DNA of 43,755 nt from Candidatus Cloacimonadota bacterium (GTDB taxonomy: Bacteria; Cloacimonadota; Cloacimonadia; Cloacimonadales; TCS61): contig JASUTE010000013.1 in the NCBI GenBank assembly GCA_030445745.1, positions 1 through 43,755 of the forward strand. The letters are read 5' to 3'. Of this stretch, positions 1 through 43,755 are shown piece after piece (the stretch's first letter is position 1; the number at the start of each line of letters is the position of its first letter). Made by a program: the position numbers and the translations under genes. Under the pieces are notes generated by a model that was given only the letters and a program-made list of their open reading frames with translations, had not been told where the DNA came from and made no database searches.

Positions 1-1
1 T

Positions 2-169
2 TCCGATTTTGACTTAGCTAAGATCCAGGCTTTTTGTAAAGAAAACGAGATCGAATTTGATGAAAACGATGGCCCTGGCAAGTTGATCGAAGAAATTTTC
101 TCCGAAAAAGTAGAAGCGAAGCTTATTCAGGACTACGAGGAGATTCACAAACTTGGCGCATTAAAATGA
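2..169 (+). pseudogene. lysyl-tRNA synthetase-like fragment, 3' end only
   Basis: An open frame enters from the left edge and ends at TGA 167-169 (55 residues visible). The stretch GPGKLIEEIFSEKVEAKLIQ resembles the class II lysyl-tRNA synthetase segment that normally continues as PTFxTDYP and then through motif 3. Here the similarity stops after LIQ; the frame adds only DYEEIHKLGALK and ends. About 150 C-terminal residues, including motif 3 (ATP-binding arginine), would be missing, so a functional synthetase is unlikely if the match is right. It could be a truncated gene, a rearrangement junction, or a different protein sharing this segment. The upstream part lies outside the window. Confidence 0.45.
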
Positions 170-521
170 AAAGCATTTGAAAAAATAAAAAAAGGTATGC
201 AGCTAATTTGATAGTTTTCACAAACCACGAATTTTTAGGAATTTTTTGAAACCTGAGAAGTAAAAGATAGAGTTTAACCTAAAAATTACATTTGAAAAAA
301 CAATAAATATTTTGAAAAATGCTAAAGATGCCCTTTTAGAAAAAATAGTCGTGAGAGCACAAATATAAGTATAAAAACTATACTGGAAGTGCAAAATTTA
401 GAAAAAGGCGCTTGTTTTACTTTAGTTTTCTAATTTTCAAATATATTTTTTTTGACATTCTTGAGCTTATTAGCAATCTATACCTTGAAATTAAAACTTA
501 AAAGAAGCGGGGAGTAATAAA
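170..521. other. AT-rich gene-free stretch
   Basis: No open frame of coding character, no tRNA-like fold and no further lysyl-tRNA synthetase similarity is visible in either strand. The only interpretable element is a possible promoter near its right end, listed separately. The composition (long A and T runs) fits decayed or purely regulatory DNA. Confidence 0.5.
452..484 (+). promoter_or_regulatory. possible promoter of the papain-like protease gene
   Basis: A perfect -35 hexamer TTGACA lies at 452-457. A -10 is less clear: TCTATA at 477-482 gives a 19-base spacer and AATCTA at 475-480 a 17-base spacer. The start codon follows about 40 bases downstream, with a GGGGAG ribosome binding site at 509-514. 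Only the -35 is convincing. Confidence 0.35.
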
Positions 522-2681
522 ATGAAAAAAACAATTTTAGTACTAAGTATAGTAATAACCTTAGGTCTTATGGCCAATCCTCCAGCAACTTTCGACCTGC
601 GCGACTATGATGGCCAGAATTTTGTAACATCTGTTAAGTCTCAGCAAGGAGGAACCTGTTGGACTTTTGGTTCTATGGCAGCTATGGAAGGTAATTTGCT
701 TATGAATGGGAATTGGGCAGCTGCTGGAGAAGAAGGTGAACCTGATTTAGCTGAATATCACCTGGATTGGTGGAACGGGTTTAACCAGCACAACAATGAC
801 GACTTGCAGCCGCCTACGGGAAGCGGTCTCACCGTTCATCAAGGGGGAGACTATCAAGTTGCCTCTGCCTATATTTCGCGCGGGGAAGGCGCTGTTCGGA
901 ATATCGATGGCCAGTCCTACGACTCTCCCCCAGCCAGAAATTCCGGTAACTACCACCACTATTATGCTGGCAATATTGAATGGTATACTGTCGGTGAAAA
1001 TTTGGGAAATATCGATTTGATTAAGAATAAAGTTATGGAATTTGGTGTGATGGGAACCTGCATGTGCTACGATAACCAGTTTATGTGGGGGAATATTCAT
1101 TATCAGCCACCCAGCAGTAATTTGGAGCCCAATCATGCTATTGCCATTGTAGGCTGGGATGATAGCAAAATAACGCAAGCTTCAGAACCAGGTGCTTGGC
1201 TATGTAAGAATAGTTGGGGAGAAAGCTGGGGAGATGACGGATATTTCTGGATTTCCTATTATGATAAACATGCAGGTCATCATCCAGAAATGGGTGCAGT
1301 TTCCTTTCAAAATGTGCAGCCGATGCCTTATGATAAAATTTATTATTACGACTACCATGGCTGGCGTTCCTCGTTAGATGATGTTTTAGTGGCTATGAAC
1401 GCTTTTACAGCAGAAAAAGATGAAAGCTTGTGCGCTGTGAGTTTCTTTACATTGGTAGATGAAGAAACCTATATCTTAAAAATATACGATGACTTTGCCG
1501 ATGAACCAACAAATTTGCTTATGGAGCAATCTGACGTTATAGATTATCGAGGAATTCATACTATAGAACTGAATGAAGCCTTGGAACTTACTACTGGTGA
1601 TGATTTTTATGTCCAGCTTACTTTAACTGGTGCCCAGGCTATCGATAGAACTTCGGAAGTGCCAGTGTTGCTGGGAGCAAAATACAGAACTACTGTAGAA
1701 TCTAGTGCAGCAGCTGGAGAAAGCTACTATTTAGATAATGGAACTTGGCATGACTTGCAAGATTATGAATTTGATAATTCAGATTGGAACGGAACAGCTA
1801 ACTTCTGCATAAAAGCTCTAACAAATCGCGAAATAACTTCTATGACTCCTCCTTCCAATTTGAATGCCGAAATAGAAAACTTAGTTAATGTACAACTGAA
1901 TTGGGAAATAATGCCCCAGCGTAATTTAGATGCGTTCCGAATATATAGAAATGATGAGTTTTTAACTGAATTAGAGGTAGGGCCTTGGATGCCTACAGGC
2001 TATTTAGATGAAAACTTGCAAGAAGGAACTTATAGCTACTATGTAACTGCTATTTACAATGAGGGAGAATCTGCAGCTTCCCAAACAGCAGAGGTAGAAA
2101 TATCGCTGCCAGTTCCTTACAGCCTTAGCGCTACTATAATGGGAGAAAATATTATTCTACAGTGGCAAGCACCAGAATTGGATAAAAATATCTATATTGA
2201 TCACTATAATTTATATAGAAATGATGAAGTAATTGCAGAAGTAGGGCAAACTTGGTATCTGGATGCCAGTGTTCCAGAAGAAAACTTGAGCTACTATGTA
2301 ACAGCTGTTTATAGGGATGGCGAAGAATATAGTTCTGAATCTGCGCCTTCCAATATAGTGAATATAGATATGACAGCTAACAATAATGGCCTTCCTAGCC
2401 AAAAAACAGCCTTACTGGGCAATTTCCCTAATCCTTTTAATCCTAATACAAATATTCAATTTTACTTAGCACAACCCACTTCCCAAGCTTGTGTAAAAAT
2501 TTATAACATAAAAGGAGAATTGATAAAAGAATTTCCTAATTCCAACTATCCAAAGGGATTAAATAGCATTGTTTGGAATGGAATTGACATAAACGGTAAT
2601 AAAGTGGCCAGTGGGGTCTATTATTATCTTTTCCAAACACAGAATTACAGCAAAAGTGGTAAGATGCTTTTGCTGAAATAG
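522..2681 (+). CDS. secreted papain-family (C1A) cysteine protease with sorting domain
   Basis: A 719-residue exported protease. Residues 1-18 form a signal peptide. The peptidase domain starts almost at once: oxyanion Gln41/42, nucleophile Cys46 in GGTCWTFG, His205 in NHAIAIVGW and Asn230 in [14 protein letters not shown] complete a C1A catalytic set. No I29-type inhibitory propeptide separates the signal peptide from the enzyme, unlike most papain zymogens. Two fibronectin-III-like beta domains follow (about 435-520 and 527-615). The last ~85 residues begin NFPNPFNP and end in KMLLLK, the FlgD-like/type IX C-terminal sorting pattern, so cell-surface or extracellular protein degradation is the likely role. 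The GGGGAG site 8-13 bases upstream supports this ATG. A terminator follows, so it appears monocistronic. Confidence 0.88.
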
Positions 2682-2701
2682 GATCATAAATCCCACACGA
2701 T

Positions 2702-2735
2702 GAGGACGGTCTACTCCAGGTCGTCTTCTTTTTTT
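2702..2735 (+). terminator. rho-independent terminator after the protease gene
   Basis: GAGGACG (2702-2708) pairs with CGTCTTC (2722-2728), seven pairs with one G-T, around a 13-base loop, and runs directly into seven T residues (2729-2735). It begins 20 bases after the protease stop codon and isolates that gene from the DUF47 gene downstream. Confidence 0.7.
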
Positions 2736-2809
2736 ATTCCAACAAAAACCTTGACTTTACAGCTGCCTTTCGCCAGATAAAATTTGTGCTTTATCAAGGA
2801 GGTTAATTT

Positions 2810-3463
2810 ATGAGTTCAGTTTTTAGTGACAAAACCATCGCTTTGGAAACGGAAGTAGAGAACTATTTGAATACTATAAGCGATGCTGCACTGATTTTTT
2901 TGGAAGGTGTAAAAGCCTATTTGCGAGGGAAAAAAGATAGGTTTGAAGAGTACTATGAAGAGATAAAAAAAACTGAATCACAAGCAGATGATACCCGCCG
3001 AGAAATAAAGCAACAGCTCTACACTTACATGCTTATTCCGGAATCTCGTGGGGATGTTTTGGGGCTATTGGAAACTCTGGACGATGTGGTGGATATGTCC
3101 GAAAAAGTTTTACAACAATTTTCAATAGAGAAACCGGAGATACCCACTGAACTGATTGAATATTTCCAAGAGCTTACTGAACTAAGTTCCAAATGCGTGG
3201 AACAACTGGTAAAAGCTTCTCGTGCTTTTTTTAAAGAGATAAAAATGGTTAACGAATATGTGAATAAAGTTCATTTCTACGAGCATGAAGCCGATAAAGT
3301 GGAAGAACGCCTCAAGCGTAAAGCATTCCAATCTGGAATAATTGAAAAATTTAGTTATAGAGTAAACATGCGCTATTTTGCTGAAAAGATAGCTAAAGTT
3401 TCCGATATAGCCGAAGAAGTAGCTGAACGACTCTCGGTTTATGCTATTAAACGAAAGTTGTAA
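2810..3463 (+). CDS. DUF47/PhoU-like protein
   Basis: A 217-residue, almost entirely helical protein of the DUF47 (TIGR00153, PhoU-related) family. It has the family features: an early long helix (ISDAALIFLEGVKAYL), a central LLETLDDVVDMSE stretch and a basic ANKI-like end region with YAEKIAKVSDIAEEVAERL-type heptads. In other bacteria such genes sit beside a Pit low-affinity phosphate/metal transporter and probably modulate it; no pit gene is present in this window. Start ATG has a strong AAGGAGG site 6-8 bases upstream. Only 12 bases separate it from the permease gene that follows, so the two are probably co-transcribed. Family call is firm, role is inferred. Confidence 0.8.
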   Translation: MSSVFSDKTIALETEVENYLNTISDAALIFLEGVKAYLRGKKDRFEEYYEEIKKTESQADDTRREIKQQLYTYMLIPESRGDVLGLLETLDDVVDMSEKVLQQFSIEKPEIPTELIEYFQELTELSSKCVEQLVKASRAFFKEIKMVNEYVNKVHFYEHEADKVEERLKRKAFQSGIIEKFSYRVNMRYFAEKIAKVSDIAEEVAERLSVYAIKRKL

Positions 3464-3475
3464 GGGGAAAAAATA

Positions 3476-4699
3476 GTGCTCGGAAATTTATTCCACTACA
3501 AATTAGCTTTGCGCTATCTTAGGGGACGCCATAAGCTGCTGTTTACTTTTCCTAACCTGCTTTCACTGTTAGGAATTATCATCGGAGTGTTTTCATTGTT
3601 GGTGGTCTCCTCGGTAATGAACGGTATGGCTGCCGATATGCAGCAGCGAGTTCTGGCTTCGCAAGCCGAAATAAAAGTTTATCAAAAAAATTATGAACCT
3701 ATTCAGAATTCCACTGAATTGATAGAAAAAATAGAACAAAATGAGTCTGTGAAAGCTGCTTCTGCCGTAAACGAGATGGAACTATTACTCCAAAACAAAA
3801 ATAGCATTACCTCTACTGTTTGTTATGGAATCGATCTACACAAACACAATCAAATAACCGGTCTGAACGATAAGATGCGAATTGGTGCACCTGATGTTAC
3901 CAGCTTTCAGAATGGAATTATTATGGGGCTGGATATGTCCTTGACCTTAAATGTTACAGTAGGTGAGTATGTTCGGGTAACTTCGCCGGTAGGAAAGCGA
4001 GCTACTCCGTTTGGCCTGCTTCCTAAAACCAAAAAATTAAAAGTGGTAGGAATATTTATCTCGGGGTTACCGCAATACGACAGAGCTATCAGCTATGTTT
4101 CTCTGCAAAATTCGCATTTTTTTTCGGAAACAGCTGGTGTTTCGCAGATCGAGGTGAAAACTAAGGATGGAATAAGCTCGCAAAAAGTAGATAAACAACT
4201 GCAACGAAGCTTGGGAGAAAATTATGTGGTAGAAGACTGGAGCGAATTCGAGGCTAATCTGTTCAATGCTATAAAGATGGAAAAAGCTGTCATGTTCATC
4301 GTGTTGGCGCTGATGATATTGCTGGCTGCTTTCAATATGAGTGGAAATTATATCAAACTGGTAGCGGAAAAGCGGGTTGAAATTGGAGTACTGAAGGCCA
4401 TGGGAGCTAGCGATAGAGATGTAGTTAAGATCTTTGTAAATATCGGGGCAATTATCGGAATTTTGGGAACGCTTATCGGCTTATTTTTAGCTGGGGTGGT
4501 CATATTTTTGCAGGCTAAGTTCCAAATTGTGCAAATTCCTGTTTCCGGATTTCCTATGGCAGGTCTGCCGGTAGCTGTAAGATGGAGTGATTTCGTGCTG
4601 GTGCCAGTTATAGCAATTATTATCAGCTTTTTAGCAACCTTAAATCCTGCTGGGAAGACTGCTAAGATCGATCCTATTAAAACTATCCGAGATAACTAA
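3476..4699 (+). CDS. ABC transporter permease, LolC/LolE type
   Basis: A 407-residue inner-membrane permease with the LolC/E layout: a cytoplasmic N-terminus (LALRYLRGRHK), a first membrane helix near residues 25-47, a large periplasmic domain to about residue 260, then three closely spaced helices and a C-terminus ending NPAGKTAKIDPIKTIRDN, the FtsX/MacB-like signature. LolC/E proteins release lipoproteins from the inner membrane to the LolA carrier with the LolD ATPase; no LolD or LolA is next to it, so a MacB-like exporter is possible. It starts at GTG after AGGGGA. It converges on the next gene and shares a 4-base overlap with it (stop codons at 4696-4699). Confidence 0.82.
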   Translation: MLGNLFHYKLALRYLRGRHKLLFTFPNLLSLLGIIIGVFSLLVVSSVMNGMAADMQQRVLASQAEIKVYQKNYEPIQNSTELIEKIEQNESVKAASAVNEMELLLQNKNSITSTVCYGIDLHKHNQITGLNDKMRIGAPDVTSFQNGIIMGLDMSLTLNVTVGEYVRVTSPVGKRATPFGLLPKTKKLKVVGIFISGLPQYDRAISYVSLQNSHFFSETAGVSQIEVKTKDGISSQKVDKQLQRSLGENYVVEDWSEFEANLFNAIKMEKAVMFIVLALMILLAAFNMSGNYIKLVAEKRVEIGVLKAMGASDRDVVKIFVNIGAIIGILGTLIGLFLAGVVIFLQAKFQIVQIPVSGFPMAGLPVAVRWSDFVLVPVIAIIISFLATLNPAGKTAKIDPIKTIRDN

Positions 4700-7119
4700 T
4701 TTCGCTTGCTAAAATACTTTTTTACCAGTGTTCTTACCAAAAATGAATCATCATCTTGCATCTGTTTCAATAGTTTATCAGCCTTTATTTTCTTTAGACT
4801 GCGAGCGGTGATAAAACGCAGTTTTTCACTGGATGAGTTAATGTAGTCTGCCAGAATTTCTCGGCTACGCTTGTTATTAAATTCTCCCAAAGCTCCCAAA
4901 ACCGTTGCGGTATATTTGTTTTGTGCCAAAAAATTGGCAAAATCATCCAAATAAAGCGAATCTTGCACAGTAGCGATCAGGTTAATAGCATTTTTTACCC
5001 ACAAGCTGTCGGAGTGCAGCAACGCTTTTGGGAAGTAGCTGCGCATAATTTCCGATTTTTTTGTAAAGTCTTCCACAGCGCGATATTCCAAACCACTTTT
5101 AGTGCCAAATTTTTGTTCAAAAATATATTCAGCCGCTTCTGGTTCCTTTTTAAAGAGTAACTCACGTGCTTTTTGCACCCGATTTTTATTGGAACCTACA
5201 TTCCACTCAGCTGCTATGGAAAATAGCTCTTCTATACTGCTGTTTTCATCAAAATCCATAGTTGCTATATCTGTGGAATCGGGTTTTTGCTCATCGTCTT
5301 TTTGTGATGTGCTCAAAGAATCCACACCTAATCCGAAATCGCCATTTTGCCAATTTTTGTCGTTCCCTAGCTCGCTATTGGAATATACATCTTTACCGCC
5401 GCTATCTACGAAAATACCAATACTACCGCTGTCGCGTGCTCCACGAGCATAGCCATAATTGCTGGCCGATTTTTTCTGATACAAATCGGCGCCGGCTCTG
5501 TCCCAAAATATGCCTACAGAATTGGTAAGTCCAATGCCATTTCCGCCTTCCACGCTATAGCGGTCGTCGCCTTGGTTTTCTATGAAAAAGCCTACAGCGT
5601 AATCGTGGCCAGCACCTTGGCCAGGCCCATGTTTAGAGTAATAGTGATCTGCGCCGGCTAGATCTGCCAAAAGTCCACCTGCCAGGTGAATACCGCTGCC
5701 TTGCGGATAATAAACAGCATCGTAAAAATCGTTGCCGTCATCTTCCAGCAGCATTCCCAAGGCATACCAGTAGGCTACTCCCTGTGCGTAAACTCCACCT
5801 TGGTAATTATCGTTGCCGGCCTTATCGTGCAAAATTCCCACTCCACCGGCTAAATCGGGGCGCAGGCCAAAACCAAATCCTTGGGAAAGACTACGGTAGT
5901 CGAGGGGGGCCAAAGGTTCGTGCAGATACTTTCCACCTGCCAAATAGCTGTCTGAACCTGCTTCGTCATACAACAGGGCTGTGGCCATGGTGCTGGCAAA
6001 ACCCTGACCGTATTCTGTGCAGCTGTAAATGTCATTGCCCTGGAAATCGGCAAAATATGTTGTTCCCCATGTAGCAGCCGCCAGGCTATGCAGGCCGGCA
6101 GTATAGATATCATCGCCAACAGCATCTAAATGGATGTAGCTGCCAAAACTGGCACATAACGAGAAATCATCGCCATTATAATAATCGTTACCGGCAAGAT
6201 CGGTATGAATAGCTAAGCCAAACTGGGCAAACAGCAGCTCACCAATTTCTGTTCCCTGGTAAATGTCGTTGCCAGCACCATCTAGATGCCAAAAATAGGG
6301 ATTGCTGCGAGCTGTAGCTAGTTTACCAGTGTATTTATCATCGCCAGCTGGGTCCAAAATAAAGGCATATTGCTGTTTATAATTGTCGTTTAGGTTACTA
6401 CCAATGTGCAGCAGTCCCCACTTTGTCCTTTTGGTTAGTGGCATATCGTAATTTAGCTGTTCATAATTTTCTTGCAGCACGCTAAAACCAGCGTAAAAAC
6501 ATTTTTGTGCCAGCAGCAGTTGTGGAAAATCTATCTTTTCCAAAATTGGGATAAAATCTTCTATTTGGCTCTCGGTAAACTGTTTGATGTTGTTCTTTTC
6601 GTAAAATTGCTCGTATTTCAAGCTGTCCTGCGGCTCCTGCCACATAGAAAAGCTAAGATATTCCAACTTTTGCATTTCCTGAGGTGAAAGGGCTTGCCAC
6701 AACTTTTGGTAGTAGCTGTCGGTGGTTTCCCATACCAATTCTACATAGGAAAACAGGTCGTACTGCGTTTTTACATTTTGCTGCCAGTAAGCCTGAAATT
6801 CGGCTGTGTAGGAATGGGAATTAGAAGAAGTTGAATAAATATCCTGGCAGATGAGCTGGAACTTATTAAAATTGCTGGAATTATTCCTAACTTTTTCGGC
6901 AAATTTAGGAAAATAGAGCGGATTCTGTAAAACTTCTAACACGGGAGCTAGTTTAAACTTGGTAGCGCTACTCCAGTCTTTGAGAAAATTCAAAGAATTG
7001 GCTCGCAGCCCATTCTTTTGCAGGATATCCAAGATAACTTCATCATCTTGCGGCTGCCAAATCTGGCTGTTTACGATTATTGGTAAAATTATTAGGAAAA
7101 GTAGGATAATTTTTTTCAT
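4696..7119 (-). CDS. large secreted protein with twelve DxxGxDxY-type repeats
   Basis: An 807-residue protein of no family I recognise. Residues 1-18 are a signal peptide. Residues 19-250 are mixed and Tyr/Gln rich. From about 255 to 582 there are twelve copies of a motif close to (L/F)xDxxGxDxYxxG, for example LDPAGDDKYTG at 255, TDLAGNDYYNG, HDKAGNDNYQG and VDSGGKDVYSN near 571, spaced about 20-45 residues with Gly/Ala-rich beta-prone linkers. Residues 583-640 are Asp/Ser-rich and the last ~170 residues are helical with a HEAT-like pair (REILADYINS, LRFITARSLKKI). The repeat suggests a beta-helix or solenoid with a carboxylate ladder, resembling but not matching RTX calcium-binding nonapeptides. 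It is translationally coupled to the upstream DUF2905 gene (ATGA overlap at 7116-7119). Confidence 0.75.
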   Translation of the reverse strand: MKKIILLFLIILPIIVNSQIWQPQDDEVILDILQKNGLRANSLNFLKDWSSATKFKLAPVLEVLQNPLYFPKFAEKVRNNSSNFNKFQLICQDIYSTSSNSHSYTAEFQAYWQQNVKTQYDLFSYVELVWETTDSYYQKLWQALSPQEMQKLEYLSFSMWQEPQDSLKYEQFYEKNNIKQFTESQIEDFIPILEKIDFPQLLLAQKCFYAGFSVLQENYEQLNYDMPLTKRTKWGLLHIGSNLNDNYKQQYAFILDPAGDDKYTGKLATARSNPYFWHLDGAGNDIYQGTEIGELLFAQFGLAIHTDLAGNDYYNGDDFSLCASFGSYIHLDAVGDDIYTAGLHSLAAATWGTTYFADFQGNDIYSCTEYGQGFASTMATALLYDEAGSDSYLAGGKYLHEPLAPLDYRSLSQGFGFGLRPDLAGGVGILHDKAGNDNYQGGVYAQGVAYWYALGMLLEDDGNDFYDAVYYPQGSGIHLAGGLLADLAGADHYYSKHGPGQGAGHDYAVGFFIENQGDDRYSVEGGNGIGLTNSVGIFWDRAGADLYQKKSASNYGYARGARDSGSIGIFVDSGGKDVYSNSELGNDKNWQNGDFGLGVDSLSTSQKDDEQKPDSTDIATMDFDENSSIEELFSIAAEWNVGSNKNRVQKARELLFKKEPEAAEYIFEQKFGTKSGLEYRAVEDFTKKSEIMRSYFPKALLHSDSLWVKNAINLIATVQDSLYLDDFANFLAQNKYTATVLGALGEFNNKRSREILADYINSSSEKLRFITARSLKKIKADKLLKQMQDDDSFLVRTLVKKYFSKRN

Positions 7120-7322
7120 TTTTTAAAAATATTGAACAGTATCGAAAGAACTATGCTAATAATAATTGCAGTGGTAATGGGAACATAGATGCTAAAATTC
7201 TCTTTTTGGATATGAATATCACCGGGTAATTTCCCTAGATATTTCCGAATAGTGGGATTTAGCAATAAAATTCCCACTATAATTAAGATTACACCAACAA
7301 TTATGAGTGTTTTCCCAAGCAT
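7116..7322 (-). CDS. DUF2905 family small membrane protein
   Basis: A 68-residue two-helix membrane protein. It opens MLGKTLIIVGVILIIVGILL, has the DUF2905 centre LGKLPGDIHIQKENFSIYVP and a second helix TTAIIISIVLSILFNIF. I chose the ATG at 7320-7322 because family members start with this helix; the open frame extends further to a TTG at 7365-7367, but the added 15 residues are not family-like. No strong ribosome binding site precedes either start. The stop overlaps the start of the repeat protein downstream (ATGA), so the two are probably co-translated. The function of DUF2905 is unknown. Confidence 0.75.
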   Translation of the reverse strand: MLGKTLIIVGVILIIVGILLLNPTIRKYLGKLPGDIHIQKENFSIYVPITTAIIISIVLSILFNIFKK

Positions 7323-7367
7323 TATTTCAATAGCTGCATCTTTCCAGTGGCTTTTTGTTGCCTTCAA

Positions 7368-7784
7368 TTATTTAGCACCTCAAAGTAGATACCAGAAGCC
7401 ACCTATTCTCCAGTATCATACTTTCAGTGCAAAATTTTTTTTCCAAAAATATGAATATGCCGATTTTGTAAAGTAAAATCGTGTGCAAGAAGAAGATAGA
7501 TAAATTTTGCTATGATGGCTTTTTTCTATATTGTTGCAAATTTTACTATTGATATTTATAATTTAGCAATTATTTATCTGCAACTATTTTTTAAGAAATT
7601 CTTTGACGTTATTTTTACAATAACTATTTTTCGCTATGAGAGGACTGTGATTGATAAATGTCGCAGAAAATGCGGGATGTTAGAGGAGTGTAGTGTATGT
7701 GTAGCTCAGGAAATCACGGTTCTGACTATTTTTTAGTTGGCAATCGTGAGGGGGGAATAATTTTAATAAATTGAGGAGTAGAAA
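7368..7784. other. gene-free stretch upstream of the propeller protein
   Basis: This 417-base region separates the leftward DUF2905 gene from the rightward propeller gene. An extended -10 sequence TGCTATGAT at 7508-7516 could start a long leader for the rightward gene, but no good -35 precedes it. Open frames here have no protein-like composition. I see no RNA fold, repeat or mobile element. Confidence 0.4.
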
Positions 7785-9215
7785 ATGAATCGAAGAATAA
7801 TTGTTATTACATTTCTCATTTTATATTTTACATTTATCATTGGGCTGCAAGCCCAGGACACTTGGGTAAAAAGCTACGCTCCATTTGGAAGCAGCAATTT
7901 AGAAAACTACACAGTTCGGAATATAACAATTTGCCAGGATGATGGTTATGCTGTAAACGGTACTTACAAATATGATGATGAATGGCCAAATCCCATTACT
8001 ATTGAATTTGGTTTTCTGATGAAAACAGATAGTGACGGCAATTTCCAATGGGCGAAAAAAGATACTGTTAGTTTTATCGAGCGAACAGAAAGTTTGGCTT
8101 TTGTGGAGACGGATGATGGTGGTTTCATTTCTGCTGTAACCAATAGCACCATTGGCGGAGGTAATGCTCTCATAAAACGAGACAGCAATGGTAACCGTGA
8201 ATGGGTAGTGGATAATGATGAATTTCAGGTTTGGTCTATGGCAAAAACCAGCGATGGAAATATTGTACTTTCCGGTATGCTGTCATTAAATTTACCTGCA
8301 ATAAGAAAGATAACTCCATCCGGTACAGAAATATGGACTCAAACTTACAATCCTAATAATGGCAGAGAAACAGGCCGTCTATTTTCCATTATTGAAACCT
8401 CTGATGGTGGTTTAGCTTCAACGGGATATATCCAAGGTAACAACTTAGATATTTTTATTCTAAAAACAGATGTTGTTGGTGATACATTATGGACTCGCAC
8501 TTATGATGGATTTGGATATGGTGATTTGGGATATTGTATCATAGAAACAAGTTCATCAGATTTCCTAATATATGCTACATATGAAGAATTTATATCATCA
8601 ATTAATATTTTTCTAACGTATTCTAATAATGGTTATCTTTTCTCATCTCACACATTTGATGAGATAATACAGGCATCCGCTGTAATTCAAACGCAAGATG
8701 AAGATTTTGTTTCTTGTGCTTATCCAGCTAATTTAAAATTTGATAGTGAATACAATGTTGAATGGCTTAATGATTATGGCGGCTATGGAGGGGATAAATG
8801 TATAATTGAAACCAATGATAACTTTTTGGTATTCCCAAGCACACACTATAGTGGTTCAACTCAAAGCATTAAAATAACTAAAACTGATGAAAATGGGCAA
8901 GTGACATCAATTGATGATTATGTAATAAGTAAAAAAAATAACCTTTCTTTGAAATGCTATCCTAATCCATTCAATCCAATAACAACTATTTCATTTGATG
9001 TTTTGGAAAATACTGTCATTAATTTAAGAATTTACAACATAAAGGGGCAATTAGTAAAAAAACTTATTGATAACGAATATACATTATTAGGAACTTATCA
9101 GGTAATATGGGATGGCTCAGGAATTAGTGATAACACTGTCAGCTCAGGCATCTACTATATATGTCTAAGAAACGATAGTTCTTATGTAACCAAAAAAGTT
9201 TTATTGATAAAATAG
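7785..9215 (+). CDS. secreted seven-bladed beta-propeller protein with sorting domain
   Basis: A 476-residue exported protein. Residues 1-24 form a signal peptide ending in LQAQ. Seven copies of a blade motif follow, each near xIxETxDGGxxxxG: ICQDDGYAVNG, VETDDGGFISA, AKTSDGNIVLSG, IETSDGGLASTG, IETSSSDFLIYA, IQTQDEDFVSCA and IETNDNFLVFPS. They are often followed by a KTDxxGDxxWxxTY strand, which predicts a seven-bladed propeller. The C-terminus (from CYPNPFNP at about 391 to KKVLLIK) is the same FlgD-like/type IX sorting domain as in the protease at 522-2681. It has no recognisable catalytic residues; carbohydrate or protein binding is a guess. A GAGGAG ribosome binding site precedes the ATG. 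The heparinase-like pseudogene begins 9 bases after its stop, so the two formed one transcript. Confidence 0.75.
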   Translation: MNRRIIVITFLILYFTFIIGLQAQDTWVKSYAPFGSSNLENYTVRNITICQDDGYAVNGTYKYDDEWPNPITIEFGFLMKTDSDGNFQWAKKDTVSFIERTESLAFVETDDGGFISAVTNSTIGGGNALIKRDSNGNREWVVDNDEFQVWSMAKTSDGNIVLSGMLSLNLPAIRKITPSGTEIWTQTYNPNNGRETGRLFSIIETSDGGLASTGYIQGNNLDIFILKTDVVGDTLWTRTYDGFGYGDLGYCIIETSSSDFLIYATYEEFISSINIFLTYSNNGYLFSSHTFDEIIQASAVIQTQDEDFVSCAYPANLKFDSEYNVEWLNDYGGYGGDKCIIETNDNFLVFPSTHYSGSTQSIKITKTDENGQVTSIDDYVISKKNNLSLKCYPNPFNPITTISFDVLENTVINLRIYNIKGQLVKKLIDNEYTLLGTYQVIWDGSGISDNTVSSGIYYICLRNDSSYVTKKVLLIK

Positions 9216-9224
9216 GAGGTTCAA

Positions 9225-11222
9225 ATGAAGATAGGTTTAATTGTTATGTTCTTAATTATTTTAAGCACCAGTTTGATTTCAATGGTAGTAAATTCTACTG
9301 CAACTATGAACAACACAGAACTTCAAAATCTTTATGATGCTTGCACTGGAGGAGATGTTGTTATATCTGCAATGTATGGGTGGTATCAAAGCGATATCCG
9401 GGATGATGAAGAAATTGGTTTACTTGAAATTTTAAGAGAATATGAACCTATTAATTTGGCAACCAGCTATTTGGAAACAGCATTTGAGGGCATTATCGAA
9501 AGTGACACACTCAAATTACGTGATTCTATGAATTATCTCTTAGATCCCACTTTTATGGTGAATTATGAATTACATTATCTTGATCTCAGTCATTTGTGGT
9601 CGGTTGAATATGCAAGCGGAGATTTTGGGGATTGTCTTAGTTATGGTCAGTTGCTATTAAATGTAAGTTGTATTGTCGATCTATTGTGAGAGTATAATGG
9701 CGGAGCCTACCAGGATACACTCAGGTCACAGTTAACCAACCTTGCAGGATGGGCTTATCAAGTACTAATCTCTGAGTCAATGTCTGGAGGAACTGTTTCC
9801 ATCAATTCTAATGTTTATCCAAATACACTTATTACAGGAAAAGGAAACGGTAGGATTAGGCTGGCAGCAGCATTGGGCTATACTGGCTGTGTACTGGATA
9901 GTCTTAACTTTATCAATGCAGCCGAATACGACCTATTTGGTTCAGTAGCTTACGGCAATAACCCATCTAGCGGATTGGGTTTAAATACGATAGAAACAAT
10001 GTCTTCGGAAGGCGAGCTATATAATGAAGGCATGAGCTACACACGTTATGTATTTAGTGCTTTAGATTTCTTTTTTACAGCTAGGGATAGGACAGAAAAT
10101 AGTGGAATTGGTAATATTTGTAATCATAACTGGTTTACGGACTCATCCGTAAACATCTGGGAGATGTATGAAAACAGCCTGGATTTAATATCACCCGACC
10201 TGAACTGCATTCCGTTCGATGATGTTCATTATAGCCAGGTGATCACAACCGATTGGAATAATGTACCATCCGGCGCATTTACCAGACCTGGCTCTTATAC
10301 GAATATGATAACTTATTATTTTCGGGGAAATCCGACTTCTTCCATGCAGGAATTTATCAGGGGGTTTGTGAAAAGGTATTATGACGAATGGGGCGTATAC
10401 ACCGAAGGATATGGTTATAGAAGCTTCTATACATACAATGACGATAGAACTGATTTAATTACTAGCGGTTCACCACAACTTTTTTTAGCAGAAAATGACC
10501 ATCCACCAAATCCAGAATTTACAATGTTAAGAAATACAGTTAATGATTGGGATGATTTCCAAAAAGCGCCTACATTAATAGTTAACCATGAACATTCTGC
10601 AGGCGTAACAAGTCATGAGCATTCCGATCAATCGAGTTTCATCTTGTATTACAAAGGTAAACAATTGCTTATTGATCCGGGTTACAGACCATCCTGGTGG
10701 CAGTATTATCTTGGGAAAGAATGGTTGGAATCCCCCTTTGCTCACAATTTGATATTGGTAAATCCCATGGGAGAAAACATTATGGCAGAAGAGCAAAACG
10801 AATTGTTGTTGGATTATTTTTACGTGAGAACTAATGCAGATTACTGGAATGATCCTGATGATGATAACACCAATATTTATAGTTTGGATATTACTGACTT
10901 TGAACCCAGTGGTGAGTTACTGCAAACTGGTGTAGCTCCCGATCCAGCTTACAGAAATTATCTAATTTCAAATCGGGATATATCACATTTACAGGTGGGA
11001 ATCAATTATAGTCGCTCCGAAACAGATATAACCAGAAATTTTTATGCTCTGGATTTAGAAACAGATTATCCTTATTTTGTTATCTACGATGAAGTGATAA
11101 ACGAAAATTCAGTACAAAAAGATTTCTATAATCAGCTTCATTTTGCTTTGCATCCAACAAGTTATAACAATGCATATACTACTCAATCTAATAACATCGA
11201 TGATCTGGATGTAAGAGTCAAG
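9225..11222 (+). pseudogene. heparinase II/III-like polysaccharide lyase, broken
   Basis: Two open frames, 9225-9689 and 9690-11276, are in the same frame and separated by a single TGA at 9687-9689; the sequence resumes as EYNGGAYQDTLRSQL without a break, so this is one gene with a nonsense codon. The product has a signal peptide, a helical N-terminal part, and the heparinase II/III beta-domain motif HEHSDQSSFILYYKG with LLIDPGY (about 10606-10686). Such enzymes cleave uronate-containing polysaccharides. At about 11222 the coding sequence runs into the end of an IS256-family remnant; the last ~17 residues of the frame are translated IS end. The rest of the lyase is not found downstream. AGGAGG precedes the ATG. 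Probably non-functional. Confidence 0.75.
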
Positions 11223-11653
11223 TCCAAAAAAGTGTGTAAATTCCTCATAAAGGATTTAAGCACTTTTCAGTTCTAGTTTCTTTTCACTTTTTTTCTTATT
11301 ATCATAGTATCCTTCCATATCTAAATATTTTCTACCGGTTATCCACTTTTCATGATGTTCAACTAGCAAAGCTCCAATTAATCTTATCACAGAAGCTTCT
11401 TTCGGAAATATTCTTATTACTCTTTCCCTCCTTCTGATCTCTTCATTTAAACGCTAAATACTATTGGTTGTTCGCAATCTTCTCCGATACTTTAAAGGAA
11501 GTATTAGAACTGCTAAAATATCATCAAGCCCTTGCCATAATTTACTATCTAAATTAATATGAGTTATTATTCTCCTCCTTGTTTTGATTTTTACTTAAAC
11601 CAAGTTATGAGGATTGAATTTTGGCTCAACTGTTTTTACACCACTTTTTGGAG
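11223..11653 (-). mobile_element. IS256-family insertion sequence remnant
   Basis: About 430 bases bounded by imperfect terminal inverted repeats: TCCAAAAAAGTGTGTAAA at 11223-11240 and, in inverse orientation, TTTACACCACTTTTTGGA at 11635-11652. Inside is the 3' quarter of a mutator/IS256 transposase in minus orientation. The middle and 5' part of the element are deleted, since a full IS256 element is about 1.3 kb. I see no convincing target-site duplication at the two ends, which fits a deletion after insertion. It truncates the heparinase-like gene. Confidence 0.72.
11256..11594 (-). pseudogene. IS256/mutator-family transposase, C-terminal fragment
   Basis: Read on the minus strand from 11594, the translation contains LWQGLDDILAVL, then KYRRRLRTTNSI, a stop, RLNEEIRRRERVIRIFP, RLIGALLVEHHEKW and TGRKYLDMEGYY. 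This is the conserved IS256 C-terminus, in which RTTNxIERLN carries the last catalytic glutamate. That Glu codon is TAG here (11454-11456). The fragment also lacks the N-terminal two-thirds and both catalytic aspartates, so it cannot be active. Confidence 0.8.
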
Positions 11654-11825
11654 GTTATCAATTTTCTTTTTTGAAAAGGGTTTTTTGCTACTTTTTAGAG
11701 GAAAATCATAACTCATCCAGAAAAATTATTTGAATTTTAGCCATTCTCGAATTATATTGTATTTAGATTAAATATTTTAATTCTATTCATATTGAAGCAT
11801 AAAAATTAATTTTAGGAGTGTGTTT

Positions 11826-13115
11826 ATGAAATTAGAAAAACAGTACAAAGCTTATACGCTTTCCAATTTTCTAAAATATAAAAAAATTAAACAAAATCTG
11901 ACTACAGAACAAATTCAAGCTATCCAAGTTGTGGGTAGAGTTTTACCGTTCAAGACAAATAACTATGTAGTAGATGAGCTAATAGATTGGAACAATATTC
12001 CTAATGATGCTATTTTTCATTTAACATTTCCTCAGGCAAAAATGCTGAAAAAAATAGACTATGAGGAAATGGAAAAAGCGCTTTCGGAAAATTTGAACAA
12101 ATTACAGATTAGAGAAGTAGCCGATAAAATTCGCTATAAATTGAATCCTAATCCAGATGGCCAAAATAACAATGTCCCTATCTTCGAAAACAAGCGTTTA
12201 ATTGGGATACAGCATAAATACGAACAAACTGTCCTGTTTTTCCCCAGTAATTGTCAGACTTGTCATGCTTACTGTACATTTTGTTTTCGCTGGCCACAAT
12301 TTGTAGGTATAAAGGAGCTGAAATTTGCCATGAACCAGACAGATCTGCTGATTAAATATTTACAGAATCATCCCCAAGTTACCGATGTTTTGTTTACCGG
12401 TGGAGACCCGTTAAGTATGTCTGCTAAGCAGTTAGAAAAATACTTGCTCCCACTCTTGGAAACTGATTTACCTCATCTGCAGAATATTCGTATTGGCAGC
12501 AAAGCTTTAGCTTACTGGCCATATCGGTTTATTAGCGATAAAGACAGCGATGACCTGTTGCGCTTGTTCGAAAAAGTTGTTAACAGTGGTTATCATCTTG
12601 CTTTTATGGCACATTTTTCCCATCCTAGGGAATTAGAAACCAAGGCAGTAGAATTAGCAATTCGCCGGATAAGAAATTGTGGTGCCGAAATCAGAACGCA
12701 AGCACCAGTTATGAAGCATATCAATAATACGGCCAAGATTTGGCAACAAATGTGGCAAAAACAGGTGAAATTAGGGTGCATACCCTATTACATGTTTCTG
12801 CCCAGAGACACTGGAGCTCAACATTATTTTGCTGTTTCGTTAATAGCAGCTGTGGATATTTTTAGAGAAGCTTATAGAAATTTAAGCGGATTGGCCAGGA
12901 CAGTGCGCGGACCAATAATGTCGGCAGATCCAGGTAAAATACAAATTTTAGGCACTACTATGTTAAATAACACGAAGGCATTTGCCCTACGTTTCATTCA
13001 AGCAAGAAATTCTAGCTGGGTAGGAAAACCATTCTTTGCCAATTTCAATCCACAAGCCATTTGGTTAGATGACCTCCAGCCCCTAAATAGAAATAAATTC
13101 TTCTTTCAAGATTAA
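11826..13115 (+). CDS. KamA-family radical SAM protein (lysine 2,3-aminomutase-like)
   Basis: A 429-residue radical SAM enzyme. The CxxxCxxC iron-sulfur motif is CHAYCTFC (Cys146, 150, 153), followed by FTGGDPL and the aminomutase-like barrel. Lysine 2,3-aminomutase moves the alpha-amino group of lysine to the beta carbon using PLP and SAM. This protein differs at known substrate sites: where LAM has YYLYQCDLxxGxxHFR it reads YYMFLPRDTGAQHYF, and the PGGGGK PLP-lysine loop is reduced to ADPGK. Substrate is therefore uncertain. I prefer ATG 11826 over the in-frame GTG 11820 because TAGGAG (11813-11818) is correctly spaced only for the ATG. It overlaps the convergent small gene by 4 bases at its stop. 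Confidence 0.78.
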   Translation: MKLEKQYKAYTLSNFLKYKKIKQNLTTEQIQAIQVVGRVLPFKTNNYVVDELIDWNNIPNDAIFHLTFPQAKMLKKIDYEEMEKALSENLNKLQIREVADKIRYKLNPNPDGQNNNVPIFENKRLIGIQHKYEQTVLFFPSNCQTCHAYCTFCFRWPQFVGIKELKFAMNQTDLLIKYLQNHPQVTDVLFTGGDPLSMSAKQLEKYLLPLLETDLPHLQNIRIGSKALAYWPYRFISDKDSDDLLRLFEKVVNSGYHLAFMAHFSHPRELETKAVELAIRRIRNCGAEIRTQAPVMKHINNTAKIWQQMWQKQVKLGCIPYYMFLPRDTGAQHYFAVSLIAAVDIFREAYRNLSGLARTVRGPIMSADPGKIQILGTTMLNNTKAFALRFIQARNSSWVGKPFFANFNPQAIWLDDLQPLNRNKFFFQD

Positions 13116-13405
13116 ATATTTAATAAATAAAATATGTTAATTAATATAAGAACTACTATAATAACATTTCCCCAAAGTAAACGAGATTTCAAATCTTCAA
13201 TCTGATGATGGTTATTATCTAATTTCTTTTCCAGCCGCAATAGCATATGTTCTAAGTTAGAAAATTCTTCCTTAAATTTATCTATTTTTCTCACTTTTCT
13301 CATATTCTCGTAATCTTTTACAAAATGTTTAACAATATCAAAAAACGTGTTCACTAAGCCATTTACCACCGGATTACTTTGGGGTTGTTCTTTCTTTTTT
13401 TTCAT
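13112..13405 (-). CDS. small coiled-coil membrane protein, unknown function
   Basis: A 97-residue protein I do not recognise. The N-terminus is Lys-rich, residues 15-35 are amphipathic (VNTFFDIVKHFVKDYENM), residues 45-72 have a heptad-like pattern (FSNLEHMLLRLEKKLDN) predicting a short coiled coil, and residues 77-95 (WGNVIIVVLILINIFYLL) form a single C-terminal membrane helix. The layout suggests a tail-anchored scaffold. An AGAGGTAG-like site precedes the ATG. It lies 9 bases after the PorV-like gene, so it probably ends the same leftward operon; its stop codon shares four bases with the kamA-like stop. Confidence 0.6.
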   Translation of the reverse strand: MKKKKEQPQSNPVVNGLVNTFFDIVKHFVKDYENMRKVRKIDKFKEEFSNLEHMLLRLEKKLDNNHHQIEDLKSRLLWGNVIIVVLILINIFYLLNI

Positions 13406-13414
13406 CTCTACCTC

Positions 13415-14269
13415 TTAGAAATTATATCCTAAACCAAAGTGATGAGTATTGCCTGTTACATGAGTATTGAAAGCATAATCTAAGCAAACATTATAAAGAG
13501 AAAAACGTGCCCCCATCGAATAGCTATTGGGATGATTTCTTACCCCAAAGCGCAGGGTAAGCGGATCTACTACTTTAATTTCTGTCCCCACATGTATTTC
13601 TGTATCCGATTTAGTTTTATTGTTTATCGTTTTCTTCAGCTCCAAAGCTGTAATAACACCGCTATATGGCTCATAGGAAATTCCACCAGCCAACTTTTGT
13701 GGCAGCTCCTGGCTATTATCTTCCCCCAGTTTAGGATTATTCAAATTGGAAACAGAAAACGCCAGTCTGGTACGGGCATGTAAAATTGCCAATGCTCCTA
13801 AATTCAATCCGAAAGCTGTTTCACTACCTAGTTCATGCATAGAAAGGTGATACAGATTAGCTGTATATCCCAGAAAAATGGAAGAATGTACATCCTCTAA
13901 CAAGGCAAAAGCATGGGAAAGAGCATAAACCCGCTCCGACATCAATTCCACATCTTGCCATTCCACATCCATCGATTGCACTCCAATTCCTATGTTACCA
14001 AATTTGCCAGGTAAAGCTGTGGTAAAAGCTAGAGTGTTTACTACCTGAAAGTCGTTACTGAATGGCTTGGTATAGGAACCCATAAGATTCGTTTCTGCCA
14101 GGTTCAAACCTGCTGGGTTATAAAAGATAGCATCAGCTTCATTGGAAGTAGTGTAATAAGCTCCCCCCATGGCACGTGCTCTAGGAGATGGTTCGTAATC
14201 GTCGAAAACTCCAAATAAATTGAATGCTACCAATAAAATTGCGATTAATGTTATGTTCTTTTTAAGCAT
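13415..14269 (-). CDS. PorV/UPF0164-like outer-membrane beta-barrel protein
   Basis: A 284-residue protein with a signal peptide (residues 1-20) and the PorV/PorQ-type opening RARAMGGAYYTTSNEADAIF followed by YNPAGL, then alternating beta-strands ending in an aromatic residue (GLGYNF), typical of an outer-membrane barrel. PorV carries type IX secretion substrates to the attachment machinery in Bacteroidota. It is shorter than true PorV (about 390 residues). Three proteins in this window end in FlgD/type IX-like domains, so a role in their export is plausible but inferred. It follows the lamin-tail exoprotein gene by 12 bases, with a GGGAG site before the ATG. Confidence 0.65.
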   Translation of the reverse strand: MLKKNITLIAILLVAFNLFGVFDDYEPSPRARAMGGAYYTTSNEADAIFYNPAGLNLAETNLMGSYTKPFSNDFQVVNTLAFTTALPGKFGNIGIGVQSMDVEWQDVELMSERVYALSHAFALLEDVHSSIFLGYTANLYHLSMHELGSETAFGLNLGALAILHARTRLAFSVSNLNNPKLGEDNSQELPQKLAGGISYEPYSGVITALELKKTINNKTKSDTEIHVGTEIKVVDPLTLRFGVRNHPNSYSMGARFSLYNVCLDYAFNTHVTGNTHHFGLGYNF

Positions 14270-14281
14270 TTCATCTCCCTT

Positions 14282-16726
14282 CTATTTCAGTTCTGTTCCT
14301 ATTACAATAGGAGCTTTCTCTGTTTTTTTGTTGCCAGTTTCTCTATTGAACACTTCTAGATGACAAATGTATAATCCTATTGGCAATAACTTGTTATATT
14401 TATCACGTCCATCCCATTCGTATTCATTTATTCCATCTTCGGCTGCAATTATCTCGTTGCGAGGGGTGAACATCAGTTTTCCTTCAGCATTGTATATACG
14501 CAAAATTATTTTATCTCCCTTTTGTGAATAATAATTGATAGGTATTTTTTCACCTTCATGTGGTTTAAAAGGTCTTGCTGGTAGTTTCAAAATTGCAGTA
14601 TGGGTTTTAACTGGATAGGTATAGGTAGCAAGATCGAACTTCAAGGTTTCATCGCCGGAATCATCTATTGCATAAACTCCTATATGAACAGCCACTCCTG
14701 CTTTTTGCGGTGGTATATTTCCAGAGAATTTTTCTGGGTTTGTTTCATCCTGTTGAAGTTCTGAATAGTATACTTTATCATAAAAATCTAATGTGTAAAC
14801 CAGCTGTGCTTCCTGAACTGAGCCATCTGTATCTTCAATTTCAACCATTACATCCAGGGTATCACCCGCTTCTGGAGAATTTTGCAAATCTATATTAGTT
14901 ACAATTGGAGCTCGGGTAGTAATTTCAATTTCTTTTAGATTTTCCACTACATTATCGTCGTTATCTTGTGCCCATATTTTAATGGTATAATATCCAGCTT
15001 CCAGACCCAGGTCGGTGACTGCTGGAATTACAGCTTCGTATATATCATCACCAACATGTGTAAGAGATTCGCTGTAAACTATCTGTTCATCTTGCAGTAA
15101 TCTTAAGCTATCTGCTACGATCTCGCCATCGTAATCTACTATTTCAGCACTAACTCTAATTTCTTCATCATAAAAGGGATGCTCTAAGCCAAATTCTTCC
15201 ATCGCATCGGAAGTTATAGAGAATTCTTTTATAACTGGCAAAGTAGCATCTATTCTAATATCTTCTTCATAACCACAGGTAAGTTGTATTGCTCCTTCAT
15301 AGAAGGCAATTACACCATTTGCTATTACCTCGTCACCAATAACATATTCGGAAACATCAGCACCGGTTGTATCCCAGAACATCAATGGAATTTCCACATT
15401 ATCACCAATATCTATGGTAATCTGGGTAAAACCGTATTCACTATCCCAGTTATCTACAACTGTTCCTGTTGCCTCTGCCCAGGTTCCATTCATTGGCAGT
15501 TCTTCGTCTCCAGTTATAATATGTGGTTCTGGCAAACTTGCATTTTCGGAAAGCAGAGTCACCTGAGGCGAGGTTATTTCTACATCATCGTTGTACTTAT
15601 CGATTATTCCTGTAACTTCTATACTGTCTCCGCGGGCATAAGAAGTGGGAAGCATGGAAGAATTATATACTTGAATACCGCGTCCGGAGCCATCTTGAAT
15701 GTAAAATTTTGTTCTGCCGCTTTGTAGCAAACCATCGCCAATAGTAACCACACCGGCTACAGTTACCTGACTGCCCATGTAATCTTGTAGATTATTCTGG
15801 ATATCGGCAATTTGGTCATATTGGAAGGGTACAAAACCGGTAAAATCTATTGTGCTATTAGCTTCAATAACATTACCTGCCAAATCTTGCACATTGTTCA
15901 CCGTTATGGTATAAGTTTCTTCTTCTGTTTGTGCAGAAGTGGTAATAAGTACAGAAGAATTACTGGCTAAAAGTTCAATTGTATCTATTGTTAAATTTGT
16001 AATACTGTAATTAGCAAGGTTTTCTGCTGAAGTTTCTTCCACAGCTTCACTAAAACTAAGTTTTACAGAAGTTTCAGATTCTGCAACAGCATTAGTAAGA
16101 ATCGGCGGGGTAATATCTTCACCTTCTATTTCATGATATCCTAAATAGGTAAAAGTATCTTGCTCGTATACCAACCACTGTGAAGAACCTGCATCGTATC
16201 CAGCTGCAGCATTCCAATCGGTAGTTCCGGTTAGAACGCTGGGTTTCCTAACCAGGGTATGCTCTTTAGTTCCAGCCGATACACCTGCCACATCCCAGCC
16301 ATCACCGGGGTCTTGGCTTTGCACACCAATAACATCCAACATAATTTCATTAGCTCCGTCTTGTTTGAAAAGTGCACGGGCATCATTGCCATTGAAAGAT
16401 ACTACATAACCAGCCTCACTAAAGGAAAGTACATCATCAGCTTGTGCTAAAATGGTAGAAGAAGCTTCTGCGTGAGCTAAAACCCAAACTTCACCTGCCG
16501 CCAAAACTGTACCATCGGGAAATTCGTAAACTTCAGTTGTCCAATCGTTACCGTTATAGTTAGATTTAATAAAATAATCGGAAAGATCGACATCTGACTC
16601 GGTGGGATTGAAAATCTCTAATGCTTTATTATTACTGCTACCCTCTATATATTCCGAGAAAAAAAGATCGGAATAAAGGGCGCAGAAAACAAGTGTTAAA
16701 GCAACTAAAATTATCGTTCTTTTCAT
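14282..16726 (-). CDS. secreted lamin-tail-domain multidomain protein
   Basis: An 814-residue exported protein. Residues 1-18 are a signal peptide. Residues 20-185 form a lamin-tail domain (LFFSEYIEGSSNNKALEIFN, later WNAAAGY). An Ig-like Big_5 domain follows (TPPILTNAVAESETSVKLSF, ~205-295), then an OB-fold like those next to bacterial exonuclease/phosphatase domains (FYIQDGSGRGIQVYNSS, ~310-480), two more Ig-like domains (~490-700), and a FlgD-like C-terminus (IILRIYNAEGKL, YEWDGRDKYN). No nuclease domain is present, although lamin-tail/OB modules often accompany secreted nucleases. The C-terminal domain starts PARPFKPHEG rather than YPNPFNP. Its ATG overlaps the lspA stop (ATGA, 16723-16726), so its translation is coupled to lspA. 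Confidence 0.7.
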   Translation of the reverse strand: MKRTIILVALTLVFCALYSDLFFSEYIEGSSNNKALEIFNPTESDVDLSDYFIKSNYNGNDWTTEVYEFPDGTVLAAGEVWVLAHAEASSTILAQADDVLSFSEAGYVVSFNGNDARALFKQDGANEIMLDVIGVQSQDPGDGWDVAGVSAGTKEHTLVRKPSVLTGTTDWNAAAGYDAGSSQWLVYEQDTFTYLGYHEIEGEDITPPILTNAVAESETSVKLSFSEAVEETSAENLANYSITNLTIDTIELLASNSSVLITTSAQTEEETYTITVNNVQDLAGNVIEANSTIDFTGFVPFQYDQIADIQNNLQDYMGSQVTVAGVVTIGDGLLQSGRTKFYIQDGSGRGIQVYNSSMLPTSYARGDSIEVTGIIDKYNDDVEITSPQVTLLSENASLPEPHIITGDEELPMNGTWAEATGTVVDNWDSEYGFTQITIDIGDNVEIPLMFWDTTGADVSEYVIGDEVIANGVIAFYEGAIQLTCGYEEDIRIDATLPVIKEFSITSDAMEEFGLEHPFYDEEIRVSAEIVDYDGEIVADSLRLLQDEQIVYSESLTHVGDDIYEAVIPAVTDLGLEAGYYTIKIWAQDNDDNVVENLKEIEITTRAPIVTNIDLQNSPEAGDTLDVMVEIEDTDGSVQEAQLVYTLDFYDKVYYSELQQDETNPEKFSGNIPPQKAGVAVHIGVYAIDDSGDETLKFDLATYTYPVKTHTAILKLPARPFKPHEGEKIPINYYSQKGDKIILRIYNAEGKLMFTPRNEIIAAEDGINEYEWDGRDKYNKLLPIGLYICHLEVFNRETGNKKTEKAPIVIGTELK

Positions 16727-17229
16727 TTTTCCTCCGCTTTATTTCTAAAAAATATCATTTGCGCAATCAACAGAATAATTGCTATCACGATGGCGCTATC
16801 TGCAATATTGAAAATAGGCCATCTGCTACTTCCCCAAACTTTAGCTATAAAATTTGGAAAATCAAAATCTAAAAAATCAGTTACACTGCCTAGGAAAATT
16901 CTGTCAATCAAATTTCCTATAGCACCACCAATAATTAGGGCATAACTTGTAATTTCCAACTTAGTTTTTGCCTTGGTAATAAGATAAATGATGAATATGG
17001 TGACAACAACCGTAGCTCCGGAAAAAAAAATACGATTGAAGCCTGCATTCGAAGAACTCATACCAAATGCGGCCCCCTTATTTTGCACATGAGTAAGCCA
17101 AAACAGTTTGGAAGTGATTTTTATGCTATGTCCCCCCGGAAATTCAACCACATTCCGAATAATCCATTTGGAAAGTTGGTCAAAAAAAATCACCAGTGCA
17201 GAAAGCCATAAATAGCGTAGATTTTTCAT
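16723..17229 (-). CDS. lspA: lipoprotein signal peptidase II
   Basis: A 168-residue, four-helix inner-membrane aspartyl peptidase that removes the signal peptide of prolipoproteins after lipid attachment. Family motifs are intact: FDQLSKWIIR near the N-terminus, NKGAAFGM, GGAIGNLIDR, and the two catalytic aspartates in VTDF (Asp118) and FNIADSAI (Asp144). It overlaps dksA upstream (ATGA at 17226-17229) and the lamin-tail exoprotein gene downstream by the same arrangement, so the three are translationally coupled. Confidence 0.95.
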   Translation of the reverse strand: MKNLRYLWLSALVIFFDQLSKWIIRNVVEFPGGHSIKITSKLFWLTHVQNKGAAFGMSSSNAGFNRIFFSGATVVVTIFIIYLITKAKTKLEITSYALIIGGAIGNLIDRIFLGSVTDFLDFDFPNFIAKVWGSSRWPIFNIADSAIVIAIILLIAQMIFFRNKAEEK

Positions 17230-17621
17230 CGGCTTCTTTTACGCTTTTCCTCTTTTTCCTTACAAGCTATACAATATTTGGCATAGGGAATCACTTTCAG
17301 TCTCTTTTCGGGAATATAATCTCCACAGATTACACAAATTCCATAAGATTTATCGTAGATTCTTCTTAGAGCTTCATTGATATATTTCAAATTTTCAATC
17401 TCTTTATTTAAAATATAAACACGTCTTTCGGCTTCATCGGTATCTGAACCCAGGTCAGCTTGATGAGTAGAATAGGAAGATAGATCACCAGAACCATTTT
17501 TAGTTCCCTTTTTTTGAATCTCGTTTATATCATCGATAATCTTCTGGGTCTGTTTTTTCTCTTCCAACAGAATTTTTTCATACTTTTTTAATTTTTTATC
17601 TGATAATTGTTTTTCTGACAT
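17226..17621 (-). CDS. DksA/TraR-type zinc-finger transcription factor
   Basis: A 131-residue DksA/TraR family protein. A long coiled-coil hairpin (residues 8-85) carries an acidic tip GSDTDEAERR, the part that reaches into the RNA polymerase secondary channel. The C-terminal zinc finger has all four cysteines (Cys96, 99, 117, 120). In the family it modulates promoter open-complex stability, often with ppGpp. Whether this is the principal DksA or an accessory paralogue cannot be told. It sits between pnp and lspA, 10 bases after the pnp stop, with a GAGGTGGG site before the ATG. Confidence 0.85.
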   Translation of the reverse strand: MSEKQLSDKKLKKYEKILLEEKKQTQKIIDDINEIQKKGTKNGSGDLSSYSTHQADLGSDTDEAERRVYILNKEIENLKYINEALRRIYDKSYGICVICGDYIPEKRLKVIPYAKYCIACKEKEEKRKRSR

Positions 17622-17631
17622 ATCCCACCTC

Positions 17632-18444
17632 TTAAGTCATTTTTAGTAATTCTTTTATCAATGTTTCTATTCTCTGCTTAGCCTTCTGAGCATTAGCTCT
17701 AATTTCTTCTTGGCTGTGTTGCCGAGAATGGAACATATTTGAGTAATTGGTAACCACAGAAATCGCTACTATACTAAGTCCACTGTGAATTCCTACGATT
17801 ACCTCTGGAACAGTAGACATTCCTACCACATCTGCACCTAAATTTGCTATCATCCTGCATTCGGCAGCTGTTTCCAAACTAGGTCCAGTTACAGCAGCAT
17901 AAATCCCTTCTGGTAATTTTATCTGGTTTTGTTTAGCTATCTTGCTTAATTTTTTCCTCATCTCAGTATCATAAGGAGCATGTAAGCTAGGAAATCTCTC
18001 ACCAAAATCTTCCCAGTTCTTTCCAATAAGTGGATTATTTCCCATTAGATTTAAATGGTCTTTCAATAAGACAAGATCACCGGGCTGCAGCTCTTTCCTA
18101 AGGCTGCCAGCAGCATTGGTTATAAACAATTTTTCCACCCCGATCATCTTCAATAATCTTATCGGATAAGTAACCTGCTGCAAAGAATAACCTTCATAGT
18201 AATGTAACCTGCCCTGCATGAAAATCACATCTTTCCCGGCCAGTTTGCCAGCTACAAATTGACCTTTATGGGAAGGAGCAGTAGAACTTACCATTCCCGG
18301 AATCATTTCATAAGGAATTTCTTGGGAATTTACGATTATTTCGGCTATTTCGCTTAATCCAGTTCCCAATATAAAAGCTATTTTAGGTTTGAAGTTAAGT
18401 TCTGACTGTAGCTTATCTGCAGCCATTTTAATTTTTTCTATCAT
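17632..18444 (-). CDS. purine nucleoside phosphorylase (trimeric type)
   Basis: A 270-residue enzyme of the PNP/MTAP phosphorylase family that splits purine nucleosides with phosphate to base plus (deoxy)ribose-1-phosphate. Motifs seen are FILGTGLSEIAE, PGMVSSTAPSHKGQ (phosphate site), QGRLHYYEGY, ITNAAGSL, the signature AAVTGPSLETAAECRM, GADVVGMSTVPE, and the purine-binding Asn in VVTNYSN. I start it at ATG 18442-18444, one base after the yggT stop; an upstream in-frame TTG (18454-18456) would add four residues inside yggT. With thymidine kinase two genes upstream it suggests a nucleoside-salvage operon. Confidence 0.9.
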   Translation of the reverse strand: MIEKIKMAADKLQSELNFKPKIAFILGTGLSEIAEIIVNSQEIPYEMIPGMVSSTAPSHKGQFVAGKLAGKDVIFMQGRLHYYEGYSLQQVTYPIRLLKMIGVEKLFITNAAGSLRKELQPGDLVLLKDHLNLMGNNPLIGKNWEDFGERFPSLHAPYDTEMRKKLSKIAKQNQIKLPEGIYAAVTGPSLETAAECRMIANLGADVVGMSTVPEVIVGIHSGLSIVAISVVTNYSNMFHSRQHSQEEIRANAQKAKQRIETLIKELLKMT

Positions 18445-18445
18445 C

Positions 18446-18703
18446 TTACCCCACAAAAATACTTATTATTATTCTTTTTACTACAAAATCTAATAAAAGC
18501 AACACAATAAGAGGTGAAAAATCTATTCCTGCAGTAGGAATAAGCCGCCTAAACCAACTCAATACAGGCTCTGTAATCCTAATAAGAAGCTGATACAAAG
18601 GATTGTAGGGGTCGGGCGAAAACCATGAAATTACAGCTCTAATAATTATGATGATTTCATAGAGATTTACCAAAGTAAGAAGTAGTCTGCCTAATCCATT
18701 CAT
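18446..18703 (-). CDS. YggT family membrane protein
   Basis: An 85-residue protein with two membrane helices and the YggT core IRAVISWFSPDPYNPLYQLL and ITEPVLSWFRRLIP followed by GIDFSPLIVLLLL. YggT proteins occur near cell-division and cell-envelope genes; their function is not settled. The ATG overlaps the tdk stop by one base (TAATG), showing tight coupling. Confidence 0.88.
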   Translation of the reverse strand: MNGLGRLLLTLVNLYEIIIIIRAVISWFSPDPYNPLYQLLIRITEPVLSWFRRLIPTAGIDFSPLIVLLLLDFVVKRIIISIFVG

Positions 18704-19263
18704 TATTCCAACACCTCATGACAATTACGACAGCGTGCTTCGTAAATATCTTTAGCACCCACAACTATTCTGCTTTTCTCTTTGGTTAAGCGCTGGGTTC
18801 TATTGGCTGGGTTACCACATTTCACACAAATAGCCAGGTTCTTGGTTACATATTCGGCTATCGCCATAAGTTCCGGCATTGGACCAAAAGGTCTGCCTTT
18901 GTAATCTTGATCTAAACCTGCCACTATAACTCTTTCCCCCATGTTGGCGAGTTTATTACACACCTCTACTATTTTTTTGCTAAAAAATTGAACCTCATCA
19001 ATTGCCACAATTTGCGTATCAGCTTCCACTTGGCTCAAAATTTCTGCTGGCTTTTTCACAGAAACAGATGGTGCTTTCATTTGGCTGTGGGAAACAATAT
19101 GATCGCTGGCATAGCGGTCATCGATCTCAGGCTTGAAAACTTGGATCTTTTGACGTGCATACTCTGCACGATGAACACGGCGGATTAATTCCTCTGTTTT
19201 ACCGCTGTACATGCTGCCGCAGATAACTTCTATCCAACCTGTGTTATTATTTATAATATTCAT
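18703..19263 (-). CDS. tdk: thymidine kinase
   Basis: A 186-residue type II (TK1-like) thymidine kinase, which phosphorylates thymidine to dTMP. It has the P-loop [14 protein letters not shown], the IDEVQFF Walker-B stretch, the [17 protein letters not shown] lasso region and two CxxC pairs (CVKCG and CRNCHE) for the structural zinc. It is the first gene of the leftward operon; a GAGG site lies just upstream of the ATG. Confidence 0.95.
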
Positions 19264-19275
19264 TTATACCTCAGA

Positions 19276-19310
19276 TTGACATTTATTTTCAGAGAGCTTA
19301 TTTATGTCAA
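19276..19310 (-). promoter_or_regulatory. possible tdk promoter within an inverted repeat
   Basis: On the minus strand TTGACA (19310-19305) is followed after 17 bases by AATAAA (19287-19282), a fair sigma-70 promoter about 20-45 bases upstream of tdk. The same stretch is a spaced inverted repeat, TTGACAT (19276-19282) and ATGTCAA (19304-19310), which could be an operator. The -10 is weak. Confidence 0.4.
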
Positions 19311-19541
19311 CTGTTTTATAGATGGGAATTCAGTTGATAAATAAGCAGTTAAATCATTTCAGATAAATTACTGATAATAATTTGGCATTTCAATAATTTT
19401 GGAAATTATATTGGGAAATTACTCCCTTTCGTCACCGCTATCTACCAGGTCATTTTAATTTTAGCATTTCACAAAAATTAATTGACTTTCACTTCTGTTT
19501 ATAACTTTTGGAATATAAAGAAAATAATATGGAGATAATTT

Positions 19542-20221
19542 ATGAATTCCCGAGTTTTAGCTGTTAACCATGGTACTACTGCAACCAAAATTGCCATGTA
19601 TTACGATGATAAAGCTATTTTTACAGAGATTATAAGTCATGATCCCGACAAAGTTGTTTCTTTTGGTGATATCATTTAATAATACCAGAATACGAATGGC
19701 GTCAAGAACAAGAATTATTGCTAGCTATGCAACAGCACGATATCAACCCGAAAGTTTGCAAGCTGTAGTTGGTCGGGGAGGGCTTAGTAAACCTATACCC
19801 GGTGGTACTTACAAGGTGAAACGACAAGATGCTAACTGATGTGAAGAATCCCGAGCTGTGCAGACCTGTTCACGCTTCCAATTTGGGTGCTTTTATTGCC
19901 CATTCTATTGATCGGCAATACGACATTCCCGCCTGTATTGTAGATCCGGTTACTGTGGACGAATCCGAGGATATCGCTCGCATCTCTGGACATCCCAAAA
20001 TAGAAAGAAAATCGCTATTTCATGCCCTTAATATTCGCTATATTTTGCGTCAACTCACCTCTAAAATAGAGAAAAAGATGAGTCAATGCAATATGGTCGC
20101 AGCACATATAGGTGGCGGCATTAGTGTGGCTCCTATAAAACAGGTAAAAGTTGTAGATGTTAATAATAATGCTGTTTGGGGTAGGTGGCCTTTTTCTCCT
20201 CAAAGATGTGGTGCTTGGCTC
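19542..20221 (+). pseudogene. butyrate kinase, N-terminal ~60% with frameshifts
   Basis: From ATG 19542 (GGAG seven bases upstream) the translation RVLAVNHGTTATKIAMY is the butyrate/acetate kinase N-terminus. It is interrupted by three single-base shifts: about 19676-19685, about 19748 and about 19820. Between them the parts read EYEWRQEQELLLAMQQHD, LQAVVGRGGLSKPIPGGTY, then ASNLGAFIAHSI, VDPVTVDESEDIARISGHP, RKSLFHALN, AAHIGGGISV and PFSPQRCG. All match butyrate kinase order and are collinear. The last ~140 residues are absent: similarity ends at about 20221, where the frame enters the clostripain-like lipoprotein gene. Butyrate kinase makes ATP from butyryl phosphate; this copy cannot. Confidence 0.82.
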
Positions 20222-20227
20222 CGGCGT

Positions 20228-21403
20228 TTGTTTCTTGTACTTATCCTTATTTTTATCATAAGTGGCTGCACCTTTTCCACATCGCCCACAACACCTACTG
20301 AATGGACTATCTTAGTTTACATGGCTGCTGATAATGGTTTGAATAATAACGCTATTGAAGACATTGAGCAAATGAAAGAAGCTAATTTTAGCGATGAAGT
20401 AAATGTAATAGTACAAGTAGATTACAATGAAGATAGCAATTATGAAGGTGCTAAACGCTACCAAATTTTTCCGGGCGCTGCTAATGAACTGGCCAAGTTG
20501 GGTGAGATTGATAGTGGGTCCTATACAACTTTGGCAAATTTTATAAACTGGGGCACTGATCGCTTTCCGGCGCATAATTATGCACTTTTTTTGTGGGGTC
20601 ATGGCAATGGCTGGTATAACCATAATTTAGAAACCGTATTTATGCCCGATCATCAAGCAAATTCCTACTTCAATATTCCCGCAGGTGATTTGCGCAATGC
20701 TTTACGATTGAGCTACCAAAAAATGGATATTATTGCTTTCGATGCATGTAATATGTTCACTATGGAAGTTTTAGCAGAAGTAGCGCCCTATACAAATTTT
20801 ATTGTAGGTTCTGAAGATACGGTTCCACAACAGGGTTTCCCCTATGATAAAATACTTACCAACTGGGAAAATTATATTCAGCCTGCTAACATTGTTGTGG
20901 ATATAACAAACTGTTATGTTAATTCCTACCTGCCATTTGGCAGCCAAAACTTGGATGGCAGTTATTTAGGAACTATTGCTATAGCAGCAGCCAATTCTGC
21001 TAATTTCCAAAATTTGGAAACCAAAATAGAGCAATTTATTCAACAAAACCCCTATTTTGCTGCAGAATCTGTGTTCCAACAAGCCCGCGATAACTGCGAA
21101 TATGAATTTAACGACTTACAGGTGGATATCGATGTGAAAGAGTTCTTTCATAATTTGGCTGCAAGCTGGCAAGAACATCCACCCTTGTTAAATGATATTT
21201 TAAATCAAATAGCTGCAACTTTTATCGCTCAGCAGTATTTACAATTCCCCGATGATTTTTCTAACCAGATAGGCTCAGCTGTTTTATGGCTACCAGATAA
21301 GACGCATCAATATGTTTATACCGACTTAGTAATTCAGTACAGAAATTTACTTTTTGATGTCGAAACTAACTGGAGCGACTTCATAGCTGAGTTTTATGAT
21401 TAG
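20228..21403 (+). CDS. clostripain-like (C11) cysteine peptidase lipoprotein
   Basis: A C11-family peptidase of about 391 residues from TTG 20228. It has a short lipoprotein signal peptide with lipobox IISGC (Cys14), then EWTILVYMAADNGLNN, the catalytic His125 in LWGHGNGW and Cys174 in FDACNM, both typical of clostripain/gingipain-like enzymes that cut after basic residues. The original start appears lost: there is no ATG, and the frame is open and continuous with the butyrate kinase relic upstream (from 19829), reading GAWLRRLFLVLILIF across the junction. It may be translated from the TTG, as a fusion, or not at all. No ribosome binding site fits the TTG. Confidence 0.7.
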   Translation: MFLVLILIFIISGCTFSTSPTTPTEWTILVYMAADNGLNNNAIEDIEQMKEANFSDEVNVIVQVDYNEDSNYEGAKRYQIFPGAANELAKLGEIDSGSYTTLANFINWGTDRFPAHNYALFLWGHGNGWYNHNLETVFMPDHQANSYFNIPAGDLRNALRLSYQKMDIIAFDACNMFTMEVLAEVAPYTNFIVGSEDTVPQQGFPYDKILTNWENYIQPANIVVDITNCYVNSYLPFGSQNLDGSYLGTIAIAAANSANFQNLETKIEQFIQQNPYFAAESVFQQARDNCEYEFNDLQVDIDVKEFFHNLAASWQEHPPLLNDILNQIAATFIAQQYLQFPDDFSNQIGSAVLWLPDKTHQYVYTDLVIQYRNLLFDVETNWSDFIAEFYD

Positions 21404-21420
21404 GAGATTTTTTTTCTCTG

Positions 21421-21628
21421 TTATCCACAGCTTTGTGGATATAATTTTCCTATTTTTCCTGAATTTTGTTTTACCTTTGCTCCTAACCCCCAAAGATAGA
21501 CCGATTACAGGATTTTCTTTTATGTGGATAACTTGTGTATAAAAGCTTGCGCGCTCTGATATATTTTTTTAAGTCCTTATATTTTCAACGGTTATGGATG
21601 TAGATAATTAAGATTATTTTGTGAATAA
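21421..21628. other. cluster of DnaA-box-like 9-mers, candidate replication origin
   Basis: Four sequences match TTATNCACA exactly: TTATCCACA at 21421-21429 (+), TTATCCACA at 21523-21531 (-), TTATACACA at 21534-21542 (-) and TTATTCACA at 21620-21628 (-). A fifth, ATATCCACA at 21434-21442 (-), differs in one base and forms a perfect 8-base palindrome with the first around GCTT. The paired boxes 3 bases apart resemble known oriC/dnaA arrangements. An AT-rich run (21558-21587) could be the unwinding element. The region between the C11 gene and the SRP RNA has no gene. Against origin function, the highly expressed rpo/rps block to the right points toward it. The first palindrome could also act as a weak terminator. 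Confidence 0.5.
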
Positions 21629-21711
21629 CTCACTGTTTCTTTGTTATAGTTGCTTTTATATTGTTTAGTAGAATAAAAATTGATTTGCTTTTCACTGTAA
21701 AATTGCAAAGC

Positions 21712-21740
21712 TTGACATAATAGTTAGTAGGAAAAATTAT
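21712..21740 (+). promoter_or_regulatory. promoter of the SRP RNA
   Basis: TTGACA (21712-21717) is followed by a 17-base spacer and AATTAT (21735-21740), placing the start of transcription a few bases downstream, at the predicted 5' strand of the SRP RNA closing stem. Confidence 0.6.
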
Positions 21741-21958
21741 GAATTTGGTGTGCTAAGCGGGGAGTTAGCGGTGCCCTGTACTCGCAATCCGCTATAGCGA
21801 GGTCGAATGCCTGTGGAAGAATATCGATTTTCACTTAAAGGTAGAAAAGTGGTGTTGATAATCAAGCCCGGCGCAATTGCAAACTGTGAACCGTGTCAGG
21901 TCCGGAAGGAAGCAGCACTAAGCAGAGCTTGGAATGTGCCGCCGGTACACTTGGTTTG
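21741..21958 (+). ncRNA. ffs: signal recognition particle RNA, large bacterial type
   Basis: The S-domain hairpin that binds Ffh is plain: GTGTCAGGTCCGGAAGGAAG then CAGCACTAAGC (about 21892-21923). Upstream, GGGGAGTTAGCGGTGCCCTG with CAATCCGCTATAGCGAGG (about 21759-21805) is the Alu-domain 5' part found in large (about 260-base) SRP RNAs. The ends pair: GGTGTGC near 21748-21754 with GTACACT near 21946-21952. It guides ribosomes making membrane and secreted proteins to FtsY. Exact ends are estimates. Confidence 0.9.
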
Positions 21959-22034
21959 AGCTAACTATCTATTCTTTTCTTGAAATAGATATCGACCACG
22001 GGCTGCACACCAATTTTCTAACAGGAGATTCTTT

Positions 22035-23306
22035 ATGGCAGGCAAATACAAAGTTCCGCGTGGTACTTACGATATTTTACCATCTGAAAGCTACAAGTGG
22101 CAATTTATTACCCAAAAATTCCGAGAAATAGCCCATCTTTTCAATTACCGCGAAATAATTACACCTATATTCGAGAGTTCTGGCTTATTCGAGCGCAGTG
22201 TGGGAGGTAATTCCGATATTGTGCAAAAAGAAATGTATAAATTCAAGGATAAAAAAGGCCGTCAATTTGCTTTACGTCCAGAAGGAACAGCACCAGTTGT
22301 GCGTTCCTACATAGAAAACAGCCTGCAAATGCAGCCAAATGCTTCCAAACTTTACTACATTGCCCCCATGTTTCGCTATGATAGACCGCAAAAGGGACGC
22401 TATCGTCAGTTTTATCAGTATGGCGTTGAAAATATTGGTAGCGAAAATCCAGCTTACGATGCCGAGGTAATTGCTATGGGTTATATATTTTTGGAAAAAT
22501 TGGGTTTGCAAAATTTCTCTTTGGAAATAAATTCCATTGGCTGCAGCAACTGTAGCCAAGACTACGACAAAGCACTTATTGAGTATTTTTCTCAATATGA
22601 AGCAGAACTATGCAAGGATTGCCGAAATCGTTTACAGAAAAACCCTAAACGGGTTTTAGATTGTAAGGTGCCCACATGTAGGAAAATCGCTCAAAATGCT
22701 CCTTCTATGCTAGATTATCTGGACGAAGATTGCCAAAATCACTTTGAAAAAGTGCAAAAATACCTGCAAGAGATGAACATTCCCTTTACAGTTAATCCCA
22801 AAATCGTGCGCGGACTGGATTACTATACTCAAACCGCTTTCGAATTTTTGAACAATAATCTGGGAGCACAAAATGCAGTTTGTGGTGGCGGCCGCTACAA
22901 TGGTTTATTTCAACAACTTGGGGGACAAAATACGCCTGCAATTGGTTTTGCCGGCGGCATGGAACGTCTGATTCTTTCTATGGAAAATGAAGGCCTGAGC
23001 TTTGGTGAAGAACCCCATCCACAAGCCTTCGTAGTAGCATTAGGAGACGAAGCAAAAGAATTTAGTTTATCATTAGTACACAAATTGCGTAATGAAAAGA
23101 TCGCCACCGATACTTCCTATGAAAAAAATTCCCTAAAAGCACAAATGAAAGCAGCAGATAAATCTAACGCTCTCTACTGTCTTATTTTAGGCGATGACGA
23201 GTTGAAGACTGATACAGTTACTATAAAAAATATGAAAACTGGAGAACAAAAACAAATTCCTCTTGCCACGCTAGTCCAAGCTATAAAGCAAAGAACTTTA
23301 GTTTAG
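22035..23306 (+). CDS. hisS: histidyl-tRNA synthetase
   Basis: A 423-residue class II synthetase that charges tRNA(His). It opens YKVPRGTYDILP, has motif 2 FALRPEGTAPVVRSYIEN and RYDRPQKGRYRQFYQYGVE, the histidine-binding VRGLDYYTQTAFEF, GGGRYNGL, and motif 3 GFAGGMERL. The C-terminal ~90 residues form the anticodon-binding domain. AGGAG lies 8 bases before the ATG. It follows the SRP RNA by about 75 bases and has no obvious terminator of its own before the groES promoter region. Confidence 0.95.
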   Translation: MAGKYKVPRGTYDILPSESYKWQFITQKFREIAHLFNYREIITPIFESSGLFERSVGGNSDIVQKEMYKFKDKKGRQFALRPEGTAPVVRSYIENSLQMQPNASKLYYIAPMFRYDRPQKGRYRQFYQYGVENIGSENPAYDAEVIAMGYIFLEKLGLQNFSLEINSIGCSNCSQDYDKALIEYFSQYEAELCKDCRNRLQKNPKRVLDCKVPTCRKIAQNAPSMLDYLDEDCQNHFEKVQKYLQEMNIPFTVNPKIVRGLDYYTQTAFEFLNNNLGAQNAVCGGGRYNGLFQQLGGQNTPAIGFAGGMERLILSMENEGLSFGEEPHPQAFVVALGDEAKEFSLSLVHKLRNEKIATDTSYEKNSLKAQMKAADKSNALYCLILGDDELKTDTVTIKNMKTGEQKQIPLATLVQAIKQRTLV

Positions 23307-23338
23307 AAATTTCTTAAAATTTTTCTTGACGCAGAAAG

Positions 23339-23365
23339 TTGGCACTCTAAAAAAGTGTTTGCTAA
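23339..23365 (+). promoter_or_regulatory. CIRCE operator, HrcA heat-shock repressor site
   Basis: TTGGCACTC, nine bases, GTTTGCTAA: the CIRCE consensus is TTAGCACTC-N9-GAGTGCTAA, so the half-sites match 8/9 and 7/9 with exact spacing. It overlaps a plausible promoter (TTGGCA 23339-23344, GCTAAT 23361-23366, 16-base spacer) and lies 59 bases upstream of the groES start. HrcA repression relieved by heat is inferred; hrcA itself is not in the window. Confidence 0.75.
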
Positions 23366-23423
23366 TTATAAGAAAGTAGTTATAATTTGAAATATGAAAA
23401 AAAGATGTACAGGAGGAGTTAAA

Positions 23424-23693
23424 ATGCAACTAAAACCCATTGATGATCGTGTAGCTATTCAAGCTAGTGATGAAGAAGAAAAAAAAGTCGGCGGGATTAT
23501 TATTCCCGATACAGCTAAAGAAAAACCACAGATAGGTGAAATAGTTGCCGTGGGCACCGATGAAGATCTAAAAGAGATAGTAAAAGTAGGCGATAAAATT
23601 TTATATGCCAAATATGGCGGTACCGATGTAGATGTAGATGGTCAAAAATATACAATTATTTCTCGTTCTGATATTTTGGCAGTAATCGAGTAG
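23424..23693 (+). CDS. groES: co-chaperonin GroES
   Basis: An 89-residue chaperonin-10, the lid of the GroEL folding chamber. It has LKPIDDRVAIQ, the mobile loop with its hydrophobic GGIIIPDTAKEKPQ tripeptide, GEIVAVG, VKVGDKILYAKYGG and the final SDILAVIE. The start is ATG 23424, since AGGAGGAG stands 7-14 bases before it; an upstream ATG at 23394 would add ten residues lying across the ribosome binding site. It is controlled by the CIRCE site. Unusually, groEL does not follow; thioredoxin comes 6 bases later. Confidence 0.93.
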   Translation: MQLKPIDDRVAIQASDEEEKKVGGIIIPDTAKEKPQIGEIVAVGTDEDLKEIVKVGDKILYAKYGGTDVDVDGQKYTIISRSDILAVIE

Positions 23694-23699
23694 GTTATT

Positions 23700-24020
23700 A
23701 TGAGTTTATTAGAAGTAACGGAACAAAATTTTGAGCAAGAAGTACTAAAGAGTGATGTTCCCGTTTTAGCTGATTTATGGGCCCCCTGGTGTGGACCTTG
23801 CAAAGCTATTGCACCTACTGTGGAAAAAATTTCCGAAGAATATGGAAGCAAAGCTAAGGTTGTGAAAATAAACATAGATAAAAGTCCTGGCATAGCTTCT
23901 AAGTATTCAGTAATGTCCATCCCTACTTTGCTTTTTTTCAAAAAGGGCAAGGTAGCAGATCAGGTAATTGGCGTAGTAGGCAAAGAAAAGATCTCTGCCA
24001 AATTGGACAAATTAGTTTAA
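23700..24020 (+). CDS. trxA: thioredoxin
   Basis: A 106-residue classical thioredoxin with the active site WCGPC (Cys31 and Cys34) in LADLWAPWCGPCKAIAP, the cis-proline loop SIPTLLFF and a C-terminal helix. It reduces disulfides of cytosolic proteins. It begins 6 bases after groES, sharing its CIRCE promoter, so it is probably heat-inducible; a strong terminator closes the operon. Confidence 0.95.
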   Translation: MSLLEVTEQNFEQEVLKSDVPVLADLWAPWCGPCKAIAPTVEKISEEYGSKAKVVKINIDKSPGIASKYSVMSIPTLLFFKKGKVADQVIGVVGKEKISAKLDKLV

Positions 24021-24038
24021 TAATAACTACAAAATAAT

Positions 24039-24069
24039 AGCCCTCTGCACTTAGCAGGGGGCTTTTTTT
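24039..24069 (+). terminator. rho-independent terminator of groES-trxA
   Basis: AGCCCTCTGC (24039-24048) pairs with GCAGGGGGCT (24054-24063), ten pairs with one G-T, around ACTTA, followed by a T run (24063-24069). It begins 18 bases after the trxA stop, before the convergent DJ-1-like gene. Confidence 0.92.
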
Positions 24070-24085
24070 GTAAAATAATTTCAGA

Positions 24086-24640
24086 TTACCATTCTACCAA
24101 GAGGCCTTTGGCTACTTCTTTTGCCGTAGATTTTCCCACCAACTGTTCCACGCAAGTTAAGGCAAAATCTATCGCTGTGCCTGGCCCTTGACTGGTGATA
24201 CAATTGCCGTCCACTACGACCTTCTCATTTACAGCTTCTTGATTGGCAAAATCATTTGTCAAGCCGGGGAAAGCCGTCGCTTTCTTGTCTTCCAACAGGC
24301 CAAATCCATTTAGTACAACCTGTGGAGAAGCACAGATAGCGGCATAAATTCTGTTCGCTTCTTTTTGTTCCTGTAGTTTTTGGCGCAATAAAGCAGAATC
24401 GCGTAGGTTTTGGGCACCAGTCATACCACCTGGAAGTGCTATCAGATCATAATTTGTCTCCATGCAATCTGGCAATACTTTATGAGTAGTTAATTCCAGA
24501 CCATGGCTGGTGGTAATTTTCCGCTGCTGGCTACTAGCCAAAGTTACACTAATTCCTGCTCTATCTAAAATATCGGTAATGGTTACGGTTTCTATATCTT
24601 CACTGCCGTTTGCTACAACCACAAGTGCTGTTTTCTTCAT
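24086..24640 (-). CDS. DJ-1/PfpI (YajL-like) family protein
   Basis: A 184-residue single-domain protein with the DJ-1 pattern: VVVANGSEDIETVTITDILD with the conserved Glu17, LPGGMTGAQNLRDS, and the nucleophile elbow AAICASP (Cys103). The oxidisable cysteine and nearby Glu are those of YajL/DJ-1 rather than PfpI protease. Proposed roles in the family include oxidative-stress protection and glyoxalase or deglycase activity; none is certain. A GGAGG site precedes the ATG. It is the last gene of a leftward run. Confidence 0.88.
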   Translation of the reverse strand: MKKTALVVVANGSEDIETVTITDILDRAGISVTLASSQQRKITTSHGLELTTHKVLPDCMETNYDLIALPGGMTGAQNLRDSALLRQKLQEQKEANRIYAAICASPQVVLNGFGLLEDKKATAFPGLTNDFANQEAVNEKVVVDGNCITSQGPGTAIDFALTCVEQLVGKSTAKEVAKGLLVEW

Positions 24641-24705
24641 GTTTACCTCCGAGTTTGCTGTTTATTAAACATAATAAAGCGAATACAAACTGAAACAAGC
24701 AATTT

Positions 24706-25017
24706 TTAAAAAGGTTGCCATTGGTATTTACTTAACTCTAACTTCCCTAATTGCAGAAATTCTATCCCTTCAGCTTCCAACATAACCTGCTGCAAGCTTT
24801 TTTCTCTTCTATCCTTTTGCAAACTAATCCCACCGTTTCTATTCACCACGCGCTGCCATGGCACATTATCTTGGTTTAACGCATGCAAAGCATAACCCAC
24901 CAAACGAGCTTGGCCGGCTAAACCGGCTATTTCTGCCACCTGGCCATAGGTGGCTACTTTGCCTTGGGGTATTTGTTTCACAACTTCATATATTTTTTGG
25001 TAGGAAGAGCCTGACAT
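24706..25017 (-). CDS. alkyltransferase-like protein (ATL)
   Basis: A 103-residue homologue of the DNA-binding domain of O6-alkylguanine-DNA alkyltransferase: IYEVVKQIPQGKVATYGQVA with the winged-helix and arginine finger (GQARLVGYAL). The catalytic PCHR motif reads PWQRVVN, so the alkyl-accepting cysteine is tryptophan, as in Atl proteins that bind alkylated DNA and recruit nucleotide excision repair. I start at ATG 25015-25017, one base after the wecB stop, because upstream frame sequence lies within wecB and is not family-like. Confidence 0.88.
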   Translation of the reverse strand: MSGSSYQKIYEVVKQIPQGKVATYGQVAEIAGLAGQARLVGYALHALNQDNVPWQRVVNRNGGISLQKDRREKSLQQVMLEAEGIEFLQLGKLELSKYQWQPF

Positions 25018-25018
25018 C

Positions 25019-26155
25019 TTATTTATCTCGGAAGATATCCACAATGCGGCTGGCGGTTTTGCCATCCCATTTTTCGGGGATCTTGCCACTTTTTCGCTGG
25101 CCTTCTATTATTTGGAAAGCTGCTTTAATTATGGCTTGGCTTTCCAGTTTAACCAGCTGGTTGGTTCCTTCCCAAATTGTTATAGGTCGCTCTGTTTGCG
25201 GCCGTAAAGTAAGGCAGGGAATACCGAAATAGGTAGATTCTTCTTGAATGCCACCGGAATCTGTAAGAATGAAATCAGCTTCCATTTGCAATTTAAGAAA
25301 ATCGTAATAACCAGCTGGTGGAATCAGCAATAAATTTTCCATCTTCTCTATCATTTCTTCCAAACCAAATTCTTTTATTCGTTTGGTGGTACGCGGATGT
25401 ATAGGAAATACTAATTTAATCTTTTGGGAAATCTCTTTAAACGCATTTAAAATTGTCAGTAAACCCTCTTTACTATCCACATTAGAAGGACGGTGCAATG
25501 TAATAAGCGCATAGGGAAAAGCGGAGCTTTTCAACTTGAACTCACTAGCTATTTTTTGCAATATCTTTGCCTGTTTGGCTTTTTTTTGGAACTGCACCAA
25601 AGAATCTATCATAATATTGCCAACAAAGAAGATCTTATCGGCACTTTTACCCTCTTTAAGTAGGTTCTCATCAGCATCGGGCGAAGGGGTAAGCAAATAG
25701 TCACTAATGCTGTCGGTAACTATTCTGTTGATCTCTTCGGGCATGGTGCGAGCATGGCTGCGTAAACCAGCTTCCACATGTGCCACCGGAATATGCAATT
25801 TCACAGCATCCAAAGCACAAGCAGCAGTGCTGTTCACATCGCCGGCCACTATTACCAGATCCGGTTTATCTGCCAGCAGCACTTTTTCGTAGCGCTCTAT
25901 AATGCGCGCTGTTTGCTGGCCGTGTGTACCCGAACCCACTTCCAAATATTCATCTGGTTGGGGCATTTGCAGATCATTAAAGAAAAATTTACTCATGCGT
26001 TCATCATAGTGCTGGCCCGTGTGAATAAGCTTCGCTTCAAATTCTAGCGGATATTTATTGAACTCGCGATAAAGCGGTGCCATCTTTATAAAATTGGGTC
26101 TGGCGCCCACAATTATATGGATTTTTTTCTTACCTTTTCTCAATTCGAAGGCCAT
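25019..26155 (-). CDS. wecB: UDP-N-acetylglucosamine 2-epimerase (non-hydrolysing)
   Basis: A 378-residue enzyme interconverting UDP-GlcNAc and UDP-ManNAc, a precursor for surface polysaccharides. It has the opening VGARPNFIKMAPL, TGQHYDERMS, AGDVNSTAACALDA, HVEAGLRSHARTMPEEINR, ITLHRPSNVD and the C-terminal LTDSGGIQEESTYFGIPCLT with RPQTERPIT. Length and motifs are standard. AGGAGATAAA precedes the ATG. No other polysaccharide gene is adjacent. Confidence 0.93.
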   Translation of the reverse strand: MAFELRKGKKKIHIIVGARPNFIKMAPLYREFNKYPLEFEAKLIHTGQHYDERMSKFFFNDLQMPQPDEYLEVGSGTHGQQTARIIERYEKVLLADKPDLVIVAGDVNSTAACALDAVKLHIPVAHVEAGLRSHARTMPEEINRIVTDSISDYLLTPSPDADENLLKEGKSADKIFFVGNIMIDSLVQFQKKAKQAKILQKIASEFKLKSSAFPYALITLHRPSNVDSKEGLLTILNAFKEISQKIKLVFPIHPRTTKRIKEFGLEEMIEKMENLLLIPPAGYYDFLKLQMEADFILTDSGGIQEESTYFGIPCLTLRPQTERPITIWEGTNQLVKLESQAIIKAAFQIIEGQRKSGKIPEKWDGKTASRIVDIFRDK

Positions 26156-26289
26156 TTTATCTCCTATCTTCTTAATTTCGCTTTTATTAGGAAGCGATGA
26201 CTGCTGACTTTGGTTTTCCTATCTCTTTTCATCTATCCGCATTTATTATAATAAAGCAGCTGAAAATATATTTCTATCTTGATTAGTTT

Positions 26290-27333
26290 TTACACAATTA
26301 TTCCGCCACCCAAGAGCTCATCTTTCCTATAAAACACAGCACTTTGACCTGGTGTGATAGCCCGGGCTGGTTTTTCCAACTTTATCCAAGCACTATCTTT
26401 TTGCAATTTGAGCTCGGCAACTTTTTGCGGTTTACTATTATAGCGAATTTGCACCATTAGCTCTTGTACTTGCGGCTTTTCGCTAAGCCAATTAACCCGG
26501 TTTATCTTAAAATCTGCTTGTAGCAGGTCATCCGGCTCATCGGTTACTACCAACTGGTTCCGGGCTACATCCAGCCTTAAAACATAAAGCGCTGAACTCC
26601 AAGGTGTGTTCAAGCCTTTGCGCTGGCCAATTGTGTACAAAGGTAAGCCGCGATGTCTTCCTATAACTTTGCCATCTGGTAGTACAATATCTCCGGGAGT
26701 AAATTTTAGGTGTTTTTGCAAATAATCTTCGTAGTGCCCCGGAATAAAGCAGATCTCCTGGCTATCGGTTTTAGCGTAGTTATGCAACCCCAGTTCCTGA
26801 GCTATTTTACGAACTTCTTTTTTTTGCAGGTCGGCTAAGGGAAACAGGGTTTGTGCTAGTTGCTTCTGCGAAAGCTGCCACAGCATATAGCTTTGGTCTT
26901 TGGCTTTATCTTCTGCCCTAAAAATACGATAAATTCCAGCCTTTTCACACAATTTAGTGTAGTGGCCTGTTGCCATTTTATCGGCAGCCAGGCTTTTACA
27001 CTTTTGCAAAAGAACTCCCCATTTTATGGTAGGATTACACAAAGCACAGGGATTGGGTGTGCGACCATTTTTATATTCCTGGATAAAGTTTGCTTCCACT
27101 ATTTTTCTAAAACTAGCTTGTACATCCACCACCTGATGCTGAATACCTAGTTTATCGCACACCTGGCGTGCACCTTCGATAGATTTTTCCAAATTATCCT
27201 CTGGTGGAAAACCATAAGCACAACTATCGAAATGACGCATAGTAACGCCAAACACCTTATGACCAGCTTTTTGCAAAATAGCAGCTGCCACCGAACTATC
27301 CACGCCACCACTCATAGCCACTGCGATGTTCAT
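26290..27333 (-). CDS. mnmA: tRNA-specific 2-thiouridylase
   Basis: A 347-residue ATP-pyrophosphatase that 2-thiolates U34 of tRNA(Lys), tRNA(Glu) and tRNA(Gln). It shows the PP-loop AMSGGVDSSVAA, the catalytic cysteine in NPCALCNP, ATGHYTKL, the second catalytic cysteine in SQEICFIPG, GRHRGLPLYTIGQRKGL and the C-terminal AITPGQSAVFY. It starts 2 bases after murA, with AGGGGTAG upstream, and ends the long leftward run from the rpo block. Confidence 0.95.
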   Translation of the reverse strand: MNIAVAMSGGVDSSVAAAILQKAGHKVFGVTMRHFDSCAYGFPPEDNLEKSIEGARQVCDKLGIQHQVVDVQASFRKIVEANFIQEYKNGRTPNPCALCNPTIKWGVLLQKCKSLAADKMATGHYTKLCEKAGIYRIFRAEDKAKDQSYMLWQLSQKQLAQTLFPLADLQKKEVRKIAQELGLHNYAKTDSQEICFIPGHYEDYLQKHLKFTPGDIVLPDGKVIGRHRGLPLYTIGQRKGLNTPWSSALYVLRLDVARNQLVVTDEPDDLLQADFKINRVNWLSEKPQVQELMVQIRYNSKPQKVAELKLQKDSAWIKLEKPARAITPGQSAVFYRKDELLGGGIIV

Positions 27334-27335
27334 AT

Positions 27336-28589
27336 CTACCCCTTCACTCTTTTAATATCAGCTCCCAGAGCTTGCAGTTTTTCTTCTATTTTTTCGTAAC
27401 CTCTATCTATGTGATAGATGCGCGAGATAACAGTTTCGCCTTTGGCTGCCAGGCCAGCTAGCACCAAAGCAGCGCTTGCACGCAAATCGGTAGCCATCAC
27501 CGGAGCTCCACTTAGCTCGGGTACACCTTGTATGATTGCCAGATTCTTGGTTACCTGGATATCGGCATCCAGTCTTTTCAGCTCGGCCACATGCATAAAA
27601 CGGTCGGGAAAGATATTTTCTTCGATCTTACTGGTGCCTTCTGCCAGGCACATCAGCGCCATGAATTGCGCTTGCAAATCGGTAGGAAATCCGGGATAGG
27701 GTTGGGTGGAAATATTAACCGCTATTATTTTTTTGTTCGGCAAAACATGCAAGCTGTCGTGTTGTTGTTCTATTTTCACACCGGCTAATTCCAACTTGTT
27801 GGTAAGGCTGGCTACCAATTTGGGAATTGTGTGTGTTATTTTTATCTCGCTACCGGTAATTGCTGCAGCTATCATAAAAGTACCTGTTTCTATTCTATCT
27901 GGTATCATTTTCATTTCGGCAGGTTGCAATTGCGAAACGCCTGTAATTTCCAAAACAGAAGTATCTTTTCCTTTAATTTTAGCACCCATTAGGTTCAAAA
28001 ATTCTATTAAACTGCCAATTTCCGGTTCTTTAGCAGCATTTTTCAGAATTGTGGTTCCCTTTGCCAGCACAGCAGCCATCAGCACATTGGCGGTGGCACC
28101 CACACTAACTTTAGGAAATTCTATTGTAGTTCCCACCAATTTCTTGGATTTTGCCAAAATATAGCCATGTTCAATATCTATTTCGGCACCCAGTTTACGC
28201 ATAGCGTCTAAGTGAAGATCAACCGGCCTGGTTCCTATGGCACATCCACCCGGGAAGGAGACTTTGGCTTGGCCAAATCGGGCCAAAAGTGGTCCTAGAA
28301 CATAGATAGAAGCTCGCATTTTGCTTACCAGCTCGTAGGGCGCCTCAAAATAGCTGCAATGGGTAGAATCAATGCTCATAGTATCAGCTTCCATATCTAC
28401 TTTAGCTCCAATAACACGCAACAGATACGCCATCATTTTAATATCGTTCAGGTGGGGAACATTGTGCAATACACTTTTGCCGCTGGTCAACAGGGTAGCT
28501 GTCATAATAGGCAAAACAGCATTTTTAGCGCCACTTATTTGTACTGTACCACTCAGTTTATTTTGTCCGTTTACTACAAACTTATCCAT
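27336..28589 (-). CDS. murA: UDP-N-acetylglucosamine 1-carboxyvinyltransferase
   Basis: A 417-residue enzyme of the first committed step of peptidoglycan synthesis, adding enolpyruvate from PEP to UDP-GlcNAc. It has the N-terminal LSGTVQISGAKNAVLPIM, the loop GGCAIGTRPVDLH with nucleophile Cys116 (the fosfomycin target), PDRIETGTF and the C-terminal DLRASAALVLAGLAA. A cysteine rather than aspartate in the loop predicts fosfomycin sensitivity. It follows prmC by 2 bases. Confidence 0.95.
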   Translation of the reverse strand: MDKFVVNGQNKLSGTVQISGAKNAVLPIMTATLLTSGKSVLHNVPHLNDIKMMAYLLRVIGAKVDMEADTMSIDSTHCSYFEAPYELVSKMRASIYVLGPLLARFGQAKVSFPGGCAIGTRPVDLHLDAMRKLGAEIDIEHGYILAKSKKLVGTTIEFPKVSVGATANVLMAAVLAKGTTILKNAAKEPEIGSLIEFLNLMGAKIKGKDTSVLEITGVSQLQPAEMKMIPDRIETGTFMIAAAITGSEIKITHTIPKLVASLTNKLELAGVKIEQQHDSLHVLPNKKIIAVNISTQPYPGFPTDLQAQFMALMCLAEGTSKIEENIFPDRFMHVAELKRLDADIQVTKNLAIIQGVPELSGAPVMATDLRASAALVLAGLAAKGETVISRIYHIDRGYEKIEEKLQALGADIKRVKG

Positions 28590-28591
28590 CT

Positions 28592-29410
28592 TTACCTTTC
28601 TATGCGCACCACTCTATCGCGCCCGTTCAGATCTTTATATATTTCTACTTTTCTGTAATCGCAGGCTAACCTGGTAATATCGTCCGCCTGTTCCTCTCCT
28701 ATTTCAAAATATATAACGCCGTTTTTAGTCAAATGTTCTTTAGCATTTTTTAATATTTTTTTATAGAACTCCAAACCTCGTTCGCCAGCTATTAGTGCCT
28801 GGGCAGGTTCGTGTAGTTTAATTTCTGCAGGTAATTTTTTATAATCTTTTGATGAAATATATGGTGGGTTGGAAACAATGATATCGAATTTCCCGTTAAT
28901 TTTTGTAAACAGATCCGATTTAACCAGTTGCAATTCTATCTGGTGCAATTTAATATTTTGCTCAGCAAATTGCAAAGCAGCAGCAGAGTTATCGGAAGCG
29001 GTAAGCTGCCACTGAGGGTGTTTTTTTTTCAGAATAATTGCAATAGCACCGCTCCCAGTTCCTATTTCCAAAACCTTCATTGTGTTTTTTTCCCTTAGAA
29101 CTTTTTCCACCAGTATTTCAGTTTCTGGTCGCGGAATAAGAACGCCTTTCCCCACTATAAACTGGTAGCCATAAAACCAGGCATAGCCCAGCAGATATTG
29201 CAGAGGAATATTTTGGGCACGTTTACGAGTAATTTCCCATATTTTAGCTAAATTTGTTTGGTTAGGAAAATTTTGCTGGTAGATCTGCCATCTTTCGCAC
29301 CGCAAAACAAATGCAATAATGGATTCAGAATTAATTTGTGGACTGGATATGTTCTGTTTGCTTAAAAAATGGGTAATTTCTTCTACTAATTGCTGAACAG
29401 TTTGGGCCAG
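28592..29410 (-). CDS. prmC: release factor glutamine methyltransferase, probable CTG start
   Basis: A methyltransferase that modifies the GGQ glutamine of peptide-chain release factors. It has EIGTGSGAIAIILKK for SAM binding and the NPPY motif SNPPYIS. The first ATG/GTG/TTG-type start (TTG 29303-29305) would remove the helical N-terminal domain. The frame stays open to the fusA stop and encodes AQTVQQLVEEITHFLSKQNI and SPQINSESIIAFVLRCERW, which is the usual PrmC N-terminus. The best start is then CTG 29408-29410, with GGGG about 10 bases upstream inside the fusA end, giving 272 residues, the normal length. ATT or ATA starts are also possible. Confidence 0.85.
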   Translation of the reverse strand: MAQTVQQLVEEITHFLSKQNISSPQINSESIIAFVLRCERWQIYQQNFPNQTNLAKIWEITRKRAQNIPLQYLLGYAWFYGYQFIVGKGVLIPRPETEILVEKVLREKNTMKVLEIGTGSGAIAIILKKKHPQWQLTASDNSAAALQFAEQNIKLHQIELQLVKSDLFTKINGKFDIIVSNPPYISSKDYKKLPAEIKLHEPAQALIAGERGLEFYKKILKNAKEHLTKNGVIYFEIGEEQADDITRLACDYRKVEIYKDLNGRDRVVRIER

Positions 29411-29413
29411 TTT

Positions 29414-31504
29414 TTAATATCCCCGTACTCGTTTTAAAATTTTATCTTGGATATTGGCAGGAACTACTTCGTACTTGGAAAATTCCATAGTATAAACAGC
29501 TCTACCCTGGGATAGAGAACGAAGTCCTGTTGCATAACCGAAGAGTTCACTCATGGGAACTTCGGCTGTTATCACCTGCTTGTCGTTTACATCCGCTCGT
29601 ATATTTTCTATTCTGCCGCGGCGTGAATTCAAATCACCAATTACGTCTCCCACAAAATCTTCGGGAGTAATTACATTGACCAGCATTATTGGCTCCATAA
29701 TCTGAGCTTCTGCCTGGCGTAGTCCTTCCGAAACTGCCTTAGCTGAAGCTATTCCAAAGGCTGTCTCGCTGGAATCAACTTCATTGTAACCACCATCGAT
29801 AAGTTCAACCTTTACCCTTTCTACGGGACTGCTCATCAAAGGGCCATCCATAAGTGCACCCATAACTCCCTGTTGTATTGAGTCCCAGTAGATTTTAGGA
29901 ATAGTTTCTTCAGAAATAGAATTAACAAAAATATTTTTCTCACCTTCTTTAAGTTGAGAAAGCGAAAGCGGAGTAAGTTTAAACTTTACTTTAGCATAAT
30001 GTCCCTTGCCACCCAATTCCCGGACAAATTCTTCATTAATAGTAACTTCTTTGCTAATGGTTTCTTTATATGCTACCTGCGGATTACCAACATTTGCTTG
30101 CAAATTATATTCTCGTTTCAACCGATCGATGATGATATCAAGGTGCAACTCGCCCATTCCCGAGATCAGGGTTTGGCCAGTATCTTTATTTTCGCTTACT
30201 CGGAAGGTGGGATCTTCCTCTTCTAATTTGCTCAAAGTTTCTTTCAACAAATCTTGATCAGCTTTTGTTTTGGGCTCTATAGCAATAGAAATAACAGAAT
30301 CGGGGAAAGTGATACTATCCAGAAGTACGTTTTTTTCTATTGTAATTGTATCCCCTGTTTTTAGGAATTTGGGACCAACCAATGCAGCAATATCGCCAAC
30401 TTTTAACTCTTCCTTATCTTTTCTTTTGTTGGAATGAATCTGTAAAATGCGTGCTATTCGCTCTTTTTTACCATTCGTCTGATTATATACTTTCTGCCCT
30501 TTTTTTAGTTTACCAGAATAAACCCTTACATAGATAATCTTTCCCACAAATTTATCCATTTGAACTTTAAAGGCAAGTGCAGAAAAATCGTCATCTTCCC
30601 GAGGATATATCTTTATTTCCTTATTGGAATCTTTATCAAGCGCTTTTATGGGGGGCACATCGAGTGGAGATGGTAAATAGTTGTTTATAGCTTCCAAAAG
30701 AGGTTGTACACCTTTGTTCTTCAGAGAAGAACCACATAAAATAGGCACAAATTCATTAGTCAGAACACCTTTGCGTATTGCTGCTACTAACTCTTTTTCT
30801 CCTATCTCTTCTTCCTCTAGGTATTTCATCATTAGCTCGTCATCAAATTCGCATACATTTTCCAATAATTTTGCTCGCGCTACCTTGGCATTTTCCATAT
30901 ATTCAGCAGGAATCTCTTTGGTGAAGTACTTTAAGCCAAAAGTCTCCTGGTCGAAGTAATATGCTTTCATCTTTACCAGATCGATAATAGCTTCAAAGTT
31001 TTCTTCTTTTCCAATGGGAAGCTGCACCGGATGTGCATTAGGAGTTAGCCGTTTACGTATCTTATCTACCACATGCTCAAAATCAGCACCAGCTCTATCC
31101 ATTTTGTTTATATAGGCAATGCGGGGAATGTTGTAGCGATCGGACTGATGCCAAACAGTTTCCGATTGGGGCTCTACTCCAGCAACAGCACAGAAAATAC
31201 CTATAGCACCATCCAGAATGCGTAAAGAACGTTCTACTTCAGCGGTAAAATCTACATGGCCGGGTGTATCGATAATATTTATCTGTTTATTTTCCCAAAA
31301 ACAGGTAGTAACTGCCGATGTTATGGTAATACCGCGTTCTTTTTCCTGTTCCATCCAATCCATCACAGTATTGCCATCGTGAACTTCACCCATTTTATGG
31401 ATGATGCCGGTATAGAACAACATCCTTTCGGTAGTAGTTGTTTTACCGGCATCAATATGAGCAATAATTCCTATATTGCGTAAGTTAGCTAAATCTGTTG
31501 ACAT
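29414..31504 (-). CDS. fusA: elongation factor G
   Basis: A 696-residue ribosomal translocase GTPase. G1 [16 protein letters not shown]2 region [11 protein letters not shown]3 DTPGHVDF and G4 NKMD are intact. Domains II to V follow, with the domain [13 protein letters not shown] segment and a final RVRGY. It moves tRNAs and mRNA after peptide bond formation. It is the last classical str-operon gene here, 11 bases after rpsG, and is followed directly by prmC rather than tuf. Confidence 0.97.
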
Positions 31505-31515
31505 ATCTCCCTAAA

Positions 31516-31989
31516 TTATACTCTGAAATGAGCGAAAGCCTTATTAGCTTCAGCCATCCTATGAGTTTCTTCACGTTTTCGGACGCTGTTACCCTCTTTT
31601 TTATGGGCAGCTAGAAGTTCGCCAGCTAAGCGTTCTGCCATTGTTTTTTCAGAACGTTTTCTGGCAAAACTAATTATCCAGCGGAAAGCCAAAGCTTGTG
31701 CGTTCTTAGCACTAACTTCCATCGGAATTTGATAGTTGGAACCGCCGATACGTCTGGAAACAACTTTTACCATTGGTTTCACATTTTCCAAAGCCTGTAG
31801 GAAAATTTCTAAAGGATTTTCTTCTTTGGTTTTTTCAGCTATGATGTCCAGAGCTCCGTAAACTATGTCCTCGGCCAAACTCTTTTTCCCGCGTTGCATA
31901 ATAGTATTTATAAACAGGCTTAAAGTTTTGCTATGGTATTTGGGATCAGGATATATTTCTCTTTCAACTTGTCTTCTTCTTCTAGACAT
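31516..31989 (-). CDS. rpsG: 30S ribosomal protein S7
   Basis: A 157-residue primary 16S rRNA binder that nucleates the 30S head. It opens [20 protein letters not shown], with [14 protein letters not shown], the [16 protein letters not shown] beta-hairpin and the C-terminal [20 protein letters not shown]. In Escherichia coli S7 represses its own str transcript; no such leader fold was looked for in detail. It sits 8 bases after rpsL. Confidence 0.97.
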
Positions 31990-31997
31990 GCTTCCTC

Positions 31998-32372
31998 CTA
32001 CTTCTTCGGTCTCTTGGTTCCGTATTTGGAACGTCCATTAATTCTGGTATCTACACCTGCTGTATCAAGAGTACCACGAACAATATGATATCTAACACCT
32101 GGCAAGTCTTTCACACGTCCTCCACGTACAAGCACTATCGAGTGTTCCTGAAGGTTATGTCCTTCTCCCGGAATATACGCTGTTACCTCGAATCCATTGG
32201 TTAATCTTACCCTGGCTACTTTTCTAAGCGCAGAATTAGGTTTTTTAGGAGTTGTTGTATAAACTCTGGTACAAACTCCACGCCGTTGTGGGCATGCAGA
32301 AAGTGCTTTATTTTTCTTCTTTTTTTCAATGCTCTTTCTGCCTTTGCGTACTAATTGGTTAATTGTCGGCAC
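31998..32372 (-). CDS. rpsL: 30S ribosomal protein S12
   Basis: A 124-residue decoding-centre protein. It opens [13 protein letters not shown] and contains [16 protein letters not shown] and the [13 protein letters not shown] loop carrying the modifiable Asp. Both lysines (PKKPNS and RVKDLP) where streptomycin-resistance changes arise are of the sensitive type. Spacing to rpoC is 21 bases and to rpsG 8 bases. Confidence 0.97.
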
Positions 32373-32393
32373 TATTTTCCTCCATTTTATTTT

Positions 32394-35300
32394 TTAGAAA
32401 TCAAGAATATCTTCCACAGATTCTTTTTCTTCAGAATGAACAAATTCTTTGATCACATCATTTATGGTTTTACCCTGTTCTACAGCTTCTTTTACTTTCA
32501 TATTGTAATATTTGGTACCTGTACCAACCGGAATACGATGACCGATGATAATACTTTCTTTCAAACCTTCCAGATCGTCTATCTTGCCGGCTATAGAAGC
32601 TTGTGTAAGCACCTTGGTTGTTTCTTGGAATGCTGCTGCGGAAAGCCAGCTGTCGGTCATTAAAGAAGCCTTAGTAATACCCAGAAGTAATTGCTCAAAG
32701 GTAGCTCCTTCGCCACCCTCTTCTTCAATTCTGCGGTTTTCTTTCATTACCTGATTTCTATTTACTACTTCTCCTTCCAGGAACATAGTGTGACCTGGAT
32801 TAAGAATTCTTACTTTCTTGAACATTTGGCGAATAATAACAGCAATATGCTTGTCATCTATCTTCACGCCTTGTTTTCTATACACTTCCTGGATCTCGTT
32901 CAAAATAAGCTTTTGGGCAGCATTAATACCCTTAGCTTTCAGAATATCGTGCGGATCGAGTGGTCCACCAGACAAGGCATCTCCACTTTCAACCACATCT
33001 CCTTGATGAACAATAATTCTCTTTCCAGGTGGAATGATATATTTTTTCTCTGTTCCATCTTCAGCTGTTACATAGATAACACGTCCCGATTTGGTAAGAT
33101 CGCCTATGGTAACCTTGCCAGCAATATCGGAAATAATTGCTTTTTCTTTAGGTATACGTGCTTCAAATAGATCCTGAACACGCGGCAAACCACCAGTGAT
33201 ATCACCCTGTTTCACCGTGGATCGAGAAGATTTACCCAGAACATCGCCCGGATAAACATAAACACCGTCTTCTACTTCTACTTTCAAGCCAGTAGGAATA
33301 GGAACGATCTCCTCTTTGCCATTATCTTTAATGATTTTGAACTGAGGTTGTATCTTGCGGTCTTTCGATTCAATAATAGTGATCTCACGCGAACCTGTTA
33401 TCTCATTAAATTCTTCTTCGTAAGTTAAATCTTTTATAAAGTTCTCGAATTTCAGTTCACCTTTGGCTGTTGCTACCAGTGGGTTGTTGTAATGGTCCCA
33501 ACTAAATAACTTGGTATTCTTTACAACTTTTTGTCCATCTTCCACATAGATAGTAGCAGCATATTCCACTTTATAGTTTTCCAATACGGTGCCGTCTTTT
33601 TCACTAACAATTTTTATTCTTCCAAGATAGCTAATGGAAACAAGCTGGTCATCTCTGTCGCGCACAGCATTCATCCTATCGAATTTTACTATGCCGTCAG
33701 TACTAGCAGTTACTTCTGCCAAATCAACTTCGGTACTAGTTGCACCGCCAATATGGAAGGTTCTAAGAGTAAGCTGTGTACCTGGCTCACCAATACTCTG
33801 GGCAGCAACAACTCCTACTGGTTCGCCCACGGTAACTGGCTTATGATTACCCAAGTTCTGGCCATAGCACTTAGCGCAAATTCCCTTTTCAGATTCACAA
33901 GTAAGTGGCGAACGAACTTTTACGCTGTTCAAACCATGATTTTGAATAGTGTGAGCTATTTCTGAGGAAATTTCTGTACCTTGTGCCACAATTATTTTGT
34001 CTGTAACTGGGTCAAAAACATCTTCAGCTGCTGTTCTCCCAGTAATACGCTCGGAAAGAGACTCAACAACTTCCAAACCTTCTTTGAGGGCGGATATTTT
34101 AACACCTTCTATCGTACCGCAGTCTTCTTCGTTCACAACTGCATTTTGGGCAACATCTACCAGACGTCTGGTAAGATAACCAGCATCAGCTGTTTTCAAA
34201 GCTGTATCGGCCAAGCCTTTACGGGCACCATGTGTGGAAATAAAGTATTCTAACACGGTTAAACCTTCTTTGAAGTTTGATTTAATAGGAGTTTCTATAA
34301 CCTGCGCCTCACTATCTGAAGTGACTTTGGAGGGTTTATCCATGAGCCCGCGCAAAGCACCTAACTGTTTAATTTGGTCTTTACCACCACGGGCACCGGA
34401 TAGATACATCATGTTAATGGGATTAAACCCTTCCTGGTCTTCATCTAATTGGCTCATTAGCACTTCGGTTACTTGTTCAGTAGCAATTTTCCATTTATCG
34501 ATAATTCTGTTACTACGCTCTGTTTCCGTAATTTCACCATTCAAATAACTCTGGATAATACTTTCAACTTCCCTGGTGGTTTTCGAAATAATTTTTTTCT
34601 TTTCTTTAGGAATAATAACGTCGCTGGCACTGAAAGTAACACCTGCTTTGGTAGCATATTTGAATCCGAGATCTTTCAAATCATCTAAAAACTCAGCCGT
34701 TCTATGCTGCCCAACAGCATTGAAACATTCCATAGCCAATTCATTCAATTTCCCTTTAGTAAAAGTATCGTTTTTAAAAGGAAGTTCCTGGGGAAGTATC
34801 TGATTGAAAATAACACGGCCAACTGTAGTGGTAATTAGCTCGTCACCAATAAGCACTTTAACCCAGCTGTGAATATCTAATCTGCCTTTTCTATCTTTTA
34901 CTTCCAGTTTTTCTGCGCCATGCCCGTACTTTCCTTCATTTCTAAATTCATTGTATTCATAAGCGTATATAACTTCCTCTGGTGAGCCATAGTAGAACAG
35001 ATCTTCGTCTGCAGGTGGTTCAGTGTTTTTCAGAACAGTGAGGTAATAGTTACCTAGAACGATGTCTTGGTTAGTAGCCATCGCTAATTTCCCACTAGCA
35101 GGCAGAATTAGATTTCGAGAAGAGAGCATTAAAACACGTGCTTCCATCTGTGCTTCCAAAGAAAGTGGAACATGTACTGCCATCTGGTCACCGTCGAAGT
35201 CGGCATTATATGGTATACAAGCTAGAGGATGCAATTCAATTGCCTTTCCTTCAGTTAAAACTGGCATAAAGGCTTGAATACCATGCTTGTGCAAAGTAGG

Positions 35301-36569
35301 TGCACGATTTAGCAGTACCGGGTATTCTTGAATTATCTCTTCCAGTATCTTCCAAATCTGGGGTTTTTGCTTTTCAATAAGACGTTTAGCTGTTTTAGTT
35401 TTTTCAGCTTCACCCATTTTTTCCAAACGTTCTATTATAAATGGTTTGAAAAGCTCGATTGCCATCTCTTTGGGAAGTCCACACTGATGTAGTTTAAGAT
35501 CTGGGCCAACTGTAATCACCGAACGTCCAGAATAATCAACACGTTTACCCAAAAGGTTTTGACGAAAACGTCCGCCTTTACCTTTCAGTTGGTCTGCTAA
35601 AGACTTCAGGGGACGATTTCCACGGCCTTTTACAGGTCTGGATTTTCTGGAGTTATCCAAAAGTGCATCCACTGCTTCCTGCAGCATACGTTTTTCATTT
35701 CTCAGAATAACTTCTGGAGCATTAATTTCTAGCAATCCGCGTAAACGGTTGTTTCTGGTAATAACTCTACGGTATAGTTCATTGAAGTCTGCTGTTGCGA
35801 ATCTGCCACCATCCAGCTGTACCAACGGGCGCAGGGTTGGTGGTAAGACCGGTAGAACTTCCAATATCATCCACTCAGGGCGATTACCAGATTTACGAAA
35901 AGCATCAACCACCTTTAAGCGCTTGATAGCTTTCTGTTTTTTCTGCATAGAAGTTTCCATTTTAATAATTGTGCGCAGATTCATCGCTTCATCTTCCAGA
36001 TTCATCTCTTCCAAAAGATATTTAATTGCTTCTGCACCCATTACAGCATGGAAATTCTCTCCAACTCTATCTCTTATTTCATAATATTCATCAACATCTA
36101 TCAGATCTTTACGCTCATAATCGCTATCACCTGGATCCAAAATAATGTAAGATTCGTAGTAAAGCACTCTTTCCAGTTTTCTTACAGAAATTCCCAACAA
36201 GGTACCCATAACACTGGGTAAGCTTTTAAAGAACCAAATATGTGCAATAGGAACCGCCAGTTCTATGTGTCCCATTCGGGTTCTTCTTACTCTGGAGGAA
36301 GTGATCTCTACACCGCAACGATCGCAAACTGTGTCTTCGAATCTTTTCTTTTTGTATTTACCGCAAGCGCATTCATAGTCCTTTTCTGGACCAAAAATAC
36401 GTTCACAGAAAAGTCCACCCTTTTCAGGCTTTAAAGTACGATAGTTAAGTGTATCGGGTTTCACCACTTCCCCGTGCGACCATTCGCGGATGGAATCTGG
36501 TGAAGCTATGCGAATCCTTACCTTATCGTAATCTTCTATTTTTCTATCGCGTTTTACTTTTCTAATCAC
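32394..36569 (-). CDS. rpoC: RNA polymerase beta' subunit
   Basis: A 1391-residue catalytic subunit. The N-terminal zinc ribbon is CACGKYKKKRFEDTVCDRCG; the clamp, LLGKRVDYSGRSVITVGP, and the catalytic NADFDGDQMAVH with three magnesium-binding aspartates follow. Later come the bridge helix and trigger loop (GEPGTQLTLRTFH) and the second zinc site around CESEKGICAKCYG. It starts at GTG 36567-36569 with GGAGG about 9 bases upstream. The gap to rpoB is 14 bases. Confidence 0.97.
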   Translation of the reverse strand: MIRKVKRDRKIEDYDKVRIRIASPDSIREWSHGEVVKPDTLNYRTLKPEKGGLFCERIFGPEKDYECACGKYKKKRFEDTVCDRCGVEITSSRVRRTRMGHIELAVPIAHIWFFKSLPSVMGTLLGISVRKLERVLYYESYIILDPGDSDYERKDLIDVDEYYEIRDRVGENFHAVMGAEAIKYLLEEMNLEDEAMNLRTIIKMETSMQKKQKAIKRLKVVDAFRKSGNRPEWMILEVLPVLPPTLRPLVQLDGGRFATADFNELYRRVITRNNRLRGLLEINAPEVILRNEKRMLQEAVDALLDNSRKSRPVKGRGNRPLKSLADQLKGKGGRFRQNLLGKRVDYSGRSVITVGPDLKLHQCGLPKEMAIELFKPFIIERLEKMGEAEKTKTAKRLIEKQKPQIWKILEEIIQEYPVLLNRAPTLHKHGIQAFMPVLTEGKAIELHPLACIPYNADFDGDQMAVHVPLSLEAQMEARVLMLSSRNLILPASGKLAMATNQDIVLGNYYLTVLKNTEPPADEDLFYYGSPEEVIYAYEYNEFRNEGKYGHGAEKLEVKDRKGRLDIHSWVKVLIGDELITTTVGRVIFNQILPQELPFKNDTFTKGKLNELAMECFNAVGQHRTAEFLDDLKDLGFKYATKAGVTFSASDVIIPKEKKKIISKTTREVESIIQSYLNGEITETERSNRIIDKWKIATEQVTEVLMSQLDEDQEGFNPINMMYLSGARGGKDQIKQLGALRGLMDKPSKVTSDSEAQVIETPIKSNFKEGLTVLEYFISTHGARKGLADTALKTADAGYLTRRLVDVAQNAVVNEEDCGTIEGVKISALKEGLEVVESLSERITGRTAAEDVFDPVTDKIIVAQGTEISSEIAHTIQNHGLNSVKVRSPLTCESEKGICAKCYGQNLGNHKPVTVGEPVGVVAAQSIGEPGTQLTLRTFHIGGATSTEVDLAEVTASTDGIVKFDRMNAVRDRDDQLVSISYLGRIKIVSEKDGTVLENYKVEYAATIYVEDGQKVVKNTKLFSWDHYNNPLVATAKGELKFENFIKDLTYEEEFNEITGSREITIIESKDRKIQPQFKIIKDNGKEEIVPIPTGLKVEVEDGVYVYPGDVLGKSSRSTVKQGDITGGLPRVQDLFEARIPKEKAIISDIAGKVTIGDLTKSGRVIYVTAEDGTEKKYIIPPGKRIIVHQGDVVESGDALSGGPLDPHDILKAKGINAAQKLILNEIQEVYRKQGVKIDDKHIAVIIRQMFKKVRILNPGHTMFLEGEVVNRNQVMKENRRIEEEGGEGATFEQLLLGITKASLMTDSWLSAAAFQETTKVLTQASIAGKIDDLEGLKESIIIGHRIPVGTGTKYYNMKVKEAVEQGKTINDVIKEFVHSEEKESVEDILDF

Positions 36570-36583
36570 TTAATAAACCTCCA

Positions 36584-39500
36584 TTAAGCATCATTATCGG
36601 TAATGAACTCAATATCAAAGCAAAGAGACTTCAATTCGCTTACCAGCACATTGAAAGACTCGGGCACACCCGGTTTAGGCGGGTTTTGCCCACTAGTTAT
36701 CGCCTTGAAAGCATTTGTACGGCCATCTACATCATCAGATTTAATTGTTAACATCTCTTCTAACAACCTGGAAGCACCATAGGCTTCCAAAGCCCAAACT
36801 TCCATTTCACCTAAGCGCTGGCCACCATGCTGTGCTTTACCGCCAAGCGGCTGCTGTGTGATAAGTGAATAAGGCCCTGTAGAGCGGGCATGCATCTTAT
36901 CGGCAACTAGGTGGTTCAATTTAAGCATGTACATATAGCCAACTGTTACTCTTTCTTTGAATGGTTCGCCTGTTTTACCGTCGTAAAGAACCTGTTTACC
37001 ATCCAGGGGTATATTAGCCCTTTTCATTTCGCTGCTGATATCTTTCAAGGTAGCGCCATCAAAAACTGGGGTTTCTACAGAAAAACCAAGAATGGTAGCA
37101 GCCAAGCCTAAATGTGTTTCCATGATCTGCCCAATATTCATACGGGAAGGCACACCCAGTGGATTCAACACAACGTCGATAGGATCACCGTTTTCCATAA
37201 ACGGCATATCGGCTATAGGGCTGATGCGGGAAATAACACCTTTGTTACCATGACGCCCCGCCATTTTATCTCCAACCTGGATCTTACGTTTTTTAGCGAT
37301 ATAAACTTTTACCATTTTGCGAACACCGTATGGCAATTCATCTCCATGCTTCTGGCGTTCAGCTTCTTTTTTATATATATTATCACTTTCTTCTTTAGCG
37401 TTTTTTACCTTCAAGATTATTTCATTGTAGATCTTTTTATTTTTTTCAGTATTTTCTACCAAATCATAATCCAAGTTCAAACGTTTGAAGTTTATCTTTT
37501 TAATATCAGCTTTGGTTATCTTTTTACCTGAATTCACGAAGAACATATTGGTCTTTTTGTCTACTATGTTCTTGGCAACCTCGCCCACCAACACTTTTGA
37601 CAGCTGGTTTTTCAGATATTCGTGGATATGTTTTTGTCGTTCACTGCGCTCGTGTTTCAGCCTGTCTACTATCTCTTTTCGTCTTTCCTCTTCCCCAAAT
37701 TCATCAAATTCCTCTAATCTGGAAAAGACTTTTACGTCGATAACCACACCTTCCATACCAGGTTTAGCTTTCAAAGAGCTGTTGGTGAAATCGCCAGCTC
37801 TATCTCCAAACAGAGCACGCATCAGGTTTTCTTCCGGTGAAGGATCAATGTCTACATTTTTCGGAGTAATTTTTCCTACGATGATATCACCAGCTTTAAC
37901 CACAGAGCCAACACGGATAATACCTGTTTTATCCAGATTTCGCAAAGATTTGGTCGGTACATTAGGAATATCGTACGCAAGTTCTTCCTTGCCGTTTTTC
38001 ATGTTCCTAACTTGTACCTCATGTTCCTCGATATACACTGAAGTTAACATATCCTCACGGGCTACCCTTTCACTAAGGATGATAGCATCTTCGTAGTTGT
38101 AGCCATACCACGGCATGAAGGCCACCAGCATATTTTTACCTAATGCTAGACGATTTTCCGCTATAGCTGGACCATCAGAAATAATATCACCTTGTTTTAC
38201 CTTTTGACCAACTTTCACTGTTGGTCGCTGATTTACGCTAGTATCTTGGTTGGAACGGGCGAATTTTTTCAGGTAAACTCTGTTTTTTGTCCCCAGATCC
38301 AAAATATTATCATCGGGATTTTTTCGTTCGATATCGATGTATTCGCTGGTAACTGCTGTTACCAAGCCATCATAAGGTGCTACTGCAGCAGCGCCACTAT
38401 CGGAAGCAACGATCTCTTCCATACCGGTGCCCACCACTGGTACATCCGGCTGCAAGAGTGGAACAGCTTGGCGCTGCATGTTCGAACCCATCAGGGCCCG
38501 GTTAGCATCGTCATGCTCCAAGAAAGGAATTAAGGCAGCTGAAACAGATACGATCTGCTGAGGTGAAACATCCATATAGTGAACATCTTCAGGCTTAACC
38601 TGAATATATTCTCCCCGGCTACGTGCAAATACCAGTTTATCCTTTATTTTCAGGTCATCGTCATATTTCACATTAGCTTGGGCAATAACATAGTTGTCTT
38701 CAGTGTAAGCATCCAGATAATCTACTTGTTTGGTTACCTTGCCATTTTTCACCCGGATGTAGGGGGTTTCCAAAAAACCAAATGGATTTATCCGGGCATA
38801 CATAGCCGGAGAAGACTGTAACCCAATATTGGGTCCCTCCGGAGTTTCGATAGGACAAATTCTGCCATAGTGAGAATAATGTACGTCACGAACCTCGAAG
38901 CCAGCTCGTTCGCGAGTTAAACCGCCAGGCCCTAATGCAGATAATTTCCTTTTATGAGTAATTCCCGTAAGTGGATTTGTTTGTTCCATGAATTGGGAAA
39001 GTTGGCCTGTAAGGAAGAAAGATTGAACCACCGCAATAAGAGCATTACTGTTAATAAGATCGTGTATAGTTACCTCTTCGGGGTTGGCAATGGTCATCCT
39101 TTCCACAGCTGTTCTGGCTACACGGGACATACCAATATTGTACTGCTCTGCTAAAAGCTCACCTACTGTCCTAACTCTACGATTAGCTAAATGATCGATA
39201 TCATCTACTGTATCTTGATCGTTGTGAACCTTGATAAGTGTTTCCACTATAGCTACCAGGTCTTCTTTGGTAAGAATATGAGTATCTTTATCTATATCTA
39301 AGCCTAAGCGCGAATTAATTTTGTATCTTCCTACTTCGCCCAAGTTGTAACGTCTTTCGTTGAAAAACATTCTTTCAAAAAGTGCCTGGGCAGCTTCGTA
39401 TGTGGGTTCTTCACCAGGGCGAATAAGATTGTAGATCTTTTTTACAGCTTCTTCCTGGTTGGTTGTCTGATCTTTCTCTATCGTATTTTCTAATATTCTA

Positions 39501-40378
39501 CGTGTTAAAGCATATTTTTCAGCAATAACTGCTATTTTTTTCAGACCTTCATCCTTAAGGTCATCTATCATTTCTTCTGTTATCTCATTACCTGCTTCAT
39601 AAATTACTTCGCCTGTTTCTTCGTTCAAGATATCTTGGAATAAAAATCTACCTTCAGATTCTTCTAAAGCGATATCTTCTTTTTCATAGAAATGCTCGCG
39701 CAGATCTTGATTGGTAGAAAGCCCTACTGCTCTCAACATTACCGTTACCGGCAGTTTTCTTCGCTTATCAATAAGTATAAACATGGTATCCTTGATATCC
39801 ATGTTGAACTCCAGCCAAGAACCATTGTAGGGAACTACTTTAGCAGAAAACAGCATTTTACCACTGGCGTGTTTGTTTTGAGAAAAGAATACACCGGGAG
39901 ATTTGTGCAACTGACTTATAATAACGCGTTCGGCCCCATTTATTATAAAAGTGCCGCCGTTGGTTATAAGAGGTATTTCACCTAGGAAAACTTCCTGTTC
40001 AATTGTGTTTCTTACTTTTTTCTCACCAGTTTCTTTCAGCACTTCTTCATCATAGATAGTAAGGCGCATCTTTGCTTTCACAGGTGCCTGGTAGGAAAGA
40101 TTTCTCTCTATACATTCCTCGGTATTATATTTTTCTTTTAGAACCTTGTATTCGACAAAATCCAAATGATATAATCCCTTTTGGTCTTCTAGCGGAAAGA
40201 TAGAATTCATTACAGCCTGAAGTCCGCGATTTTCGCGCTTCTGAGGATGTACATCCTTTTGCAGGAAATTATCATAAGAATCCACTTGCATAGCCAGCAA
40301 ATTGGGAACTTCTACCTTAGGAAAACCTGCTTTTTCTGCTTTTCTTTTGATTCGTGAATAATTTTTAAACTTTTTCAA
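36584..40378 (-). CDS. rpoB: RNA polymerase beta subunit
   Basis: A 1264-residue subunit forming with beta' the RNA polymerase active cleft. It contains the rifampicin region (QLSQFMEQTNPLTGITHKRK), GRICPIETPEGPNIGL, GYNYEDAIILSERV, the KMAGRHGNKGVIS catalytic lysines and a C-terminal GEMEVWALEAYGA. The frame has a TTG at 40385-40387 directly against AGGAG and a second TTG at 40376-40378 nine bases from it; I chose the second on spacing, a three-residue difference. In the rifampicin region the residue equivalent to E. coli Asp516 is Glu. Confidence 0.97.
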   Translation of the reverse strand: MKKFKNYSRIKRKAEKAGFPKVEVPNLLAMQVDSYDNFLQKDVHPQKRENRGLQAVMNSIFPLEDQKGLYHLDFVEYKVLKEKYNTEECIERNLSYQAPVKAKMRLTIYDEEVLKETGEKKVRNTIEQEVFLGEIPLITNGGTFIINGAERVIISQLHKSPGVFFSQNKHASGKMLFSAKVVPYNGSWLEFNMDIKDTMFILIDKRRKLPVTVMLRAVGLSTNQDLREHFYEKEDIALEESEGRFLFQDILNEETGEVIYEAGNEITEEMIDDLKDEGLKKIAVIAEKYALTRRILENTIEKDQTTNQEEAVKKIYNLIRPGEEPTYEAAQALFERMFFNERRYNLGEVGRYKINSRLGLDIDKDTHILTKEDLVAIVETLIKVHNDQDTVDDIDHLANRRVRTVGELLAEQYNIGMSRVARTAVERMTIANPEEVTIHDLINSNALIAVVQSFFLTGQLSQFMEQTNPLTGITHKRKLSALGPGGLTRERAGFEVRDVHYSHYGRICPIETPEGPNIGLQSSPAMYARINPFGFLETPYIRVKNGKVTKQVDYLDAYTEDNYVIAQANVKYDDDLKIKDKLVFARSRGEYIQVKPEDVHYMDVSPQQIVSVSAALIPFLEHDDANRALMGSNMQRQAVPLLQPDVPVVGTGMEEIVASDSGAAAVAPYDGLVTAVTSEYIDIERKNPDDNILDLGTKNRVYLKKFARSNQDTSVNQRPTVKVGQKVKQGDIISDGPAIAENRLALGKNMLVAFMPWYGYNYEDAIILSERVAREDMLTSVYIEEHEVQVRNMKNGKEELAYDIPNVPTKSLRNLDKTGIIRVGSVVKAGDIIVGKITPKNVDIDPSPEENLMRALFGDRAGDFTNSSLKAKPGMEGVVIDVKVFSRLEEFDEFGEEERRKEIVDRLKHERSERQKHIHEYLKNQLSKVLVGEVAKNIVDKKTNMFFVNSGKKITKADIKKINFKRLNLDYDLVENTEKNKKIYNEIILKVKNAKEESDNIYKKEAERQKHGDELPYGVRKMVKVYIAKKRKIQVGDKMAGRHGNKGVISRISPIADMPFMENGDPIDVVLNPLGVPSRMNIGQIMETHLGLAATILGFSVETPVFDGATLKDISSEMKRANIPLDGKQVLYDGKTGEPFKERVTVGYMYMLKLNHLVADKMHARSTGPYSLITQQPLGGKAQHGGQRLGEMEVWALEAYGASRLLEEMLTIKSDDVDGRTNAFKAITSGQNPPKPGVPESFNVLVSELKSLCFDIEFITDNDA

Positions 40379-40446
40379 AAGCTCCAACTCCTTTTGTGTT
40401 AAAAAGTGTTGTTTGGTACCTAGTCAAACCGTCTTTTTCACCTATA

Positions 40447-40490
40447 AAAAACGCATGAAACGGAAGCGAGCCAGTTGAACTCACTTCCGT
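40447..40490 (-). terminator. attenuator-like hairpin between rplL and rpoB
   Basis: On the minus strand ACGGAAGTGAG (40490-40480) can pair with CTCGCTTCCGT (40470-40460), eleven pairs with one G-T, around a nine-base loop. Seven bases later comes a run of six T. It lies in the 126-base rplL-rpoB gap, 15 bases after the rplL stop. In Escherichia coli a partial terminator in this place makes rpoBC expression lower than rplJL; the same is inferred here. Confidence 0.65.
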
Positions 40491-40504
40491 ATATAATATT
40501 GATT

Positions 40505-40882
40505 TTATTTGATTTCTGCAGAAGCACCAGCTTCTTCTAACTGTGCTTTAACTTTTTCAGCTTCGTCTTTTGGAACTGCTTCTACAACTGGTTTGGGAGC
40601 ATTATCTACTAATTCTTTAGCTTCTTTAAGTCCTAATTTGGTAATTGTACGAACTACCTTGATAGTTTGAATCTTTTTAGCACCTGCAGAAGTAAGTACT
40701 ACGTCAAATTCAGTTTGTTCTTCAGCAGCTTCTCCACCACCTGCTGCAGGAGCAGCAGCAGCGGCTACTGGAGCAGCAGCGCTTACGCCAAATACCTCTT
40801 CAAGTTCTTCTACCAATTCAGAAAGCTCGATAACACTCATCTCTTTTATGATATCGATAACTTGTTGTTTTTTATCAGCCAT
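40505..40882 (-). CDS. rplL: 50S ribosomal protein L7/L12
   Basis: A 125-residue acidic stalk protein that recruits translation GTPases. An N-terminal dimerisation domain ([15 protein letters not shown]), an Ala/Gly-rich flexible hinge ([15 protein letters not shown]) and the C-terminal domain ([20 protein letters not shown]) are all present. I start it at ATG 40880-40882 with GGAGG six bases upstream; an in-frame ATG 12 bases earlier overlaps that site. Confidence 0.97.
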
Positions 40883-40905
40883 TTTATCCTCCATCAGATT
40901 ATAAT

Positions 40906-41442
40906 TTAATTTTCTTCGGCTTTTTGTTTTGCTATTGCGTCAATAGCATATACACATTTTCTTAAAATGCCCTGCAGCGATCCAACAAAACCTACGATAG
41001 GTGTATTAAAACCTTGCAGCACTTTTGCAATCAATTCATCTTTACTTGGAAGTTCAGAAAGCTTGAGCAGCTTTTCTACTCCCATCAGTTCACCATCGAT
41101 CAATCCAAGTTTAAACTTAGGATAATCCTTTTCTTTGGTTACTTCCTTTTTAAACTTTGCCAATTCTCTCGCTGGTGCAACTTCGTCTTTAATACCAGCT
41201 GCTACAGCTGTAGGTCCCTTCAGCTCGGTGTCCAATTCTTTTATACCCATCTCGTTCAAAGCGATCTTAATAAAGGTATTCTTGGATACAAAATAATTTA
41301 CCCCTGCTTCTCGCATACGATTGCGAAGTTCATCTACTTCTTCAATATTGATTCCTTTGTAATCGATTAATACAATAGATTTGGCATCTTTGAGTCTCTC
41401 TCTGATTAATTCTACTTCTTGTTTTTTATAAGGTTGAATCAT
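40906..41442 (-). CDS. rplJ: 50S ribosomal protein L10
   Basis: A 178-residue anchor of the L7/L12 stalk on 23S rRNA. It has the N-terminal rRNA-binding domain ([20 protein letters not shown] and [13 protein letters not shown]) and a C-terminal helix for L12 dimers. The gap to rplA is only 9 bases, so the L10-binding leader that autoregulates rplJL in Escherichia coli cannot be located there. GGAGG precedes the ATG. Confidence 0.96.
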
Positions 41443-41451
41443 TAATGCCTC

Positions 41452-42153
41452 CTATTTTCTTGCCAATAACCGCACACTTGGAATGTGTAATTTGATGCTA
41501 GGTCCCATTGTAGAAGTTAGGGAAATTGATTTTATGAACATACCTTTTAGAGCTGCGGGACGTTCTCGCAAAATTGCGGAAATAATTGCAAGAATATTGT
41601 CACGAAGTTGATTTTCATCAAAGCTTAGTTTTCCAGCAATAATGTGCAAATTAGAAAATTTATCTACACGATAATCCACTTTACCACCTTTAGCTTCGGA
41701 AACTGCTTTTTCCACATCCATGGTAACAGTTCCTACCTTAGGATTAGGCATAAGTCCACGGGGACCAAGGACTCTACCTAAACGGCCAATTTTGCCCATT
41801 AAATTTGGAGTAGCAATCACTACATCGAAGTCGAGCCATCCGTCATTAATTTTTTCGATATACTCGTCCACTCCAACATAGTCTGCTCCAGCTTTTTTCG
41901 CCTCTTCAGCTTTATCTCCTTCGGCAAAGACCAATACTTGTACTGTTCTTCCGCTTCCATGAGGTAAAACTAACGAATTCCGAATTTGTTGATCAGCCTT
42001 ACGAGGGTCGACTCCAAGATTCATATGAACTTCCACAGTTTCATCAAAATTTGTTTTTGGAAACTGCTTCAAAAGGGCTACAGCCTCATCTAATTCATAT
42101 CTTTTCTCATGGTCGATCATCGTACGAGCTTTTCTGTACCTCTTACTACTCAT
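41452..42153 (-). CDS. rplA: 50S ribosomal protein L1
   Basis: A 233-residue protein of the L1 stalk, which guides deacylated tRNA out of the ribosome. It has [46 protein letters not shown] and [15 protein letters not shown] lies upstream of the ATG. A 63-base gap to rplK holds a small inverted repeat (CTGCAATTGTGCAG) but no clear L1-binding mimic. Confidence 0.97.
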
Positions 42154-42216
42154 TTACACTCCTTTATCGATAATCTCCTGCACAATTGCAGTATAGAGAA
42201 TTCCTTGAAAACTCAA

Positions 42217-42648
42217 TTAATCTTCTACTACAACTCCCATATTACGGGCAGTTCCTTCGATCATCTTCATTGCACCTTCGATATTATAAGCATTTAAGTC
42301 TTTCATTTTTATCTGGGCAATTTTTTTGATCGAATCTCGGGAAATAATCCCAACCTTCTCACGGTTGGGTTCCCCAGAACCCTTCGCCAACCCTGCTTCT
42401 TTTTTTATAAGAACAGCTGCTGGGGGAGTCTTGATTTCAAATGTATAAGATTTATTCTTTTTAACATAAATTACCACTGGGAAAATCATGCCAGCTTCAT
42501 CTTTTGTTTTATCGTTGAAATTCTTACAAAATTCACCGATATTGATACCTGCCTGACCCAAAGCTGGGCCTACAGGAGGAGCTGGGGTTGCTTGGCCAGC
42601 TGGTAATTGTAATTTCACTACATGTACTACATCTTTTGGTTTAGCCAT
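42217..42648 (-). CDS. rplK: 50S ribosomal protein L11
   Basis: A 143-residue protein of the GTPase-associated centre. It shows [35 protein letters not shown], the [13 protein letters not shown] linker and the C-terminal rRNA-binding [10 protein letters not shown]. It lies 15 bases after nusG with an AGAGGTA-type site before the ATG. Confidence 0.97.
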
Positions 42649-42663
42649 TATATCTTACCTCTG

Positions 42664-43191
42664 TTACATTATTTCTACTTGATCTGATCTTACTTCTACC
42701 GGAGTTATCCGTCCAAAAACGGTCACCTTTACCGTCAACTTTTTCTTATCTTCACTTATCTTATCGATAACTCCTTCGAAGTCATTAAATGGTCCACCGG
42801 TTATTTTTACCATATCTCCGGGTATCAAATTGATATTTTTTTCTGAATCTTTATCGCGATCGGCAATACCCAGTAAACGGTTTACCTCTACCTTGTCGAG
42901 AGGTTGGGGTTTTTTGCCGGTTCCCAAGAAATTAGTTACTCCCGGAACATTCCTAATTAGAGTATAAAGGCGAGGAGTTAACTCTGCTTCAATTATAACA
43001 TAGCTATTGAACAATTTTTTTTCACGCTCTATTTTCTTGCCATCGCGAATATGGAAGGTTTTTTGAGTAGGAATAAGAATCTGTCCCACCTTTTCTTCCA
43101 AACCAGCATCGGCGGTCATCTTTTCAATAGCTTCTTTTACCTTGAATTCCTGTGAAGCATAAGTATGCACCACGTACCATTTTTTTGCCAT
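42664..43191 (-). CDS. nusG: transcription termination/antitermination protein NusG
   Basis: A 175-residue protein with the NGN domain (KWYVVHTYASQEFKVKEAI, SYVIIEAELTPRLY, VPGVTNFLG) and a C-terminal KOW domain (GDMVKITGGPFNDFEGVID). It binds the RNA polymerase clamp and couples transcription to Rho or the ribosome. It lies 9 bases after secE, and rplK follows. Confidence 0.97.
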   Translation of the reverse strand: MAKKWYVVHTYASQEFKVKEAIEKMTADAGLEEKVGQILIPTQKTFHIRDGKKIEREKKLFNSYVIIEAELTPRLYTLIRNVPGVTNFLGTGKKPQPLDKVEVNRLLGIADRDKDSEKNINLIPGDMVKITGGPFNDFEGVIDKISEDKKKLTVKVTVFGRITPVEVRSDQVEIM

Positions 43192-43200
43192 AAATAGCCT

Positions 43201-43383
43201 TTAGAGGATAGCTCCTATAAGCACGTTGAAACCAAAATCTACCAGCGATAGAAAAACACCCATGATTATGGACATAATTATAACCACCGTAGTTCCTTCC
43301 TTCAAATCCGCTTTGGAAGGCCAGCTAACGTACTTCATTTCTTGCTTTACTTCTTTAAAAAATTTAAATATTTTTGCAAACAT
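43201..43383 (-). CDS. secE: preprotein translocase subunit SecE
   Basis: A 60-residue single-helix SecE: amphipathic IFKFFKEVKQEMKYVSWPSK then one membrane helix (VVIIMSIIMGVFLSLVDFGF). It clamps SecY in the SecYEG channel. The short one-helix form is the usual type outside the enterobacteria. It lies between tRNA(Trp) and nusG. Confidence 0.94.
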   Translation of the reverse strand: MFAKIFKFFKEVKQEMKYVSWPSKADLKEGTTVVIIMSIIMGVFLSLVDFGFNVLIGAIL

Positions 43384-43409
43384 ATTTTCCCTAACTTAAA
43401 TAGAAATAA

Positions 43410-43485
43410 TGGCAGGTCAGGCAGGACTTGAACCCGCAACCCCCGGTTTTGGAGACCGGTGCTCTACCAATTGAGCTACTAACCT
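43410..43485 (-). tRNA. trnW: tRNA-Trp (anticodon CCA)
   Basis: Read on the minus strand, acceptor AGGTTAG pairs with CTGACCT, the D arm is GCTCAATTGGTAGAGC, the anticodon stem CCGGT/ACCGG encloses loop CTCCAAA with anticodon CCA, and the T arm contains GGTTCAAGTCC. The discriminator is G and the terminal CCA is encoded (43410-43412). The tuf-rpmG-trnW-secE order is common in bacteria. Confidence 0.97.
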
Positions 43486-43497
43486 ACACATCAAATC

Positions 43498-43647
43498 TTA
43501 TCTTGTTTGCTTGTGATTAGTGTGCTTTTTGCATTTAGGACAGAACTTTTTATAAGCTACCCTTTTAGGGTGCGTTCTACGATTTTTCGTAGTTGTATAA
43601 TTTCTGCTTTTACACTCTTCGCAAGCTAATACAATAATTTCTCTCAT
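43498..43647 (-). CDS. rpmG: 50S ribosomal protein L33
   Basis: A 49-residue protein missed by simple length filters. Translation from ATG 43645-43647 gives REIIVLACEECKSRNYTTTK, then NRRTHPKRV and KKFCPKCKKHTNHKQTR. All four zinc cysteines (CEEC and CPKC) are present, the C+ form of L33. It lies between tuf and tRNA(Trp). Confidence 0.95.
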   Translation of the reverse strand: MREIIVLACEECKSRNYTTTKNRRTHPKRVAYKKFCPKCKKHTNHKQTR

Positions 43648-43655
43648 AACCTTAC

Positions 43656-43755
43656 CTATTCAATAATATCGCTAACCACGCCAGCGCCGATAGTTCTTCC
43701 ACCTTCGCGCATAGCATAGCGAAGTCCTTTTTCCATAGCAATCGGGGTAATTAAT
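43656..43755 (-). CDS. tuf: elongation factor Tu, C-terminal end (partial)
   Basis: The last 32 residues of EF-Tu enter from the right edge: [19 protein letters not shown] then [13 protein letters not shown] and stop TAG (43656-43658). EF-Tu delivers aminoacyl-tRNA to the ribosome. The start is outside the window. Eight bases separate its stop from rpmG. Confidence 0.95.

Follow-up and report, generated by a model that had tools for sequence, protein, structure and literature searches.

The question raised by this locus is whether a dense cluster of DnaA boxes in a non-coding interval marks the chromosomal origin of a member of the Cloacimonadota or belongs to a different kind of DnaA-binding site. 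An earlier note on this DNA had put the cluster forward as a candidate oriC, with DnaA titration or regulation of neighbouring genes as alternatives. The window analyzed here is an entire contig (C11) of 43,755 bases, from a genome of 2.04 Mb in 38 contigs, and the features on which the argument rests are the following.

19829..21403, plus strand: upstream gene encoding a butyrate-kinase fragment (residues 1-130) joined to a Peptidase C11 (clostripain family, residues ~133-524)
21421..21429, plus strand: outer DnaA box TTATCCACA, in the opposite direction to the core boxes, directly after the stop codon of the Peptidase C11 gene
21434..21442, minus strand: one-mismatch box ATATCCACA, the second arm of an inverted repeat whose first arm is 21421-21429
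21523..21531, minus strand: core DnaA box 1 TTATCCACA, an exact match belonging to the three-box core found in relatives
21534..21542, minus strand: core DnaA box 2 TTATACACA, exact, separated from box 1 by a 2-bp gap (11-bp register)
21570..21594, minus strand: conserved spacer motif TAACC...TTA, in register with box 2 and spanning -52 to -28 relative to its start
21599..21607, minus strand: one-mismatch box TTATCTACA within the core spacer
21620..21628, minus strand: core DnaA box 3 TTATTCACA, exact, 86 bp start to start from box 2
21748..22010, plus strand: bacterial large SRP RNA gene (Rfam RF01854, 179.5 bits), an inconstant partner of the site
22035..23306, plus strand: hisS (histidyl-tRNA synthetase, Pfam PF13393), a neighbour

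Four exact copies of the DnaA box (TTATNCACA) lie between positions 21421 and 21628, as the earlier note had reported, together with two one-mismatch copies where it had counted one. The close pair that it described is real, with a gap of 2 bp instead of 3, and its perfect palindrome consists of two perfect 8-bp arms (TATCCACA and TGTGGATA) separated by a 4-bp loop (21422-21441). The cluster is as improbable in random DNA as had been supposed: in none of 400 simulated windows of equal length and dinucleotide content did a 210-bp interval contain more than two exact boxes, and random placement of the 155 exact boxes of the genome (61 for the reversed control pattern) would yield some 9e-5 four-box clusters genome-wide. 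The surroundings are likewise AT-rich, with 71% AT in the intergenic stretch 21404-21748 against 61% for the whole window. The outer box at 21421..21429 occurs in many relatives of the same family, at a position that is lineage-specific.

Comparison with relatives identified the upstream Peptidase C11 gene as the most constant neighbour of the site, with the boxes located 3' of that gene and beginning, in many genomes, within ~30 bp of its stop codon. Across the Cloacimonadota Peptidase C11 loci of named genomes, 111 exact boxes were found in 29 kb of 3' flank and 22 in the remaining 246 kb of these loci, whereas 13 kb of flanks beside Peptidase C11 homologues from other phyla contained none. 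A set of 41 loci, which shares genomes with the former and is thus not an independent replicate, placed 90 exact boxes on the 3' side of the gene and 8 on the 5' side, with 55 kb of flank for each. The site pattern was also found in another order of the class (family f13). As regards the upstream gene itself, the butyrate-kinase part of the open reading frame at 19829-21403 (plus strand) spans 130 residues, equivalent to model positions 90-215 of 351, in frame with the peptidase; in relatives, butyrate kinase and Peptidase C11 are separate, full-length genes, the former preceding the latter, and another contig of the genome (C14, 27365-29949) carries three butyrate-kinase-like matches.

The boxes of these loci share a common core of about 106-107 bp, TTATNCACA - 76-80 bp - TTATNCACA - NN - TTATNCACA, which on the strand opposite the Peptidase C11 gene begins with box 3, continues with box 2 at a start-to-start distance of 85-88 bp and ends, past a 2-bp gap, with box 1. 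With up to three mismatches allowed, this core was recovered in 47 of 62 Peptidase C11 loci and in none of 1240 shuffles, and 41 of those 47 loci maintain the 85-88 spacing between boxes 3 and 2; in the other 15 loci it is absent from the expected place, having in some been lost, degenerated or moved. The exact core is present in 40 of 125 whole Cloacimonadota genomes, always as one copy, with 35 of the 40 in family f10, on which the definition of the core partly rests, and the others in f1 (which includes the window), f2 and f6; the reversed control had no match in the same 125 genomes. The f2 match (locus L077) follows a possible Peptidase C11 gene, truncated at the end of its contig, in which a secretion-tail domain is recognisable. 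At up to two mismatches, a scan of 2.76 Mb of fetched DNA returned this site only, except for a weak match beside dnaA in one genome (G041, locus L042). Three further box clusters were set aside as different sites. Two, in f9 genomes G042 and G052, are tandem DnaA-box clusters inside a lamin-tail-domain gene, a 798-residue open reading frame (L110, 8223-10616; L113, 9360-11753) in which L110 presents lamin-tail and FlgD-type domains; the third (L115, genome G012) precedes tyrS, a neighbour of dnaA, and is a dnaA-side cluster.

A dense cluster of boxes, as is usual for an origin, beside AT-rich DNA is what speaks for the window site as oriC. The remaining evidence locates the origin elsewhere, and we consider an oriC at the window site highly improbable. 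The dnaA gene, correctly noted earlier as missing from the vicinity, was found at 69 kb of contig C33, with DnaA-box clusters on both sides that recur in most of the 30 relatives in which the dnaA locus was read. Cumulative GC skew, computed from third codon positions with a correction for gene orientation and read on C33, the window and sampled stretches of the one complete relative (G043, 2,246,820 bases, same order), has its minimum at 60-70 kb of C33, within ~10 kb of dnaA, and none at the window site. Sites resembling parS cluster at 106-116 kb of C33, 37-47 kb from dnaA; only near-exact matches and their clustering near dnaA were used, as the pattern with two mismatches had about as many control as real matches overall. 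Near-exact parS-like sites also share the dnaA contig in G002, G037, G056, G057 and G058, and one lies 23 kb from dnaA in G043. In this complete genome dnaA occupies position 1 and the homologous cluster lies at 447,171-447,277, a distance of 447 kb or 20% of the genome; its skew is noisy, reaching a low near 0-100 kb and a peak near 1.1-1.2 Mb, with no switch at 447 kb and positive values on both sides of the cluster. Clusters of at least three boxes occur, in the 820 kb sampled from G043, only at the two sides of dnaA and at the homologous site. The proposal that the window site is oriC was rejected on the skew, the parS-like sites and the dnaA-linked box clusters. Skew reports the main origin only, and a second, conditional origin with the same oriC-like box density would escape it; however, the intergenic space in G043 (family f10) measures ~170 bp, of which 107 bp are core, leaving little room for an unwinding region under either proposal, and we judge a conditional origin to be just as improbable. 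As a separate observation, the DNA upstream of dnaA in f1 genomes (e.g. L051 and L055) shows recurrent boxes at about -385>, -331<, -153<, -74< and -63<, which likewise include an 11-bp pair with a lone box at a distance of 79 bp, in the reverse order of the core described here.

The site is an extra-oriC DnaA-box cluster: several exact, conserved boxes in non-coding DNA away from oriC. Because these boxes are strongly conserved, the alternative that the earlier note had mentioned, DnaA titration or regulation of neighbours, is the live reading. The expectation that the boxes would be conserved upstream of the SRP RNA gene was borne out for part of the family, with 8 of the 30 genomes whose loci were first compared showing them there, but many relatives lack boxes at that place and in many, including many f1 genomes, the site and the SRP RNA gene are 2-11 kb apart, with other genes in between. 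Regulation of the SRP RNA gene and hisS was rejected as a conserved role on account of these intervening genes. The gene next past the site varies among families, with TrmH-like, nadC-like, SufS-like, insulinase-like and ABC-F-like genes (named from inspection of translations, not from a search) as well as the SRP RNA gene in this position. With the downstream gene so variable, the conservation cannot be put down to any single promoter. The other side of the site varies as well: one gene intervenes between Peptidase C11 and the boxes in G034, the core precedes the SRP RNA gene without Peptidase C11 in G016, and it lies on the 5' side of Peptidase C11 in G041. The core survives the loss of either neighbour, and this variation in gene order means that the element is not a promoter part of any one of them.

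Together, these results lead us to favor, with moderate confidence, a reading of the site as a conserved control element that binds DnaA outside oriC and lowers the amount of DnaA available for initiation. In the mechanism that we propose, three boxes in the same direction and close to the high-affinity consensus, the 2-bp-spaced pair and a third ~86 bp away, would nucleate a DnaA complex away from oriC. DnaA would bind the tandem pair cooperatively in vivo and contact box 3 by looping across a bent 77-bp spacer, the spacer motif probably being bound by a bending protein of the HU/IHF type. The complex would then reduce active DnaA, either by titration or by a datA-like inactivation of ATP-DnaA after the fork duplicates the site; this negative sign of the effect on initiation is our inference, and the site probably helps control the timing of replication start.

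Among 67 distinct cores, the most conserved spacer columns, numbered from the start of box 2, are A at -51 (91%), T at -30 (82%), T at -29 (78%), A at -36 (76%) and A at -28 (72%), with T or C at -45, a layout that resembles the IHF consensus read backwards. The YAANNNNTTG pattern has 13 exact matches in the spacers versus 2.8 expected, and when up to one mismatch is allowed their most frequent position is -52/-53; the full IHF consensus is rare (2 exact matches), and the enrichment for an IHF-like consensus is modest. We regard the spacer motif as a candidate target of a regulatory or DNA-bending protein. For some of the cores, the flanking columns hint at further, degenerate boxes that precede box 2 and box 3 in 11-bp register, in keeping with an array of DnaA sites. 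The genome encodes a full-length DnaA, with ATPase, N-terminal and domain IV helix-turn-helix domains, and two HU/IHF-family genes, one closest to HU-beta and the other to IHF, both scoring below curated cut-offs. No protein above the cut-off for Hda was detected in 13 genomes, in a weak test that only 1 of 14 control genomes passes. Two genomes, G010 (contigs C236 and C218) and G021 (C303 and C119), each present two full-strength DnaA matches, possibly reflecting strain mixture or a duplicated dnaA, and small proteins of ~246-256 residues with a weak match to the DnaA ATPase domain occur in some genomes only (G049 C118, G021 C405, G029 C131, G036 C407 and C449) and may be Hda-like or IstB-like.

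The persistent association of the site with the Peptidase C11 gene stands unexplained under the control-element interpretation and weighs against it, as do the 15 loci without a core in place, the modest enrichment for an IHF-like consensus, a box geometry unlike that of datA and the greater distance from dnaA in G043. In a rival reading, the main role of DnaA at this site would be that of a transcription factor or road-block, limiting read-through from Peptidase C11 or acting on the promoter of the next gene (in this genome, that of the SRP RNA gene and hisS). The position of the boxes so near the stop codon is consistent with such a role, as is the conserved promoter-like TTGACA...TATG element that the SRP RNA gene has in the window, ~85 bp past box 3, and DnaA reportedly forms a road-block at the asnC terminator and lowers read-through at datA (PMC10950094). 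The change of the next gene from family to family and the cores kept without Peptidase C11 in G016 and 5' of it in G041 speak against this role, which we consider unlikely as the main one; local effects of the element on transcription are possible. A site of the opposite sign, at which DARS-like ADP release reactivates DnaA and promotes initiation, is suggested by analogy and seems to us rather unlikely. The close boxes of the core form a head-to-tail pair with a 2-bp gap, which, by comparison with the oriC of E. coli, would be expected to favour ATP-DnaA oligomers and so speaks against this role; beyond this, sequence alone cannot separate a DARS from a datA here. The location just behind a gene, where the site is perhaps transcribed, would also suit a structured RNA in the 3' untranslated region of the Peptidase C11 transcript, but conservation is limited to DnaA boxes in 11-bp register plus the spacer motif, and RNAalifold predicted no pair in a 16-sequence alignment. 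Conserved RNA structure was rejected on this result, and we regard an RNA element as extremely improbable.

Most of what is known about extra-oriC sites that tune DnaA comes from E. coli and B. subtilis. The control element proposed here recalls E. coli datA, likewise a single-copy, extra-oriC DnaA-box cluster directly behind a transcribed gene, with conserved spacing and exact-consensus boxes around a bending site, which at the window site is putative. Located immediately behind glyY, datA has 65 bp between its box 2 and its IHF site, and its activity is tied to read-through transcription (PMC10950094); it also depends on the spacing between box and IHF site (PMC4585315). Direct comparison of the sequences placed datA ~19 bp after glyY and revealed that its boxes do not form the 11/86-bp core. 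The two loci are unrelated and differ in box layout and spacing, and the neighbours of the window site are not those of the glyVXY-queG intergenic region. While datA lies 10 map minutes from oriC (PMC4585315), the G043 site, at 20% of the genome, is farther from dnaA. Membership in datA, which is defined by DnaA-ATP hydrolysis, is not claimed, given the different locus and layout. The E. coli DARS1 and DARS2 elements are also non-coding, lie outside oriC and have a three-box core (PMC4585315), but belong to another organism and locus and are characterized by Fis and IHF dependence and ADP-release activity; the comparison uses their published description only, and membership is again not claimed. 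In B. subtilis, six DnaA-box clusters outside oriC restrain initiation by titration (PMC13220808, PMC5010248) and a region of strong DnaA binding is found downstream of gcp and ydiF (PMC4447404); these clusters, too, are remote from oriC, but they comprise six sites in one species as opposed to a single site of fixed geometry across a phylum.

We found no description of such a site in the Cloacimonadota in the literature searched. More tentatively, and short of calling it probable, we propose that the rigid 11/86-bp three-box core, a dedicated spacer-binding protein and an essentially single location across the phylum may define a single-copy DnaA control locus independent of datA and DARS in origin, which would serve as the main switch of DnaA activity in bacteria without a recognisable Hda. 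The ~106-bp core is suited to in vitro assay together with the organism's own DnaA and HU/IHF proteins, and natural variants are available by the dozen. How general such control of DnaA is becomes directly testable with a site that has fixed geometry, occurs once per genome and can be followed through two orders of a phylum with almost no cultured members.
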